Shown: piece after piece, positions 1 to 64,000 of the stretch | How the letters are laid out: every line of letters starts with the position of its first letter | Numbering within the stretch: position 1 is the first letter of the stretch | Source of the DNA: Rhodothermales bacterium | GTDB taxonomy: Bacteria > Bacteroidota > Rhodothermia > Rhodothermales > VXPQ01 | Assembly (NCBI GenBank): GCA_951812345.1 | Contig: OX638295.1 | Coordinates: forward strand, 745,987 to 809,986 | Reading direction: 5' to 3' | Length of the DNA: 64,000 nt | Program-made: the position numbers and the translations under genes | The notes under the pieces: generated by a model | What the model was told of the DNA's origin: nothing | Seen by the model: only the letters and a program-made list of their open reading frames with translations | Databases searched by the model: none

Positions 1-38
1 AAGCGGTGCTGGAGGCGCTTGCAGACGCGACGGGATGA
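1..38 (+). CDS. 3' end of an upstream gene (partial)
   Basis: From base 3 one frame reads AVLEALADATG and stops with TGA at 36-38. Its alanine-rich, helical look would suit the last residues of a protein that begins outside the window. It would converge on the DtxR-type gene, whose stop lies 5 bases further on. Eleven codons are too few to name a family, and the frame may be chance. Confidence 0.3.
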   Translation, partial: AVLEALADATG

Positions 39-43
39 ATACT

Positions 44-709
44 TCAGGCCTTTTCGGTCGAAACGTCCACAAAGATATGGTTGGCGATCCGGTATCCGAG
101 AATGTGCTCCCGGTCGCGCAGGCGGATCCTCAGAGGTCCCTCGAAAGGTTCTTTCCCGATGACTTCGAGCGCAGTGCCGGGCAACAGACCCAGGCTTTCG
201 AGGTGATCCAGCAATTTGGGGTCTTCGTCGGACACGCGTTCGATGATGACATGTGTTCCGGGTTCCACGGCGGCGAGGGGGTTGGTGTTGCGTTCGGCGA
301 TTTCGCCTTCGCGTGTAGGGATAGGGTCCCCATGCGGGTCGTGGGTCGGATGTCCCAGCATTTCGTCGATCTTGCGCTCGAATTCTTCGGAAATGTGATG
401 TTCGAGCAACTCCGCCTCTTCGTGCACCTTGTCCCAGGGGTAGCCCATCACGTTACGCAGATACAGTTCAAGCAGGCGGTGATGGCGGATGATTTCAAGG
501 GCTACTTTGTTTCCCGTTTCCGTCAGCCGGACGCCCTGGTACGATTCATACTCTGCCAGACCAAGCTGCGCCAGACGTTTGGCCATATTCGTGACGGATG
601 CGGCAGAGACGTTCAGGGCGCGGGCGATATCGCTGGTGGACGCCGGCTGTCCGCTTTGCCGGATCCGGTAAATGGCCTTGATGTAATCTTCAACGGCCTG
701 GCTGAGCAT
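44..709 (-). CDS. DtxR/MntR-family metal-dependent transcriptional regulator
   Basis: A 221-residue metal-responsive repressor. Seen: an N-terminal winged helix-turn-helix (STSDIARALNVSAASVTNMAKRL, broken here as STSDIARALNVS and AASVTNMAKRL), then a metal-binding/dimerisation helix region with HHRLLELYL and HEEAELLEHHISEEFE, and a C-terminal FeoA/SH3-like domain from about residue 150. Family knowledge: with Fe2+ or Mn2+ bound, such proteins repress metal uptake genes. The ATG at 709 (MLSQAVEDYIKAIY) is preferred because family members begin just before that helix; an in-frame ATG at 772 would add 21 unrelated residues. Which metal it senses, and its targets, cannot be seen. No transport gene is adjacent inside the window. 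Confidence 0.9.
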   Translation of the reverse strand: MLSQAVEDYIKAIYRIRQSGQPASTSDIARALNVSAASVTNMAKRLAQLGLAEYESYQGVRLTETGNKVALEIIRHHRLLELYLRNVMGYPWDKVHEEAELLEHHISEEFERKIDEMLGHPTHDPHGDPIPTREGEIAERNTNPLAAVEPGTHVIIERVSDEDPKLLDHLESLGLLPGTALEVIGKEPFEGPLRIRLRDREHILGYRIANHIFVDVSTEKA

Positions 710-873
710 GTAATGCCGCAGGAATGAAGAAACAGGGACGAAAACACGACTGCGAACCCCATATTTCGTCATATGATCCGATCGCGTCCAGCATTGCAGA
801 AACCACTGTGGGTAGCGGTCGTTGATTAGGCCGCATGTGCGCGATAATTTTCATTCCCTTGTTTCCGACTTCT

Positions 874-944
874 TGCCCGGTCGTCTAATGGCAGGACAGC
901 GGCCTTTGGAGCCGTATGTGGAGGTTCGAATCCTCCCCGGGCAA
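874..944 (+). tRNA. tRNA-Gln (anticodon TTG)
   Basis: The full cloverleaf can be folded: acceptor stem TGCCCGG/CCGGGCA, D arm GTCTAATGGCAGGAC, anticodon stem GCGGC/GCCGT around loop CTTTGGA (anticodon TTG), T arm GGAGG-TTCGAAT-CCTCC, discriminator A. CCA is not encoded (ACGA follows), unlike the Asn and Leu tRNAs in this window. Confidence 0.95.
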
Positions 945-966
945 CGATGCATCCGGCAGACAATAA

Positions 967-986
967 AGGATACATCAGAGTATCCT
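967..986. repeat. dispersed AGGATACTCTGAT motif, copy 1 (two ends face to face)
   Basis: The sequence AGGATAC-ATCAGA-GTATCCT is an inverted repeat and contains ATCAGAGTATCCT, the motif also found near 6747, 12536, 19519 and 55631. It lies between tRNA-Gln and prs, 35 bases before the prs start. It may be two terminal repeats of a lost element lying together, or a hairpin. Confidence 0.6.
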
Positions 987-1021
987 GAACAACATTCCCG
1001 GTTGAAACTGATTCGTTAACT

Positions 1022-1969
1022 ATGAACAAATCCGTCAGGGACACCCCTATTTCCATTTTTGCCGGGCGCTCGAATCTGCCGCTGGCGCAGAAAATCGCTG
1101 CTGCGTACGGACAGCAGCTCGGTGAGCTGACCATTCGGGATTTTGCAGACGGGGAAATCTACGTGCGGTATGGCGAATCCATACGGGGCTCAGATCTTTT
1201 CATTATCCAGAGCACCCAGCCCGGAGCGGATCACTGGATGGAGCTTCTTCTGCTTATCGACGCGGCAAAGCGGGCGTCTGCTGAGCGGATCACGGCGGTC
1301 ATACCCTATTTTGGTTATGCGCGGCAGGACAGGAAGGATCAGCCCCGTGTTTCCATTGCTGCGAAGCTGATGGCGGATATGTTGGCGACAGCCGGTGTCC
1401 ATCGCATTCTCACGATGGATATGCATGCCCCGCAGATTCAGGGTTTCTTCGATGTGCCTGTGGATCATTTATATGGATCCGGTGTTTTAACGAGTTATTT
1501 CGGGAAGTTTCAACTGGACAATGTCGTGGTTGTAGCTCCTGATGTGGGCGCGATCAAAGTGGCGCGGGCGTACGCCAAGCGGCTCAACGCCGATCTTGCG
1601 GTCATCGACAAGCGCCGCCCCCGGCAGAACGAAGCCGAAGTGATGAACATTATCGGCGAGGTAAAGGGGCGCAACGTGATTCTTATTGACGACATGTGCG
1701 ATACGGCGGGGACCTTGACCAGTGCAGCCAATGCGCTCCGCAAGGCGGGAAGCAAGGAAATCATTGCGGCCTGTACGCATGCGCTGCTGTCGGAACCGGC
1801 GTACGAACGGATAGAAAACTCGGAAATAGCCAAGGTGGTTGTGACGGATACGATACCCCTGAAGCGTTCCTCGGAACGCATCGATGTAGTCAGTGTCGCC
1901 GAGTTATTTTCGGACGCTATTCGCCGCATTTACACGGAAGATTCCATTTCGACGCTGTTCGCCGATTAG
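1022..1969 (+). CDS. prs: Ribose-phosphate pyrophosphokinase
   Basis: 315 residues, the normal length for class I PRPP synthase, which makes PRPP from ribose 5-phosphate and ATP for nucleotide, His, Trp and NAD synthesis. Visible: N-terminal SIFAGRSNLPLAQKIAA with the ADGE segment, the flexible loop YARQDRKDQPRVSIAAK, the metal-binding MDMHAPQIQGFFD, the catalytic KRRPRQNEA, and the PRPP loop VILIDDMCDTAGT. It is followed 48 bases later by rplY and then pth, a gene order common in bacteria, and the three genes are probably co-transcribed. Confidence 0.97.
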   Translation: MNKSVRDTPISIFAGRSNLPLAQKIAAAYGQQLGELTIRDFADGEIYVRYGESIRGSDLFIIQSTQPGADHWMELLLLIDAAKRASAERITAVIPYFGYARQDRKDQPRVSIAAKLMADMLATAGVHRILTMDMHAPQIQGFFDVPVDHLYGSGVLTSYFGKFQLDNVVVVAPDVGAIKVARAYAKRLNADLAVIDKRRPRQNEAEVMNIIGEVKGRNVILIDDMCDTAGTLTSAANALRKAGSKEIIAACTHALLSEPAYERIENSEIAKVVVTDTIPLKRSSERIDVVSVAELFSDAIRRIYTEDSISTLFAD

Positions 1970-2017
1970 GCGGGCGGTTTTCGCATTCATTGCACAATTC
2001 ATCGTATTCCATAGATC

Positions 2018-2665
2018 ATGGATACTCTTACCTTTGACGTTGAAAAGCGCGCAGTCGGCAAGTCGGCGGCCCGCGCCGTTCGCCGCACGGGCCATGTGCC
2101 GTGTGTCTTGTATGGACATCATATGGACCCTGTGATTTTTCAACTGGCTGAGGAGCACCTGAAAAAGCTTGTTTATACGGCGGAAACGCACATTGTGGAA
2201 GTGCGACTGGACGGGAAAACGTTTCGATGCATTCTGAAGGATGCGACATTGCATCCGGTTACGGATCGTCCCCTCCATGCCGATTTCATGGCGCTCAAGA
2301 CGGGCGAGATGTTGACGCTCCTGGTCCCTGTCCATTTCGAGGGGACGCCCATCGGGCAGCGCGAGGGCGGCAACGTGCAGGTCATTCTACATGAACTGGA
2401 AGTGCGCTGCCTGCCCAGGGATATCCCCTCGCACATCGAGGTGGATATTTCGGAGTTGTCCATTGGAGACGCCATCCATATCCGCGACCTGGAACGGGAA
2501 GGTCTTGTCTTGCTGGGACGTCCCGAACAGACCATCGTTACCGTGGTACAGCCGCGCGTCGTGGTGGAAGAGGTCGACGAGCTTGAAGGCGAAGCGGCCG
2601 AAGGCGATGCAGATGCAGACGAGGCGGCCGATTCCGGAGAGGAGAATGAAGAGGGCGATGCATAA
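2018..2665 (+). CDS. rplY: 50S ribosomal protein L25 (CTC form)
   Basis: 215 residues. The N-terminal part (about 1-90) is the 5S-rRNA-binding L25 fold (RRTGHVPCVLYGHHMDPV, then VRLDGKTFRCILKDATLHPVTD in pieces). The C-terminal TL5/CTC beta domain follows (about 95-185; GEMLTLLVPVHFEG, IHIRDLEREGL). The final 30 residues are a very acidic Glu/Asp/Ala tail, common in this long form. It binds 5S rRNA in the large subunit. It sits between prs and pth; its stop is 15 bases before the pth start. Confidence 0.96.
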   Translation: MDTLTFDVEKRAVGKSAARAVRRTGHVPCVLYGHHMDPVIFQLAEEHLKKLVYTAETHIVEVRLDGKTFRCILKDATLHPVTDRPLHADFMALKTGEMLTLLVPVHFEGTPIGQREGGNVQVILHELEVRCLPRDIPSHIEVDISELSIGDAIHIRDLEREGLVLLGRPEQTIVTVVQPRVVVEEVDELEGEAAEGDADADEAADSGEENEEGDA

Positions 2666-2680
2666 TCGTCGTAGCCGGCC

Positions 2681-3265
2681 ATGTCGAAATCGAAGCGCCT
2701 CATCGTCGGGCTGGGAAATCCGGGCCCGGAATATGAAGCGACGCGGCACAACATCGGATTCGAGGTGGCCGATGCAGTTGCAGAACGTGCCGGAGCGGTC
2801 TTCGAGCATGGACGCGGGAATATATTGTTGGGGTGGGGGCGTATTCGCAGTTACCCCGTCGGAATCGCCAAGCCGCTGACCTTCATGAACCGCAGCGGCA
2901 AAGCCATTAGCACATTGCTTGGTATCTGGCGCATGGATCCCCGGCAAATGCTCGTGATCGTGGACGATATCAACCTTGCGCCGGGCCGGTTGCGGTTGCG
3001 CGCTTCCGGGAGCGCAGGCGGACATAACGGCGTGCAGGATATTGTCGATCGTCTTGGCCATCACGATTTTCCCCGGCTTCGCGTCGGCGTCGGCAACGAC
3101 TTTTCTCGAGGCGGACAAGTACAGCATGTCCTGTCCCCTTTTCCCCCCCAGGAACGATTGTCCATTGACGAGGCCGTGATCCGGGCCCGCAACGCTGCAG
3201 AGGCGTTCGTGTGCGAAGGCATTTCGGTCGCCATGAACCGATTCAACAGAGACGTAACCCAATGA
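2681..3265 (+). CDS. pth: Peptidyl-tRNA hydrolase
   Basis: 194 residues. It frees tRNA from peptidyl-tRNAs that drop off ribosomes. Visible family motifs: [19 protein letters not shown] with the catalytic His, [10 protein letters not shown], the [13 protein letters not shown] segment with the general-base Asp region, and [12 protein letters not shown]. Start and length match the bacterial family. The last codons overlap the next gene in an ATGA arrangement (ATG 3262-3264, TGA 3263-3265), so pth and hppA are translationally coupled. Confidence 0.97.
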
Positions 3266-5340
3266 CTGCCGAAACGATAGTTTTTCTCGTTCCTGCTGCC
3301 GGCCTGCTGGCGTTGGCCTATGCTTTTCTGCGGACGCGCTGGATTAGTCGCCAGAGTACGGGTACGGAAAAGATGGTGGAGATCGCCGGGTACATTGCGG
3401 ATGGCGCCCGGGCGTTTCTGCGCCGGGAGTACCGCGTGCTTTCGATTTTTGTGGTGGTGGTGGCCGCCTTTCTGGCTGTGGCGGGCATGGCTGTGCCGGA
3501 CACGTCCTGGCTCATTGCCGTTTCGTTCGTGACCGGCGCGTTGGCTTCCGGTCTGGCCGGGTTTATCGGGATGACCGTCGCGACGCGCGCCAACGTCCGC
3601 ACGACCAATGCGGCGCGGACCGGCCTGGCCCCGGCGCTTAACGTGGCGTTTTCGGGCGGTCTGGTGATGGGTTTGAGCGTGGTGGGATTGGGCGTTCTGG
3701 GACTTGGGGGGCTTTTCCTCGTGTACAGTGGCGCTGGATGGGAAGCCGCGAAGATTATCCAGGTCATTTCCGGCTTTTCGCTGGGGGCTTCTTCCATCGC
3801 ACTCTTTGCGCGCGTGGGCGGCGGGATCTATACGAAGGCTGCCGATGTGGGCGCCGATCTGGCCGGCAAGGTATATGAGGGCATCCCCGAAGACGACCCG
3901 CGCAATCCCGCCACGATCGCGGACAATGTGGGGGACAACGTAGGAGATGTGGCCGGCATGGGGGCCGATCTCTTCGAGTCGTTCGTCGGCTCTATTATCG
4001 CCGCCATGGTTCTCGGCATCGTGTTCATCGGCTCCTTTGCAGAGGCCGGCGTGGCGGAACTCAGCGGCGTTACGCTGCCTCTGGTGCTTGCGGGCGTCGG
4101 CGTGGTCGTTTCGATTCTCGGTTCGCTGGTGGTCAAAGTGAAGGAAGGAGGGAACCCGCAGAAGGCGCTCAACACCGGCCAATTCGGAGCGACGGGTCTA
4201 ATGGCCGTACTGGCGTATTTCATCATCCGGGGCATGTTGCCGGCGCAGTGGGAAGCCGCGGGCGTGGAATACACCTCGCTGGGCGTGTTCTGGGCCGTGC
4301 TGATCGGATTGCTTGTAGGGGTTTCCATCGGGCTTGTCACGGAGTACTACACGTCTACGCAGGGACGCCCGGCGCACGGCATCGCCAGGCAAAGCGTTAC
4401 CGGATCCGCCACGAATATCATTGCCGGTCTCGGGGTAGGCATGTTTTCCACGGGTTTTCCGGCCGTCATTCTGGCCCTGGCGATTCTTGGAGTATATCAT
4501 TTTGCCGGGCTCTACGGCATCGCCATTTCGGCGGTGGGCATGTTGTCGGTGACCGGCATTCAGCTTGCGGTCGATGCGTACGGGCCGATCTCCGACAATG
4601 CAGGCGGCATTGCGGAGATGGCCGGGTTGCCCGAAGAGGTCCGGGCGCGCACCGACAAACTCGACGCGGTCGGGAATACCACGGCGGCGATCGGGAAGGG
4701 ATTCGCCATCGGTTCCGCCGCGCTGACGGCGCTGGCCCTTTTCAATGCATTCATACAGCAGGCGGATGTACCCGACATCGATGTGGCCAATCCGCGTATC
4801 TTGTCCGGATTGCTGCTCGGGGCCATGTTGCCGTACGTGTTCAGCGCCATGGCGATGGGGGCCGTGGGCCGGGCGGCCGGTCGCATGATTGTCGAGGTAG
4901 GACGACAATTCCGGGAAATTCCCGGGCTGCGTGAAGGCAAGGTCCCGGCCGACCACACCCGGTGCGTGGATATTTCCACGAAGGCGGCCATTCGCGAGAT
5001 GATTGCGCCGGGCCTGTTGGCGATCGCGGCGCCGGTCATCGTGGGCTTCATCGACAAAAGCATGTTGGGCGGGCTGCTGGCCGGTGTGCTGGTTTCCGGC
5101 GTGCTTTTCGCTATTTTTCAAGCGAATGCCGGCGGCGCCTGGGATAATGCCAAGAAGTTGATCGAAGGGAACATTTCTATCGACGGGACCATGTACGGAA
5201 AAGGAAGCGATGCTCACAAGGCTTCCGTAGTAGGCGATACGGTGGGCGATCCGCTCAAGGATACGAGTGGCCCCAGTTTGAATATTCTGATTAAATTGAT
5301 TGCGGTGGTGGCACTGGTAATTGCGCCGCTTATCGCATAA
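3262..5340 (+). CDS. hppA: Membrane-bound ion-translocating pyrophosphatase, K+-dependent type
   Basis: 692 residues, about 15-16 hydrophobic segments. It couples PPi hydrolysis to H+ or Na+ export. Catalytic signatures: [20 protein letters not shown] near residues 193-213, then [19 protein letters not shown], and the C-terminal [19 protein letters not shown]. The [10 protein letters not shown] motif near residue 470 has Ala where K+-independent enzymes have Lys, so K+ dependence is predicted. H+ versus Na+ cannot be told by eye. The ATG at 3262 is chosen because it overlaps the pth stop; an upstream in-frame ATG at 3211 lies inside pth. PPi disposal fits beside prs and pth but no functional link is proven. 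Confidence 0.95.
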
Positions 5341-5382
5341 AATACGTTCGCGTGTCCCGGTACCAATTATCGCAAAACGGAT

Positions 5383-6717
5383 ATGGCCAGGGTTGAAATC
5401 ACCATGCCCCAAATGGGCGAGAGTATCACCGAGGGCACGGTGGTCGAGTGGCATAAGAAGCCCGGCGAGCGCATCGAGCAGGACGAAACGCTGCTTGAGA
5501 TAGGAACCGACAAAGTCGATACCGATGTGCCGTCGCCTGCCGGGGGCGTTGTGACCGAGATTCTGGTGGCAGAGGGCGAGACGGTAGATGTGGGAACGTT
5601 GCTTGCCGTGATTTCGGACGAGAAGGAGGAAGCGCCCAAAGCGCCCGAACCGGCCCCTGAGCCGGTCAGCGAGCCTCCGGAACCGTTTCCCAAGCCGGCC
5701 CCCGAACCCCCTGCTCCGGTTGTGTCCGCTTCGCTGGAGCCGCCGTCCGACGACGATACCGAGGCTGCTGCGTTCGCCCCGAGGGGCGCTGCCGCTCCGA
5801 AGGAGGGCGCAAGCGACTCGTTCTTCTCGCCGCTGGTGCGCTCCATTGCCGAACAGGAAGGGGTAAGCACTTCCGAACTCCAATCTATCGCAGGCTCTGG
5901 TCGGGACGGGCGAGTCACGAAGAAGGATGTGCTCGATTACGTGGCCAGCCGGTCAGAGGATGGGGACGGATTTCCGGAGCCGCAGCAACCTGTCGAGCCT
6001 GCCGAAGGGCCGGAGGTGCGGGTTGTTAAAATGGACCGCACCCGGAAGATCATTGCGGAGCACATGGTTCGCTCGAAGGCGACTTCTCCGCATGTGACCT
6101 CCTTTGCGGAAGCGGACATGACGGATCTTGTCTCCTTCATCCAGCGGGAAAAAGAGGCGTTTCTGGAGCGGGAGGGCGCCAAATTGACCTATACCCCGTT
6201 TTTTGTCCATGCGGCCATAGAAGCGCTCCGCGAGCATCCGGTGCTGAACGCATCCGTGGACGGAGACGAGATTATGCTGCGGGACGATTACCATATCAAT
6301 ATTGCGGTGGCTGTCGGCAAGACCGGCTTGGTTGCTCCGGTCATTCGCAATGCAGGGCGTCAATCTTTCGCCGATCTGGCGCGGTCGGTGGCGGACATTT
6401 CCGACCGGGCGCGCAACAAACGGCTGCATCCCGACGACTTGCAAGGCGGCACGTTCACTATCACGAACATTGGCCCGATAGGGGGGCTCAAGGGGACGCC
6501 CATCATCAACCAGCCCCAGGTGGCTATTCTTGCCGTCGGGCGAATCCAGAAGCGTCCGGTGGTTATCGAAGACCCGAAACTCGGCGATGTGATCGCCGTA
6601 CGGCAGATGGCCTGGTTGTCTCTTTCCTACGACCACCGCATTATCGATGGGGCCATGGCTTCTTCATTTCTCACGACTTTTGTCCGCATCATGGAATCGA
6701 TGGGTACCGGTTCCTGA
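5383..6717 (+). CDS. 2-oxoacid dehydrogenase E2 (dihydrolipoyl acyltransferase)
   Basis: 444 residues. Order of domains: one lipoyl domain (1-77; lipoylated Lys44 in EIGTDKVDTDVPSP), a Pro/Glu/Ala linker (about 85-140), a peripheral-subunit-binding domain (about 146-188; SPLVRSIAEQEGV, GSGRDGRVTKKDV), and the catalytic core ending in the DHRIIDG motif (His418, Asp422). It transfers an acyl group from E1 to CoA. The lipoyl and catalytic motifs resemble succinyl or branched-chain acyltransferases more than acetyl ones, but substrate is not certain. No E1 or E3 gene is next to it. Confidence 0.93.
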   Translation: MARVEITMPQMGESITEGTVVEWHKKPGERIEQDETLLEIGTDKVDTDVPSPAGGVVTEILVAEGETVDVGTLLAVISDEKEEAPKAPEPAPEPVSEPPEPFPKPAPEPPAPVVSASLEPPSDDDTEAAAFAPRGAAAPKEGASDSFFSPLVRSIAEQEGVSTSELQSIAGSGRDGRVTKKDVLDYVASRSEDGDGFPEPQQPVEPAEGPEVRVVKMDRTRKIIAEHMVRSKATSPHVTSFAEADMTDLVSFIQREKEAFLEREGAKLTYTPFFVHAAIEALREHPVLNASVDGDEIMLRDDYHINIAVAVGKTGLVAPVIRNAGRQSFADLARSVADISDRARNKRLHPDDLQGGTFTITNIGPIGGLKGTPIINQPQVAILAVGRIQKRPVVIEDPKLGDVIAVRQMAWLSLSYDHRIIDGAMASSFLTTFVRIMESMGTGS

Positions 6718-6734
6718 ACGTGAAGCGCTGATCA

Positions 6735-6758
6735 AAGCGGTTTTGGTCAGAGTATCCT
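6735..6758 (+). repeat. dispersed AGGATACTCTGAT motif, copy 2
   Basis: The bases AAGCGGTTTTGGTCAGAGTATCCT fall between the E2 gene and the recombinase-like gene (written here in parts: AAGCGGTTTTGG, TCAGAGTATCCT). On the opposite strand, copy 3 near 12536 matches over about 24 bases with two differences. This longer similarity argues against a chance short match. Confidence 0.6.
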
Positions 6759-6844
6759 GCAATTCCGTTATTGCATTTGATGTGCCGGGTGGCTATTCTG
6801 TGGTGTATCGCAGGATGCTTCATCATGGGTAATCATGGGCAATA

Positions 6845-7795
6845 ATGGCTTCGTCACATATCGAATCCCTCAAACTGACAACCGGTGAGCTTGCAAAGCG
6901 GTTGCAGGATTTTCAGAGGGAGTACCTCAGGGAAAAGAGCGCCGATACGGTGGGGACCTATAGCAGGGCGCTCCGCGAATTCGAGCGGTGGTTTGCCGGG
7001 CAGGCCGACACATTTTTTTTCTCGGAGGCTGGGGTCCAGTCGTACAAAGACTATCTGGAGACGCGCTCGCTGAAAAAGGCATCCGTATCCACCTATTTGA
7101 CTGCTTTGCGGCAGTTCTGCCAATATCTTGTCGACATCGGCCTGATGGACGAGAACCCGGCTCGCGCCGTGAAGGGGAACCCCCGGCCGGAGGAGCACTC
7201 TCGCGCGGTACTTACGGAAGCGGATATCCGGCAGTTATTGGGCGTACTTGACGATACGACCCTGCTTGGGAAACGGGATCAGGCCATCGTGCACCTGATG
7301 CTGTTCGGAGGACTCAGCGAGATCGAGGTCGTACGGGCCAATGTACGGGACATCGACCACATGTTGGACGGAACCTTCCTGCGGGTGCAGGGCAAGGGGC
7401 GCGCCGGCAAGGATCGACAGGCGCCGCTGGATCCTCCGGTGATCGAAAAAATAGAGCGTTATCTGGAAGCGCGCGATTCCGTGCTGCCCGAACATCCGTT
7501 ATTCGTGTCTCACGGCCATCGCTCGAACGGGCAGCGCCTGAACACGCGTTCCGTCCGAAGCCGGATCAACCGGTATCTGACGGCGGCCAACCTGAAACGG
7601 GACCGGGACCAAGACCCCAAAGTCAGCCCGCACAGCCTCACGCACACGGCGCCTATCATCTGGCTGAACAAAGGTATGGATACCAAGGAGGTCCAGACGC
7701 GCATGCGGCACGGTACGCTCGACACGACCCGGATTTACGAGAAGAGGAAAGAGAAGTTACAGGAGAATCCTGAACAGGGAAAGGAGATCGTATAG
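6845..7795 (+). CDS. Tyrosine recombinase-like protein lacking both catalytic arginines
   Basis: 316 residues with the XerC/D layout: an N-terminal SAM-like core-binding domain (about 14-105; TYSRALREFERWF, STYLTALRQFCQYL) and a C-terminal catalytic fold (about 120-300). Lys in VQGKGRAGKDR, His263, His289 and Tyr298 (TTRIYEK) are present. The first Arg, expected in a GLRxSE context, is Ser158 (GGLSEIEVV); the second, expected in HxLRH, is Thr266 (HSLTHTAP). With both phosphate-binding Arg residues gone it should not recombine DNA normally, yet the frame is intact. It may bind DNA only, or be decaying. A start at ATG 6845 gives the normal family N-terminus. Confidence 0.85.
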   Translation: MASSHIESLKLTTGELAKRLQDFQREYLREKSADTVGTYSRALREFERWFAGQADTFFFSEAGVQSYKDYLETRSLKKASVSTYLTALRQFCQYLVDIGLMDENPARAVKGNPRPEEHSRAVLTEADIRQLLGVLDDTTLLGKRDQAIVHLMLFGGLSEIEVVRANVRDIDHMLDGTFLRVQGKGRAGKDRQAPLDPPVIEKIERYLEARDSVLPEHPLFVSHGHRSNGQRLNTRSVRSRINRYLTAANLKRDRDQDPKVSPHSLTHTAPIIWLNKGMDTKEVQTRMRHGTLDTTRIYEKRKEKLQENPEQGKEIV

Positions 7796-7806
7796 TAGTG
7801 ACAGGG

Positions 7807-8793
7807 TCAGATCCCCGTGCGTACGGTGATCTGATGCAGGCCGCCGAGGGTGGACCAGGAATTGAAGGCGTAGTCGAAACGGAAGCTCGCCACCCGGATT
7901 CCGCACCCCACGCCCACGCCGGCCAGATCCAGCCGATTTTTCATTTTCAGGTCCTGATGCTGCCGGTGGTTGTATCCGAGCCGGATCCGGAACGCATCGC
8001 TGAAAAAGAATTCTCCTCCGACGGCTACGTGCCGGAGCACGCCCGACGCCGCGCTCCGGCCTTCGCTTTCTTCGCCTATCCGGTTCAGGTTGTAGCCCGA
8101 CACGGCGATAAGCAGCGGCAGATGCCGCAAGCGTTTCGAGACCCCTACGCGCAGATCGACCGGCAGCGTATCCCTGAGCGAGCCGAGCGCATCCGCCACA
8201 ATGCCTATGTTATGCACGGAGGCGCTCAGGGCCAGTTGCTGTTCGGGAAAATGATAGAGCACGCCGGCGTCTGCGGCGAAGGCCGATGCGCTGGCTGTTC
8301 CGACGCTTGAGAACGCCGCGTGGAGGTTCGCGCCGTACCGCAAGTGTTCGTCGTGAGCGCGTGCCCAGGATGCGGTGAGCGCCGCGTCGTTTGCGCCGAA
8401 GCTTTCCGTGGCGTTGCCGGCTGCATCGTATCCATCGGTGCTGCCCCAGGTTACGTAGCGCAATCCCGCGCCCAGCGTACCGACGCCTTCCCAATGCCGG
8501 GCATGCGATACGAACCCCGCATGGATGCCCCCCAGATGGTTGAGGTACGTGACGGAGAGCGTGCGGTGCATTTCCGGGTTGAGCAGGGCCGGATTGTAGA
8601 AGAGTGCGTTGACATCTTCATCGTATACGGCGGAGAATGCGCCGGCCAGCGAGGCGGCCCGCGCGGAAGGGGCAAGCCGCAGGAACGAGAAGGTGGTGGC
8701 CGGTCCGGGTTGGGCCGCCGCCGGAAGGGCGCTCGTCCCGGTCAGGACAAGGATTACCGCAAGGAAGACGGGGCGGACATAAGGAGTACGCAT
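7807..8793 (-). CDS. porQ: PorQ-like type IX secretion system outer-membrane protein
   Basis: 328 residues with an N-terminal signal peptide (cleavage near ALPAAAQ) and a beta-barrel-like alternation after it. The segment FLRLAPSARAASLAGAFSA followed by DEDVNALFYNPALL is typical of PorQ and PorV-type barrels. Family knowledge: PorQ attaches the T9SS attachment apparatus to the outer membrane and helps release of cargo with C-terminal sorting domains, such as the GH16 and leucine-rich-repeat proteins in this window. It converges with the recombinase-like gene (11 bases apart) and is divergent from secA. A generic FadL/PorV paralogue is the alternative. Confidence 0.78.
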   Translation of the reverse strand: MRTPYVRPVFLAVILVLTGTSALPAAAQPGPATTFSFLRLAPSARAASLAGAFSAVYDEDVNALFYNPALLNPEMHRTLSVTYLNHLGGIHAGFVSHARHWEGVGTLGAGLRYVTWGSTDGYDAAGNATESFGANDAALTASWARAHDEHLRYGANLHAAFSSVGTASASAFAADAGVLYHFPEQQLALSASVHNIGIVADALGSLRDTLPVDLRVGVSKRLRHLPLLIAVSGYNLNRIGEESEGRSAASGVLRHVAVGGEFFFSDAFRIRLGYNHRQHQDLKMKNRLDLAGVGVGCGIRVASFRFDYAFNSWSTLGGLHQITVRTGI

Positions 8794-8975
8794 GCTATAC
8801 CAACGGAGATAGGGGCCTGATGTTGCCTGTGAAGATGCTAAACCACGGAGCTTTTGTCTTCCCCTTCACAAGGAACGGTTTTTGCTGTTCGGCGTGATAG
8901 TCTGCTACCTGTCAGTTTGTCGGGGTTTTCTGCAGGCAAACCGATTTTTTCCTTTATTTCCGCGCCCTGCGCACC

Positions 8976-11900
8976 ATGATAGATTTCTTCAAATTGCTGT
9001 TCGGCGACAAGAACGAACGGGAGCTGAAGCGGCTCTGGCCGGTTGTCGAGCGCATCAATGCCGCCTGCGAGGACCTGTCCGGCCTTTCGGACGAGGAACT
9101 GCGGGCCAGAACGGACGATTTCCGGCAACGCATCCGGGAAGCCGTTGTGGACAACGAAGCGAGCCAGGAAGCGCTGCGCGGCAAGTTGGGCAGCGCCGTT
9201 TCCGCGCCGGAGCAGGATACGTCTGCTGCGGACGAAACGGCGCTCCCTGCATTTTCGGGGAACGGGGTCGGGACCGATAACGACAAGGAACTCTCGCCGG
9301 AACAGCACCGGGCGCTTTTCGACGAGCTTGACGGGCTGGAAGAAGAGTGGCTGGAGATTGTAGAGGAAGTGCTCGACAGCATGGTTGCGGAAGCGTTTGC
9401 CGTCGTCAAGGAGACGTGCCGCCGCCTGCTGGGCAGGGAATGGGAAGCCGGAGGCATCAGCATTTCCTGGGATATGGTGCCGTACGATGCCCAGTTGCTG
9501 GGTGGAGTGGTGCTGCACCAGGGGCGCATTGCCGAGATGAAGACGGGCGAGGGGAAAACGCTCGTGGCTGTCATGCCGATCTATCTCAACGCGCTGGCGG
9601 ACCGCGGGGTGCATGTGGTCACGGTTAACCCGTATCTGGCGCAGCGCGATGCGGAATGGATGGGGCCGGTGTTCGAGTTTCACGGCCTCACGGTGGATGT
9701 TATCGACAAGCACGAGTCGCACACGGAAGGCCGGCGCAAGGCATACCGCGCCGACATCACCTACGGCACGAACAACGAGTTCGGTTTCGACTACCTGAGA
9801 GATAATTCGTTTGTGTCCGAGCAGGAACAGTTGGTGCAGCGCGGCCACCATTTTGCGATCGTGGACGAGGTGGATTCCGTGCTGATCGACGAGGCGCGCA
9901 CGCCGCTTATTATTTCCGGACCCGTGCCGAAAGCGAACGACAGCCGTTTTACGGAACTGCAGCCCGTCATCGAAAAACTGGTCTACGCGCAGCAGAAGGC
10001 CGTGGCGGGATTTGCGTCCGAAGCAGAGCGGCAGTTACGCGAACGGGACCGGGCCGAGGAAGCCGGCGACCGCAAGACCGCCTCGGATATGGAGGGTGAA
10101 GCCGGTCTTGCTCTTCTGCGCGCCAATCGCGGGTTCCCCCGCAACAAGAAGCTCCAGAAGCTGCTTCAGGAAACGGGCGTGGCGCAACTGCTGCGCAAGA
10201 CGGAGTTCTTCTACTTGCAGGATAATGCGAAGCATATGCCGCTGGTGGATGAGCCATTGCTCTTTGCCCTCGAGGAGAAACAGCACGCTATCGAAATGAC
10301 GGAGCAGGGGCGCGAGTTTGCGGCGCGGGCGGCCGGGGAAGACACCGATCTGTTCGTACTCCCCGACATGGGTGACAAGATTGCCTCCATAGAAGGCCGC
10401 TACGCGGAACGGCGACAGAAGATCGAGGAGGCCATTGAAGCAGATGCTTCAATGGATGATGAGAAAAAGGAAAACAAACGAATGAACGATGTGCGCCTTC
10501 TCGGCAAGGAAGAGGAGGAGGAAAAACGCACGCTCTACACGCTGTATTCGGAAAGGGCGGAGCGTCTGCACGCCATCGAGCAGTTGCTCAAGGCCTATAC
10601 CCTGTACGAGAAAGATGTGGAATACATCGTACAGGAAGGGCGGGTCCAGATCGTGGACGAACATACCGGCCGGGTGCTTTCCGGGCGGCGGTATTCCGAC
10701 GGGTTGCACCAGGCGATCGAAGCCAAAGAGAAGGTGCAGGTGCAGGCAGCGACGCAGACGTACGCCACCATCACGCTTCAGAATTATTTCCGGATGTACG
10801 ACAAGCTCTCCGGCATGACGGGCACCGCCGAAACGGAAGCTGAAGAGTTCTGGAAAATCTATGAGATGGATGTGGTGGTCGTTCCGACGAACCGGCCTAT
10901 CACGCGAGACGACCTGGACGATCTCGTATTCAGAACGAAGCGGGAGAAATACCGCGCCGCCATCGATAAAATTGCCGAGTACAACAAAGCAGGACGGCCC
11001 GTGCTGGTGGGCACCACCTCTGTAGACGTATCGGAAACCCTGTCCCGTATGCTCAAGCGGTCGGGCATTCGCCATAACGTGCTGAATGCGCGCCGTGACC
11101 GGGCGAAAGCGGAGGCCGACATTGTTGCCGAAGCCGGTCAGCGCGGAGCTGTAACGATCGCCACGAACATGGCCGGGCGCGGTACGGACATCAAACTGGG
11201 CGCCGGTGTAATCAAGGCCGGGGGACTGGCCATTCTCGGCACCGAGCGGCACGAGAGTCGCCGGATCGACTTGCAGTTACGCGGCCGGTCGGGCCGGCAG
11301 GGGGATCCGGGCGAAAGCCAGTTTTACGTATCCCTCGAAGACGACCTGATGCGTCTGTTCGGTTCGGACCGCGCCGCCAGGGTGATGGACCGGCTGAAGA
11401 TGGAAGAGGGCGCCGTCATCACGCATCCGTGGGTAAACAAGAGCATCACCCGGGCGCAGAAAAAAGTCGAGCAAAACAATTTTTCCATTCGCAAGCGGCA
11501 GCTCGAATACGACGATGTGCTCAATTCGCAGCGGCAGGTGATCTACGACCGCCGACTGCATGCGCTCAAGGGCGAGCGGTTCCATGGAGAAATCCTCGAA
11601 ATGCTTCAGGATGTCATCTCGAAGGTGGTGGAAAAGCATTACGGGGAAGGCACGCTGGACGAATTGCATGAGGAAGTCCTGCGCAAACTGGCGTTCGAGT
11701 TCGAGCTCGAACGGGAAAGATTTGTGAGCCTTGGAGAAGACGGCGTGGGGCAGCTGATCTATGATGAGGCGATCTCGTTTTACCGGCGAAAACGGGATGC
11801 CTTGTCGCGCCCGTTCCACAAGGGCATGCAACAGGTGATGGAGCAGGATGAAGAGCGCCGCCCGGCGCGGGTGTTCGTGGACTTCACGGACGGGCGCCGT

Positions 11901-12479
11901 CTGCTGCGTGCGGTGGTGAAGGTGGAGGAGGCGGTAGGTACGGAAGGACGCATCATCAACGATACGCTCGAACGGACCGCCATGCTCAATATCATCGACG
12001 AGAAGTGGATGGGGCACCTGCGGGAACTCGATGAGGTCAAGGAGGGGATCGGACTCCGGGCCTACGGACAGCGGGATCCGCTCGTCGAATACAAAATGGA
12101 GGCGTTCAAGCTCTTTGCGGAGATGATGGAGACGATCAACGAAGAGGTCGTTTCGTTCGTGTTCAAGGCGGGGCCGCTTGTCGCCGAGCAATCCGGTCGG
12201 TCTGCCCGCTCCGCCCCTGCGCGCCGCCGCCTCGATCCGAAGCGGGCGCGGGCGCGCCACGATTCCATGGAGCCGACCTACGGCGTCAAGTCGGGCGGAG
12301 GGCAGGCGGCGTCTGCCGACCGGGATCCGACCGCCCGGAAAGAGACCGTCGTCGTGGACCAGAAAATCGGACGCAACGAGAAAGTGACCATCCAGAATCC
12401 GTCTACCGGGCAAACGCAAACGCTCAAGTACAAACTTGCGGAGCGAAAACTTGCAGAGGGATGGGTACTGGTTTCCTGA
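8976..12479 (+). CDS. secA: Preprotein translocase ATPase SecA
   Basis: 1167 residues, longer than the about 900 of Proteobacteria but usual for Bacteroidota, with extra charged inserts (about 65-110 and 440-520). It drives secretory proteins through SecYEG by ATP hydrolysis. Visible: Walker A region MKTGEGKTLVA near residue 188, DEVDSVLIDEARTPLIISG near 297, PPXD and TNMAGRGTDI, and the helicase-like GRSGRQGDPG. The C-terminus runs KIGRNEKVTIQNPSTGQTQT and ends WVLVS: the usual zinc-binding Cys motif after GRN is absent, replaced by a Cys-free tail known in Bacteroidota SecA. Divergent from porQ across about 180 bases. Confidence 0.97.
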   Translation: MIDFFKLLFGDKNERELKRLWPVVERINAACEDLSGLSDEELRARTDDFRQRIREAVVDNEASQEALRGKLGSAVSAPEQDTSAADETALPAFSGNGVGTDNDKELSPEQHRALFDELDGLEEEWLEIVEEVLDSMVAEAFAVVKETCRRLLGREWEAGGISISWDMVPYDAQLLGGVVLHQGRIAEMKTGEGKTLVAVMPIYLNALADRGVHVVTVNPYLAQRDAEWMGPVFEFHGLTVDVIDKHESHTEGRRKAYRADITYGTNNEFGFDYLRDNSFVSEQEQLVQRGHHFAIVDEVDSVLIDEARTPLIISGPVPKANDSRFTELQPVIEKLVYAQQKAVAGFASEAERQLRERDRAEEAGDRKTASDMEGEAGLALLRANRGFPRNKKLQKLLQETGVAQLLRKTEFFYLQDNAKHMPLVDEPLLFALEEKQHAIEMTEQGREFAARAAGEDTDLFVLPDMGDKIASIEGRYAERRQKIEEAIEADASMDDEKKENKRMNDVRLLGKEEEEEKRTLYTLYSERAERLHAIEQLLKAYTLYEKDVEYIVQEGRVQIVDEHTGRVLSGRRYSDGLHQAIEAKEKVQVQAATQTYATITLQNYFRMYDKLSGMTGTAETEAEEFWKIYEMDVVVVPTNRPITRDDLDDLVFRTKREKYRAAIDKIAEYNKAGRPVLVGTTSVDVSETLSRMLKRSGIRHNVLNARRDRAKAEADIVAEAGQRGAVTIATNMAGRGTDIKLGAGVIKAGGLAILGTERHESRRIDLQLRGRSGRQGDPGESQFYVSLEDDLMRLFGSDRAARVMDRLKMEEGAVITHPWVNKSITRAQKKVEQNNFSIRKRQLEYDDVLNSQRQVIYDRRLHALKGERFHGEILEMLQDVISKVVEKHYGEGTLDELHEEVLRKLAFEFELERERFVSLGEDGVGQLIYDEAISFYRRKRDALSRPFHKGMQQVMEQDEERRPARVFVDFTDGRRLLRAVVKVEEAVGTEGRIINDTLERTAMLNIIDEKWMGHLRELDEVKEGIGLRAYGQRDPLVEYKMEAFKLFAEMMETINEEVVSFVFKAGPLVAEQSGRSARSAPARRRLDPKRARARHDSMEPTYGVKSGGGQAASADRDPTARKETVVVDQKIGRNEKVTIQNPSTGQTQTLKYKLAERKLAEGWVLVS

Positions 12480-12535
12480 ACCGGGGTTATGTTCCGGGGT
12501 ATTTTCTTGTCTGTTGCTGTGGAGATCCTCGTTTA

Positions 12536-12562
12536 AGGATACTCTGATCAAAACCACTTCGC
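12536..12562 (-). repeat. dispersed AGGATACTCTGAT motif, copy 3
   Basis: AGGATACTCTGATCAAAACC lies between secA and recN, preceded by TTTA. Read on the minus strand it matches copy 2 closely. It is in the 120-base gap that also contains the recN start region. Confidence 0.6.
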
Positions 12563-12599
12563 TCAGCACTCCACGTTCGCTTAAGCATTTCGTGCTCCC

Positions 12600-14309
12600 T
12601 TGCTGAAGTCTCTTTACGTCCGCGATTACGCTCTCATCGAGGAGCTCCGTGTCGAGTTCGATGCAGGGCTTACGATCATTACGGGCGAGACGGGCGCTGG
12701 CAAGTCCATTCTGATCGGGGCGCTGCAGGCGATCCTGGGCGAGCGGACCTCTCCTTCCGCCATTCGATCCGGTGCTGCGAAAGCGGTCATAGAGGGAGTG
12801 TTTGACCAGGCGGACGATCCGTCCGTTGCGTCCTTGCTCCCGGAATATGCGGTGGATCCTGCGCCGGTCATGATCCTGCGCCGGGAAATCACGGCGTCGT
12901 ACAGTCGTGGATTCATAAATGACTCCCCGGCTACGCTGCAGGCGATGCGTGCCGTCGCCTCCCGTCTCATCGATTTGCATGGGCAGCATGAGCACCAGTC
13001 GCTGCTGAACGTTTCGACGCATATCGGCCTGCTGGACGATTTTGGCCGGCTCGGAGAAGCGCGCGAAGCGTACGCAGATCATTTCCGGAATTTCTCGGCG
13101 CTGCTTGCCGAACGGGACGCGCTGGCGGCCCGGCAGCGCGACATGGAGGAAAAGCGCGCGCTCCATGCATTTCAGATCGATGAGATCGATCACGTATCGC
13201 CCGGCGAAGGAGAAGAAGAACTTCTCGAAAACGAGCGCCGCGTGCTGGAGCATGCGGAACGTTTGCACGAGGCATCCGCCCGGTTGAGTTCTATCTTGTA
13301 CGAAGGGGGACAATCCATTCATGATCAACTAATTGCTGTCCGCAACGAGCTGCGTGAACTGGCGGAGATCGATCCCCGCTTCGAGGAAACGCTCGGCGAG
13401 ATCGATTCCGCCTGCATCGTCACGGCGGAGACCTCCTCGTTTCTGAAGCAATATGGTGAGCAGGCGGCGTTCGACCCGGAGCGGCTCGAAGAAATCAGGA
13501 TTCGGCTTGTCGATATACGGGGACTGGTCCGGAAGTACGGGGGCACACTGGAAGCGGTCCTCGAACACCGGCGCAGGATCGGCGAGGCCCAAGCCGAGGC
13601 GGAGCATTTCGACACGGCGCTCGATACCCTGACGGATCGCATGGCGACAGTGCAGAAACGGTTGTCAGAGGCTGCTGTCCACCTGAACGCCCTGCGCAAG
13701 GAGGTAGCCCACGCCATCCGGGAAGCGGTGGAGGAGGAATGCAGCAAGCTCGGCATGGTCGATTGCCGGTTCGAGGTCCGGTTCTCCGCGGACGAGGATC
13801 CGGACGGGTGGATTCATACAGGGAAACGGCGAGTGGCGGTGCATGCTTCGGGCATGGATCGTGTCGAGTTTTACATCTCAACGAACAAGGGGGAAGCTTT
13901 GCGGCCGCTTGCCCGCGTTGCTTCCGGGGGGGAGATCAGCCGCATCATGCTGGCTTTGAAGACCGTGCTGGCGCGAAGCGAGGCGTTTCCGGTGCTGGTT
14001 TTTGACGAGATCGACACCGGTATTTCGGGGGCGGTGGCAAGTAAGGTGGGGCAAAGCCTGCATGCACTGGCCGCAAACCATCAGATTATCGCCATCACCC
14101 ATTTGCCCCAGATTGCAGCGCAAGGGGATGCGCATTTCGTAGTCGAGAAATATGTAGAGGGGGGGCGTACAAAGACACGCATTCGGCAACTGGTTGAAAA
14201 CCAGCGGGCAGAACATGTGGCCGGGTTGATGGCCGGTGCCGATATTACGGATGCGGCGCGGCAAAGCGCACAGGATTTAATGGAAGCCAGCCGCAAGGGA
14301 GGGGCATAA
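12600..14309 (+). CDS. recN: DNA repair ATPase RecN
   Basis: 569 residues, normal for RecN, an SMC-like ATPase in double-strand break repair. Visible: N-terminal head with Walker A GETGAGKS near residue 30, GQHEHQSLL, a long coiled-coil middle (about 150-365), then the C-terminal head with signature VASGGEISRIMLALK, Walker B VLVFDEIDTGISG and the switch ITHLPQIA. Translation appears to start with TTG at 12600, where the family N-terminus LKSLYVRDYALIEEL begins; no suitable ATG exists upstream. The stop TAA shares its final A with the next start (TAATG), so the next gene is coupled. Confidence 0.96.
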   Translation: MLKSLYVRDYALIEELRVEFDAGLTIITGETGAGKSILIGALQAILGERTSPSAIRSGAAKAVIEGVFDQADDPSVASLLPEYAVDPAPVMILRREITASYSRGFINDSPATLQAMRAVASRLIDLHGQHEHQSLLNVSTHIGLLDDFGRLGEAREAYADHFRNFSALLAERDALAARQRDMEEKRALHAFQIDEIDHVSPGEGEEELLENERRVLEHAERLHEASARLSSILYEGGQSIHDQLIAVRNELRELAEIDPRFEETLGEIDSACIVTAETSSFLKQYGEQAAFDPERLEEIRIRLVDIRGLVRKYGGTLEAVLEHRRRIGEAQAEAEHFDTALDTLTDRMATVQKRLSEAAVHLNALRKEVAHAIREAVEEECSKLGMVDCRFEVRFSADEDPDGWIHTGKRRVAVHASGMDRVEFYISTNKGEALRPLARVASGGEISRIMLALKTVLARSEAFPVLVFDEIDTGISGAVASKVGQSLHALAANHQIIAITHLPQIAAQGDAHFVVEKYVEGGRTKTRIRQLVENQRAEHVAGLMAGADITDAARQSAQDLMEASRKGGA

Positions 14310-15739
14310 TGGCGGATATTCGTTTCGGAACAGACGGCTGGCGCGCCGTTATTGCAGAGGACTTCACGTTCCGCAATCTGCACAGGGTGGCCCATGCGAC
14401 CGCCCAATGGCTCCTTGAGCGGTCCGGTACCGCACCGAAAGTCGTGATCGGGTACGATACGCGGTTTCTTGGACGTTCCTTCGCGGAATACGCCGCCCGT
14501 GTGCTGGCTTCGGCGGGCATCGGGGTCCTGTTGCCGGAATCGTTCGTGCCTACTCCCGCCGTAAGCTGGGCTACACGGGAATTCGGATGTGCGGCAGGCA
14601 TCGTTATCACGGCCAGTCATAATCCGCCCGAGTACAACGGATTCAAGCTGAAGGCGGATTTTGGCGGGCCGCTGTTGCCGGACGATATCGCGGAGGTGGA
14701 GGCCCGGATACCGGCTGCGGGCGATATGCTGCCCGCTCCGAAGCCGTTGGATGTATTGCGGGTAAGCGGAGGGATTACGGAGCAAGACCTCACGACAGGC
14801 TATCTGGATTGCCTCAGGAGCCGCCTGGATATCGATGCGATCCGCGCTTCCGGTTTGCGCGTTGCACACGACGCCATGTTCGGCGCCGGTCAGGGCGTCT
14901 TCACCGAATTGCTTGGAGCCGGGCAGGTGGTGGCGTTGCGGAGTACACACAATCCGGGATTCGGGGGGTGTCCCCCCGAACCGATCAAGCGCAATCTGGG
15001 CATACTTGCCGAGGCCGTCGTCGCCGAGGGGTGCGCTGCGGGGATCGCCAACGACGGCGATGCGGACCGGGTGGCTCTCTTCGACGAGCGGGGAAGATTT
15101 GTGGATTCGCATACCCTCCTGGCGTTGCTCGTCCGATATCTTCACAAGGATCTCGGGATGTCGGGCCGGGTGGTCAAGGCCTTTTCAAGTACGTCGATCA
15201 TCGATCGCATGGGGGAGGCGTACGGGCTCCCTGTGGAGACGACCCGGATCGGTTTCAAGTACATTGCCAGGCATATCGTGCAGGGGGACGTGCTCCTCGG
15301 AGGCGAGGAATCCGGGGGCATTGCCGCACAGGGGCATATCCCGGATCGGGACGGCCTGTACATTGGTCTGCTTGTGATGCAGATGATGGCGCAGCGGGGC
15401 AGGAAACTGTCGGAACTCGTCGAGGAACTGCACGACGAGTTCGGCGCGCAAGCCTATCGCCGCATCGATTTTCGCACTACCGATGCGAAAAAGGAAGGCA
15501 TACTGGAGCGTCTACGGAATGGAAACGGCCCGGAAACGATCACAGGCTCTTCCGTGCTGCGGGTGGATTCTTTCGACGGGTTCAAGCACCATATCGAAGG
15601 GGGCTGGTTGCTGGTCCGGCCTTCAGGTACGGAACCGTTGCTGCGCGTCTACGCCGAGGCGGAAACGCCGGAGCGCGCCCATGCGCTGATTCTCGACGCC
15701 GCCGACCAGTTGGGTTTGCCGGTTCCCCAGGAAGGGTAG
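14309..15739 (+). CDS. Phosphoglucomutase/phosphomannomutase family protein
   Basis: 476 residues, alpha-D-phosphohexomutase superfamily. The four signature regions are present: phosphoserine loop VITASHNPPEYNGFK (around residue 105), metal loop NDGDADRVALFD (around 249), sugar-binding GGEESGG (around 331) and the phosphate-binding RPSGTEPLLRVYAE near the C-terminus. It interconverts hexose 1- and 6-phosphates; PgcA-type glucose specificity is likely but mannose or glucosamine forms cannot be excluded. It overlaps recN by one base. Confidence 0.94.
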   Translation: MADIRFGTDGWRAVIAEDFTFRNLHRVAHATAQWLLERSGTAPKVVIGYDTRFLGRSFAEYAARVLASAGIGVLLPESFVPTPAVSWATREFGCAAGIVITASHNPPEYNGFKLKADFGGPLLPDDIAEVEARIPAAGDMLPAPKPLDVLRVSGGITEQDLTTGYLDCLRSRLDIDAIRASGLRVAHDAMFGAGQGVFTELLGAGQVVALRSTHNPGFGGCPPEPIKRNLGILAEAVVAEGCAAGIANDGDADRVALFDERGRFVDSHTLLALLVRYLHKDLGMSGRVVKAFSSTSIIDRMGEAYGLPVETTRIGFKYIARHIVQGDVLLGGEESGGIAAQGHIPDRDGLYIGLLVMQMMAQRGRKLSELVEELHDEFGAQAYRRIDFRTTDAKKEGILERLRNGNGPETITGSSVLRVDSFDGFKHHIEGGWLLVRPSGTEPLLRVYAEAETPERAHALILDAADQLGLPVPQEG

Positions 15740-15793
15740 TCGCCCGCCGGAACGCCGGAGTCCGGGAGCGTGCGGTCGGCAATCCGACCAGGG

Positions 15794-16777
15794 TCAGGAC
15801 GCCGCTGCGATGGTTTCCTGCCGCTGCGCCAGCAGGTTTTCTATGGTGCGCACATCGTCTTCGGAAAGCGCCGCGTTGCCTGCCCGGGCCGTTTCCTCGA
15901 TCTGGTCCGGTCTCCGGGCGCCCACGATAGCGGAGGTCACTTCGGGTCGCCGGAGCACCCATGCAATGGCCAGCTGGGAAAGCGTCAGGTTGTTGCGCTC
16001 GGCGATGGGTTTCAGCCCATCGACCAGGGCGAGGTTTGCTTCGAAGGCCGGCGCCCGGAACTCTAAGTTTCCGCGCCGCCAGTCGTTTGCAGGTAACCCG
16101 GCAAGGCGGGCTTTGGAGAATTTACCGGTCAGCAGACCACATACCATCGGGCTGTAAACGATCACACCGATGTTGTTTTCGGCGCAGTACGGCAACAGAG
16201 CATCCTCGACGCCGCGCCGTAACATGCTGTAGGGCGGCTGGAGTGACGCCACCGGGTGAATGGCCTGCACGGCCCGCAGGTGTTCCACCGTGAAGTTGGA
16301 TACGCCGGCATAGCGAATCTTTCCTTCCTCGACCAGTTTTGCGATTTCGGTCCATCCTTCCTCAATGTCTTCGGGGGGATCGGGCCAGTGAATCTGGTAC
16401 AGGTCGATCACGTCCGTTTTGAGGCGCTTCAGGCTCGATTCACATTCCTTGCGTACGCTGGCGGCCTTCAGTCTCCTGTAGATAGTGCCGTCCTCTTTCC
16501 AATGGGGTCCGCATTTCGTGGCCAGAAACACCTCGTCCCGGCGGCCCGTAATGGCCTCCCCTACGATTTTTTCGGAATGCCCGAGGCCGTAGACACGGGC
16601 TGTGTCTATCCAGTTGATACCCACGTCGAGAGCACGGCGAATGGCAGCGACGGATTCCTGGTCTTCCTGGGGCCCCCAGCCGTATTGCCAGTCGCCGCCG
16701 CCGATGGCCCAGGTGCCGAGACCGACGCCGGTAAGTTGTTCTCCGGTATATCCGAGGGAGCGTGTATCGAGAGACAT
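15794..16777 (-). CDS. Aldo/keto reductase
   Basis: 327 residues, (beta/alpha)8 NADPH-dependent oxidoreductase. Visible: GLGTWAIGGGDWQYGWG at the N-terminus, the catalytic Asp/Tyr in NWIDTARVYGLGHSE, Lys in VFLATKCG, a YQIHWPDP strand, and the cofactor end with LRRPEVTSAIVGARRPDQ. The family reduces sugar and other carbonyls; no substrate can be assigned. It lies 25 bases upstream of msrA's stop side on the same strand, so it may be read in a unit with galM and msrA, as the third and last gene. Confidence 0.92.
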   Translation of the reverse strand: MSLDTRSLGYTGEQLTGVGLGTWAIGGGDWQYGWGPQEDQESVAAIRRALDVGINWIDTARVYGLGHSEKIVGEAITGRRDEVFLATKCGPHWKEDGTIYRRLKAASVRKECESSLKRLKTDVIDLYQIHWPDPPEDIEEGWTEIAKLVEEGKIRYAGVSNFTVEHLRAVQAIHPVASLQPPYSMLRRGVEDALLPYCAENNIGVIVYSPMVCGLLTGKFSKARLAGLPANDWRRGNLEFRAPAFEANLALVDGLKPIAERNNLTLSQLAIAWVLRRPEVTSAIVGARRPDQIEETARAGNAALSEDDVRTIENLLAQRQETIAAAS

Positions 16778-16801
16778 GGTGCAGGCGTTTACTTCAGGCG
16801 T

Positions 16802-17344
16802 TTACTTCAGGCGGGCCGCGTATTCCTTGCGCAGTTTGGAGACTTTGGGGGCAATGACAATGCGGCAATACGGTTGCCGGGCATTATCCCGGTAGTACGC
16901 ATGGTGTTCCTTTTCTGCAGGGTAGAAGGCCTCCAGCGGCTCAATTTCGGTCACGATGGGATTGTGCCAGATATCCTTGCCGTCGAACTCGGCCAGCGTG
17001 CTTTGCGCTACGGCTGCCTGGGTTTCGTCATGGTACAGGATGATGGAGCGGTATTGCGGTCCGACGTCTCCACCCTGCCGATCCGGCGTCGTCGGATCGT
17101 GCGTGGCGAAGAAAATGTCAAGGATATCCCGATAGGAGATTTCGGAGGGGTCGAAGTCGATTTGCACGACCTCGGCATGGCCCGTATGTCCTGCGCATAC
17201 CTGCCGGTACGTCGGGTCGGGGACATGACCGCCGGCATAGCCCGGGACGATGGTATGTATCCCCCGAAGCGGCTCGAACACGGCTTCAAGACACCAGAAG
17301 CAGCCTCCTCCAAGAGTGGCCTGTTCTATAGCCTGTTCGGTCAT
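16802..17344 (-). CDS. msrA: Peptide-methionine (S)-S-oxide reductase
   Basis: 180 residues, the normal length. It repairs oxidised methionine. The active-site GCFWCLEAVFEPLRG places the nucleophilic Cys at residue 15. Other family segments visible: VVPGYAGGHVPDPTYRQVCA, GHTGHAEVVQIDFDP, FFATHDPTTPDRQGGDVGPQ and YRSIILYH. Its start overlaps the stop of galM (ATGA, 17341-17344), so the two are coupled. No MsrB domain is fused. Confidence 0.96.
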   Translation of the reverse strand: MTEQAIEQATLGGGCFWCLEAVFEPLRGIHTIVPGYAGGHVPDPTYRQVCAGHTGHAEVVQIDFDPSEISYRDILDIFFATHDPTTPDRQGGDVGPQYRSIILYHDETQAAVAQSTLAEFDGKDIWHNPIVTEIEPLEAFYPAEKEHHAYYRDNARQPYCRIVIAPKVSKLRKEYAARLK

Positions 17345-18489
17345 GGCAATACGTCGAAGGAATAGACAGTGCGGGAGGTGTACGCTTCGCCCGGTCGCAG
17401 AATTGTCGAGGGGAAAGCGTTCTGGTTCGGCGAATCGGGAAAGTGCTGGGTTTCGAGGCAGAAGCCGCTGCGTCTCTCATAGGATACGCCCTTGCCGGTA
17501 ATGGATCCGTCCAGAAAATTTCCCGTGTAGAATTGGATGCCCGGCTCGGTGGTATGCACTTCCATGACGCGTCCGCTGACAGGGTCCGCAACCCGGGCCG
17601 CGAGTCTCAGGGCGCCCGCTTCTCCGTTCAGCACGAAGTTGTGGTCGTAGCCCCCTCCGTACGCGATCTGCGTATCGTCTGCATCGATGCGGGCGCCTAT
17701 GGCGGTCGGTTCCGTGAAGTCGAAGGGCGTTCCCTCTACCGGTTGCAATTCTCCGGTGGGGATCAGCATCTCGTCACCAGGCGTGAACCGGTCTGCAAGG
17801 AGCGTGAGTTCATGGTCGAGAATGTCCCCGTTGCCCACCCCGGCCAGATTGAAATAGGTGTGCTGCGTCAAGTTGACGGGGGTTGCTTTGTCCGTCGTAG
17901 CGTGGTAGTCGATTTCGAAGGCGTTTTCGTCGGTGAGCGTATAGGTCACTTCCATATCGAGCGTACCCGGGTAGCCTTCCTCTCCGTCCGGGCTGGTGTA
18001 GGCAAGTCGTACGCCGCGCCGGCCGGTTTCCTCGAACGGTTCTGCTGCCCAGACCACCTTGTCGAAACCTCGTTCGCCTCCGTGCAGGTGATTGGGGCCG
18101 TCGTTAGCGGCGAGCGTCCAGGTTTCCCCGTCGAGGGTGAAGGAAGCTCCGCCGATCCGGTTTCCGTACCGCCCGATGAGGGAGCCGAAGTAGGGAGTCT
18201 GCTCCAGATACCCTTCGAGCGTATCGTAACCAAGCGCGATGTCGCCGGGCGTGCCTTCGGCGTCCGGCACGAACAGATGGGTAACGATTCCTCCATAGTT
18301 CGTGAGCCGGATTTCCATGCCTTGGGCATTCGCCAGCGTGAATAGTTCTACGGGTACGCCGTCCACCTCGCCGAACGGAGCGACCTGTACGCCGGGAGCA
18401 GGTTCCGGCGCTTCCGCATCGTCCGGCGCACCGGTACAGGAAGCCATGAGCAAGAGGGAAAGCATCGGGAAGATCGTGCGTCGTTGCAT
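17341..18489 (-). CDS. galM: Aldose 1-epimerase, exported lipoprotein form
   Basis: 382 residues. A lipoprotein signal peptide ends at a lipobox LMASC (Cys18), so the enzyme is probably anchored in the cell envelope. The mutarotase fold follows: LTNYGGIVTHLFVPD, RYGNRIGGASF, NDGPNHLHGGERGFDKVVW with a catalytic His, NLTQHTYFNL with the second His, and a C-terminal EPGIQFYTGNFLDG containing the catalytic Glu. It interconverts anomers of aldoses. An exported form suits uptake of sugars freed outside the cell, as with GH32 here. Confidence 0.95.
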   Translation of the reverse strand: MQRRTIFPMLSLLLMASCTGAPDDAEAPEPAPGVQVAPFGEVDGVPVELFTLANAQGMEIRLTNYGGIVTHLFVPDAEGTPGDIALGYDTLEGYLEQTPYFGSLIGRYGNRIGGASFTLDGETWTLAANDGPNHLHGGERGFDKVVWAAEPFEETGRRGVRLAYTSPDGEEGYPGTLDMEVTYTLTDENAFEIDYHATTDKATPVNLTQHTYFNLAGVGNGDILDHELTLLADRFTPGDEMLIPTGELQPVEGTPFDFTEPTAIGARIDADDTQIAYGGGYDHNFVLNGEAGALRLAARVADPVSGRVMEVHTTEPGIQFYTGNFLDGSITGKGVSYERRSGFCLETQHFPDSPNQNAFPSTILRPGEAYTSRTVYSFDVLP

Positions 18490-18632
18490 GGGGAAGGGAA
18501 ATATTTCAGATTACTGGTGCAGGCCTCCCCGCTAACCGTTCACATGGTTTTATGGTTCGCGGATGACCATTTTCTTGTAAGGACAGATACAAGATGTTTT
18601 CCGGTTGCTGCTTGATTGAGCCATTCAATTGC

Positions 18633-19517
18633 TTATTTGAGCAATTCCAATTTATTTCGCAGAACCGTTTCAAAATCATCGCGACGTACTGCATACGCTG
18701 CGAGGAGTTTTTCGTGAGATTTTTCCAGCGTAAGCACTTCCCAATGCCCGCGCGTCAATCGATACTTTCCGTCATTACCTCGTTCCACTTCCGGAACGAG
18801 CCATACGATATCCCCATCACTGAGATCGTGGCTGGGATTCGAAGACGGCCCTCCGATCGCTTCAAAAAAAGGGCGATCAACAGCTACGGCCATTTTGGAC
18901 CCCCATCGACGCAGTGTTGGCACTTTGATTTGTAATTGCGGCATAAGTCTCTTTGCGCTGGACGAGCGCCAGTCCGGGCGCCGTGTCTCAACGGGGAACG
19001 GAGGGGTCGGCTGCACACTTCTTTCCAATTTCGCAAATTCGGATTGCATCCCGGGCCCGGAAAAATACACAGCCTGAATTTCCAAACCATACCAGGACAA
19101 TCGTTCCTTACTTCCACTGGCGATCACAAGGTCGATTTTTCCTGCCGGTCTTCCCGTTTCCGTTCCCTGCATGAACGGAACTTCTCTCGAGATCATGACC
19201 TTGTCCGATGGAAAACCAATGATATCTGCAAGCCATCGGACAACGACATGTTTCTCGTTGAATCTCTTGGGGCAGACAATCACAGGATCCCCTTCAGGGG
19301 TATCGATCATGCCGTCCGCATCTGGCATATAACTGTGCAGCGAGCATACCCCGCCCTTTTTACTGCATGGCGGTTTTCCTTCTTGAAATGGACAGCAGGG
19401 GCGTTCATCCGCCCTGTTGTTTAGTGCTATCCTGGCAAGGCGATTTCTCTCAGAGGGCGATAAATCCAGAAAGGAATATCCGTACCACTCAGCGATACCA
19501 TAGCGCGGTGCGGTCAT
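18633..19517 (-). CDS. NotI-family type II restriction endonuclease
   Basis: 294 residues. An N-terminal Cys cluster (Cys41, 42, 51, 58 in CCPFQEG, PPCSKK, GVCSLHS) resembles the iron-binding Cys4 site of NotI, and a PD-(D/E)xK-like core shows Asp129 (GKIDLVIA) and Glu146-x-Gln148 (GLEIQAVYFSG); NotI likewise uses Glu-x-Gln. It should cut unmodified DNA at a long site. The start ATG lies 12 bases after the stop of an adenine methyltransferase on the same strand, the usual layout of a restriction-modification pair. The gene is visibly less GC-rich than its neighbours, suggesting transfer. Recognition sequence unknown. Confidence 0.82.
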   Translation of the reverse strand: MTAPRYGIAEWYGYSFLDLSPSERNRLARIALNNRADERPCCPFQEGKPPCSKKGGVCSLHSYMPDADGMIDTPEGDPVIVCPKRFNEKHVVVRWLADIIGFPSDKVMISREVPFMQGTETGRPAGKIDLVIASGSKERLSWYGLEIQAVYFSGPGMQSEFAKLERSVQPTPPFPVETRRPDWRSSSAKRLMPQLQIKVPTLRRWGSKMAVAVDRPFFEAIGGPSSNPSHDLSDGDIVWLVPEVERGNDGKYRLTRGHWEVLTLEKSHEKLLAAYAVRRDDFETVLRNKLELLK

Positions 19518-19531
19518 AATCAGAGTATCCT
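19518..19531 (-). repeat. dispersed AGGATACTCTGAT motif, copy 4
   Basis: On the minus strand the bases TAGGATACTCTGATT fill the whole gap between the methyltransferase stop and the restriction enzyme start. So in this copy the motif sits inside a two-gene unit and could affect translation of the nuclease. Confidence 0.6.
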
Positions 19532-20564
19532 AATGAAAAACCGGTCGTGGGGTGATGATCAATTCCGGGAGGCGCGTGTGATGACTGTTCTTCATTAGCA
19601 CCCGCACAGCAGAAAATCCGTGCAGGCGTATCAGCGACATGATTTCGGGCGCACAATCGTACGTCATCAGAAAATTCGCCCCGGTTCCGGCCAATATGGA
19701 AAATAACCGTTCATGGTCGATTTCACTGTGGGCATAGAGTCGCGAGCCCGCGCGTTTCCCCCCCGCAGTGTATGGCGGATCGACAAAAACCGCAACATTT
19801 TCATTGAGATCGCAAGCGAGCGCTTCGAGGAATTGCATACCGTCCGTTTCGCAAAAGGCTATGCGATCCGCATAGTGGCCGATCGCTTCCAGACGCTTGA
19901 CAAGAGTACCAGGATACCACCTTGACGAAATGCCGTGTCCGTTCTCGCCCTTTTTTGAAAGGGATGCGCCCGGGGCAAGGATACCGCTCCGTCGGGTACG
20001 ATTCAGGACCAGCGTGCGAAACCCATGTTCGGCCGTGTTTCGAGGGGCTGCGTTCGCCAGTATCTCTACATTGGATCGGGTTGGATCGAATGCCTGCACG
20101 CGCCGGATCAGTTCATCTCCCTGACGCAACGCGGCATGCCAAAAAGCCGCCACATCCCGATCCAGTTCAATCATTATGCATCGCTTGACCAGGCTTTCCA
20201 TAACGGCCGTCAAGGAAACAATACCTCCCCCCGCAAATGGCTCAATAAGGAGATCGACGGAAGGCAGACCTCCAAGCCATGCCCGAATATGGGGAATGAG
20301 CCATGTTTTTCCGCCGGGATATCTGAGGGGGCTGCGTTGCGGGACCTGGGCTACGTTGACCGCTGGAATCGGTGATTCCGGGATGATCATGGGCGGTACG
20401 GCCGGCGACGAAACTGCGGCTTCCGCTTCATGGCGAGAGCGGTCCGGGGGGCTTTGGGTCCGAGGGACAGACAGTGTTGCGGCCTCGCTACCTGTCTTTT
20501 CCGCCGGGTCGTCGATGTTCCGAAACAACGGTCCCGGATATTTGATTTGAATACCGCTATCCAT
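19530..20564 (-). CDS. D12-class N6-adenine DNA methyltransferase
   Basis: 344 residues. Dam-like order of motifs: SPLRYPGGK (motif X, near 78-86), EPFAGGG (motif I, SAM binding, 108-114) and VFVDPPYTAGG (motif IV DPPY, 262-265), with a target-recognition stretch between (about 160-240). It methylates adenine N6 and should protect the host against the neighbouring NotI-family nuclease. Residues 1-75 match no domain I recognise and are Pro/Ala/Ser-rich; ATG at 20390 (MIIPESPIPAV) is a possible shorter start just before motif X. The DPPY adenine chemistry means the protected site contains A. Confidence 0.88.
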   Translation of the reverse strand: MDSGIQIKYPGPLFRNIDDPAEKTGSEAATLSVPRTQSPPDRSRHEAEAAVSSPAVPPMIIPESPIPAVNVAQVPQRSPLRYPGGKTWLIPHIRAWLGGLPSVDLLIEPFAGGGIVSLTAVMESLVKRCIMIELDRDVAAFWHAALRQGDELIRRVQAFDPTRSNVEILANAAPRNTAEHGFRTLVLNRTRRSGILAPGASLSKKGENGHGISSRWYPGTLVKRLEAIGHYADRIAFCETDGMQFLEALACDLNENVAVFVDPPYTAGGKRAGSRLYAHSEIDHERLFSILAGTGANFLMTYDCAPEIMSLIRLHGFSAVRVLMKNSHHTRLPELIITPRPVFH

Positions 20565-20644
20565 CGCCTTACCCCTCCCGAACGTATATTCCCAACAGTG
20601 GCGTTTCTCCTCCCGACAGCATATGCAGTATACTGATCAGGGGG

Positions 20645-20683
20645 ATGGACATCAAGAACGGAACTGGCAAAATCCATCCTTAA
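20645..20683 (+). other. possible 12-codon leader ORF before the MBL hydrolase gene
   Basis: GGGGG is followed by ATG at 20645 and a short frame MDIKNGTGKIHP ending in TAA. A TATACT hexamer stands at 20629-20634. It precedes a GC-rich hairpin (20701-20732) and the MBL gene at 20760. The layout resembles a leader peptide plus attenuator, but the residues do not point to any amino acid and it may be chance. Confidence 0.25.
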
Positions 20684-20700
20684 ATGGGATTGGTTCTATC

Positions 20701-20743
20701 TGCCGGGCGCCCATGTGGTCATTCGCCCGGCATAACCTTTTTA
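20701..20743 (+). terminator. hairpin with T-rich tail upstream of the MBL hydrolase
   Basis: TGCCGGGCG (20701-20709) and CGCCCGGCA (20724-20732) form a perfect 9-bp GC-rich stem with a 14-base loop, followed by TAACCTTTTTAG. It looks like an intrinsic terminator on the plus strand, yet no plus-strand gene ends just upstream, so an attenuator for the gene at 20760 is possible. Confidence 0.5.
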
Positions 20744-20759
20744 GTCCCTTGATTCCCCC

Positions 20760-21608
20760 ATGATCCGGCCCGAACGATCCGGCGACGACTTTCTTGCGGA
20801 TGTGCGCGACGCGCATAGCCGCTCCGAACCTTTCCACCTGTGGTGGCTGGGGCAGAGCGGCTTTCTGCTGCAATGGCAGGGCGCCCACTTGCTCTTCGAT
20901 CCGTACCTGTCCGACTCGCTGACGAAGAAATATGATGGCACGTCCAAGCCGCATGTGCGGATCACGGAGCGCGTCATAGCGCCGGAGCGCCTCGATTTCA
21001 TCGATGCGGCGACCTCCACCCACAACCACACGGATCATCTGGACGCGGAAACCCTCGTGCCGCTGATCCGGGCGAACGATGCGCTGCAACTGGTCGTTCC
21101 GGAAGCGAACCGGGATTTTGTGGCGGATCGCCTGGGATGCGATCCCGCATGGCCTGTCGGCATGACGGCCGGGGCGGAAAATACGGTCGGGCCGTTGCGG
21201 TTCATGGCCGTGCCTGCCGCACACGAGACACTTGAAACGGATGCCGCGGGGCGTCACACGCACCTCGGGTATGTGGTGCAATTCGGACCGTGGACTGTAT
21301 ATCACAGCGGCGATACGGTCCGGTACGAGGGCATGACCGATCTTTTGCGCCCGTTTCGTATCGATGTGTGCCTGCTGCCCGTCAACGGACGGGATCCGGC
21401 GCGCGGCGTACCTGGCAACCTTACCGGGGAGGAAGCGGCGCAACTGGCGCACGATATCGGGGCGCGGGCAGCCATCCCGTGCCATTACGAGATGTTTGCT
21501 TTCAATACGGCCTCACCGGAGCCGTTTTTCGAGGAAGCGGCACGCCTGGGGTTGCGCACGGTCCGGCTTGCTGCCGGGGGGCGGTGGAGTTGCGATCTGT
21601 CGGGGTAG
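20760..21608 (+). CDS. MBL-fold metallohydrolase (UlaG-like)
   Basis: 282 residues with the metallo-beta-lactamase fold: FHLWWLGQSGFLLQWQG at the N-terminus, the metal motif STHNHTDHLDAET (around 84-96; HxHxDH form with Asn between), a later Asp-bearing VYHSGDTVRYEG, and AIPCHYEMFAFN near the end as the last metal His. The arrangement resembles L-ascorbate 6-phosphate lactonase (UlaG) and related sugar-lactone hydrolases. No signal peptide, so cytoplasmic. Function beyond hydrolase is not determined. It converges with the MetE-like gene, 7 bases apart. Confidence 0.85.
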   Translation: MIRPERSGDDFLADVRDAHSRSEPFHLWWLGQSGFLLQWQGAHLLFDPYLSDSLTKKYDGTSKPHVRITERVIAPERLDFIDAATSTHNHTDHLDAETLVPLIRANDALQLVVPEANRDFVADRLGCDPAWPVGMTAGAENTVGPLRFMAVPAAHETLETDAAGRHTHLGYVVQFGPWTVYHSGDTVRYEGMTDLLRPFRIDVCLLPVNGRDPARGVPGNLTGEEAAQLAHDIGARAAIPCHYEMFAFNTASPEPFFEEAARLGLRTVRLAAGGRWSCDLSG

Positions 21609-21615
21609 CGGCTCG

Positions 21616-22632
21616 TTATTCCAGTTCCGCCCGCACAATATGCGCGCCCTTCACCATGGTGTGCAACTTGGCGCGGGCTGCCCAGCGGGCCGTCTGACTG
21701 AACCCGCAATCCGGCGTGACGGAAAGACGCTCCGGGGGAACGTACGCAAGGAGCGCCCGGATGCGTTCGGCCACGAGTTTCGGCGGTTCGACGAAATAGT
21801 TCTTCACGTCCACGAGTCCTGCCGCCACGTCTTTTCCGGCTTCTGCAACGCGTGCGGTCAGTTCGATTTCGGCAAGTTCGCGGTTTGCGAACTCCATGGC
21901 GAATTCGTCCGCATGCATATCCAGAATATGCGGAAACAGCGGAGCGTAGGTGCGGTGCGCCACGGGGCGTCCCACGAAATTCCCGAAACACAGGTGAATG
22001 CCTATGCGGGCATCGACGTCCTTGACGGTCCGGTTGAAGAGGTCGACAAACTCGCCCGGCGAGTCGGGATGCACCGCATAGGAGGGTTCGTCCAACTGGA
22101 TGAAATCGACACCCTCCTTGACCAGTTGCTTCAATTCGGCCCGGATGAGATCGGAAAATGCGTGGGCGACCTCCATGCGGTCCCGGTAGTGTTTGCCGGG
22201 GGTTTTGATGCGTCCGGCCAGCGTATAAGGGCCGGGACAGGGCATTTTGATCCGGCGGTTCGTGCGCTTGCGGGCATACCGGTATTCGGCGACGAGGCCC
22301 AGGCCGTCCGGGGCGGTAATCGGTTCCAGCGCTTCGTACCGTTCCCGCTGGTCATGCCCCGCCGGGCCGATGAGCCGGGGGCTGGGTTCGATGTTTCCCA
22401 GACCCGCCAGCCGCCCGTAGAAACCGGCGGTGAAGAAGCCGATCCGACGCATTTCGCCGTCTGAAATCACGTCTACGCCGGCGTCCTCCTGGTCCCGGAT
22501 CGCCAGATCGACGGCGTCGTCCAGCGTTTCTTCGATGTCCCGGACGCCGTACTTGCCCTCTTTCATGGCCTCCAGGCTGGTAAAAAGCCAGGACGGCCAG
22601 GCGTAACTGCCGATGATGCTTGTTTCGATCAT
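21616..22632 (-). CDS. MetE C-terminal domain-like methyltransferase (methionine synthase II family)
   Basis: 338 residues, equal to the catalytic C-terminal half of cobalamin-independent methionine synthase without its N-terminal half. Visible: IIGSYAWPSW, DAGVDVISDGEMRR, GVDFIQLDEPSYAV, and zinc-site regions HLCFGN and the C-terminal TPDCGFSQTARW. Such stand-alone forms transfer a methyl group from various donors to homocysteine or another thiol; the methyl donor cannot be deduced. It is convergent with the MBL hydrolase gene and not in an obvious operon. Confidence 0.85.
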   Translation of the reverse strand: MIETSIIGSYAWPSWLFTSLEAMKEGKYGVRDIEETLDDAVDLAIRDQEDAGVDVISDGEMRRIGFFTAGFYGRLAGLGNIEPSPRLIGPAGHDQRERYEALEPITAPDGLGLVAEYRYARKRTNRRIKMPCPGPYTLAGRIKTPGKHYRDRMEVAHAFSDLIRAELKQLVKEGVDFIQLDEPSYAVHPDSPGEFVDLFNRTVKDVDARIGIHLCFGNFVGRPVAHRTYAPLFPHILDMHADEFAMEFANRELAEIELTARVAEAGKDVAAGLVDVKNYFVEPPKLVAERIRALLAYVPPERLSVTPDCGFSQTARWAARAKLHTMVKGAHIVRAELE

Positions 22633-22683
22633 TTTATAAGCAATGGGACAGGGATCGATACCCCGGAGGGCGAATCGGCCGGG

Positions 22684-23175
22684 TTATTCGTCGGATTCGT
22701 CGGATGCTATACTGAGGAGTTCGATTTCGTAGATAAGCGTAGCGTTCGGGGGAATGCCGGCTTCTCTGAATCCCGTTTCGCCGTAGGCAAGTTCCGGGGG
22801 CACCACCAGCTGGCGTTCGCCTCCTTCCCGCATGCCCGGAATTCCCTCGATCCATCCCTCGATGACCGAGTCGGAATCAAGGTTGATGGTGAGCGGCGCA
22901 TTCCCGGAATACGAACTTGCTACCAGTCTGTCGTCCGCAAGCCATCCGGCATAGTGCACTGTGACGCTATGGGTGGAATCGGCTTCCTGGCCGTCGCCGA
23001 TGACAAAGTCGTAGTACTGCAATCCGCTGTCGGTCGTCGTGTATTGGCCCTCATCCACCTCGCGTGGTACAAGAATATTAACAGGGGGCGGCTCGTCGGT
23101 AAAGTCGCAACTGCTTGCTGCGATGCCTGCAAGGACAGCGAGCAGGAGTAGCTGCTTGACGCGTCCGTTATTCAT
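22684..23175 (-). CDS. FKBP-type peptidyl-prolyl isomerase, lipoprotein
   Basis: 163 residues from the ATG at 23175, which gives a clean lipoprotein signal (LLLLAVLAGIAASSC); an in-frame ATG at 23271 would put 32 extra residues before it. The FKBP domain follows from about residue 55: DSGLQYYDFVIGDG, VTVHYAGWLADDRLVASSY, VIEGWIEGIPGMREGGERQL, PPELAYGE and PPNATLIYEIELL. It speeds cis-trans proline isomerisation of exported proteins. Acidic tail DESDE. Ends 51 bases before the MetE-like start on the same strand. Confidence 0.93.
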   Translation of the reverse strand: MNNGRVKQLLLLAVLAGIAASSCDFTDEPPPVNILVPREVDEGQYTTTDSGLQYYDFVIGDGQEADSTHSVTVHYAGWLADDRLVASSYSGNAPLTINLDSDSVIEGWIEGIPGMREGGERQLVVPPELAYGETGFREAGIPPNATLIYEIELLSIASDESDE

Positions 23176-23412
23176 CGGTTCGGGAAAAGATGGAAGTAGA
23201 GCGCCACGGCGTAATGGTTTGCGCATGGCCTGGAAGATACCGCATACTATCTCTCGGGCGGCGCCTGTCATGTAACCAACGTGCTACGTATCGGCAAGGG
23301 GCATGATCCCTTTGCCATGCACCGGGATTGGTCTCTATATGATTTCGCATTTCTTCGATAATCCATGTATCATGCGTTCCAAACCACCCTTGCGATTATG
23401 TCGGATAAAGCC

Positions 23413-24978
23413 ATGAATTTTTCTTTCCTGCGTTTGCGCTGCGCCGTATGGACCGCGCCGGTTCTTCTTGCCATGATGCTTGCCGCCGTCCCGGTGCATC
23501 GCGCGGATGCGCAGCCCGAACCCACCTACACGGAGCGCTACCGCCCGCAATACCACTTTACGCCCGCCGTGAACTGGACCAACGATCCGAACGGACTGGT
23601 CTGGTTCGACGACGAGTACCACTTGTTCTACCAGTACAATCCCTTCGGCACTCGCTGGGGGCACATGAGCTGGGGGCACGCGGTGAGCCCCGATCTGCTT
23701 CACTGGGAGCACTTGCCTGTCGCCATCCCTGAAACGGACAGTGTTATGGCGTTTTCCGGCAGCGCGGTGGTGGACTGGAACAACACGAGCGGGTTTGGAA
23801 CGGATGAAAACCCGCCGATGATCGCCATTTATACGGGGCACTACCGGGAGCGGAAACTGCAGGCGCAGTACATCGCATGGAGCACCGACCGGGGGCGCAC
23901 CTGGACTCCTTACGAGGGCAATCCCGTACTCGATTTCGGTCTTGCGAATTTCCGCGATCCCAAAGTGTTCTGGTATGCGCCGGAAGAGAAATGGGTGATG
24001 GTTGTAGCGCTGTCTGTGGACCGGAAGGTGCATCTTTATTCCTCGAAGGACCTGAAATCCTGGACGTTTCTGAGCGAATTCGGTCCTGCGGGGAACGTGA
24101 CCGGCATCTGGGAATGTCCCGACCTGTTCGAATTGCCTATCGAGAACCGGCCCGGGGAGACGCGCTGGGTGCTGGACGTGGATAATGGAGGGGGTACCGT
24201 CGCGGGCGGTTCGGGGGGACAGTACTTCGTAGGGCATTTCGACGGGACCACCTTCGTCGCCGAGCACGCGGATACCCGCTGGGTGGATTATGCGAAGGAT
24301 TTTTACGCCGCCATTTCCTGGTCCGACGTGCCGGAAGAAGACGGCCGCCGCCTGTGGGTGGGCTGGCTGAACAATTGGCTGTATGCCGGAGAGATTCCCA
24401 CGGACCCCTGGCGTAGCGGACAGAGTTTGCCCCGCGCACTGTCGTTGCGCGCCGACGCGCTCGGCGATCTGTGGCTGGTGCAGAGGCCCGTCGAGGAACT
24501 GAAGACGCTGCGCGAAACGCACCGCCGCCTCGACGCACGCGCCATTGCGGAAGGAGAGCATGACCTGAGCGGCGAAGGGATCGCCGGCAAGGCCATTGAA
24601 CTGGTGATCGAACTGGAGGTCGGCGATGCCGCGGAAGTCGGCCTGAAAGTGCGTCAGGGCGAAGGGGAGGAGACGGTGATCGGGTACGACGCGCTTCGCA
24701 AGGAGGTGTTCGTGGACCGGTACCGGTCCGGCGAAAAGGAATTTCACCCGACGTTTGCGGACCTTTTCGAAGTGTCTATGGAAGCGCCGGAAGGGCGCGT
24801 AAAACTGCACGTATTCGTGGACTGGTCGTCGGTAGAGGTCTTTGCGGACGACGGCGCCATCGTGTTCACCAGTCAGGTGTTCCCGTCGCCGGACAGCGAG
24901 GGGGTGAGCATCTACGCGGAAGGAGGCGCCGCCCGCCTCGTGTCGCTCGACATGTGGACGCTCGGTTCTGTCTGGTAA
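23413..24978 (+). CDS. Glycoside hydrolase family 32 (levanase/inulinase/invertase type), secreted
   Basis: About 521 residues from ATG 23413; ATG 23398 and 23365 are alternative starts. A signal peptide ends near HRADAQ. The five-bladed propeller carries the three GH32 residues: nucleophile Asp in NWTNDPNG (about 57), the RDP motif in ANFRDPKVF (about 181) and acid Glu in GIWECPDLF (about 233). A C-terminal beta-sandwich follows from about 380 (LHVFVDWSSVEVFADDG). It hydrolyses terminal fructose from fructans or sucrose outside the cytoplasm. A sugar porter gene lies 82 bases downstream, so released fructose or sucrose may be its substrate. Confidence 0.95.
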   Translation: MNFSFLRLRCAVWTAPVLLAMMLAAVPVHRADAQPEPTYTERYRPQYHFTPAVNWTNDPNGLVWFDDEYHLFYQYNPFGTRWGHMSWGHAVSPDLLHWEHLPVAIPETDSVMAFSGSAVVDWNNTSGFGTDENPPMIAIYTGHYRERKLQAQYIAWSTDRGRTWTPYEGNPVLDFGLANFRDPKVFWYAPEEKWVMVVALSVDRKVHLYSSKDLKSWTFLSEFGPAGNVTGIWECPDLFELPIENRPGETRWVLDVDNGGGTVAGGSGGQYFVGHFDGTTFVAEHADTRWVDYAKDFYAAISWSDVPEEDGRRLWVGWLNNWLYAGEIPTDPWRSGQSLPRALSLRADALGDLWLVQRPVEELKTLRETHRRLDARAIAEGEHDLSGEGIAGKAIELVIELEVGDAAEVGLKVRQGEGEETVIGYDALRKEVFVDRYRSGEKEFHPTFADLFEVSMEAPEGRVKLHVFVDWSSVEVFADDGAIVFTSQVFPSPDSEGVSIYAEGGAARLVSLDMWTLGSVW

Positions 24979-24991
24979 TCTCCCCGGATCC

Positions 24992-25008
24992 GCCGGGCCT
25001 TGCCCGGC
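24992..25008. terminator. GC-rich hairpin between GH32 and the sugar porter
   Basis: GCCGGGC-CTT-GCCCGGC is a perfect 7-bp stem with a 3-base loop, 13 bases after the GH32 stop. There is no T tract on either side, so it may be a weak terminator or an mRNA-stabilising hairpin that separates expression of the two genes. Confidence 0.4.
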
Positions 25009-25060
25009 CCATGACTCGCACACAGAATTCAGGTAATAAACAAGGGAAGTTGTATCCGTC

Positions 25061-26440
25061 ATGAACCGCCGCACCGTCTTGTTCAGCACCATCGTGGCCG
25101 CTCTCGGCGGCCTTCTTTTCGGCTTCGATACGATCGTTATTTCCGGCACGACCGAGGCGCTCGAATCGGTGTTCGGTCTGGACGAGTTCTGGCTGGGCTT
25201 TACGGTGGCCTCCGCGCTCATCGGCACCATCGTCGGGGCGTTCGGCGCCGGGATTCCCGCCGACCGCTATGGGCGGAACCGCGTACTTATCGTGCTGGCG
25301 GTCTTTTACTTCGTCTCCGCGCTGGGGAGCGCCACGGCGGACAACTGGATCGCCTTTCTGCTGTACCGTTTTCTCGGCGGGCTGGCCGTCGGCGGTTCGT
25401 CCGTGGTCGCGCCCATGTACATTGCGGAAATAGCCCCGGCCCGGTTGCGCGGACGGCTTGTGGCGGTCACCCAGCTCAACGTGGTCACGGGGATCCTGCT
25501 GGCCTTTTTATCCAATTACGTGGTGGCCCAGATCATTGCGGACGCAACGGCCTGGCGGTGGATGTTCGGCGTGGAGGCGGCCCCCGCCGCACTGTTCTTC
25601 GCGCTGCTCTTTTTCATCCCGCAAAGCCCCCGCTGGCTCGTCAAGCGAGGGCGTTCGGAGGAGGCCCGCGCCGTACTGGAGCGTCTCGGGAAAGTCGAGA
25701 TAGATAACGAAATGGCGGAAATCGTCGCTTCGCTGAAGACCGAGACCGGTCAGACGGGCAGCAAGCTGCTCCAGAAGCGTTATACTTTTCCGATCCTGCT
25801 GGCGTGGGGGCTTGCCATGTTCAACCAGCTTTCCGGGATCAATGCGCTGATGTACTATGCGCCGCGCATCTTCGGCATGGCGGGAGCCGGCGTCGACGAC
25901 GCCCTGTTGCAGTCGGTGGCCGTGGGCGGCACCAACCTCATCTTCACCATTTCGGCGTTCTTCATCATCGATCGGTTCGGGCGCCGTCCGCTGATGATCG
26001 TAGGCTCGGCGGGTACGGCAGTCTGCCTTGCCCTGGTGGCCTGGGCCTTTTTCGTCGGGGGCGATCACATGGGGACTCCCGTACTGATCGGCCTGCTTGG
26101 GTTCATTGCCTTCTTCGCCTTGTCGCAGGGGGCGGTGATCTGGGTGTTTCTTTCGGAAATCTTCCCGAACCGGGTGCGATCCAAGGGGCAATCTCTCGGC
26201 TCGTTCACCCACTGGTTTATGGCCGCCGCGGTTTCCTGGACCTTTCCTGTGGTGGCCGAGGCGTCCGGCGGGTTCGCCTTCGCGTTTTTCAGCGCCATGA
26301 TGGTGCTCCAGTTGTTCTTCGCCGTCAAGATAATGCCGGAAACGAAGGGGTTGTCGCTGGAGGAACTGGAGGTGAAACTGGGCATCGGCACGGCGGAACT
26401 GGAAGCGCTCGAAGAACGGCTCCATGCCGGCGAGAAGTAG
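25061..26440 (+). CDS. MFS sugar porter
   Basis: 459 residues, about 12 membrane segments in two sixes. Sugar-porter signatures: ALGGLLFGFDTIVISG in helix 1, PADRYGRN between helices 2 and 3, PQSPRWLVKRGR at the end of helix 6, QLSGINALMYYAPRIF in helix 7, DRFGRRPLM between 8 and 9, and PETKGLSLEELE after helix 12. A proton-sugar symporter in the inner membrane is the usual role. Following the secreted GH32, fructose, sucrose or a related sugar is the probable cargo (inference). Confidence 0.93.
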   Translation: MNRRTVLFSTIVAALGGLLFGFDTIVISGTTEALESVFGLDEFWLGFTVASALIGTIVGAFGAGIPADRYGRNRVLIVLAVFYFVSALGSATADNWIAFLLYRFLGGLAVGGSSVVAPMYIAEIAPARLRGRLVAVTQLNVVTGILLAFLSNYVVAQIIADATAWRWMFGVEAAPAALFFALLFFIPQSPRWLVKRGRSEEARAVLERLGKVEIDNEMAEIVASLKTETGQTGSKLLQKRYTFPILLAWGLAMFNQLSGINALMYYAPRIFGMAGAGVDDALLQSVAVGGTNLIFTISAFFIIDRFGRRPLMIVGSAGTAVCLALVAWAFFVGGDHMGTPVLIGLLGFIAFFALSQGAVIWVFLSEIFPNRVRSKGQSLGSFTHWFMAAAVSWTFPVVAEASGGFAFAFFSAMMVLQLFFAVKIMPETKGLSLEELEVKLGIGTAELEALEERLHAGEK

Positions 26441-26442
26441 CC

Positions 26443-26601
26443 TCAGTTTTTCGCCGTCACGGTCACGATCACCCGGCGGTAGCGCGTAAGCGGGGGGTTG
26501 CCGGTGTCAGTCGCTTCCAGTACGATATGGATGGTTGCCCTGGGCGGGGTGTCTTCCGGCACCGTGAACGACGCTTCGGCCCGATCCGCATTTTGCAGCA
26601 T
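26443..26601 (-). pseudogene. orphan C-terminal tail of a DUF1593/Sde182-type protein
   Basis: On the minus strand, after the stop of the ABC binding-protein gene, a frame reads about 52 residues such as AEASFTVPEDTPPRATIHIV and ends RYRRVIVTVTAKN. This matches the last 50 residues of the intact gene at 38461-39984 (MEASLVVPENA, RYRRIIVTVGKD). No start codon or upstream part of that gene is present, so it is a 3' fragment. A second, shorter fragment lies at 40215-40253. Confidence 0.75.
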
Positions 26602-26609
26602 AATCCCCC

Positions 26610-28383
<1,774 letters not shown>

Positions 28384-28433
28384 GATGTTTCCTTAATACT
28401 TGTCTGATGCCTCATGATGTCTATCCAGTGGTG

Positions 28434-29234
28434 TCACTGGAAGCGTTCTTTCATCCATTCCTGCCACGCGGGGTCGTCGCGGGCCGCGATGGCGGGCGCG
28501 TCGTCGCCGTACAGGTAGATTCCGACGGAAGCCAGCACCTGATTCTCAAAGGGAAAAACGGTCACGGACCCAATGCCCGGCCCCGGATCGTCGAGCCGCA
28601 AAATCGCATAGGGTAGCGGCCCCTCCGGCGCGCGCTCCCGGATACCCGCAAGCGGCGGCGTGCCATCGGGAGACCGAAAACGCTCCCCCTCGGATATGTC
28701 CGCAATGCCGAGCGCATTGCACGCCGCGCTCCAGGCGTCGTCCAGAGAGCCGGTCGCCGGACTGGTGATCCGGATGATCGACGCGGGCTGCCCGCGAAAA
28801 TGCGTCATGTAGCTTCGCAGGACGGCGAAGCAGCACGGCCAGTTGCTTTCGATTTCATCAAGATCCTTGTCCCACTCGTCGGCGTCCGCAAACACACTGT
28901 GCGCCACACGCACCACACACGTTCCCGAAGGGCGCGCCTCGACCGTCCACTCGCTGGTCATGGGCGGCGCTCCGGGGCGCCAGTCTTTTTCCAGGTTGAC
29001 GAACCGGTGCGGCGGGTCCCAGACGGTCACGGTGGCGACGACATTCATTTCCAGTCCCGGTCCCATGTCCCAGACGATCAGGCCCCCGACCCATTCCTCG
29101 GTCGTGTTCGGAAGGAACCAGGAAGAAACTCCGGGTCCGGTGGCGACAGCCTTCCAGACTTCCTCTACGGTCCCCGGTACCTCGACCTCGACCTGGATCG
29201 ACTGGCGACCGGACTTGTCGTGCTGGATGCTCAT
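28434..29234 (-). CDS. SRPBCC/AHSA1-domain protein, paralogue B
   Basis: 266 residues, colinear with the gene at 27580: the first 40 residues are almost identical (SGRQSIQVEVEVPGTVEEV and following) as is the C-terminal IGIYLYGDDAPAIAARDDP. The middle differs more (for example GLIVWDMGPGLEMNVV against GVIRTLMGPGMESLSS). No signal peptide or membrane segment, so cytoplasmic. Position between permease and binding-protein genes of a sugar transporter is unexpected for this family, which often binds small hydrophobic ligands or acts with ArsR regulators. Confidence 0.82.
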   Translation of the reverse strand: MSIQHDKSGRQSIQVEVEVPGTVEEVWKAVATGPGVSSWFLPNTTEEWVGGLIVWDMGPGLEMNVVATVTVWDPPHRFVNLEKDWRPGAPPMTSEWTVEARPSGTCVVRVAHSVFADADEWDKDLDEIESNWPCCFAVLRSYMTHFRGQPASIIRITSPATGSLDDAWSAACNALGIADISEGERFRSPDGTPPLAGIRERAPEGPLPYAILRLDDPGPGIGSVTVFPFENQVLASVGIYLYGDDAPAIAARDDPAWQEWMKERFQ

Positions 29235-29364
29235 GACGCCTTCCGGATATCTTTTCCCGATGTCGATTGAAGCGGATGTTTATCCATTTTCCCGAAACGC
29301 TTCTCCATAGCGCCATGCTCCGCAAAATATACCGCATTTCAGGATGTTTGGCGTGTATACTTTG

Positions 29365-30420
29365 CTACGCCTGCATCCGCACGAGGGATTTTTGCTGCAT
29401 GCGCTGCTGCCACTGGTCCACGACAACGGCCAGCACGATCACGGCGCCTTTTATGACGATTTGCCAGAACTCCGAGACCCCGAGTAGCACCATCCCGTTC
29501 ACCAGCACCCCGATCACAAAGGCTCCGATAATGGTTCCGCCGATCGTGCCGCGTCCGCCCATCAGGGAGGCGCCCCCAAGGACCACTACGGCAATGGCGT
29601 TGAGTTCGAAGGTTTCCCCGGTCGCCGGATGGGCGGCGACCAGTTGCGAGGCGATGATCAGGCCGACCATGGCCGCGCAAAGCCCGGAGATCATGTAGGT
29701 GACCAGTTTCACCCTGTTTACGCGCACCCCGGAGAGTTCCGCCGCTTTTTCGTTCCCGCCTATGGCGTAGACCTGCCGTCCGAACGGAGTTTTGCGTGCC
29801 ACGAACGCTGCCGCAACGGCAAAGAGCGCCATCACCCAGATAGGGTAGGGCAGAGCCAGAAAGGTATCCGCTCCCAGCGCCGGGAAACCCGTATTGCCCA
29901 GATCATCCTGCCCGACCAGGTTGGCGAACGTTGCGCCGTCCGAGATCAGGAGCGCTGCCCCCCTTGCTATATACAGGGTGCCGAGCGTGGCGATGAACGG
30001 GGCCACGCCCAGCCGGGTGACGAGCCACCCGTTCAGGGCGCCGACCGCTATGCCTGCCACCAGTGTCAGCAGCATAACGATCGGCACGGCGAAGAAAATG
30101 GATACCCCGAACGGGGGCAGGATCAACCCTTCGGTGAGCAGCCAGCCGGCCACCATCCCGCACAGCCCCACCACGGACCCCACCGACAGGTCGATACCGC
30201 CGCTCAGGATCACGAAGGTCATGCCGATGCCCAGGATGGCGTTGATGGCGACCTGCTTGGTGAGGATGACGAGATTGCCCGTCGTCAGGAAGGCGGGCGT
30301 CAGCAGCGAAAATGCGATGAACAGGACAATCAGGGCAAGGTATGCCCGCGATTGCAGGAGCCACATCCGGAGCGGAAGGCGCCGGGATGTGGCCGGGACA
30401 GGTTGTGTATGATCTCCCAT
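29365..30420 (-). CDS. Sugar ABC transporter permease (RbsC-like)
   Basis: 351 residues, about 8-10 membrane helices. Signature stretches of the ribose-type permease: AINAILGIGMTFVILSGGID followed by LSVGSVVGLCGMVAG, LNGWLVTRLGVAPFIATLGT, GRQVYAIGGNEKAAELSGV, and VLGGASLMGGRGTIGGTIIG. It forms the inner-membrane channel for the ATPase encoded 9 bases upstream. The N-terminal 25 residues are polar and cytosolic. Confidence 0.93.
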   Translation of the reverse strand: MGDHTQPVPATSRRLPLRMWLLQSRAYLALIVLFIAFSLLTPAFLTTGNLVILTKQVAINAILGIGMTFVILSGGIDLSVGSVVGLCGMVAGWLLTEGLILPPFGVSIFFAVPIVMLLTLVAGIAVGALNGWLVTRLGVAPFIATLGTLYIARGAALLISDGATFANLVGQDDLGNTGFPALGADTFLALPYPIWVMALFAVAAAFVARKTPFGRQVYAIGGNEKAAELSGVRVNRVKLVTYMISGLCAAMVGLIIASQLVAAHPATGETFELNAIAVVVLGGASLMGGRGTIGGTIIGAFVIGVLVNGMVLLGVSEFWQIVIKGAVIVLAVVVDQWQQRMQQKSLVRMQA

Positions 30421-30429
30421 GATGTTGGG

Positions 30430-32049
30430 TTATGCCACCTGTTCGTTGGGGTGTTCTGTGGATGGGGCAATTACCGAGGCGTCCGCAAGATGTTGTTCGG
30501 TGATGTCTTCGCCTTCGAGGGCGGCCGTGAGGCGGCCCCGCGCCATGACAAGCGCCCGGTCTGCAAGGGCTATGACCTCCTTCAGTTCCGAGGAAACGAA
30601 CAGGATGCCCATCCCCTGCGCCGCCAGATCGTCCACAATATGGAAAATGTCCGACTTGGCTGCGACATCGATGCCCCGGGTCGGTTCGTCCATCATGAGC
30701 ACTCTGGGCTGCGTGAGAAGGCTTTTGGCCACCACCGCTTTCTGCTGGTTTCCGCCGCTCAGCGTAGCGATCGATTGCCGGGCGCTGGACACCCTGATCC
30801 CGAGGGTTTCGATCATGCGCCAGACTTCGCGATTTTCCCGGCGTCCGGATAGAGCGGGTCCTCTGGTGAAGCGCGAAAGGGCAGCGAGGCTAATATTTTT
30901 CGCCACGGACATATTCCGGAGCACTCCAAGCCGCTGCCGGTCCTCGGGAATGAGCGCCAGACCCGCTTGCAGGCGTTCGTCGATGCGCAATCCAGCGAGG
31001 GAGCGATCACCGAGAAAAACGCTGCCCCGTGCATCGGGGTGCATTCCAAGGAGACATTCCAGCAGTTCGGTGCGTCCCGCTCCCATCAGCCCGTAGATGC
31101 CGACCGCCTCCCCTGCCCGGACCGTGAACGACACGTTTTTGATAAGATATCCTCCGCCATGCGGGCGCGGCAACGACAGGTTTTCGACGCGCAGCACGGG
31201 TTCTCCGATCGTTCGCGCCTCCTTGCGGAAGAGCGCTCCTTCACTGCGCCCGGACATGTTTTCGACGATCCAGGCCAGGGAAACGTCCTGGGCAGGCGCT
31301 TCGGCAACGAGCCGTCCGTCGCGGAGCACCGTGAACCGGTCGCCGATCCGCAAGCACTCGTCCAGTTTGTGCGAAATGTATACGATGGCGACGCCCTGTG
31401 CGGTGAGTTCCCCGACGATGCGAAGCAGGATTTCCGTTTCGGCGCGGCTCAGGGCCGAAGTCGGTTCGTCCATGATGAGAATGGATACATCCTCGGCCAG
31501 CGCCCGGGCAATCTCGACGAGTTGCTGCTGCCCGATGCGCAGGTCTTCCACCAGCGTGTCCGGCGAGATGTCTTGTTCCAGCCGCGCCATCAGTGTCCGG
31601 GCGACCTCTTTTTGTTTTCCATGCTGCACCGTGCCCACCCCCGAAACGAGTTCGCGGCCCGTGAACAGGTTTTCGCTCACGGACAGATTGGGAAACAAGG
31701 TGAGTTCCTGATGAATGACGCCGATGCCCAGCGCCCGCCCTTCCCGCGGCGATGCCGGAGCAATGGATTGGTCCCGGAGCAGGAGTTGTCCGCTTGTGGG
31801 GGATTCTATCCCGGCCAGGATGCGCGTCAGCGTCGATTTGCCAGCCCCGTTTTCTCCGATGAGCACATTGACGCAGCCGGGGTATACATTGAAATCCACG
31901 CCGTCCAGCGCCGTCGTTCCCGGATACCGCTTCACGATCCCTTCGGTGCGCAGCACAGGTTCCGTCTTGTCCGAGCCGTTGGAGGAACCAGTCCGGCGAG
32001 GGAGAGCCGTTCCGTTTTTGTCGTTCGCTATGTTTTCGGCATGTGTCAT
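30430..32049 (-). CDS. Sugar ABC transporter ATPase, double domain (RbsA/MglA-like)
   Basis: 539 residues with two ABC domains. First: Walker A IGENGAGKSTLTRIL, signature region LRIGQQQLVEIARAL, Walker B ILIMDEPTSAL. Second: a degenerate Walker A GLMGAGRTELLE, signature ATLSGGNQQKAVVAKSL, Walker B LMMDEPTRGIDV. This asymmetry is normal for the family. It powers import with the permease downstream. A 25-residue N-terminal extension precedes the first domain. Its start overlaps the stop of the DUF2291 gene (ATGA at 32046-32049). Confidence 0.95.
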   Translation of the reverse strand: MTHAENIANDKNGTALPRRTGSSNGSDKTEPVLRTEGIVKRYPGTTALDGVDFNVYPGCVNVLIGENGAGKSTLTRILAGIESPTSGQLLLRDQSIAPASPREGRALGIGVIHQELTLFPNLSVSENLFTGRELVSGVGTVQHGKQKEVARTLMARLEQDISPDTLVEDLRIGQQQLVEIARALAEDVSILIMDEPTSALSRAETEILLRIVGELTAQGVAIVYISHKLDECLRIGDRFTVLRDGRLVAEAPAQDVSLAWIVENMSGRSEGALFRKEARTIGEPVLRVENLSLPRPHGGGYLIKNVSFTVRAGEAVGIYGLMGAGRTELLECLLGMHPDARGSVFLGDRSLAGLRIDERLQAGLALIPEDRQRLGVLRNMSVAKNISLAALSRFTRGPALSGRRENREVWRMIETLGIRVSSARQSIATLSGGNQQKAVVAKSLLTQPRVLMMDEPTRGIDVAAKSDIFHIVDDLAAQGMGILFVSSELKEVIALADRALVMARGRLTAALEGEDITEQHLADASVIAPSTEHPNEQVA

Positions 32050-32702
32050 TCGCTGTCCCGGATGACGATCCGGACCGGCGTAATCGCCGGCAGGTCTGTC
32101 CCTTGCAATGCGAAGGCCCCGTGGAAGTCGATGTCGCGCCCCGGCAGCGATGCCGGATTCAGCTCGCCCAGTACCGTTTCGAGCAAGCGGGCATGCATGG
32201 CGTGGGAGGCGTTCGCGTGCTCCATCTGGTTTACGAATCGGTCGAAGGTCATGAACGGCAATGCATCCCGCAGCGCCGTGCCGCGCAGCACGGGGCCAAT
32301 CTGCAGACGTACGTTGGCCATGTCGTCGAGGGGCGGCACATCCAGTAGCAGAAAACCTGCGCGCGAGGTGGTATCTGCTGCAAGAACGCGTCCTGTTCCC
32401 TGCACAATAAAATTATACGGCCGATCTCCTTCCCGGCGCCCGTATTGCGTCGAGGCCGCCGCTTCGTCCGTTTCCAGAGCCTCCAGCAGCATGGTCAGGT
32501 CCGCTGCCTCGTTTTCGACGGTCGGGAGGATGCGCGTTTCCCAGTTTTCTTCCACGAACGTCTCTGCGTCGAAGGCGGGTTGGGCTTCTTCGATAATAGC
32601 CTTGCCCGTGGCCGGGTCCAGCGGGCGGATTTTACACCCGGCGGTTGCAAGGGCCGCTGTGATGAGGATGCTCGCAAGAGACAAGAGGAACGTGTTGCGC
32701 AT
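32046..32702 (-). CDS. DUF2291-family periplasmic lipoprotein
   Basis: 218 residues from the ATG at 32702, which gives a lipoprotein signal ending at LATAGC; an in-frame ATG at 32753 lies in the kinase gene. The rest resembles DUF2291: KIRPLDPATGKAIIEEAQPAFDAETFVEENW split as PLDPATGK and FDAETFVEENWETRILP, then YGRREGDRPYNFIVQGTGRV. Members are often encoded beside RbsABC-type transporters, as here, but their role is not established. Predicted to sit in the periplasm. Coupled to the ATPase gene by overlap. Confidence 0.82.
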   Translation of the reverse strand: MRNTFLLSLASILITAALATAGCKIRPLDPATGKAIIEEAQPAFDAETFVEENWETRILPTVENEAADLTMLLEALETDEAAASTQYGRREGDRPYNFIVQGTGRVLAADTTSRAGFLLLDVPPLDDMANVRLQIGPVLRGTALRDALPFMTFDRFVNQMEHANASHAMHARLLETVLGELNPASLPGRDIDFHGAFALQGTDLPAITPVRIVIRDSE

Positions 32703-32749
32703 GGTTGAGCGAGCTGGTGATCGGACCTGCTCCGCTGTTCCGATCGGTT

Positions 32750-34270
32750 TCATGGATTGGGCGGGGACTCGCCGGGTTCGTGCAAGGCGCGCGCCACAGC
32801 GTGCCGCCAGCCTTCGCAGATTCGTTGGCGTTCCTTGTTCGGGCGCCGGGGTTCGAACCGGTCCAGCGAGCGCGGCAGGGCGGCCAGCGCATCAAGCGAA
32901 TCCCGGTATCCGAGCGTCAGACCGGCCATATAGGCCGCTCCGAGTGCGGAAAGGTCTTCGGCCCGGTTACGGAGCACCGGAGTTCCCAGTACATCCGCCT
33001 GAAACTGCATGAGCGTATCGTTGCGACTGGCGCCCCCATCCGCCAGGAGGACATGCAGCGCGGCGTTGTGCGTTGCGCCACTCGCCGTCTTTGCCATTGC
33101 CTCGAACACATCGCGCACCTGAAAAGCGATGGATTCCACGACAGCGCGGGCCAGATGAGCGGCGGTCGTGCCCCGCGTAATCCCGGTCACGAGGCCGCGC
33201 GCGTTTTCGTTCCAGTGCGGAGCGCCCAGTCCCACGAAGGCGGGGACAACATACAGCCCTTCGGTGCAGTCCGTTTCTTCGGCAAGCGCGGCGACCTGCG
33301 AAGGATCGTCCAGACCCAGCAGGTCGGCAATCCATTGCAGGGCCGATCCCGTCACCGAAATATTGCCTTCCAGTGCATAGGTGGTCTGGTTTCCCAGCTT
33401 CCAGGCCACCGTGGTGGCGAGGCCGTGTTCGGAAAAAGCGAGGCCGGACAGCGGGGTCATGAGCGAGCTGCCCGTGCCGTAGGTGGCCTTCACCGCACCG
33501 GGTCGGAACCCGGCCTGCCCGAAGAGGGCGGCATGGGAGTCTCCCATCATTGCAGCGACAGGAATACCTCCGGGCAGGACGCCGTGTGGGACCGTTTCCC
33601 CGAACAGGGCGCCGGACGGCATGATTTCCGGGAGCATGGTTTCCGGGATGCCAAACGTTTCCGTCAGGTCATGATCCCAGGCGCCCGTGTGCAGGTTGAA
33701 GAGTTGCGTACGCGAGGCATTGCTCGCATCGCACCGGTGTGCTTTGCCGCCCGTCAGATTCCAGAGCACCCAGCTGTCGATCGTTCCGGCGAGGAGTTCG
33801 CCGCCTTCTGCCCGGCGCCGGCCTTCGGGCGCCTGATCCAGCAACCACCGGATCTTCGACGCGGAGAACAGCGGGTCGACAGGCAGGCCGGTACGTTCCA
33901 GGAGCATGGGTTCCTGTCCTTCGCGGCGCAGCGTGTTGCAGAAAGGGCCGGTGCGGCGGCATTGCCAAACGATGACCGGCCCGGCGGGACGGCCCGTATC
34001 CCGTTCCCACACCACCACGGATTCCCGCTGGTTCGTTACGGCCAGACCCTGGGGAGTCGGGTTTCCGGCCTCCGCGAGACACATTTCCACGGCTGCCAGC
34101 ACGCTTTTCCACAGCAACATAGGGTCCTGCTCCACCCAGCCCGGCTGCGGAAACGATACGGGCACGGGGCGGGCGGCTTTGTGCCGGATCGTTCCGTCGG
34201 AAGCATCGACCAGCACGGCTTTCGTGTGCGTGGTGCCCTGGTCTATGGCAAGAATCAGGGGGCTGTGCAT
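32750..34270 (-). CDS. FGGY-family carbohydrate kinase, glycerol-kinase-like
   Basis: 506 residues. Start chosen at 34270 (MHSPLILAIDQGTTHTKAV), where the ATG overlaps the stop of the transketolase gene. Features: N-terminal phosphate loop DQGTTHTKA, NQRESVVVWERDTGRP and VIVWQCRRT as in glycerol kinases, GTIDSWVLWNLTGG, GDSHAALFGQAGF with the catalytic Asp, and GTGSSLMTP. Family members phosphorylate sugars or polyols. Sitting between a sugar importer and a transketolase, it more likely phosphorylates a ketopentose or polyol than glycerol, but sequence alone does not decide. Ends 48 bases before the DUF2291 start. Confidence 0.9.
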   Translation of the reverse strand: MHSPLILAIDQGTTHTKAVLVDASDGTIRHKAARPVPVSFPQPGWVEQDPMLLWKSVLAAVEMCLAEAGNPTPQGLAVTNQRESVVVWERDTGRPAGPVIVWQCRRTGPFCNTLRREGQEPMLLERTGLPVDPLFSASKIRWLLDQAPEGRRRAEGGELLAGTIDSWVLWNLTGGKAHRCDASNASRTQLFNLHTGAWDHDLTETFGIPETMLPEIMPSGALFGETVPHGVLPGGIPVAAMMGDSHAALFGQAGFRPGAVKATYGTGSSLMTPLSGLAFSEHGLATTVAWKLGNQTTYALEGNISVTGSALQWIADLLGLDDPSQVAALAEETDCTEGLYVVPAFVGLGAPHWNENARGLVTGITRGTTAAHLARAVVESIAFQVRDVFEAMAKTASGATHNAALHVLLADGGASRNDTLMQFQADVLGTPVLRNRAEDLSALGAAYMAGLTLGYRDSLDALAALPRSLDRFEPRRPNKERQRICEGWRHAVARALHEPGESPPNP

Positions 34271-35211
34271 CAGCGGACCGGCTTCTTGAGTTCCAGCGCA
34301 GCGTCCCGGATGCCTTCGGGGGTAAGACCGAAATGCTCCAGCAGCCATTTCGTGTCGCCGGTGGGCGCGAAGACGCCGGGTACGCCAAGGATGCGCATCG
34401 GGACAGGCAGGTGCTGCACCACAACCTCCGCCACAGCGCTGCCCAGTCCGCCGAACGTGGTGTGTTCTTCCGCGGTCACGATGGCCCCGGTTTCACGGGC
34501 GGCGGCAAGCACCGCTTCCCGGTCGATGGGGCGTACGGTCGCCATGTTCAGCACCCGGGACTCTATACCCTGTGCTGCCAGCAGGTCGGCCGCTTCCAGG
34601 ACCCGGGCCGTCATGACGCCATTCGCAATGAGCGTCACGTCGCCGCCGGGGCGCAGCAGGCTTGCCTTGCCGAAGGCGAATGCGTAGTCGGCGTCGTGCA
34701 GGGCGGGCACGCCCATGCGGCTCAACCGCAGGAAGACCGGCCCTGCAACCTGCGCCGCCGCCCGGACGGCCTGTGCGGTTTCGAGGGGATCGGCAGGCGC
34801 CGTCACCGTGATGTTCGCAATGGCCCGCACCCAGGCGAAATCCTCGATGGAATGGTGTGTTGCTCCGAGCGCGCCGTACGCCAGCCCGCTACTCACGCCC
34901 ACCAGTTTCACGTTCGCGTTCGAATACGCCACGTCCGCCTTGATTTGCTCCAGCGCCCGCCCGGTCATAAAACAGGAGGCCGAGCAGACGAACGGTATTT
35001 TCCCGGCATTCGCCAGCCCGGCTCCCACACCTACGAGATTCTGTTCTGCAATCCCCACGTTGATCAGCCGGTCGGGGAAACGTTCACGGAACGCCCCGGT
35101 TTTGCTCGACCCCACCGAGTCGTTGTTCACCACAACGATGCGCTCATCGGTTTCGCCCAGCGCAACGAGGGTTTCGGAAAAGGCGTCGCGGCAATCGTAC
35201 AGCATGGTCAT
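34270..35211 (-). CDS. Transketolase, C-terminal (pyrimidine-binding plus C) subunit
   Basis: 313 residues, half of a transketolase encoded separately. Visible: DERIVVVNNDSVGSSKTGAF, FPDRLINVGIAEQNLVGVGA with the Glu that activates thiamine diphosphate, YGALGATHHSIEDFAWVRAI, and the C domain (VTLIANGVMTARVLEAADLL, EEHTTFGGLGSAVAEVV). It needs the N-terminal subunit encoded just upstream. ATG at 35211 overlaps the stop of that gene in ATGA; a Met two codons later (35205) is also possible. Moves two-carbon units between sugar phosphates. Confidence 0.92.
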   Translation of the reverse strand: MTMLYDCRDAFSETLVALGETDERIVVVNNDSVGSSKTGAFRERFPDRLINVGIAEQNLVGVGAGLANAGKIPFVCSASCFMTGRALEQIKADVAYSNANVKLVGVSSGLAYGALGATHHSIEDFAWVRAIANITVTAPADPLETAQAVRAAAQVAGPVFLRLSRMGVPALHDADYAFAFGKASLLRPGGDVTLIANGVMTARVLEAADLLAAQGIESRVLNMATVRPIDREAVLAAARETGAIVTAEEHTTFGGLGSAVAEVVVQHLPVPMRILGVPGVFAPTGDTKWLLEHFGLTPEGIRDAALELKKPVR

Positions 35212-36062
35212 GCGTCCCGCAAGGCGGCCTCCAGTTCGGCGATCGCTCGCGCCAGTTCGTCTTGCGAGGGCACTTTGTGGTGCCACTCCACCCGGTCTTC
35301 CATGAACGAGACCCCCCTGCCCTTATGGGTATGGGCGATGATGCACGAAGGCTTGCCTGGTTCGAAGGGCAGGCGGCCGAAGATATGAAGCAATGCCTTG
35401 TAGTCATGCCCGTCCACATGATCCACTGCCCAGCCGAAGGCCCGCCACTTGTCGGCCAGTGGATCCAGCCGATTGGTGTTGGCTGTGGCGTCTCCCTGTT
35501 GCAGCCCGTTCCGGTCGATGATCAGCGTCAGGTTGTCCAGGCTGCGATGCCCGGCGGTCATGGCCGCTTCCCAGTTGCTTCCTTCCTGCAATTCCCCGTC
35601 CCCGGTCAGCACGAATACGCGCCATGCGGCCCGGTCCAGTTTTCCTCCAATGGCGGCTCCCACGGCCACGGGAAGGCCATGTCCCAACGGCCCCGTATTC
35701 GTTTCCACGCCGGGGGCCTTGGTCCGGTCGGGGTGGCCGTTGAGCCGGGAGAGCGGCTGCATGTAGGTGTCGAGTTCCTCCAGAGGAAAGAAGCCCGCAT
35801 ACGCCAGCGCAGTATAGAGGGCCCCCGAGCAATGACCCTTGCTCATGATGAATCGGTCCCGGTTCGGATCCGCCGGGTCGTCCGGGTTCACCGACAGCAC
35901 TTCACCGTAGAGGGTCGTCAGAATATCGGCTGCCGACAGATCGCCGCCGGTATGCCCCATGCCGGCTTCATGGATCATGCGCAGGTTGCGCCGACGCATT
36001 TCGTTGGCCTGACGGCGTAGCCGCTCGATCTTCCGGGCAATGGATGTGTGCGCTTCGGACAT
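35208..36062 (-). CDS. Transketolase, N-terminal (diphosphate-binding) subunit
   Basis: 284 residues. The thiamine diphosphate/Mg motif GDGELQEGSNWEA and the following NLTLIIDRNGLQ are clear, along with GMGHTGGDLSAADILTTLYG, SKGHCSGALYTAL, and TGPLGHGLPVAVGAAIGGKL. Two-gene transketolases occur in secondary sugar routes, distinct from the single-chain housekeeping enzyme. It is coupled to the C-terminal subunit gene by a 4-base overlap. Together they would act after the isomerase (37430) and kinase (32750) in a sugar pathway. Confidence 0.93.
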   Translation of the reverse strand: MSEAHTSIARKIERLRRQANEMRRRNLRMIHEAGMGHTGGDLSAADILTTLYGEVLSVNPDDPADPNRDRFIMSKGHCSGALYTALAYAGFFPLEELDTYMQPLSRLNGHPDRTKAPGVETNTGPLGHGLPVAVGAAIGGKLDRAAWRVFVLTGDGELQEGSNWEAAMTAGHRSLDNLTLIIDRNGLQQGDATANTNRLDPLADKWRAFGWAVDHVDGHDYKALLHIFGRLPFEPGKPSCIIAHTHKGRGVSFMEDRVEWHHKVPSQDELARAIAELEAALRDA

Positions 36063-36082
36063 GGGGCATTGGGCGAAACGGC

Positions 36083-37381
36083 TCAGAATCGCGTGTTGAC
36101 GATGTTGGCGAAGTCGGATCCGAACGTATATGAAAGGGCAATGGACCCGGAGAGTTCGAAGTCCGTCGCCAGTTCGCGTTGCTGCAGCAGGATTTCTTCC
36201 AGGGAGGCATTACCGGCGGGAAGCGCCAGTTGATCCTGGACCATTTCAAAATCCCCCTGTATGCGGAGCGATAACCCCTCCAGCAGTCGTACCGAAACGT
36301 ACCCGAATAATTCGGCGCTGCGCTTGGTCACGTCGTGGAAATAATGAGACCCTTCTATGCCCCCGTAGATATCGCCCCACGGTTGCCGGATCGCCACGGA
36401 AGCTTCCAGTTGCTGTTGCAGGAGCGTTTCTTTGGTTTCGTTGAAGATGGTTTGCTCGAAGTAATCCACGTAGGAGTACCCGAGTCTGTACACGACGGTT
36501 ATGGCGCGGCGCGTGGCCTGTTCGTAGGGGAGCACACTGTACTCGACGCCCGGCGCCACTTCGCCCCAGTGCCGGAGATTTCGGTCGTTGCGGGTTATAT
36601 AGTCTCCGAAGAGGCCCACCGACCAGTGCTGACCGAGGCTCCGGATGGCGTAACTGTCGAAGCCGTGCCGGGAGAGGCTGCTTCTTACGTCAGGCTGATC
36701 CTCCCGTTTGATTTTCACCAGATCGTAGTTGAAGTAGGGGCGCAGGCGTATTTTCCACTGTTCGCTTATATGATCGGCGTAGAAGCCCCAGCGGGCGTCG
36801 AACACTGTCCGATTGGATTCTTTTTCCAGTTCGATGCCTCCTGCGTAGGCCGTGAATATCCAGTGCCTCCATTCGTCGTGCGTTTGCGCACCGGCCCCTT
36901 CCTGATTTTCTCTGGAGTAGTCGAGCGAGAATCCGGAGATGGATTGCACCTGCGCGACGTACGGCACGAGGCCCAGCCGGATTGCCGAGTTGACAGCTTC
37001 GCGGGCCTCGTCGTTCGTTGCATTCTGGCCCACTGTGTGCTCGAACGTGTACTCGACGCTGGCGTAATCGCCGCGCCCCAGAAACGAAAGTTGGTACTGC
37101 CGCCCGTTGCTGCCCGTACGCTGATCGGTGATGAATACGTGCACATCGGCCTGCTCCGGATCGCGCACGTAGTTCACGAAGGTGATTTCGCTGCGGATGT
37201 GGTTAAAATCACAGCGGTCGCAATCCAGATAGACACGCAATGCGTTGCTTGCCGGGAGGGCGGCATGCAGCGTGTCGGACAAGATGTCCTGGGCTGCCAG
37301 CGGGGCAGGGAGGGCAAGACATCCCCAAAGGAGCAGTCGGCAAAGGATGCGGCACGGTATCCGCCGCTGAGAAAAAGGCAT
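36083..37381 (-). CDS. Outer-membrane beta-barrel protein of unknown family
   Basis: 432 residues from ATG 37381, which yields a signal peptide ending at PAPLAAQ; an in-frame ATG at 37417 is less suitable. The N-terminal about 100 residues look like a soluble domain with two Cys (LDCDRCDFNHIRSEITFV) and VHVFITDQRTG. The remainder alternates polar and aromatic/hydrophobic residues in barrel-like strands (ARWGFYADHISEQWKIRLRP, FGYVSVRLLEGLSLRIQGDF) and ends with Phe. I do not recognise the family. It lies in the sugar locus between isomerase and transketolase, 20 bases before the latter, so an outer-membrane channel role is possible. Confidence 0.7.
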   Translation of the reverse strand: MPFSQRRIPCRILCRLLLWGCLALPAPLAAQDILSDTLHAALPASNALRVYLDCDRCDFNHIRSEITFVNYVRDPEQADVHVFITDQRTGSNGRQYQLSFLGRGDYASVEYTFEHTVGQNATNDEAREAVNSAIRLGLVPYVAQVQSISGFSLDYSRENQEGAGAQTHDEWRHWIFTAYAGGIELEKESNRTVFDARWGFYADHISEQWKIRLRPYFNYDLVKIKREDQPDVRSSLSRHGFDSYAIRSLGQHWSVGLFGDYITRNDRNLRHWGEVAPGVEYSVLPYEQATRRAITVVYRLGYSYVDYFEQTIFNETKETLLQQQLEASVAIRQPWGDIYGGIEGSHYFHDVTKRSAELFGYVSVRLLEGLSLRIQGDFEMVQDQLALPAGNASLEEILLQQRELATDFELSGSIALSYTFGSDFANIVNTRF

Positions 37382-37429
37382 GAACGGAATTTCGGTTTTT
37401 TCTTTACTTTCCAGCAAAGTTATTATTTT

Positions 37430-38416
<987 letters not shown>

Positions 38417-38460
38417 GAGGATAATGTGATTACGATGTACTGTCTGTTCGTGTATGCGCG

Positions 38461-39984
38461 TTAGTCTTTTCCAACCGTCACGATGATCCGACGGTACCGG
38501 TACAGAACGGGTTCGCCGTCGTCATGTGCCGTGAGAATGACTTGAATCTCTGCGCCGACAGCATTTTCCGGGACGACAAGGCTTGCTTCCATGGACGAAG
38601 CATTCGTTATGGAGACATCGCCCGGATACGAGCCGGCCTCGGAATAGACCCACCAGTCGAATGTGAGATGGTCTCCATCGGGGTCTGACGATCCCTCGGC
38701 GCTCAGGCGAATCGTCTCGCCGATGTGTGCGGTGATATGGAGAGGGTCCAGACCGGCGTCGCCGTTCACGACCAGCATCGGGTTGTGGTTCGCCCCGGCG
38801 AAGTCCGGCGTGTTGCTCCAGTCCGCCCGTGCGGCGATGTCGTGCTGGTACCCTTCCCGCCAGCGCCACACCGTGGCGTGGTTCGTGGTGTACGTGTTGC
38901 CGTCAAAGGCCAGCACGGTATCGTCCGAATTGGTCCAGATAGGCCGGGATTCTCCTTCGGGCTGCGATACGGCATAGCGGCCGCCCCAGCCCCCGTAACT
39001 CGGGCTGACGTGTCCGGCCAGCCCGTTCCGGAACAGGTTCATGAACGAGGGGGTGTCGCCTTCCATCAGGTAGGCTGTAGCCGGGTAACGTGTCCCCAGC
39101 GGCCCGTGCCCGGTGCGGATATTTTCCGATAGCCAGGGATTATCGACGATGTCGAAGTTCGGCCCCTCGAACATCCCGTGGAAGTGGTCCCCGGAAATGC
39201 CCACCCAGGTGGCGTATTTGTAGTCGTCACCGTCATGCGGCGAGCTGGGCGTCACTACATAGAACAGGTCGGGAAATTCCTGCCGCATCCAGGGGCCGGA
39301 ATCGTCCTGGTCGGAAATCGTGTACACGCGCAGTTTGGCCACGAAGGCGTCCAGTTCTTCCGAGGTGCGCGTCTCGCGGACTTTCCACAGGGCCTGCGCA
39401 AGGCAGTTGGCCCCTCCCCAGACGCTGATCCACAAGGGGCGGTCGTCCTCCTTGTCCACGGCGGCGATGATGTGTTCGGAGCCTTCCGTATCGTTTCCCT
39501 TGCCGACGCCGTTCATGCCGTATACATCCCGGCACGTTTTCACCTGCGAGAGCAGAAAATCCGCCTCCGGGTAGCCGTCGGCGTGTACGATGAGGTTGTT
39601 GCGCACTTCACGGTATGCCTCGATATGGCCCCGGATTTTGTCCGCCCGTGTGGTGTCCCGCATCCAGACGGACGTGGTGGCGAGCAGGCCCTCTACATCC
39701 ATTTCGTTGGCGTAGAGCAGGAAGCGGACGAGCGATTGGGCGTCGTCCGGTTCGTTTTCGATGTCCGTGAGGACGAGCACCCGCGATTTGGAGGATGGAG
39801 CGGGCAGGGGGGCGTTCTGTGCCTCGCCGGCGGAGTTGGAGCAGGCGGTGGGGAGGAGCGTCGCGGCAATGAGCAGGGCTGCGAGCGAGCCTCCGGATTG
39901 TTGCACCGGGGTTTTGCTTTCCGCGGTTTTCGCAGTAAGAATGCGGGCCCCGGCAGGTTCGGAGCATGAGAAGGCGTCGCGCAT
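38461..39984 (-). CDS. DUF1593/Sde182-type nucleoside-hydrolase-like secreted protein
   Basis: 507 residues from ATG 39984, or about 481 from GTG 39906, which would give a compact lipoprotein signal (LLIAATLLPTAC). Domains: a nucleoside-hydrolase-like part (about 65-340) opening with RVLVLTDIENEPDDAQSLVR, a metal-type Asp cluster; then a C-terminal beta-sandwich (about 400-507) ending EPVLYRYRRIIVTVGKD. Relatives are described as cellulose-binding or plant-polysaccharide-linked exported proteins; catalytic activity is not established. Two orphan copies of its C-terminal tail are found in this window (26443-26601, 40215-40253). Confidence 0.85.
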   Translation of the reverse strand: MRDAFSCSEPAGARILTAKTAESKTPVQQSGGSLAALLIAATLLPTACSNSAGEAQNAPLPAPSSKSRVLVLTDIENEPDDAQSLVRFLLYANEMDVEGLLATTSVWMRDTTRADKIRGHIEAYREVRNNLIVHADGYPEADFLLSQVKTCRDVYGMNGVGKGNDTEGSEHIIAAVDKEDDRPLWISVWGGANCLAQALWKVRETRTSEELDAFVAKLRVYTISDQDDSGPWMRQEFPDLFYVVTPSSPHDGDDYKYATWVGISGDHFHGMFEGPNFDIVDNPWLSENIRTGHGPLGTRYPATAYLMEGDTPSFMNLFRNGLAGHVSPSYGGWGGRYAVSQPEGESRPIWTNSDDTVLAFDGNTYTTNHATVWRWREGYQHDIAARADWSNTPDFAGANHNPMLVVNGDAGLDPLHITAHIGETIRLSAEGSSDPDGDHLTFDWWVYSEAGSYPGDVSITNASSMEASLVVPENAVGAEIQVILTAHDDGEPVLYRYRRIIVTVGKD

Positions 39985-40112
39985 GGGGAGAAAAAGGGGC
40001 CGGATTTTGTTCGGGGGGCGTGTTTGGGGCGGCTGGATGGCGGGTGCGTTTGTCCCGGGAGGGCATCTCGTGAAGCGTCGTCCGGGGAGCGTTTATCCTA
40101 ATTAGACAAGAT

Positions 40113-40158
40113 AGGAAGGAGCGAGGAAAAAGGGGGAGGGGAAGGGGAGAGAAAAAGG
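40113..40158 (+). repeat. polypurine tract
   Basis: A 46-base run of A and G with a single C, including AAAAAGGGGGAGGGGAAGGG, lies upstream of the DUF1593 gene (pyrimidine run on its coding strand). Such tracts can form triplex or slip during replication. No gene lies in 39985-40214. Confidence 0.6.
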
Positions 40159-40214
40159 CGCGGCGCGGTTTGCAGGCGGTTCGAAATCGCCTGTGGGTGG
40201 CAATGAGGGCCCCG

Positions 40215-40253
40215 TTAATTTTTTACAACCGTCACGATAACCCGGCAGTACCG
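40215..40253 (-). pseudogene. second orphan DUF1593 C-terminal tail
   Basis: On the minus strand, 7 bases after the stop codon of the sulfatase gene, a frame reads RYCRVIVTVVKN and stops with TAA at 40215-40217. This equals the final 12 residues of the DUF1593 protein at 38461 (RYRRIIVTVGKD). The DNA also matches the tail of the intact gene closely (ACCGTCACGAT on the plus strand in both). Only the tail remains. Confidence 0.6.
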
Positions 40254-40260
40254 GGCAGCA

Positions 40261-41628
40261 TTATTCGCTATCAGATTCCAGCCCAGGAGTCCACCAGGCG
40301 TCCAGACGGGCCCGCAGTTCCCGGATGCGTTCGGCCTGTTCGGGATGCTGCGCCAGATTCACGTTTTCCAGCGGGTCTTCCGCCAGATGGTAGAGTTCCA
40401 GCGGCTCGTTCTCGATTTCAGGGAGGATGAGCTTCCAGTTGCCTGCCCGGATCCAGCGAAACAACACGTTGGCGTCCGGACGATCCCAATCTTTGGCTGT
40501 GTGTCTGAAAATGCTGCCGAATACGGCGTCGCGGGCAAGCGGCTCGCCGTGCAAGGCTCTTGGCAGGAGGTTCAGCCCCGGAAGGTTTTCGGGGATATCG
40601 AGTCCCGCTGCGGCAAGGCTGGTCGGCAACAGGTCGATCGAGCTGACAAGTTTGTCGGAAACTCCGGGGGCGATACGGCCGGCCCAATGCAGAAGGACGG
40701 GCGTGCGCACGCCCAGATCGTACTGGGACTGCTTGCTCTTCCAGTGCGGAGGGCGGACGGTCCCGTCGCTGCGGTCAACCAGCCGGTCCGCCTCGTTTTC
40801 CGCGGTCACCCAGCCATTGTCGACGATGAAGATAAACATCGTTTCTTCGTATTCGCCTTCCTCTTTCATCAGGTCGATCAGTTCGCCCACGGTCGCATCG
40901 AACCAGAGAATGCTCGCATAGTATCGCAACGTCCGTTCGTGCAGGCCGAGGTCGGCGAACGGCGTCTCGTATTCAGCGGGGGCATTGTGGGGCAGGTGCG
41001 GCAGAAACGGCGCATACCAGATGAACATGGGTTCGTTCTTGTGCCGCTGTACGAAATCGCGGATCGGCTCCATCCCCTTCCGGCCTATGGTGAGACCGAG
41101 GTCGCCGTGGCGTTCTCCGACGGTCATGCCTTCACTGAATCCGCCGTTCCGGTAGGAGCCTTCCCAGAACTTTCCGGTCTGCAGGCTTGCATAGTCCGCT
41201 TCCGCCAGGAGCGAGGGGGCGGGGCGTTGCCGCAGGAGGAGCTGGTTCACTATGCCTCTTCGTACTCCAGGCTCGGGGTCGTTGAAGGTCAATCCGTGCT
41301 CATGCTGGTGCTTGCCTGTGATCATCGTAGCCAGACTGGGACGGCACAGGCTGGTTGGATTGTAGCCGTGGCGAAAGACCAGCGATTGCGCTGCAAGGTC
41401 GTCAATCCGCGGGGTTTGCACCACGTCATGTCCCATGAACCCGAAATCGGTGAAGGACTGATCGTCGGAGATAATCCAGACGATATTGGGGAGCGGGGCC
41501 AGATTCGACCCGGCAGGATCGTTTACATCGGGGATCTGTGCAGCGTTTTCGCCGCTGCAGCCGATGAATGCTAGAGCAGCGAAGAAGGAAACAATGGGCG
41601 CGAGTATACCTGGGCGGAGTGGGGTCAT
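40261..41628 (-). CDS. Sulfatase (variant CxPSL active-site motif), lipoprotein
   Basis: 455 residues from ATG 41628, giving a lipoprotein signal (SFFAALAFIGC); longer in-frame starts run into the divergent gene. Alkaline-phosphatase superfamily: PNIVWIISDDQSFTDFGFMG with metal Asp pair, the formylglycine site TSLCRPSLATMITG, YAPFLPHLPHNAP, MFIFIVDNGWV. The Cys that becomes formylglycine is present, but the last residue of the CxPSR signature is Leu, not Arg. It should remove sulfate esters outside the cytoplasm if the Cys is converted. It is divergent from another sulfatase; the 139-base gap holds a perfect palindrome. Confidence 0.9.
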   Translation of the reverse strand: MTPLRPGILAPIVSFFAALAFIGCSGENAAQIPDVNDPAGSNLAPLPNIVWIISDDQSFTDFGFMGHDVVQTPRIDDLAAQSLVFRHGYNPTSLCRPSLATMITGKHQHEHGLTFNDPEPGVRRGIVNQLLLRQRPAPSLLAEADYASLQTGKFWEGSYRNGGFSEGMTVGERHGDLGLTIGRKGMEPIRDFVQRHKNEPMFIWYAPFLPHLPHNAPAEYETPFADLGLHERTLRYYASILWFDATVGELIDLMKEEGEYEETMFIFIVDNGWVTAENEADRLVDRSDGTVRPPHWKSKQSQYDLGVRTPVLLHWAGRIAPGVSDKLVSSIDLLPTSLAAAGLDIPENLPGLNLLPRALHGEPLARDAVFGSIFRHTAKDWDRPDANVLFRWIRAGNWKLILPEIENEPLELYHLAEDPLENVNLAQHPEQAERIRELRARLDAWWTPGLESDSE

Positions 41629-41658
41629 CGGTAATGAGGGGTGCTGGCTATATTTCCA

Positions 41659-41689
41659 TGCAATTATGCATTTTAAATGCATAATTGCA
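41659..41689. promoter_or_regulatory. perfect 31-bp palindrome between divergent sulfatases
   Basis: TGCAATTATGCATTT, a central T, and AAATGCATAATTGCA form two exactly complementary 15-base arms. The AT-rich sequence stands out from its GC-rich surroundings and lies 30 bases before the minus-strand start and 78 bases before the plus-strand start. Its position and symmetry suit an operator for a dimeric or tetrameric regulator controlling both sulfatases. Confidence 0.75.
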
Positions 41690-41767
41690 ATAAAAAATCC
41701 AGTCCATCCCCCTTGCAGCCCCCTGTCATATATTATTGCTCCATGTCCGTTCAAACGACGCTGCGCC

Positions 41768-43345
41768 ATGCGTTCCATGTATCGCTTGCCCATCCACGTA
41801 TGTTCGATTACCGCGCTGCTCGTTGTGCTTGCAGCGGCAACGGCCTGCCAGGCGCAAACGCCTTCCCCTGTCGCCTCCCGCCCGAACATCATTTTTCTTC
41901 TCACCGACGATCAGCGGGCGGACGCCCTCGGAATCTCCGGTCACCCGGTGCTTGAGACGCCCCACATCGACCGGCTCGCGCGTGACGGTGTCCGGTTCAC
42001 AGAGGCCCATGTCGTGGCGCCTGTGTGCATGCCGAGCCGCGTGAGTTTCATGAACGGGCAGTACGAGCGCGTGCATCGGATCGGTTTCTCGTCGCCGAAT
42101 GTGCTTTCGGAAACCCAGTGGAATCAAACCTATCCCGCCCTATTGCGCAACGCAGGCTATCACGTCGGATTCGTCGGGAAAATCGGTCTCCAGCAATATT
42201 CGTTTCGCGGCAGCCCGCTCGAAAAGTTCGATTTCTGGCGGGGCCATGACGACTGGGCGCGGTTCTGGCCCAAGGAGTTCGATCATCTCGCTATTTACCA
42301 CGACTCGGAGGGCGAGATCGTAACCCCGATCATGAGCGAGAGCATCGAGCGTTTTCTCGACCAGGCGCCCGCCGATCGCCCGTTTATGCTATCGGTCAGT
42401 TTTTCGGCGCCGCACGGGTCCATTTCCGGCAGTATGCTTTATCCGGACGAACAGGGCACGGATCGTATGTTCACCCCTGCGAACACGCATCCCGAACTGC
42501 TGGATCACCCGGTGTACGGTTCCTTGTACCGGGATCGCGAGATTGCGCTTCCGGCTTCCCGGGGAGACGATACGGCGCAGCATATTCCGCTCGACGTGCA
42601 CCCGCGCGAAGGGCGCATGACCACGTATTCGTACAGCTACGCTGGCGACGAGGTGCTGCGGGAGTATCATATTCGTTACTACCAGTTGATCCATGGACTG
42701 GATATCGCGGTCGGCAAACTGCGCGAGAGCCTCGAACGGCGGGGTCTGGCGGACAACACGATCGTCATTTTTTCGAGCGATCACGGGTTGTTGATGGGCG
42801 AGTATTCGATGGGCGGCAAATCCCTGCTCTACGATGTGGCTACGCGCGTTCCGCTCATCGTGTACGACCCGCGAATGCCGGTCGGCGAGCGCGGCGTGAC
42901 AATCGACGAGCTTGCGCTCAGCATCGATGTCCCGGCGACCATCGTTTCCTACGCCGGTCTGGATGCGCCGCAGACCATGCAGGGGCGCAGCCTGTGTCCG
43001 CTTATCGAGAATCCCGAGGCGTCATGGCGGGACGAGATATTCCTTGAAAGCCTCTTCCTGCTGCGTACGGGCCCTTTCATCGAGGCTGTCCGGACGAAGG
43101 AATGGAAATACGTCCGTTATTTTCGCAGCGATACGTCGCAGTACACTGCGCAAGATGTGGATTTCGAGGGGCGAGCGCCGGATTTCGAGCAATTGTTCGA
43201 TCTGGTCAACGATCCTGCCGAGGAGCGCAACCTGATCGGAGACACATCGCAAGCGGCCCGGATTGCTGCGTTCCGGGAACGCAGCAAGCAATACTCGATG
43301 GAACTGGTGCGGGCCGGCAAGGATATGAAGAAGTATCCCCGGTAG
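41768..43345 (+). CDS. Sulfatase with canonical CxPSR motif, exported
   Basis: 525 residues from ATG 41768, which begins a signal peptide (ALLVVLAAATACQAQ, possibly a lipoprotein with TAC). Upstream in-frame codons would run into the operator region. Motifs: PNIIFLLTDDQRADALGISG with metal ligands, VAPVCMPSRVSFMNG with a full formylglycine signature, SVSFSAPHGSISG, and VIFSSDHGLLMGEYSMGGK with Asp-His. The C-terminal subdomain has EWKYVRYFRSD and DLVNDPAEERNL. It cleaves sulfate esters from an extracellular or periplasmic carbohydrate. A GH16 enzyme follows 28 bases downstream, probably co-expressed. Confidence 0.94.
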   Translation: MRSMYRLPIHVCSITALLVVLAAATACQAQTPSPVASRPNIIFLLTDDQRADALGISGHPVLETPHIDRLARDGVRFTEAHVVAPVCMPSRVSFMNGQYERVHRIGFSSPNVLSETQWNQTYPALLRNAGYHVGFVGKIGLQQYSFRGSPLEKFDFWRGHDDWARFWPKEFDHLAIYHDSEGEIVTPIMSESIERFLDQAPADRPFMLSVSFSAPHGSISGSMLYPDEQGTDRMFTPANTHPELLDHPVYGSLYRDREIALPASRGDDTAQHIPLDVHPREGRMTTYSYSYAGDEVLREYHIRYYQLIHGLDIAVGKLRESLERRGLADNTIVIFSSDHGLLMGEYSMGGKSLLYDVATRVPLIVYDPRMPVGERGVTIDELALSIDVPATIVSYAGLDAPQTMQGRSLCPLIENPEASWRDEIFLESLFLLRTGPFIEAVRTKEWKYVRYFRSDTSQYTAQDVDFEGRAPDFEQLFDLVNDPAEERNLIGDTSQAARIAAFRERSKQYSMELVRAGKDMKKYPR

Positions 43346-43373
43346 AATGAACCATGTATGAGGCAGGTGCAAA

Positions 43374-44534
43374 ATGACTCGATATAATTATATACATAAC
43401 TATATACGGTATCTGTTTTTGCCGGTCCTGGCGTGTCTATGCGCTGTAAACGCCCTGCCGGTGGAAGCGTCCGACACGGAGACCATTTCTACCCCAAGCA
43501 CTTGTGAAGTAGGCGATCTGGTATGGAGCGACGAATTCGACGAGGATGGTCTTCCGAACTCTTCGAATTGGCGCTATGAAACAGGAGGACACGGATGGGG
43601 CAATCAGGAGTTGCAGTTTTACACGATAGCACGTTCGAAGAATGCTCGGGTAGAGGACGGAAGCCTGATCATCGAGGCGCACCAGGAGTCCTTTTCAGGC
43701 AGCGGTTATACGTCCACCCGTTTGCTTTCGAGGCAGGAATGGACCTACGGCCGGTTCGAGGCCAGCGCCATCCTGCCGTCCGGCAGAGGAACATGGCCCG
43801 CCATATGGATGCTGCCGGATCTGAGCCAATATGGAGGGTGGCCCCGGGCCGGCGAGATTGACATCATGGAGCATGTGGGGTTTGAGCCGGACCGGGTTCA
43901 TTCCACAATGCATACAGAAGCATACAATCATTTGAGGGGTACGCAAAAGGGCGCATACATCACGGTGCCGACGGCCCGTTCGGCATTCAATGTGTATGCG
44001 GTGGAATGGACGCCGTCCGAGATACGCAGCTATGTCAATGACACGCATTATTTTACGTTTCGGAACGAACGCTTGACCAATCCGCAAGCCGACGATCGGC
44101 ACTGGCCGTTCGATCACCCGTTCCATTTTATTTTCAACATCGCCGTGGGCGGGACCTGGGGCGGGCAGCAGGGGATAGATCCGAACATCTGGCCCCAGCA
44201 GCTCCAGGTCGACTATGTACGCGTGTACGAATGCGGCGGGGTGGTCAGCATCGAATCCGAAGAGTTACCTGAAAGTGTCGGACTCGATCAGAACTATCCC
44301 AATCCGTTCAATCCCGAAACGTCCATTCGTTTCGCGTTGCCTCGAACGGGCCATGTCCGCCTTGCCGTGTACGATGCGGTCGGCAGGGAGGTGGCGGTGC
44401 TGGTGGATGGGGTACGGGCGCAAGGAACCCACACGCAAATTTTCGAGGCGCCGGGCTTGCCGACGGGCGTGTACCTGTACGAACTGTCCACGCCCGAAAC
44501 GGTTTTGACGAAAAGGATGGTATTCGTCAAATAG
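43374..44534 (+). CDS. GH16 endo-beta-glucanase (laminarinase type) with T9SS sorting domain
   Basis: 386 residues. Signal peptide (LFLPVLACLCAVNALPVEA), GH16 jelly roll from about residue 45 with LVWSDEFDEDGLPN, substrate aromatics NWRYETGGHGWGNQELQ, and the catalytic EIDIMEHVG (two Glu acting as nucleophile and acid; the beta-bulge Met type is usual in 1,3-glucanases). The last 80 residues are a type A T9SS sorting domain: LDQNYPNPFNPETSIRFALP, VYDAVGREVAVLVDG and a final TKRMVFVK. It is therefore exported across the outer membrane by T9SS. Clustered with two sulfatases. Confidence 0.94.
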   Translation: MTRYNYIHNYIRYLFLPVLACLCAVNALPVEASDTETISTPSTCEVGDLVWSDEFDEDGLPNSSNWRYETGGHGWGNQELQFYTIARSKNARVEDGSLIIEAHQESFSGSGYTSTRLLSRQEWTYGRFEASAILPSGRGTWPAIWMLPDLSQYGGWPRAGEIDIMEHVGFEPDRVHSTMHTEAYNHLRGTQKGAYITVPTARSAFNVYAVEWTPSEIRSYVNDTHYFTFRNERLTNPQADDRHWPFDHPFHFIFNIAVGGTWGGQQGIDPNIWPQQLQVDYVRVYECGGVVSIESEELPESVGLDQNYPNPFNPETSIRFALPRTGHVRLAVYDAVGREVAVLVDGVRAQGTHTQIFEAPGLPTGVYLYELSTPETVLTKRMVFVK

Positions 44535-44560
44535 ATCGGGAGGGGCTCAACAAACGCCAT

Positions 44561-46714
44561 CTATCCGCTGGTTTCCGCCTCGGCCCCGAAACGCCCGGAA
44601 AGCAGGTAGCGATACAGTCGCAGCGTGCGCTGTTCCTCGTGTTCCTCCAGCCAGCGCCGGCTGGCTGGCGTCAGCATCATCGTCTCGCAGGGTTCGTCGG
44701 CGGTCACGGAAGGCGCTTTCTTGTCCAAGGGGTCGACCGGCCAGATTGCATCGCCGGGGCTGTACTGACGGGAACGCGCGCCCTCGGCTTCATGGGAGGA
44801 AGCCCGGCCGGACGTCAGCAGTTGCAGCCCTTCGCTTCGCACGTCCGGCCCTGCGAGGGTTTCTCCTGCGGCGTAGCGACGCGGATGCAGCCAGCTTCGA
44901 AGTTCGTCCATCAGTTCCTCGAAGCGGACCTGCCGGTCCAGGTAACGTTCGAGGTCGTCGGCGGCGCGCTCAAGTAACGAGGCACGCCGATCTTCAGACA
45001 TACTCGCTTGCGCCCTCCATGCCGTAATGACGGATTCCTCGCAGCGCTCCAGCGCGAGGTCCACGTTCGGCTCGAGCCGCAACGCGGTGAAGTCCGAAGG
45101 CGGAAGGTTGCGCTGCAATTCGGTTTTCAACTGCTCCGGCGGTGCGCTCAAGACCACCTGCACCCCGGCTGCATTTGCCGATCGCAGGAACCTCGCCAGG
45201 ACGTTCACCGCCGAGAAATCGAAGCCGGAGACGGCCTCGAAGTCCAGCATCAGACAGGCGGGCGGCGGACTCCCCTTCAGGGTTTTCCCCAGATGATCGG
45301 CCAGAGGGCAGACGCTTCCGAAGAAGATGTAGCCGCGGAGCCGGTATGCAAGCACACGCCCGCCTTCCTCCAGCAGGATGGCGTTATCGGGAACGGAGCG
45401 CGCCTTGCTGCTGCGCCGCTCCCGCGCGGTGAAGCGTGATGCGATCGGGTCAACGCGGCTCAATCGCACGGCAAAGAACACCAGCATGGCCAGCATTCCT
45501 GCGGCCACCCCTTCGAACAGCCCGAAAGCGACGATGACGACGAAGATCAGCACGATGATGCCGTATTCCAACCAGGGAAGCCGCTTCCGGCTTCTCAGGA
45601 GTCCTTCGTCCAGCATGCCGGCGCCGGCGAAGAACAGAATGCCTCCGACGAGCGGAACCGGGACGAGCTCCAGCATCTTGTCGCCCATAAACAATGCGCC
45701 TCCGATGACGAGGGCGGCGAAGACGCCCGTCAGGCGAGTGGAAGCCCCGAACAGCTTGCTGCGCAGCGAGGCGGGTACGATCAGAGTGGCGACTGTGCCG
45801 CCGCCCAGGCCCGCCACTACGCTTGCCAGCCCGCCCGCCCTGAACTCGCGGTTCCAGTCCAGATCCTGGTTTGCCGCCATTTCGAGGCCCGCGATATTCA
45901 TGATCACGACGATGAGCGCGATCAACACCAGCATCAGCAGGGTCGGAAGCTGCCCCGCCATCGCGGCGAAGTCCACGTTCGCGAGGTCGGCGGGCTGCAA
46001 CACCGGCCACAGGTTGCCTCCAAAAGTGCTTTGCAGCAACAGACCCGCTATTCTGGCTTCGTCGCCGGAGACGCCGAACGCGGCAAGGGCGAGATGGTAG
46101 ACGCCGATGAAAAGCGCGACGCTTACGGGCAGGATGAGAGGGTGTTTCCAGCGCTTCATTGCCAGATACAGGGTGATTCCGAACACTGCGCCCGGACCCC
46201 ATTTCCCCAGCATGGAGGGTTCCGCAAGCGCAGGAATCGCCCGCCAGTGCGTATCCGCGCCCATCAGGGACATGGCCGACAGGCACACCACTCCTCCGAT
46301 TCCGGCCACGAAACCGCCCGCCACCGGCCAAGGGATAAAGCGCATCAGGTTAGCGAGTCGGAATTGTCCGATCAGGAGGCAGCACGCGCCGGTGGCGACT
46401 GCGCCTATGATGAGTGCGATTGCGGTGGTGACGAACAGCGTGTTGCCTTCGGCGTCCATGGTGGAGCCGATTAGAGCCATTACGACCACCAGCGCAGGGG
46501 ACAGTCCCGCAATCGCCCCGCGATAGCCGCCCGCGAGGGCGATGATCAGGCAGGCGGCGAAGTTTCCGAACAGCACCAGACCGACGCCCTGGGAGGAATA
46601 CGCCGCCAGCGGTCCGGAGAATATGAAGCTCCCGAAAGCGACCTGGGCAACGAGCAGACCGAGGCCCGAAGTGAAGCCTGCCGCCAATGCCGGGACTGTT
46701 TTCGCGGGAAACAT
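44561..46714 (-). CDS. SulP/SLC26-type anion transporter with STAS and cyclic-nucleotide-binding-like domain
   Basis: 717 residues. Membrane part (about 1-410) of 12-14 helices with QVAFGSFIFSGPLAAYSSQG at helix 1, ALAGGYRGAIAGLSPALVVV, and GGTVATLIVPASLRSKLFGA. STAS domain (about 430-560) with RLRGYIFFGSVCPLADHLGK, LMLDFEAVSGFDFSAVNVLA. The last 140 residues (RYAAGETLAGPDVRSEGLQL, YSPGDAIWPVDPLDKKAP) look like a degenerate cNMP-binding regulator. The family moves sulfate, bicarbonate or other anions. Convergent with the GH16/sulfatase unit, so sulfate freed by sulfatases is a reasonable cargo. Confidence 0.87.
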   Translation of the reverse strand: MFPAKTVPALAAGFTSGLGLLVAQVAFGSFIFSGPLAAYSSQGVGLVLFGNFAACLIIALAGGYRGAIAGLSPALVVVMALIGSTMDAEGNTLFVTTAIALIIGAVATGACCLLIGQFRLANLMRFIPWPVAGGFVAGIGGVVCLSAMSLMGADTHWRAIPALAEPSMLGKWGPGAVFGITLYLAMKRWKHPLILPVSVALFIGVYHLALAAFGVSGDEARIAGLLLQSTFGGNLWPVLQPADLANVDFAAMAGQLPTLLMLVLIALIVVIMNIAGLEMAANQDLDWNREFRAGGLASVVAGLGGGTVATLIVPASLRSKLFGASTRLTGVFAALVIGGALFMGDKMLELVPVPLVGGILFFAGAGMLDEGLLRSRKRLPWLEYGIIVLIFVVIVAFGLFEGVAAGMLAMLVFFAVRLSRVDPIASRFTARERRSSKARSVPDNAILLEEGGRVLAYRLRGYIFFGSVCPLADHLGKTLKGSPPPACLMLDFEAVSGFDFSAVNVLARFLRSANAAGVQVVLSAPPEQLKTELQRNLPPSDFTALRLEPNVDLALERCEESVITAWRAQASMSEDRRASLLERAADDLERYLDRQVRFEELMDELRSWLHPRRYAAGETLAGPDVRSEGLQLLTSGRASSHEAEGARSRQYSPGDAIWPVDPLDKKAPSVTADEPCETMMLTPASRRWLEEHEEQRTLRLYRYLLSGRFGAEAETSG

Positions 46715-46724
46715 GTCAGACGCC

Positions 46725-47462
46725 TTACTGCTCGAGTAGCCGTTCCAGGTGTTCCAGCATCAGGTCGGCTACGAACCGGTTACCTTCCTCGTTGAGGTGC
46801 ACGCCGTCGGTGGTCAGCACGCCCTCGTAGAGTTTGTCGGGATTGTGTGTTGCGAGATGGTCCTCGAACGCGGCCCGCAGGTCGCACAGGGCAGCTCCGG
46901 ATGTCTCTGCCACGGCGCGCGAAATATCCGCGTATTCCATGAGCGCCCGGTTGACCTCCGTATCGCTGGCCGGGTCTTCTCCGATCACGCTGGGGGTGCA
47001 CAGGGAGACATGCACGCCCGCACCCTGCATGGTCGAGATCAGATCGTGCAATCCCTCCTCGAACACTTCCCGCTCCGTGCCCGTGACGTCATCGAATTCA
47101 TAGAAATGCCAGACATCGTTGATGCCGATATAGATCACCACGTGCGTGGGATCGTGGGCCAGTACATCCCGGTCGAGTCGTTCCTGCAGATCGGGCACCT
47201 TATGCCCGCTTATGCCCGCGCCAATCACCTCGACAGTACCTCCGGGGTATTGTTCCGTCAGGGCTTCCGACACCAGTGTGACGTATCCTCCCGGGAATAC
47301 GCCCACTTCGGTAATGGAGTCCCCGAAGAAGACGATGCGTATGGCCGGAGCAGGTTGTGTGTCGGCGGGCTCGGGAGCGTCTTCCTCTCCGGCGCAGCCG
47401 GCGGTCAGGATCAGGGCGCAAAGCGCCAGAAAGAATGCCGATTTGTGAACAGGATTATGCAT
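46725..47462 (-). CDS. SGNH/GDSL-family hydrolase, lipoprotein
   Basis: 245 residues from ATG 47462, which gives a lipoprotein signal (LALCALILTAGC); in-frame Met at 47627 would add 55 unlikely residues. SGNH blocks: IVFFGDSITEVG (nucleophile Ser), VIGAGISGHKVPDL (Gly), VVIYIGINDVWHF (Asn) and VLTTDGVHLNEEGN (Asp-x-x-His). It likely removes acyl or acetyl esters from a carbohydrate or other substrate outside the cytoplasm. Ends 10 bases before the SulP start on the same strand, and is thus probably co-transcribed with it. Confidence 0.92.
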   Translation of the reverse strand: MHNPVHKSAFFLALCALILTAGCAGEEDAPEPADTQPAPAIRIVFFGDSITEVGVFPGGYVTLVSEALTEQYPGGTVEVIGAGISGHKVPDLQERLDRDVLAHDPTHVVIYIGINDVWHFYEFDDVTGTEREVFEEGLHDLISTMQGAGVHVSLCTPSVIGEDPASDTEVNRALMEYADISRAVAETSGAALCDLRAAFEDHLATHNPDKLYEGVLTTDGVHLNEEGNRFVADLMLEHLERLLEQ

Positions 47463-47726
47463 GAGACGATTGTTTTCTTGCAAAAATGATGTGTGGACAC
47501 ACCGCGTCGGGTGCCTCGTCGACAAGGATACGGGAGCGCTCTTTATAGACCTGAATATATCGAATAAACGCACCACGAATGGGTTTTCGCCGGCCGCTCT
47601 TCCCGCCACCTCCGTCGTCGGTCGCATCAGGAAGATGTCACATCATTCTTCGCACCGACCACGGATGCGCTCGTAATCACAGGGAGGGCAATCCATTCCC
47701 TCTGCATCTCCAAAATCCCTGATAGC
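47463..47726. other. intergenic region, no gene seen
   Basis: Between the SGNH hydrolase start and the mini-ORF ending at 47727. The part near 47530-47580 is AT-richer (CTTTATAGACCTGAATATATCG) and may carry the promoter of the hydrolase-SulP unit. No RNA gene or strong repeat was found by eye. Confidence 0.4.
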
Positions 47727-47843
47727 CTATCCTTCGGTGATGATCCCGATGGTGCGGCCAATGCCGTCTTCGTTGGCGATAGCCCGGGCGACGTACGGCT
47801 GCACATCCCCGCGTGTACCGAAACCGGGAAGAGCGATTTTCAT
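47727..47843 (-). pseudogene. 38-codon chimeric gene remnant
   Basis: ATG at 47843 directly follows the stop of the helix-hairpin-helix gene (TGAATG). The frame opens MKIALPGFGTRGDVQPYVA, the classic N-terminus of UGT-type glycosyltransferases, then after about 20 codons reads NEDGIGRTIGIITEG, which looks like the C-terminus of an NAD(P)-binding epimerase/reductase-like protein, and stops. It is best explained as two gene ends fused by deletion. A true small protein cannot be ruled out. Confidence 0.4.
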
Positions 47844-48503
47844 TCAGTCCGAGTCCTGAGCCCGAATCTCCACATAGCGTTCCAGACGCGCGACTTCGTC
47901 GTCATTGACATACTTGCCTATCTCCCGGCGAAACTGTTCGATTCGGCTGTACGTCCGGTATTCCTTGAATTCATGAAGCATCCGGTTGCCCAGATTCGGA
48001 ATCGTAAGAATATCTTCGTCGCTGGCCGTGTTCAGGTCGATCGGTACGAAGACGAACTGCTCCAGTCGCGCCACCTCCTCATCGTCCACATATTTGCCTA
48101 TTTCCCGGCGGAATTCGGCAATGTGGGCGTACGGTTTGTATTCGTCGAACTCATGGGCCATCCGGTTGCCGACGCCGGGAACGAGAAGAATTTCCTTTTC
48201 GGTTGTGTCATTCAGGTTCAGGGGCAGGAAAAGCCGGGCGTACAACTCGTCCCGCTGCGCTTCATCCAAAGAATCGGCGACCAGCGCGTTGACATCGAGC
48301 ATATTCATAAACGGACGCCCTGCAACGATCGAGTCCGCCTTCGCTGCATCCATATGGGGGAGCGCTGCAAGCTCGGATTCGGTGGCCGTGTTCGGATTGA
48401 GCACGCCCATGTTTTGCCCCACCTGAGCCTCGGCAACAGTAGCGGGGATCAGGGCAAGCGCTGCTAACAGTACGAACAGTCGGGTCGGGATGCGTTGTAT
48501 CAT
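47844..48503 (-). CDS. Secreted helix-hairpin-helix (ComEA-like) repeat protein
   Basis: 219 residues from ATG 48503. A signal peptide ends near VAEAQ. Three helix-hairpin-helix units follow: LNPNTATESELAALPHMDA, then two copies of a 70-residue block (LNDTTEKEILLVPGVGNRM with EFRREIGKYVDDEEVARLEQ; LNTASDEDILTIPNLGNRM with QFRREIGKYVNDDEVARLER). ComEA-type units bind DNA in natural transformation, but similar domains occur in other periplasmic proteins. The start overlaps the stop of a four-helix membrane protein (48500-48503), so the two are coupled and may act together. Confidence 0.85.
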   Translation of the reverse strand: MIQRIPTRLFVLLAALALIPATVAEAQVGQNMGVLNPNTATESELAALPHMDAAKADSIVAGRPFMNMLDVNALVADSLDEAQRDELYARLFLPLNLNDTTEKEILLVPGVGNRMAHEFDEYKPYAHIAEFRREIGKYVDDEEVARLEQFVFVPIDLNTASDEDILTIPNLGNRMLHEFKEYRTYSRIEQFRREIGKYVNDDEVARLERYVEIRAQDSD

Positions 48504-48979
48504 TCTTTTTCCTCGTGTAACGGGTTTGCCTCGTTTATCTCCAGGGATGCATGGGCCCTGTTCCGTGAGGCGGAGAATATCGGATGTCGCCAGGTGTGCA
48601 GGAATCCGATGAGTCCAAGATACGCCATGGTTCCGGGCGCCAGGGCCGGCATTGCCCCGGTGAGAGATTTCCAGATCAGTTCCCATCCTGCAGCCGCGGG
48701 GTTCATTTCCAGTTCGAATTCGACATTGCTTTGGTAGTGCAGATAGACGCCCAGGACGCCCGCGACGACGAACAGGAGCATGCATATCTGAAAAATGCGC
48801 AGGACTCGGGCATCGTTGCGAAAAAGCCGGACTACGAGCACCGCGAGGCTCAGTCCGATCATTCCCAGCGGCACGAGTTGCCACGGTTCCTCGTAGTGGC
48901 CCAGCAGGACCAGTTCGCCGCCGGCGCCCAGGGCGCCCAGCAGGAATATGGCCAGTAGCAGCGAGCGAATTCGTTTCAC
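48500..48979 (-). CDS. Small integral membrane protein, unknown family
   Basis: 159 residues with four hydrophobic segments: SLLLAIFLLGALGAGGELVL, LVPLGMIGLSLAVLVVRLF, IFQICMLLFVVAGVLGVYLH and ALAPGTMAYLGLIGFLHTW. Between segments 3 and 4 is an external loop QSNVEFELEMNPAAAG. The C-terminal 30 residues are polar and acidic. I do not recognise a family. Overlap with the secreted HhH gene suggests that both belong to one function. No regulatory element is obvious in the 250 bases upstream. Confidence 0.7.
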   Translation of the reverse strand: MKRIRSLLLAIFLLGALGAGGELVLLGHYEEPWQLVPLGMIGLSLAVLVVRLFRNDARVLRIFQICMLLFVVAGVLGVYLHYQSNVEFELEMNPAAAGWELIWKSLTGAMPALAPGTMAYLGLIGFLHTWRHPIFSASRNRAHASLEINEANPLHEEKE

Positions 48980-49228
48980 GTTTCAGATTTCATTGTTTTT
49001 TTGAGCACGGGATGCCGAGAGCCGTTTCCGGTTCCAGCGTATTGTACATATGCCATGCTTCGCGCCACCCGGTCGGTCAGGGCGCCGGCAGGGCGTTGCT
49101 TTGATTGCAACGGTCATCGTATTGGACCCTGCTGCGTCCCTGTTTTATTCCCTGCTTGCAGGAAATATCCGGTCAGCCCGCCTTGTTTTGCCGGATGCTT
49201 CATCTTATTATTAATGTGCATACCCTGC

Positions 49229-49699
49229 TCAACACCCACCCTGCACAGGAAAGAAAATATCGGTGCGCCACTTGGACGGGTCCGGCTCGGCGCCGGGATC
49301 GGTGATGTACACTTCCCAGGGGGCATGTGCGGGTTGGAGTTCATTGGATTCGATCCATTGCACCAGCGCGGTCCAGGTTCCACCGAGGTCGTCGTAGGAT
49401 CCGATGTGGGTGACTGTCGCCACGGTTCCGGCAGGAAGTTCTCCGGGCCGGATGCGATCCGTTCCTTCCATCGGCGAAGATACGGGCATCGCACACTCAA
49501 GCTCGACGGTATTGCCGTCCATGGCGTGGTAGATAGCGAGGGGCATCCCGGCCGGTTGCTGCCCGCTCTGCTGGATGTGCCCGTATATCTCTCCGAACAA
49601 CGCGCCCATGATGGTGGCGAGCTTATCCATCGTGGTCGTAGTACGGACGCCAAGAATGGGTTGTGCGTCGATCTGTCTGGTTTTGAATTCCGGTGTCAT
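49229..49699 (-). CDS. GyrI-like small-molecule-binding domain protein
   Basis: 156 residues from ATG 49699 (MTPEFKTRQIDAQPILGVRT); an in-frame start at 49765 would add 22 residues. It resembles the GyrI/AraC effector-binding (SOUL-type) fold: an opening strand with QPILGVRTTTTMDKLATIMG, GMPLAIYHAMDGNTVELECA, VATVTHIGSYDDLGGTW, and a closing PWEVYITDPGAEPDPSKWRT. No helix-turn-helix is attached. Such stand-alone proteins bind or hydrolyse hydrophobic small molecules. Ligand unknown. It is not in an operon. Confidence 0.8.
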   Translation of the reverse strand: MTPEFKTRQIDAQPILGVRTTTTMDKLATIMGALFGEIYGHIQQSGQQPAGMPLAIYHAMDGNTVELECAMPVSSPMEGTDRIRPGELPAGTVATVTHIGSYDDLGGTWTALVQWIESNELQPAHAPWEVYITDPGAEPDPSKWRTDIFFPVQGGC

Positions 49700-49833
49700 C
49701 TTATTGCTTCTGGTTTTTGCGCCGTGTCTGGTGCGTACGCTTGTCTGGAAATCTTCGGAGTGCAAGAAGTGGTATGCTCAAAATCAACAGGAGTACATCC
49801 CTGTGGCGTTTGGCGATGGCGTGGTCCCTCTCC

Positions 49834-50460
49834 TCATCGGGTTGGCGCGCCGTCGAAGAAATCGACCTCGCCGGATTCCAGGGAATACTCCGCTCCAACG
49901 ACGAGCAGGCCATCTTGCTCCATGAGTTCCTTGAGGATTCCCGAACCGTTCCGCAGCGCATGCGCGGACCTGCGGACGTTTGCCCGCACCGCCCGGCGCA
50001 TCAACGTATCCGGGTCGCATTCAGATTCCGTTTTCAACAAGTCCTCCACCGCAGGGCGAATTCGATCCATGATCGAGGCCAGATTTTCCGATAGCTTGCC
50101 GCCGGGTTGCCGGAGGCTTTTCAGCGTGGCTCCGACCGCGCCGCATCGGGTGTGGCCTAACACGACGAGAAGCCGCGTACCGAGTTGCTTCGCCGCGTAC
50201 TCTGCGCTACCTGCCTGGGACGGCGCAACGATGTTTCCGGCAACGCGGATCACGAACAGGTCTCCGAAACCCTGATCGAAAATATGCTCGACGGGAACCC
50301 GGGAATCGGAGCATGCCAGAATCGTTGCGAAGGGCGCCTGCCCCTTGAGGAGATCGTTGTGTTTTTCCTGGCTTGCGAGTGCTTTGGTACGCTGCATTCC
50401 GTCTATGAAGCGGCGATTGCCTTCTCGCAGGCGCTTCAGGGCTTCAACTGCTGAAATCAT
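49834..50460 (-). CDS. Beta-class carbonic anhydrase
   Basis: 208 residues. Zinc ligands Cys50 (ATILACSDSRVPVEHIFD, with the Asp52-Arg54 dyad), His103 and Cys106 (VVLGHTRCGAVGATLK). FVIRVAGNIVAPSQAGSAEY matches the conserved strand. It converts CO2 and bicarbonate. It lies 12 bases downstream of the cation/proton antiporter on the same strand, so pH or ion balance is a plausible shared role. No signal peptide, so cytoplasmic. Confidence 0.94.
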   Translation of the reverse strand: MISAVEALKRLREGNRRFIDGMQRTKALASQEKHNDLLKGQAPFATILACSDSRVPVEHIFDQGFGDLFVIRVAGNIVAPSQAGSAEYAAKQLGTRLLVVLGHTRCGAVGATLKSLRQPGGKLSENLASIMDRIRPAVEDLLKTESECDPDTLMRRAVRANVRRSAHALRNGSGILKELMEQDGLLVVGAEYSLESGEVDFFDGAPTR

Positions 50461-50472
50461 CCGGTTCGGATT

Positions 50473-52143
50473 TTAGTGGAGAGGGGATACGCCCTGCGTT
50501 TCTGCTTTTGCGGTATGTAGTGCTGTAATCATGGAACGGACGATTACGCTGCTTGCGGTGTTTTCCGCCGTAACGACCTCCGTGGCGCCGGCGTCGTACA
50601 GGGCGCCCTTATCTATGTCGTACCAGGCGCGAGCGATGATGGCGAGGTCGGGAGCTATTTTACGAATAGCGCCGACGGCAAGCCCGGTGGCTCTGGCGTC
50701 ATTGATGCTTATTATCACCAGCCGGGCGTCCTTGCATCCAAGTGTCTTCAGCACTTCCTGTTGGGTAATATCTCCAAGCACCGCCCGGTTTCCGGCAGCT
50801 TTCGCCGCCCGGACGTTATCGGCGTTTACATCGACGACAATAGAAGGAACCCCGGTGTCCCGGACAGCCCGGCAAACTTCCCGGCCTGTCAACCCATAGC
50901 CGGCAATGATCACGTGGCCGCTGTGCGGTTCGTGAATGTCGACGCCGGGAGGCTCCGCATCCAGCACCCGATTCAGCCATGGGACGCGGGCTGCGCTGAG
51001 AGCCAACCTGGGACCGAGCACAATGATTACGGGCGTAAGCAGCATGGACAGGATGATCGCCAGCAGCAGGTTGTGGGATAGCGTGGCGTCAAGGAGTTCA
51101 AAATCCGAGGCCGTGCTTAAAAGTACGAACGAGAACTCGCCGATCTGGCACAGGGTGGCCGCCGACAGGATCCCCACGCGAAGAGGCAGCCGCAGGATCA
51201 GTGCGGCTCCAAGGATGATCGTGAATTTCCCCACGAGGATGATACCGAGAAGCCCGACGGTTGACGTCAGGTGCTCAAGCACAGCCGAAACATCCAGCAA
51301 CATCCCCACGGAAACGAAAAAGAGGCTGGCGAACACTTCGCGCGCGGGAATCAGGTCCGACATCGCCTGGTGACGAAACTCGCTTCCGGCAACGATCATT
51401 CCTGCCAGAAAGGCTCCGAGCGCCAGAGAGATTCCCGCTAACGACAGGGCCCATGCGATTCCGAAGCACACGAGAAATACCGCAAGAATAAAAATATCCC
51501 GCTGCCTTGTTCTGGCCACGAATGCAAGCAAACGGGGGACCAGATAACGGGCTGCGATCAGCACGCCCGCGAGGATGGCCAGCGCCGTGCCGGCCGCAAG
51601 CAGGATTTCCCGGACGGTTCCGCCTCCTCCGGCCAGAATGGGCACGGTCAGGATCATCGGAACCACACACAAGTCCTGGAAGACAAGAATGCCAACGGCC
51701 AGCCGCCCGTGAGGCGCTTCCAGTTCGCCCCGGTCGGAGAGACCGCGCAGGACCACGGCGGTACTGGATACGGCGACGACGCAGCCCAGAAATATCGCAG
51801 GGCCCGGCGCCAGACCAAACCAGTTGGCGAGTACGGCGGTGCATGCAACCGTGAGGGTTACCTGAATACCTCCGCCCAGCAGTACGGCTCTCCAGAAACG
51901 CCGCAGCCGATCAAGGGAGAGTTCCAGACCGATTCCGAAAAGCAGCAGGACGATGCCTATTTCAGCGAGGACTTCAACCTGATGCGTATCGTCCACCAGG
52001 CCCAACGCGGTGGGCCCGACCAGAGCGCCCGTTAAAATAAACCCGGCAATTGACGGGACCCCTGCGCGGCGCAGGGCCGTTACGACCACAATCGCCGCTC
52101 CCAGTACGATGACCAGATCCTTGAGGTAGTCGATTTCGGGCAT
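50473..52143 (-). CDS. CPA2 monovalent cation:proton antiporter with TrkA-N domain
   Basis: 556 residues from ATG 52143 (MPEIDYLKDLVIVLGAA), preferred over an in-frame ATG at 52248 that adds an ill-fitting extension. Membrane domain of 12-13 helices (to about 380), including GIVLLLFGIGLELSLDRLRR and VFQDLCVVPMILTVPIL, followed by an RCK/TrkA-N domain: HVIIAGYGLTGREVCRAVRD with NAD-type GxGxxG, VVDVNADNVRAAKAAGNRAV and LGDITQQEVL. KefB/YbaL-like K+(Na+)/H+ antiport is the family role. Followed by the carbonic anhydrase gene. Confidence 0.92.
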   Translation of the reverse strand: MPEIDYLKDLVIVLGAAIVVVTALRRAGVPSIAGFILTGALVGPTALGLVDDTHQVEVLAEIGIVLLLFGIGLELSLDRLRRFWRAVLLGGGIQVTLTVACTAVLANWFGLAPGPAIFLGCVVAVSSTAVVLRGLSDRGELEAPHGRLAVGILVFQDLCVVPMILTVPILAGGGGTVREILLAAGTALAILAGVLIAARYLVPRLLAFVARTRQRDIFILAVFLVCFGIAWALSLAGISLALGAFLAGMIVAGSEFRHQAMSDLIPAREVFASLFFVSVGMLLDVSAVLEHLTSTVGLLGIILVGKFTIILGAALILRLPLRVGILSAATLCQIGEFSFVLLSTASDFELLDATLSHNLLLAIILSMLLTPVIIVLGPRLALSAARVPWLNRVLDAEPPGVDIHEPHSGHVIIAGYGLTGREVCRAVRDTGVPSIVVDVNADNVRAAKAAGNRAVLGDITQQEVLKTLGCKDARLVIISINDARATGLAVGAIRKIAPDLAIIARAWYDIDKGALYDAGATEVVTAENTASSVIVRSMITALHTAKAETQGVSPLH

Positions 52144-52570
52144 GGACCGAGGGTTTGATAACGCAGCAACACAGATCACGCATGCTAACCGGATCCGGCA
52201 TGTCGGGATCCATAGCATCGCCGGATCAGGTCTAACCCCCGCGCGCAATGCGCTGTGCCATATTGTGCCGATGCGGGGATTGCTCGCAGATGAGTTCGCG
52301 ACCGTGTTTCTCCCAGGATCCGTTTACCGAACAGATCGATACTGACATGATCTTGTGTCAGCAGTATCGCCGGTTTCGGGAGAAAAGAGATGAATATATC
52401 AGGAAAAACAATAACAAGAGAATTTTCGCCATTTCGGGCAAAAACTCTCCTTTCCGCATCGAGACCGGGATGTTCAGGGTCGTCGTCGCGGACACTATTC
52501 ACTATCCTCTCGGGAACGCTATGCGGGCTACGAGCAGGATGGTGGACGGAATGGAGCCGGATCTCCAGGC
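52144..52570. other. intergenic region without a convincing gene
   Basis: About 430 bases between the antiporter start and the hairpin at 52571. Short frames on both strands have no family features. 52380-52420 is AT-rich (GAATATATCAGGAAAAACAA) and might contain promoters. No RNA gene was recognised. Confidence 0.4.
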
Positions 52571-52607
52571 GGATGAGCGGCTGCATGGGGTTGCAGGCCG
52601 CTCATCC
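52571..52607 (-). terminator. strong hairpin after the small membrane protein gene
   Basis: GGATGAGCGGC (52571-52581) pairs exactly with GCCGCTCATCC (52597-52607); inner TGCA/TGCA adds four pairs with one bulged G. It lies 13 bases beyond the stop of the gene at 52621. The T tract of a classic intrinsic terminator is missing on the minus strand, so it may stabilise the 3' end instead. Confidence 0.5.
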
Positions 52608-52620
52608 ACCCTTCACAAGG

Positions 52621-52947
52621 TTAACCCTTGAGGCGGTTTAACGCCCTTACTGCGAGTATGGTGATAACCCCGGCAAACAGCGCTATACTTACCTGATCGA
52701 CGATAGCGTCCAGGTAGGAGCCGACCACATGGATATGGCTCATCACATCCATAGTCGCGGCGCCTCCGACCGCTAAAGTAACCACCAGATAGGCTGTAGC
52801 ATCCTCGGCGTCAATCGCCATCGCCGCATAGACCAAGCCCAGAATGGCCAACAGAAGCGCCACAATCTCCGTGGGGATTGCGTTGGGCGCCAGGCCTTCC
52901 ACAATCGCCAAGAGGGTGATCAAACCGATAATAATTCTGACCGCCAT
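52621..52947 (-). CDS. Small hydrophobic membrane protein, unknown family
   Basis: 108 residues with about four hydrophobic segments: IIIGLITLLAIVEGLAPNAI, EIVALLLAILGLVYAAMAI, YLVVTLAVGGAATMDVMSHI and VSIALFAGVITILAVRALNR. It is preceded by a near-perfect Shine-Dalgarno, rare in this window, and followed by a strong hairpin. No family recognised. The paired good ribosome site and hairpin suggest a well-expressed single-gene unit, perhaps acquired from another lineage. Confidence 0.7.
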   Translation of the reverse strand: MAVRIIIGLITLLAIVEGLAPNAIPTEIVALLLAILGLVYAAMAIDAEDATAYLVVTLAVGGAATMDVMSHIHVVGSYLDAIVDQVSIALFAGVITILAVRALNRLKG

Positions 52948-52952
52948 TTTTA

Positions 52953-52959
52953 CCTCCTT
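52953..52959 (-). promoter_or_regulatory. Shine-Dalgarno site for the small membrane protein
   Basis: AAGGAGG on the minus strand, 5 bases before the ATG at 52947 (full context TAAGGAGGTAAAAATG). It fixes the start. Most other genes here have no comparable site. Confidence 0.8.
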
Positions 52960-53079
52960 AGAATAAGTGGGTGGGTTACGGACTGCACCATCACACAGCC
53001 GTGACGGTATACAGCGCAGTCATCATGCTGTATAAGTATAGCACACCGGCACTAAATTGCAAGAAAAATTCACAACCTT

Positions 53080-53295
53080 GTGTTTCCCGCGGGCAATAGC
53101 AGCGTAATAACCGAAAGATCGGTAGTCTGTGCGACGGATTCGCGGATGACGATTTTGGCGAGCGTTGACCCGTTCGATTACCTCGGCCATGGAGTTGAGG
53201 CTGGATCGATCCAGGGCCACGCTGACGATCTTTCCGCTTGGGTACAACTCGGCCGAGGTTACGCTTACGGTGATCCTTGCCTTAACTCCACAGCC
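53080..53295 (-). pseudogene. possible frameshifted coding remnant
   Basis: Between the small membrane protein and the barrel gene. One minus-strand frame reads KARITVSVTSAELYPSGKIV and onward to about 53170; then a shifted frame reads TLAKIVIRESVAQTTDLSVI and ends LLLPAGNTRL with a stop near 53080. The switch of good-looking frames suggests a broken gene, but no family match can be named. The rest of 52960-53080 shows nothing definite. Confidence 0.2.
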
Positions 53296-53300
53296 GTCGG

Positions 53301-54257
53301 TCAGAACCGATACTTCATGTTGAGACTGATTCCCCGGAACCGGATGTCCCCCGTCTTTACATAGTAGGTAACGGGGACCGGCGGGTTACCGGCCACCGAC
53401 GCATGATTGCGTAGAGAGTCATATGCCGACTCGTCATCGAATTCGCCGAAACTCGCCCATCGGAACTTGATCCCGATGGTGACCGGGTCGCTTGCCTGAT
53501 AGTCCAGGCCCGCCACCGCCTGGTAGCCGAGCAGCGAATCCGACAATTTAGCCCTGTCCGTGGTGATCGCGCCTGCAATTTCCCGGTTTAACGCCTGGGC
53601 TTTCGCCAGATCATCGCCAGTCAATCCCTCCGTATCGAATACCGTGATGTTCTCGGGGTCATTCGTCCGGCGCCAGAGGGTCCGGTACGCAAGCGAGACC
53701 TTCGCAAATCCGACTCCAATCCCCAGAGACGGCGTCAACTTCGAATCAGAGCGAAAGTCGTAGTACAAGTTGGCGAAAACGTTGTGCGACAACACGTTAT
53801 CGACTGCATCCATGACGGTCTGGAATCCCGGATCCGTCCCGGGATCATAGTTTGTTGCGGAATCGTAGGGAACATCCGTACTCTCATGGGTTGCGGTGCG
53901 ATAGAAATATTCGCCCTCGGCCCTGAAGTTTCCCATGCGATACCCCAGGGCCAAACCGGCCAGGATCCCCCTGCCGCCATCGAACGACTCGTCCATGGGT
54001 CCCCAAGTCGAAGGAGTATTGCCACACGCTCCTTCCTCTACTTGAAAACCGTCCGGGTTTATGGTCTTGTCGCATCGGATCGCTGAATGCGCCGCATCCG
54101 CACTCGATATCCAATCGTCCACCCCCCCGGTATTCACGTCCATTTTCGGGGTCACTCCAACCCCCGGTTCCATACCCATATACCAGCCGTCCTGAGCCAA
54201 TACCGGGTCGGAGGAGACCACCAAAGAAATCGCCATGAGCATGAAGAGTTTTTTCAT
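53301..54257 (-). CDS. Outer-membrane beta-barrel protein (surface-antigen-like)
   Basis: 318 residues from ATG 54257 (signal peptide ending PVLAQD), with GAGGGGCGG 7 bases before it as a possible ribosome site; an in-frame ATG at 54332 is less likely. The chain opens GWYMGMEPGVGVTPKMDVNT, has a Cys pair (CDKTINP, GACGN) in a long loop, then strand pairs such as MGNFRAEGEYFYRTATHEST, SHNVFANLYYDFR, LTPSLGIGVGFAKVSLAYRT, and ends ISLNMKYRF with terminal Phe. This is the OmpA/P44-like eight-strand pattern. Function unknown. Confidence 0.8.
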   Translation of the reverse strand: MKKLFMLMAISLVVSSDPVLAQDGWYMGMEPGVGVTPKMDVNTGGVDDWISSADAAHSAIRCDKTINPDGFQVEEGACGNTPSTWGPMDESFDGGRGILAGLALGYRMGNFRAEGEYFYRTATHESTDVPYDSATNYDPGTDPGFQTVMDAVDNVLSHNVFANLYYDFRSDSKLTPSLGIGVGFAKVSLAYRTLWRRTNDPENITVFDTEGLTGDDLAKAQALNREIAGAITTDRAKLSDSLLGYQAVAGLDYQASDPVTIGIKFRWASFGEFDDESAYDSLRNHASVAGNPPVPVTYYVKTGDIRFRGISLNMKYRF

Positions 54258-54521
54258 GACGCCGCCCCTCTTTCTTTTCCATATATGACGTTTCCCGATT
54301 CCCTGGTAACTGCATCCCGGTTTGAGACGCAATCGGCTTCGGGTCGAAGCACAAACCGATGATCGTTCTCGTAGTCAGCGGAGCCGACCGCCTCTGGATT
54401 AGGTCAGCTCGTTCAAGAGCCGGAATCGTTGCAGAGCAGGCCATCGGCCTGGTTCTCCACAGGGTGATCCTGCGGGGCGTCGCGTTAACTATCGCGGCGC
54501 CGTAATTCGCGCTCGAAAAAA

Positions 54522-54596
54522 TGGCTCCCCGGGTAGGACTCGAACCTACAACCCTGCGGTTAACAGCCGCATGCTCTACCATTGAGCTACCGAGGA
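54522..54596 (-). tRNA. tRNA-Asn (anticodon GTT)
   Basis: On the minus strand: acceptor TCCTCGG/CCGGGGA, D arm GTAGCTCAATGGTAGAGC, anticodon stem GCGGC-TGTTAAC-CGCAG... (anticodon GTT), T loop TTCGAGT, discriminator G, and encoded CCA (54522-54524 on the complement). Confidence 0.95.
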
Positions 54597-54923
54597 GGGT
54601 AAGGGCGCGGGCGGCCACACCATGCATGACTCGTTTCGCATTGCCCTGCCATCGCGCCATGGACGGGATCAGGCCTGCCTGCTCCTCGAAAATGGCCTAT
54701 TTTACAAAAACCCCGGGGAATGGAACAGGTTCCGGGAGGATCGGCGCAGCGTGTTTGACGACGACGACGCGTCGCAGTAAACACAGGAACTTTCGCGCTG
54801 CAGCAAGCATTGAAATTACGCCGGGTATTCGATGCGACGTATTTCCTGGTTTCGGGATGCAGATCCACCCCATACGAAGACCCGAACGTGTATACGGCGA
54901 GCGTCGCATCAGCTGCGCACCCG
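54597..54923. other. gap between divergent tRNA genes
   Basis: 327 bases between the 5' ends of tRNA-Asn (minus) and tRNA-Leu (plus). Both tRNA promoters should be here. No protein gene is convincing; short open frames in several phases carry no motifs. Confidence 0.4.
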
Positions 54924-55010
54924 GCCCAAGTGGCGGAATTGGTAGACGCGCATGATTCAGGGTCATGTGCCCGTTAGGGCGTGGAGGTTCGAGTCCTCTC
55001 TTGGGCACCA
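54924..55010 (+). tRNA. tRNA-Leu (anticodon CAG)
   Basis: Class II tRNA with a long variable arm: acceptor GCCCAAG/CTTGGGC, anticodon stem CATGA-TTCAGGG-TCATG (anticodon CAG), variable arm TGCCCGTTAGGGCG, T arm GGAGG-TTCGAGT-CCTCT, discriminator A, encoded CCA at 55008-55010. Confidence 0.96.
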
Positions 55011-55046
55011 ATGCGGAACGCATAAGGTTCTGAACGGAACGGCGGG

Positions 55047-55616
55047 ATGGGGTATCGGAACAGGAATAGCGCCGGCCCATCGGTTTTACGCTTCGAGGCC
55101 CGGCTTTTTCGGCATCCTAAAAAGGCAAAGGCCAATTCCAGGGCCTTGCTCAACGTCCCGGATTGGGTCGGCAGGCAATTTTCCCCGGGCGGCGCGACCA
55201 AGGTCGAAGGCGCCATGAACGGTCAGCCTTTCCGGGCGGTACTGGAATCCGACCCATCCGGAGGGTACCGGCTGCATGTGAACAAGGCCATGCGTGAGGG
55301 CGCCGCCGCCGACGTGGGCGACACGGTGCAACTCGCCATCCTGGGACCGGAGCCCGAACCGACGCTCCCCTCCGATTTCCGGGCCGCCCTTACCGCTTCT
55401 CGCGATGCGGAGATATTGTGGCGGGATCTCACCCTCATGGGGCGTCTCGATTGGGTCCGCTGGATCGAATCGGCCAGGAAACCTGAAACCCGGGCCCGTC
55501 GGATTACACGGACCGTCGAACAGCTTTCCTCAGGAAGTCGGCGTCCTTGTTGTGTGAATGTCTATGAATTTATGCTGGATCGCATTCGGGAAGATGAGCA
55601 GGTCAGGGAGTTCTGA
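55047..55616 (+). CDS. DUF1905 / YdeI-OmpD-associated domain protein
   Basis: 189 residues. DUF1905 part (about 15-95): VLRFEARLFRHPKKA, NVPDWVGRQFSPGGATKVEG, MNGQPFRAVLESDPSGGYRL, HVNKAMREGAAADVGDTVQL. A YdeI/OmpD-associated (bacteriocin-protection) part follows: SDFRAALTASRDAEILW, RLDWVRWIESARKPETRARR, RTVEQLSSGSRRPCC. The family is mostly uncharacterised. The last 20 residues after RRPCC (VNVYEFMLDRIREDEQVREF) look foreign, as family members usually stop there. It begins 36 bases after tRNA-Leu. Confidence 0.85.
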   Translation: MGYRNRNSAGPSVLRFEARLFRHPKKAKANSRALLNVPDWVGRQFSPGGATKVEGAMNGQPFRAVLESDPSGGYRLHVNKAMREGAAADVGDTVQLAILGPEPEPTLPSDFRAALTASRDAEILWRDLTLMGRLDWVRWIESARKPETRARRITRTVEQLSSGSRRPCCVNVYEFMLDRIREDEQVREF

Positions 55617-55630
55617 CGCAAATACATTAA

Positions 55631-55647
55631 AGGACACTCTGATTAAT
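55631..55647 (+). repeat. dispersed AGGATACTCTGAT motif, copy 5 (variant)
   Basis: AGGACACTCTGATTAAT follows TTAA and differs from the other copies by one base in the core (C for T). It is 24-40 bases before the start of an IS5-like transposase fragment, the place a left terminal repeat would occupy. It links the motif to an insertion sequence. Confidence 0.55.
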
Positions 55648-55670
55648 ACCCGGTCTATTGTCTTACGGTA

Positions 55671-55927
55671 TTGCCCATCGACAATCGAGGAAATCCGATG
55701 CTCCGGTTTTCTTTCGAGGAGGCAAGCTACCAAAGTCGTCGCAAAAAAACGCGTAACCGGCGATTTCCGGAGCAGATGGATGGGATGCTTCCATGGAAGG
55801 CTTTTCTCTCGGAATTAGCGCCTTTCTATCCCAGGGGCTGTCTCCGATCGGTCTGGAGATCATGCTTCGTAACTCAGGGCTCTTGCCACGATGCCCCATT
55901 GTGCATCTTGCTTGTCATATCGCTTGA
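55671..55927 (+). pseudogene. IS5-like transposase N-terminal remnant, frameshifted
   Basis: A frame from 55671 reads RFSFEEASYQSRRKKTRNRR, then FPEQMDGMLPWKAFLSELAP and FYPRG, the pattern of the IS5/IS1182-like transposase N-terminus (SFADAEY..KKTRREKFL..MD..VPW..L...I.P.YP). A different frame then continues at 55844 with PIGLEIMLR, the conserved next block, and stops at 55925-55927. The frameshift and missing catalytic DDE part show that it is dead. The opposite strand also has an open frame here, with no recognised family. Confidence 0.7.
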
Positions 55928-56139
55928 GACGATATTCCCCGAAACGCATAGGAAAACGATGGGCAATCGTTGCGTATAAGGCAGGCAGCGTATCTGGAAA
56001 AAGTGGGTGCCCCCGCCCGGTACAAAATGAGCGCCGCCTTTGGTCATCCCGCCGCCCATAAACGGCAAGGGTCTCCGCCTTCGTACGGCGACGGGGATCC
56101 TTTGTCGAGCTTAAGCCGAGAGAGAACTTTGGCTGTCGT
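55928..56139. other. gap with no clear gene after the IS remnant
   Basis: About 210 bases before the stop of the leucine-rich-repeat gene. No family is visible in either strand; it may be the rest of the decayed insertion. No right-end copy of the AGGATAC motif was found here. Confidence 0.35.
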
Positions 56140-59100
56140 TCACTTGACAAGAACCATCGTGCGCACGATCGTCTTCTCGCCCACCGCGAGGCGATACACG
56201 TAGACGCCGCCCGGCAAGTCGTTCGCGCCGGAACGCACCGTGTGGCGACCTGCCGCCTGCGGACCGTCGACGAGCATGTCCACCTCGCGCCCCAGCATGT
56301 CGTACACGATCAGGCGCACATCGCCTGCCCGGGGCAAGCCGTAGTCGATGGTCGTTTGCAGTTTGAACGGGTTCGGGTAGTTCTGGGAGAGTTCAACCTC
56401 CGTCGGCAGTTCCGGATCTTCCGTGTTACCCCCCGCCGTCACCGTCACCAGCACCGTGTCCGGTGCGGAGTCGTTCACCCCGTCGTTCACCGTCAGCGTG
56501 AACTCGAGCGACGCGTCCGACAGAAGCTGCGTCGGCGCCGTGAACTCCTGATTTTGCAACGTGGAGTCTGACAGATCGATACCCATCGGAGCGTCCCAGT
56601 CGTAGGTCAGCGATGCGCCCTCCGGGTCCGTACCCGAACCGGATAGCGTCACCGTCGCCCCCTCCGCCACCGTCTGGTCGGCGCCTGCGTTGGCCGTCGG
56701 CGCATCGTTCGGCCCCGCCGTCACCGTCACCAGCACCGTGTCCGGTGCGGAGTCGTTCACCCCGTCGTTCACCGTCAGCGTGAACGTCAGCACCGAGTCC
56801 TCCGGAAGCTGCGTCGGCGCCGTGAACTCCTGATTTTGCAACGTGGAGTCCGACAGCTCGATACCCATCGGAGCGTCCCAGTCGTAGGTCAGCGATGCGC
56901 CCTCCGGGTCCGTACCCGAACCTTCCAGCCTCACCGTCACCCCCTCCGCCACCGTCTGGTCGGCGCCTGCGTCGGCCGTCGGCGCATCGTTCGGCCCCGC
57001 CGTCACTGTCACCAGCACCGTGTCCGGTGGGGAGTCGTTCGCCCCATCGTTCACCGTCAGCGTGAACTCGAGCGACGCGTCCGACAGAAGCTGCGTCGGC
57101 GCCGTGAACTCCTGATTTTGCAACGTGGAGTCCGACAGCTCGATACCCATCGGAGCGTCCCAGTCGTAGGTCAGCGTCGCGCCCTCCGGGTCCGTACCCG
57201 AACCGGATAGCGTCACCGTCGCCCCCTCCGCCACCGTCTGGTCGGCGCCTGCGTTGGCCGTCGGCGCATCGTTCGGCCCCGCCGTCACCGTCACCAGCAC
57301 CGTGTCCGGTGCGGAGTCGTTCACCCCGTCGTTCACCGTCAGCGTGAACTCGAGCGACGCGTCCGACAGAAGCTGCGTCGGCGCCGTGAACTCCTGATTT
57401 TGCAACGTGGAGTCCGACAGCTCGATACCCATCGGAGCGTCCCAGTCGTAGGTCAGCGATGCGCCCTCCGGGTCCGTACCCGAACCGGATAGCGTCACCG
57501 TCGCCCCCTCCGCCACCGTCTGGTCGGCGCCTGCGTCGGCCGTCGGCGCATCGTTCGGCCCCGCCGTCACCGTCACCAGCACCGTGTCCGGTGCGGAGTC
57601 GTTCACCCCGTCGTTCACCGTCAGCGTGAACTCGAGCGACGCGTCCGACAGAAGCTGCGTCGGCGCCGTGAACTCCTGATTTTGCAACGTGGAGTCCGAC
57701 AGCTCGATACCCATCGGAGCGTCCCAGTCGTAGGTCAGCGATGCGCCCTCCGGGTCCGTACCCGAACCTTCCAGCCTCACCGTCACCCCCTCCGCCACCG
57801 TCTGGTCGGCGCCTGCGTTGGCCGTCGGCGCATCGTTCGGCCCCGCCGTCACCGTCACCAGCACCGTGTCCGGTGCGGAGTCGTTCACCCCGTCGTTCAC
57901 CGTCAGCGTGAACTCGAGCGACGCGTCCGACAGAAGCTGCGTCGGCGCCGTGAACTCCTGATTTTGCAACGTGGAGTCCGACAGCTCGATACCCATCGGA
58001 GCGTCCCAGTCGTAGGTCAGCGATGCGCCCTCCGGGTCCGTACCCGAACCTTCCAGCCTCACCGTCACCCCCTCCGCCACCGTCTGGTCGGCGCCTGCGT
58101 TGGCCGTCGGCGCATCGTTGCAAATGTTGCTGCTGTCGCCTCGAAAGTCAGAGAGAACGCCAAGCCATCGCTGGAATGCGGTATTTCCCGGTATGCACAG
58201 CACGTCGTCGACATGAAAGTATCGGAGATTGATCAAGTTGATAAACTCCGCCGGGACCGAACCCGTCAGGGAGTTGTTGTCGAGAAACAGGTATTTGAGG
58301 TTGGTCAAGTTGCCCAACGCCGCCGGGATCGACCCCGTCAGGGAGTTGTTGTGGAGATACAGTCTCTCGAGCTTGGTCAAGTCGCCTAACGCCGCCGGGA
58401 TCGACCCCGTCAGGGAGTTGTCGTAGAGACGCAGCAACTCGAGGTTGGTCAAGTTGCCCAACGCCGCCGGGATCGACCCCGTCAGGGAATTGTTGAAAAG
58501 ATCCAAGAGTTTGAGGTTGGTCAAGTTGCCCAACGCCGCCGGGATCGAACCCGTCAGGGAGTTGCGGTCGAGAGTCAGATTTTTAAGTTTGGCCAAGTTG
58601 CCCAATTCCGCCGGGATCGACCCCGACAGGGGGGTGGAACCGAGACGCAGGTCTTCGAGGTTGGTCAAGTCGCCAAGCTCCGCCGGGATCGACCCCGTCA
58701 GGTCGTTGTAACCGAGATTCAGGATTTGGAGATTGGTCAGGTTGCCCAACTCCGCCGGGATCGACCCCGTCAGGTCGTTGGAAATGAGCCACAGGTTTTC
58801 GAGGTTGGTCAAGGCGCCCAATTCCGCCGGGATCGATCCCGAAAGGAAGTTGCCAGAGAGAGACAGATATTTAAGTTTGGTCAAGTCGCCCAGTTCCGCC
58901 GGGATCGACCCCGTCAGGGAGTTGCGGTCGAGAGACAGATATTTAAGTTTGGCCAAGTCGCCCAGTTCCGCCGGGATCGTTCCCGACAGGGAGTTGCCGC
59001 GGAGATCCAGGTTCCAGAGGTTGGTCAAGTCGCCCAATTCCGCCGGAATCGACCCCGACAGGGAGTTGGTATGGAGATGCAGCCACTTGAGGGAGTCCAG

Positions 59101-59487
59101 GTCGCCCAATTCCGCCGGGATCGTCCCCGTCAGGGAGTTGTTGACGAGACTCAGAGTGTCCACCCGTCCGGCGGCATCGGCGGAGACGCCGTACCACGTA
59201 TCGAGGGCCGCGGCAGTGTTCCAGTTGGTCTTGTTTGTCCAATTGGCCCCGTCGGTCGCATTGTAGAGCGCAATCAGCGCGTCTCTGTCCGTCTGAGCGT
59301 ACGCCGTTCCGGATGCGGCCAGCGAAGCGACCGCGACAAGAGCGACCGCCACCGGGCGAAGCAAGAGGGCGAACGTGCGGCGCAAGCGGTAGGCTACGAT
59401 GCAACGGCCGACATGGAGCCCGCCGAAGGACGCATCGTTATCGTTACGCTTTGTAAAACGGACTGCTCGAATCTTTTTCTTGTTCAT
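56140..59487 (-). CDS. Leucine-rich-repeat / PKD-like repeat surface protein with T9SS sorting domain
   Basis: 1115 residues. N-terminal signal region (ALVAVASLAASGTAYAQ) after a 35-residue basic extension. Residues about 65-115 form an LRR cap (TDRDALIALYNATDGANWTN). Thirteen 24-residue plant-type LRRs follow (LxxNSLTGSIPAELGxLTNL), about 112-425. Then six PKD/cadherin-like domains of 94 residues (ADQTVAEGVTVRLEGSGTDP; YDWDAPMGIELSDSTLQNQE), about 455-1020. The end is a T9SS sorting domain (LSQNYPNPFKLQTTIDYGLP; YDMLGREVDMLVDG; final RTMVLVK). Expected on the cell surface or secreted; LRRs suggest protein or glycan binding. No enzyme is visible. Confidence 0.92.
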   Translation of the reverse strand: MNKKKIRAVRFTKRNDNDASFGGLHVGRCIVAYRLRRTFALLLRPVAVALVAVASLAASGTAYAQTDRDALIALYNATDGANWTNKTNWNTAAALDTWYGVSADAAGRVDTLSLVNNSLTGTIPAELGDLDSLKWLHLHTNSLSGSIPAELGDLTNLWNLDLRGNSLSGTIPAELGDLAKLKYLSLDRNSLTGSIPAELGDLTKLKYLSLSGNFLSGSIPAELGALTNLENLWLISNDLTGSIPAELGNLTNLQILNLGYNDLTGSIPAELGDLTNLEDLRLGSTPLSGSIPAELGNLAKLKNLTLDRNSLTGSIPAALGNLTNLKLLDLFNNSLTGSIPAALGNLTNLELLRLYDNSLTGSIPAALGDLTKLERLYLHNNSLTGSIPAALGNLTNLKYLFLDNNSLTGSVPAEFINLINLRYFHVDDVLCIPGNTAFQRWLGVLSDFRGDSSNICNDAPTANAGADQTVAEGVTVRLEGSGTDPEGASLTYDWDAPMGIELSDSTLQNQEFTAPTQLLSDASLEFTLTVNDGVNDSAPDTVLVTVTAGPNDAPTANAGADQTVAEGVTVRLEGSGTDPEGASLTYDWDAPMGIELSDSTLQNQEFTAPTQLLSDASLEFTLTVNDGVNDSAPDTVLVTVTAGPNDAPTADAGADQTVAEGATVTLSGSGTDPEGASLTYDWDAPMGIELSDSTLQNQEFTAPTQLLSDASLEFTLTVNDGVNDSAPDTVLVTVTAGPNDAPTANAGADQTVAEGATVTLSGSGTDPEGATLTYDWDAPMGIELSDSTLQNQEFTAPTQLLSDASLEFTLTVNDGANDSPPDTVLVTVTAGPNDAPTADAGADQTVAEGVTVRLEGSGTDPEGASLTYDWDAPMGIELSDSTLQNQEFTAPTQLPEDSVLTFTLTVNDGVNDSAPDTVLVTVTAGPNDAPTANAGADQTVAEGATVTLSGSGTDPEGASLTYDWDAPMGIDLSDSTLQNQEFTAPTQLLSDASLEFTLTVNDGVNDSAPDTVLVTVTAGGNTEDPELPTEVELSQNYPNPFKLQTTIDYGLPRAGDVRLIVYDMLGREVDMLVDGPQAAGRHTVRSGANDLPGGVYVYRLAVGEKTIVRTMVLVK
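56437..58128 (-). repeat. six tandem 282-bp repeats
   Basis: Each unit encodes one 94-residue PKD-like domain; units start about 58128, 57846, 57564, 57282, 57000 and 56718 and run on the minus strand. They are nearly identical in DNA. Small variants (VTVRLEG versus ATVTLSG; TANAG versus TADAG; LPEDSVLTF in unit 5) occur in mixed combinations. Confidence 0.85.
58140..59150 (-). repeat. 72-bp leucine-rich-repeat array
   Basis: Thirteen 24-codon units with the core GSIPAELG/GSIPAALG. The four units from about 58270 to 58560 use PAALG and are closest to each other; the earlier ones use PAELG. This points to recent local duplication. Confidence 0.7.
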
Positions 59488-59819
59488 GATCCAAAGTCCG
59501 GTTTTCTCCCTATGCTGCCCTTAAAACCTCAAAGTATTGAAAGGAAATTATCCGGAAAGGTTGACGATGCCTTGTTCGTTGCCTGCCGCGAGGGTTCTCT
59601 ATGGCGGCAGCTTCCCTGCCATTGCGTCAGTCAGGATACCTATATCCCGATGCAGGTAAACGGCATCCGATCCGTTTGCTAAACGCTTGCAACATGTGAA
59701 TTTAAATTGAAAATATCAACCTTTATTTGTGAAAATGTATACGTGCGCGCCGGCTCCGGATCGCCGGGCGCATCGCCGTATAAATCGGCCAAGCGCATAC
59801 GCGTGCGCCTTTTTCGCAA
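59488..59819. other. intergenic region upstream of the LRR gene
   Basis: About 330 bases. An AT-rich stretch at 59690-59745 (ATTTAAATTGAAAATATCAA) stands out and could hold a promoter or UP element. A small inverted pair GCGCA/TGCGC near 59795-59812 lies just after the Tol-like gene stop. No gene seen. Confidence 0.4.
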
Positions 59820-60950
59820 TCAGTCTTCCACCCATTCCGCAAGGAAGATATTCGTGTCGTTCGTGTCCGCGTTGTTCCGGTTCGAGCCGAACGCCAGATA
59901 GCGCCCGTCCGGGCTGAATACGGGAAATCCGTCGAATGCTTCGGAGTGCGTAATACGCGTCAGGCCCGTTCCGTCCACCCCGATCATATAGATTTCGAAC
60001 TCCCGTCCGTTCGGGTCCTCATGGTTGGAACTGAACAGGATGCGTTTCCCGTCGGGATGCCAGTAGGGGGCGAAGTTGGCCCCGCCGAGGTGCGTCACCT
60101 GACGCATGTTCGAACCGTCCGCATCCATGACGTAAATCTCCAGCTCGCCGGGCCGCAGAAGGCCCTCTTCAAGGAGGCGGAGATAGTCGTCCTGTTCCGG
60201 TCCCGGTTCGGGGTAGTGCGCCCGCCACACGATTTGCGAACCGTCGGGGGAGTAGAAAGCGCCCCCGTCGTACCCGATACGGTTCGTCAGCCGCTGCATA
60301 TCGGAGCCGTCCGGGGCCATCGAGTACAGTTCCAGATCGCCGTCGCGTGCGCTTGTGAACACGATCCGGTCCCCGACCGGCGAGAAGGTGGCCTCGGCGT
60401 CGTAGCCGTCGGCCTCGGTGAGTTGGCGCAGGTTGCCGCCGTCCGCATCCGCCGCGAAGATATCGTAGCTCTCGTAGATGGGCCAGACGTAGCCTTGCGA
60501 GAAATCCGGGACAGGCGGGCAGGCCGGGTCGGCAAGATGCGTGGACGAGTAAAGAATCCGGTCTCCCGAGGGATAGAAATAGGAGCAGGTGGTGCGTCCG
60601 TCGCCGGTGCTCACCATGCGGGATTCTCCTGTTTCCAGATCGTCCATGACGTAAATCTGGTCGCACCCGGCGCCCGGCTTGCGGGCCTGGTAGATGAGCG
60701 CCGATCCGTCGAACGCCCAGTACGCCTCGGCGTTTTCCCCGCCGGAGGTCAATTGCCGGACATTGCGCAGGTGCTTTTCTCCGGGTTGCGCGTGATCGGC
60801 TGCGTGGGAGGGCTGCGGCGTTGCGTATTCTCCAGTGGCCGGCTGCTCGCTATCCGCACCGCAGGCGGCGAGCAGCAACGCGGCGCCAAAGAAGATGGCG
60901 CCAGTGAACAGGGGTGCGGCTATCCGCGTACGACGGTGCAAGAACGTCAT
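59820..60950 (-). CDS. TolB/WD40-like beta-propeller lipoprotein
   Basis: 376 residues from ATG 60950 (signal with lipobox LLAAC); longer in-frame starts lie in the divergent gene. It carries repeated PD40 propeller blades: [81 protein letters not shown] and [17 protein letters not shown]. Each ends in the TolB-like G(D/K)xIxF strand. Role unknown; such exported propellers often bind peptides or polysaccharides, or scaffold enzymes. Divergent from an M28 peptidase, 25 bases apart, so they may share regulation. Confidence 0.87.
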
Positions 60951-60975
60951 GCTTCCGTTACGTGAGAGATTCGTT

Positions 60976-62802
60976 ATGATTTTTGTTCGATATGCGCCTT
61001 TTTTTGCGGCGCTGTGCGCGGTTGCTATCGCATGCCCGGCCAGCGAGCCAGCTTTCGGGCAGGTATCGTGCCCGCCCGTGGAGGAGCTGACCCACGACCT
61101 GCCTGCCGATCCGACGGAGGCCATGCGGCACATCCGTTACCTGGCCGACGACCGGCTCGAAGGCCGCGAAGTCGGATCCCGGGGCGCCTGGTGCGCCGGG
61201 GAATATATTGCCGGAGCATTTCGCAGCCTCGGACTCGCCCCCGCCGGATCGAACCACGATTTCTTTCACCATTTTTCGGTCCGGAAAGGCGTCCGGCTCG
61301 GTTCCGGCAACGCACTGCGCGTAGCGGGGCGAGCATACATGATCGACTCGGAATGGGTTCCCCTCGGTTTTTCGGCGAGCGGTCATATGGAGCATGCGCT
61401 GGCGTACGGCGGGCACGGGCTGACCGGGGATGATCCGGCGGGCAACGAGGGCGAGGGCGGTAAAGACGATGCGGAAGAGGCCGGAGGCGCGTACGCCCAC
61501 ATGGATATTTCCGGCAGGATCGTCGTGGTGGAATGGGGCGATCCCGATGCGCCGCACGGCATGTCGCTCCGGGGCGATTCCCATTTCAAGGCGATGGAAG
61601 CATCCGGGCGCGGCGCGGCGGGCCTGCTGGTGCTGGCGCCGGAGGGCATGCGTCTTCCGGATCCTTCCGACGAAACCCGCGCCGCGTTGTCCATTCCTGT
61701 CGTCATGGTCGCCGGGGAGGCCGCCGGAGCGGTTCGCACCGCTGCACAGGAAGCAAGCTCCGCAGGACTCGCGGTGGACATTTCCCCGGAAACGGCCGAG
61801 GCCCGTAATGTGGTTGCCCTGCTGTCCGGCGCCGATCCGGACCGCGCCCGGGAATACATTATCGTAGGCGCCCACTACGACCACCTGGGCTTCGGCGGCG
61901 ACGGCTCGCTGGCGCCCGATTCCCGCGATGTACACAACGGCGCCGACGACAACGCCAGCGGCGTTGCGGCAGTGATCGAAATCGCCCGTCGGCTGGCCGA
62001 CGGACCGCCTCTTGACCGGGGCGTGCTGTTTATGGCTTTTACCGGCGAGGAGAAAGGCCTGTGGGGATCGGCCCGCTTCGTGGCGGAGCCGACCGTGCCG
62101 CTGGACGAAGCGGCGGCCATGCTCAATTTCGACATGGTAGGCCGGATGCAGGACCGCACTCTGACGGTTTTCGGAACCGGCACTGCGGAAGAATGGGATG
62201 ATGTGCTGGACGACGCCAATGCCGACCTGTCCGAGCCGCTTGCAGTGGCCGGGGTGGCCGACGGATACGGTCCTTCCGATCATTCCTCGTTTTATGCGGA
62301 AGGCATTCCGGTGCTTCATTTCTTCACGAATACCCATGAGGATTATCACCGGCCCTCGGACGATTGGCAGAAGGTCAACGGGGAGGGGGTCGATCTGGTG
62401 GTCGAGCTGGCGAGCGGGATCGTGCGCCGGCTTGCAGGCGCGGAAGCCGCGGACACGGAAGCGATCGCACTGACTGCCTTGGCGCAGGCGCGCCCCTCGC
62501 CAGGCGGCGCCAGCTCTTCTTCGGTAAGCGGCTACGGTGCGGCCTATCTCGGTTCTATTCCCGACATGACCCCCCGAGATTCCGGCTTGCGGCTCACGGG
62601 GGTGCGAGCGGGCAGTCCCGCGGAAGAGGGCGGCCTGCGGGGCGGGGACATTGTGGTGGAATTCGCCGGCAAGCCTATCGCGGATATCTACGCATATACC
62701 TATGCGCTGCGCGAGCAGTCTCCCGGCGATGTGGTGAAGATCGTCGTGGAGCGAGATGGAGAGCAGATCACGCTGGAGGTGACACTGGGCGAGCGGAGGT
62801 AG
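60976..62802 (+). CDS. M28-family metallopeptidase with C-terminal PDZ domain
   Basis: 608 residues from ATG 60976 (signal peptide ending near [11 protein letters not shown]). A PA-type insert (about 165-290; [20 protein letters not shown]) lies in the middle. The two-zinc catalytic domain shows [12 protein letters not shown] (His, Asp), [12 protein letters not shown] (Asp), [11 protein letters not shown] (Glu-Glu), NFDMVGRM (Asp) and [20 protein letters not shown] (His). A PDZ domain ends the protein (about 520-608; [20 protein letters not shown]). It is an exported aminopeptidase-like enzyme. A Met nine codons earlier (60949) is possible. Confidence 0.94.
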
Positions 62803-62813
62803 GGCGCGCGCAC

Positions 62814-63584
62814 TTACCGCTTCTGTTTTCCCCGGAAGGCGCCCCCGATCTTGACGCCGAGGCCGCCGTCGATCCGAAAAGCCTGTCCCGTGATGAAGCT
62901 GGCTTCGTCGCTTGCCAGATAGGCGATCATGTGGGCAATTTCGCTGGGATCGGCCGCCCGGTTCAGGAGGTGCATGCCCCGGATTTCGTCCAGCATGGCT
63001 TCCGGGTCGCCGGACTGGTCCGCCGCCCATTGCAGGAGCGGGGTGTCCACGCTGCCCGGACACACCGCGGACGAGCGGACGTTGTACGGCGCGTAATCCA
63101 CGGCGATGCTGCGCGTAAGACCGAGCATGGCGGCCTTGCTGGTGGCGTAAGCGGCCACATGCTCTTCACTCATCAGCGCCTGAACGCTCGACACATTCAC
63201 GATCACGCCGTTCCGTTGCGCGGTCATGCTCGGGAGCGCCTGCTTTGCGCACAGAAAGGCGCCCTTCACATTGACGGCCAGCACCCGGTCCCATTCTTCC
63301 TCGGACGTTTCCTCGACCGTGCCGTACGTCTGTACCGCCGCATTGTTGACGAGTACGTCGATGCGCCCGAACCGGTCGAGCACCTGCCGGAAGGCCCGCT
63401 CCACCTGATCCGCTTTCGATACGTCGCACTGGACATACATACCGTTTTCCGCGTCTTTCTCTTGTGCAGGGGCAACGTCCAGGCAGACTGCGCACGCGCC
63501 CTTTTCCAGAAACAGTTCCATGGCGGCAGCCCCGATTCCCCGGGCGGCTCCGGTGACGACAACAATTTTCCCGTCGAAGGTCAT
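62814..63584 (-). CDS. SDR-family NAD(P)-dependent oxidoreductase
   Basis: 256 residues, classical SDR length. Rossmann Gly motif VVTGAARGIGAAAMELFLEK, NNAAVQTYGTV, the Ser (VIVNVSSVQALM), Tyr-x-x-x-Lys (YATSKAAMLGL), and the C-terminal ASDEASFITGQAFRIDGGLG. VCPGSVDTPLLQW binds cofactor. Substrate unknown (sugar, steroid or acyl carriers are all possible). Convergent with the M28 peptidase, 11 bases apart. Confidence 0.93.
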   Translation of the reverse strand: MTFDGKIVVVTGAARGIGAAAMELFLEKGACAVCLDVAPAQEKDAENGMYVQCDVSKADQVERAFRQVLDRFGRIDVLVNNAAVQTYGTVEETSEEEWDRVLAVNVKGAFLCAKQALPSMTAQRNGVIVNVSSVQALMSEEHVAAYATSKAAMLGLTRSIAVDYAPYNVRSSAVCPGSVDTPLLQWAADQSGDPEAMLDEIRGMHLLNRAADPSEIAHMIAYLASDEASFITGQAFRIDGGLGVKIGGAFRGKQKR

Positions 63585-63722
63585 AGTGCAGGGTATTTGC
63601 GTATCGGATTCGGATATTCCGTAAGGATAATGGCGAACGTATTATACCGCAATACACGGAACCGTTCGGTATCCTATATTCGATTTGCGAGCCGTGTCGC
63701 GTAACCAACGCAGCAAAACAGC

Positions 63723-64000
63723 ATGGACAAAAGAGCTTTCCTGAAAACATGTTCCGCCCTGATGGCGGGCGGTATCCTTTCTCCGCTGGCCTCCTGCAGG
63801 CCGGAAGAAGTCACTACCCTTCCGCCCCCCCGGACGAATTGGGCGGGGAATCTGACCTACTCTACGGACCGGTTGCATTTGCCGCAAACGGTCGCCGAGG
63901 CGCAGGACCTCGTGAGGAATACGCCCAGGATTCGGCCGCTCGGTTCGCGCCATTGCTTCAACGCCATTGCCGACAGCACCGAGGCGCAAATATCCCTTGA
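63723..64000 (+). CDS. Alditol-oxidase-like FAD oxidoreductase (5' part)
   Basis: 92 codons are visible, running off the window. It opens with a twin-arginine-like or lipoprotein signal (DKRAFLKTCSALMAGGILSP ending LASC), then TNWAGNLTYSTDRLHLPQTV and IRPLGSRHCFNAIADSTEAQ. The GSRHCFN His is the site that holds FAD covalently in alditol and xylitol oxidases. Members oxidise polyols to aldoses with O2. An ATG at 63723 gives the complete signal. Role here could be polyol or sugar turnover outside the cytoplasm. Confidence 0.85.
   Translation, partial: MDKRAFLKTCSALMAGGILSPLASCRPEEVTTLPPPRTNWAGNLTYSTDRLHLPQTVAEAQDLVRNTPRIRPLGSRHCFNAIADSTEAQISL

Follow-up and report, generated by a model that had tools for sequence, protein, structure and literature searches.

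The question raised by this locus is which DNA site would be cut by a NotI-family nuclease whose neighbour is an adenine methyltransferase, and whether that neighbour protects the site. The sites of the widely used enzymes NotI (GCGGCCGC) and EagI (CGGCCG) consist of G and C only. The window, i.e., the whole stretch of 64,000 nucleotides that was analysed, carried the nuclease gene (R) at 18633..19517 on the minus strand, encoding a NotI-family restriction endonuclease (PF12183) of 294 aa with an ATG start. The methyltransferase gene (M), at 19530..20564 on the same strand, encoded a predicted N6-adenine methyltransferase of the D12 class (alpha; PF02086) of 344 aa. The ORF calls bore out the coordinates, the strand and the 12-base spacing given for both genes in the original prediction. 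M was located upstream of R, and this M-then-R order is a probable operon. The bacterium is a probable sponge symbiont, judging from its relative OX638293.

The family of the nuclease was evaluated via profile searches and structure modelling. The nuclease scored 148 bits against the PF12183 NotI profile of Pfam (E = 3.9e-43; curated cut-off, 22 bits), which confirmed the family placement that the original prediction had offered for a search of this kind. The AlphaFold2 model, built from an alignment of homologues, had a mean pLDDT of 93. The Foldseek search of the PDB with this model retrieved the apo structure of NotI (3bvq) with an E value of 8.3e-8, a probability of 1.00, a TMq of 0.65 and 14% identity; it was the sole fold match below 0.001, and BamHI was among the next, non-significant matches. 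Neither phmmer nor a 37-sequence profile matched NotI in the PDB chain sequences. Hence, the case for homology to NotI is made by Pfam and by the fold, and the nuclease has, according to its model, a NotI fold but is a distant relative of NotI.

The conserved residues were examined in an alignment of 37 homologues. The predicted Cys4 metal site comprised, on the minus strand, C42 as the first ligand (19392..19394), C51 (19365-19367), C58 (19344-19346) and C82 (19272-19274). C42, C51 and C82 were invariant and C58 was present in 36 of the 37 homologues; eight sequences of wider diversity kept all four without exception. Three members of the cluster proposed earlier (Cys42, Cys51 and Cys58) were therefore retained, whereas Cys41 occurred in only 3 of the 37 rows and C82 belongs in its place. 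The predicted catalytic core, D129...E146-x-Q148 (19074..19133, minus strand), corresponded to the Asp-Glu-x-Gln core described before, and D129, E146 and Q148 were invariant in the 37 homologues. In NotI and BglII, Q replaces the catalytic Lys of PD-(D/E)xK, according to a review of Type II enzymes (PMC4081073). None of the PADLOC profiles matched the nuclease, and no relatives were found in phage records (tblastn) or viral contigs.

The methyltransferase matched the PF02086 D12 profile of Pfam with 41 bits (E = 2.2e-10; cut-off, 22), but it scored 36.8 bits against the Dam subfamily model TIGR00571, for which the cut-off is 114.85. The partner had been called Dam-like with a DPPY motif; the D12 class and the DPPY motif held, and the Dam subfamily did not. 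Motif X was RYPGGK in the alignment, motif I was EPFAGGG (residues 108-114; 20223..20243, minus strand) and motif IV was DPPY (residues 262-265; 19770..19781, minus strand), while the N-terminal ~60 residues were variable and poorly predicted. The relatives in the PDB, by profile and by fold, were 7m6b, Dam and DpnM. The best PADLOC match, PD-Lambda-5_B (E = 1.7e-47), was taken solely as a sign of D12 relatedness. Signature comparison brought out a conserved segment, NRTRRSGILAPGASLSKKGENGHGISSRWYP (residues 188-218; 19911..20003, minus strand), which lies within what is presumed to be the target-recognition region. This signature was common to the NotI-paired D12 enzymes on Aeromonas, Variovorax and Thermus plasmids, and its consensus, NRxxRGGIxAxGxxLxxxGExGxGxxSRWYP, occurred with few substitutions in all compared NotI-paired D12 enzymes. 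Plasmids of Bdellovibrio and Deinococcus also carry D12 enzymes of this clade with the same segment (L170:3501-4385 and L171:3474-4415); these are unpaired, and no NotI-family or other recognised nuclease was found beside them.

The linkage of the two genes was explored across genomes. The scan of GTDB genomes yielded 55 related loci in ten phyla, and two more from an order-level search brought the count to 57; L002 and L030, which agree in nuclease identity and in the lengths of their genes, may be a single locus entered two times. Most of these loci probably came from MAGs of sponge projects, to which many of the names point (the CAR, COS, IRC and RHO bins, Entotheonella and Synechococcus spongiarum). 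The sponge species behind bins of the CAR, COS, IRC and RHO type are tabulated in PMC8163846, from which individual bins may be tied to species. Both genes were intact in 41 of the 57 loci, with M directly upstream of R in every case. R was broken and M retained in 11 of the 57 (M intact in 10 of these 11), although some of the breaks in R may reflect errors of MAG assembly; fragments of R only, without M, made up the other 5. No intact R without M occurred among the 57 loci. This asymmetry of decay, in which R was lost and M was kept, is as predicted for a toxic nuclease and a protecting methyltransferase. R and M are thus linked and co-inherited across ten phyla. The nucleases formed one supported clade (100/99) in the tree, with the phyla intermixed. 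The family scores, the fold match and the 41 intact loci that keep both genes rule out chance. The pair is a real Type II R-M cassette, with a NotI-family nuclease and a D12 partner, and it is probably functional.

In the informative pairs, from which OX638293 was left out for having too few substitutions, dN/dS was low, with values of ~0.08-0.12 in R and ~0.13-0.25 in M. These values bear on the possibility that the nuclease has lost its activity or taken on another role and that the methyltransferase works alone, as an epigenetic mark. The 11 loci that kept M beside a broken R are consistent with such a state, and NotI-domain proteins with an altered core and no methyltransferase exist. However, R in the window is intact with all catalytic and Cys residues, its dN/dS was ~0.08 relative to both L009 and L010, and the recent exchange of the cassette, described below, left R and M both intact. 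Loss of nuclease function at this locus is hence regarded as very unlikely.

The mobility of the cassette was evaluated against two related genomes. The stretch 18500..20757 (unstranded) was absent from the congener G004, in which the empty site comprised ~211 bp with synteny on both sides. The recently exchanged cassette (18600..20642, unstranded) was delimited by G+C and by identity to OX638293, which was ~92% up to 18.4 kb and then 98-100% over 18600-20642; homology ended at 20642 within the compared stretch. The G+C content was 53.7% for the cassette versus 60% for the flanks. The empty site and the jump in identity show that a recent move or exchange of the cassette took place, and both genes came through it intact. 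As an alternative to a defence system, a selfish, homing-like element may be considered, in which the NotI-fold nuclease would drive the spread of the element and the methyltransferase would serve as antitoxin-like protection. The compact unit of ~2 kb in an intergenic site, its movement between relatives and its span of ten phyla would fit such an element; yet neither a conserved insertion site nor a terminal repeat came to light at the cassette, and selfish and defensive roles are compatible, since it is well established that Type II R-M genes can have both. A purely selfish role is therefore unlikely, and a mobile defence cassette is the preferred reading. Its mobility agrees with a report on sponge-symbiont R-M genes, in which Type I/II genes were largely restricted to sponge-associated as opposed to seawater MAGs, enriched and laterally transferred (PMC8163846).

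Whether protection comes from another methyltransferase was explored in OX638293, a single-contig genome with a near-identical system (nuclease 98% identical). No match to the C5 methyltransferase family (PF00145) was obtained in this genome, and the sole PF02086 match was the D12 partner, so that there was no second D12 gene. Two full-length PF01555 proteins, unlinked to the cassette, could in principle be N4-cytosine methyltransferases; PF01555 matches of nearly equal score (orthology being judged by score alone) were present in the congener G004, which lacks the nuclease. The original prediction had allowed for a second methyltransferase elsewhere: this alternative fails for C5 enzymes in OX638293, and for N4-cytosine methylation by the two PF01555 proteins it is made less likely by the like-scoring matches in G004. 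A protector elsewhere is thus disfavoured. The argument rests on OX638293 because the genome of the window has three C5 methyltransferases. Two of these lie ~3.5 kb apart on opposite strands (G000:C1:917474-923033) and are absent from OX638293; the third is at 2556011. In addition, 73 PF01555 matches, many fragmentary or with stops, were observed in the Entotheonella genome G067 (OY282375).

Pairs of NotI-family and D12 genes were also present on plasmids of Aeromonas (NZ_CP121823 and NZ_AP026379), Variovorax (NZ_LR594665), Achromobacter (pEST4011, NC_005793) and Thermus (NZ_AP025595), as well as in other Bacteroidota in the order R-M; the pairing recurs whatever the gene order. This arrangement is already visible in the NCBI annotation of plasmids. 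No description of a NotI-D12 pair was found in the titles and abstracts of the open-access papers searched, and no open-access paper was found with 'NotI family' plus 'restriction endonuclease', coverage being incomplete in both searches. Another plasmid group was represented by the NotI-family genes checked around the commonest C5-methyltransferase matches, all of which had C5 partners, and a NotI/EagI homologue of Xanthomonas likewise has a C5 partner (PMC4853030). The Paraburkholderia pBN5 nuclease, 85% identical to a D12-paired Aeromonas nuclease, had flanking genes for a C5 methyltransferase and the repair nuclease Vsr, and was located with D12-paired nucleases in one small tree group (97/91).

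Further arrangements were observed. The carrier G066 has a second, divergent NotI-family gene (L222:1802-3729, minus strand). The methyltransferase that it overlaps belongs to PF01555, contains a TSPPYW motif and is possibly an N4-cytosine enzyme, and it thus represents a third type of partner for the NotI family. A second type of NotI-domain ORF, ~440-545 aa long, occurred in the Bacteroidota genus g59 (L188, L190, L191, L193-L198, L200-L202 and L204). These ORFs had an N-terminal extension of ~190-280 aa with a weak DUF2383 match in some, and several were present as two convergent copies separated by ~0.6-0.9 kb. Within ~1.5 kb of them, neither a D12 nor a C5 gene was found. Many had E-x-H instead of E-x-Q together with an altered RPDxxSSxxKRLxP motif, and these NotI-fold proteins are possibly repurposed or inactive. 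The frequent change of the core where no such partner was found nearby counts in favour of the R-M reading of the window's pair.

The target site may be considered in view of these partners. The nuclease could keep a GC-only target like that of NotI or EagI, protected by a cytosine methyltransferase elsewhere, with the D12 enzyme as a bystander or in another role. The GC-only sites known for both enzymes, the C5 partners found for the plasmid group and the Xanthomonas homologue, and the presence of PF01555 methyltransferases, some possibly N4C, in carriers would be in keeping with such a target. Nevertheless, OX638293 has no C5 methyltransferase, its two PF01555 proteins are unlinked and have like-scoring matches in the nuclease-less G004, D12 linkage is universal in the intact loci, and GCGGCCGC is present in every carrier sample. 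A GC-only target is therefore quite unlikely. The occurrence of GCGGCCGC noted earlier near 13902 was found at 13901-13908, with a second one in the window at 38977, and the site was present in all ten carrier samples. In view of these sites and the adenine partner, it is unlikely that the nuclease would cut the NotI site. The proposal that the target contains A and is neither the NotI nor the EagI site gained support from the conservation of the D12 partner over ten phyla with no intact nuclease lacking D12, from OX638293 without C5, and from the switch from D12 to C5 beside an 85%-identical nuclease. Hence, a new, A-containing specificity is well supported at the level of sequence comparison.

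The partner swap in pBN5 further constrains the site. If the target was unchanged across the swap, it would contain A and C; the target of the Aeromonas/Paraburkholderia branch thus probably contains both, though 85% identity is no proof of equal specificity. Avoidance of palindromes was evaluated for 4-, 6- and 8-mers in 464 kb of the window's genome and in nine further carriers, sampled at ~117 kb apiece, with seven controls for comparison. No A-containing palindrome was singled out as avoided in the ten carrier genomes but not in the controls. CGATCG was low in the carriers (0.69) and equally low in the controls (0.66), while AGGCGCCT, CAGATCTG, AAGCTT and CTGCAG were lower in the carriers, yet inconsistently or in a way that other R-M systems could explain. 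The analogy with an XorII-type system on CGATCG (C5 + Vsr) was dropped, as there was no evidence for it.

Taken together, it is highly probable that the locus is a Type II M-R cassette in which D12 adenine methylation and a NotI-fold nuclease act on one A-containing site, as a mobile anti-phage and anti-plasmid module. The D12 enzyme would methylate adenine at N6 within a short site that is probably a palindrome, and the NotI-fold PD-(D/E)xQ nuclease, which presumably acts as a dimer and has a Cys4 metal site, would cut unmethylated copies of that site. This site would contain A and probably C, and so would be neither GCGGCCGC nor CGGCCG. The cassette would serve as a module against phages and plasmids with lateral movement among symbionts. 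More broadly, it is likely that one widespread branch of the NotI fold has turned to A-containing sites that D12 enzymes protect, with the protecting chemistry swapped from m6A to m5C at least once beside a nearly unchanged nuclease. To our knowledge, the NotI fold is known experimentally solely from cutters of GC-only sites. If the reading is true, this adenine-protected branch predicts new, possibly rare-cutting specificities and would offer a large supply of NotI-fold enzymes not yet explored, and the D12/C5 swap brackets the target as one that should hold A and C. The locus is, in addition, a concrete example of a mobile R-M cassette common to ten phyla.

Among known systems, R.NotI (PDB 3bvq) shares the fold, the pattern of the Cys4 metal site and the D...E-x-Q core with our nuclease, but the structural alignment has only 14% identity and the partner of our nuclease is a D12 adenine enzyme. 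The enzymes of the BglII/BamHI type are without a Cys4 domain and have no significant similarity to our nuclease. They resemble it as PD-(D/E)xK variants in which Q or E replaces the catalytic Lys (PMC4081073). The methyltransferase has the fold and motifs X, I and IV (DPPY) of Dam, DpnM, T4Dam and 7m6b, whereas it fails the Dam cut-off, differs in the presumed recognition hairpin and belongs to an R-M pair. In the NotI-C5 pairs (Paraburkholderia pBN5 with Vsr, Sedimenticola, and the Xanthomonas, Aeromonas and Roseivivax plasmids), a NotI-family nuclease likewise adjoins a DNA methyltransferase, but the partner is a cytosine-C5 enzyme and most of these nucleases are on a very distant branch. 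The plasmid NotI-D12 pairs have the same two families side by side, with nucleases 28-43% identical and D12 enzymes ~46% identical to ours and with the shared signature segment; they differ in their R-M order, as opposed to M-R here, in being plasmid-borne and in belonging to other branches of the nuclease tree.
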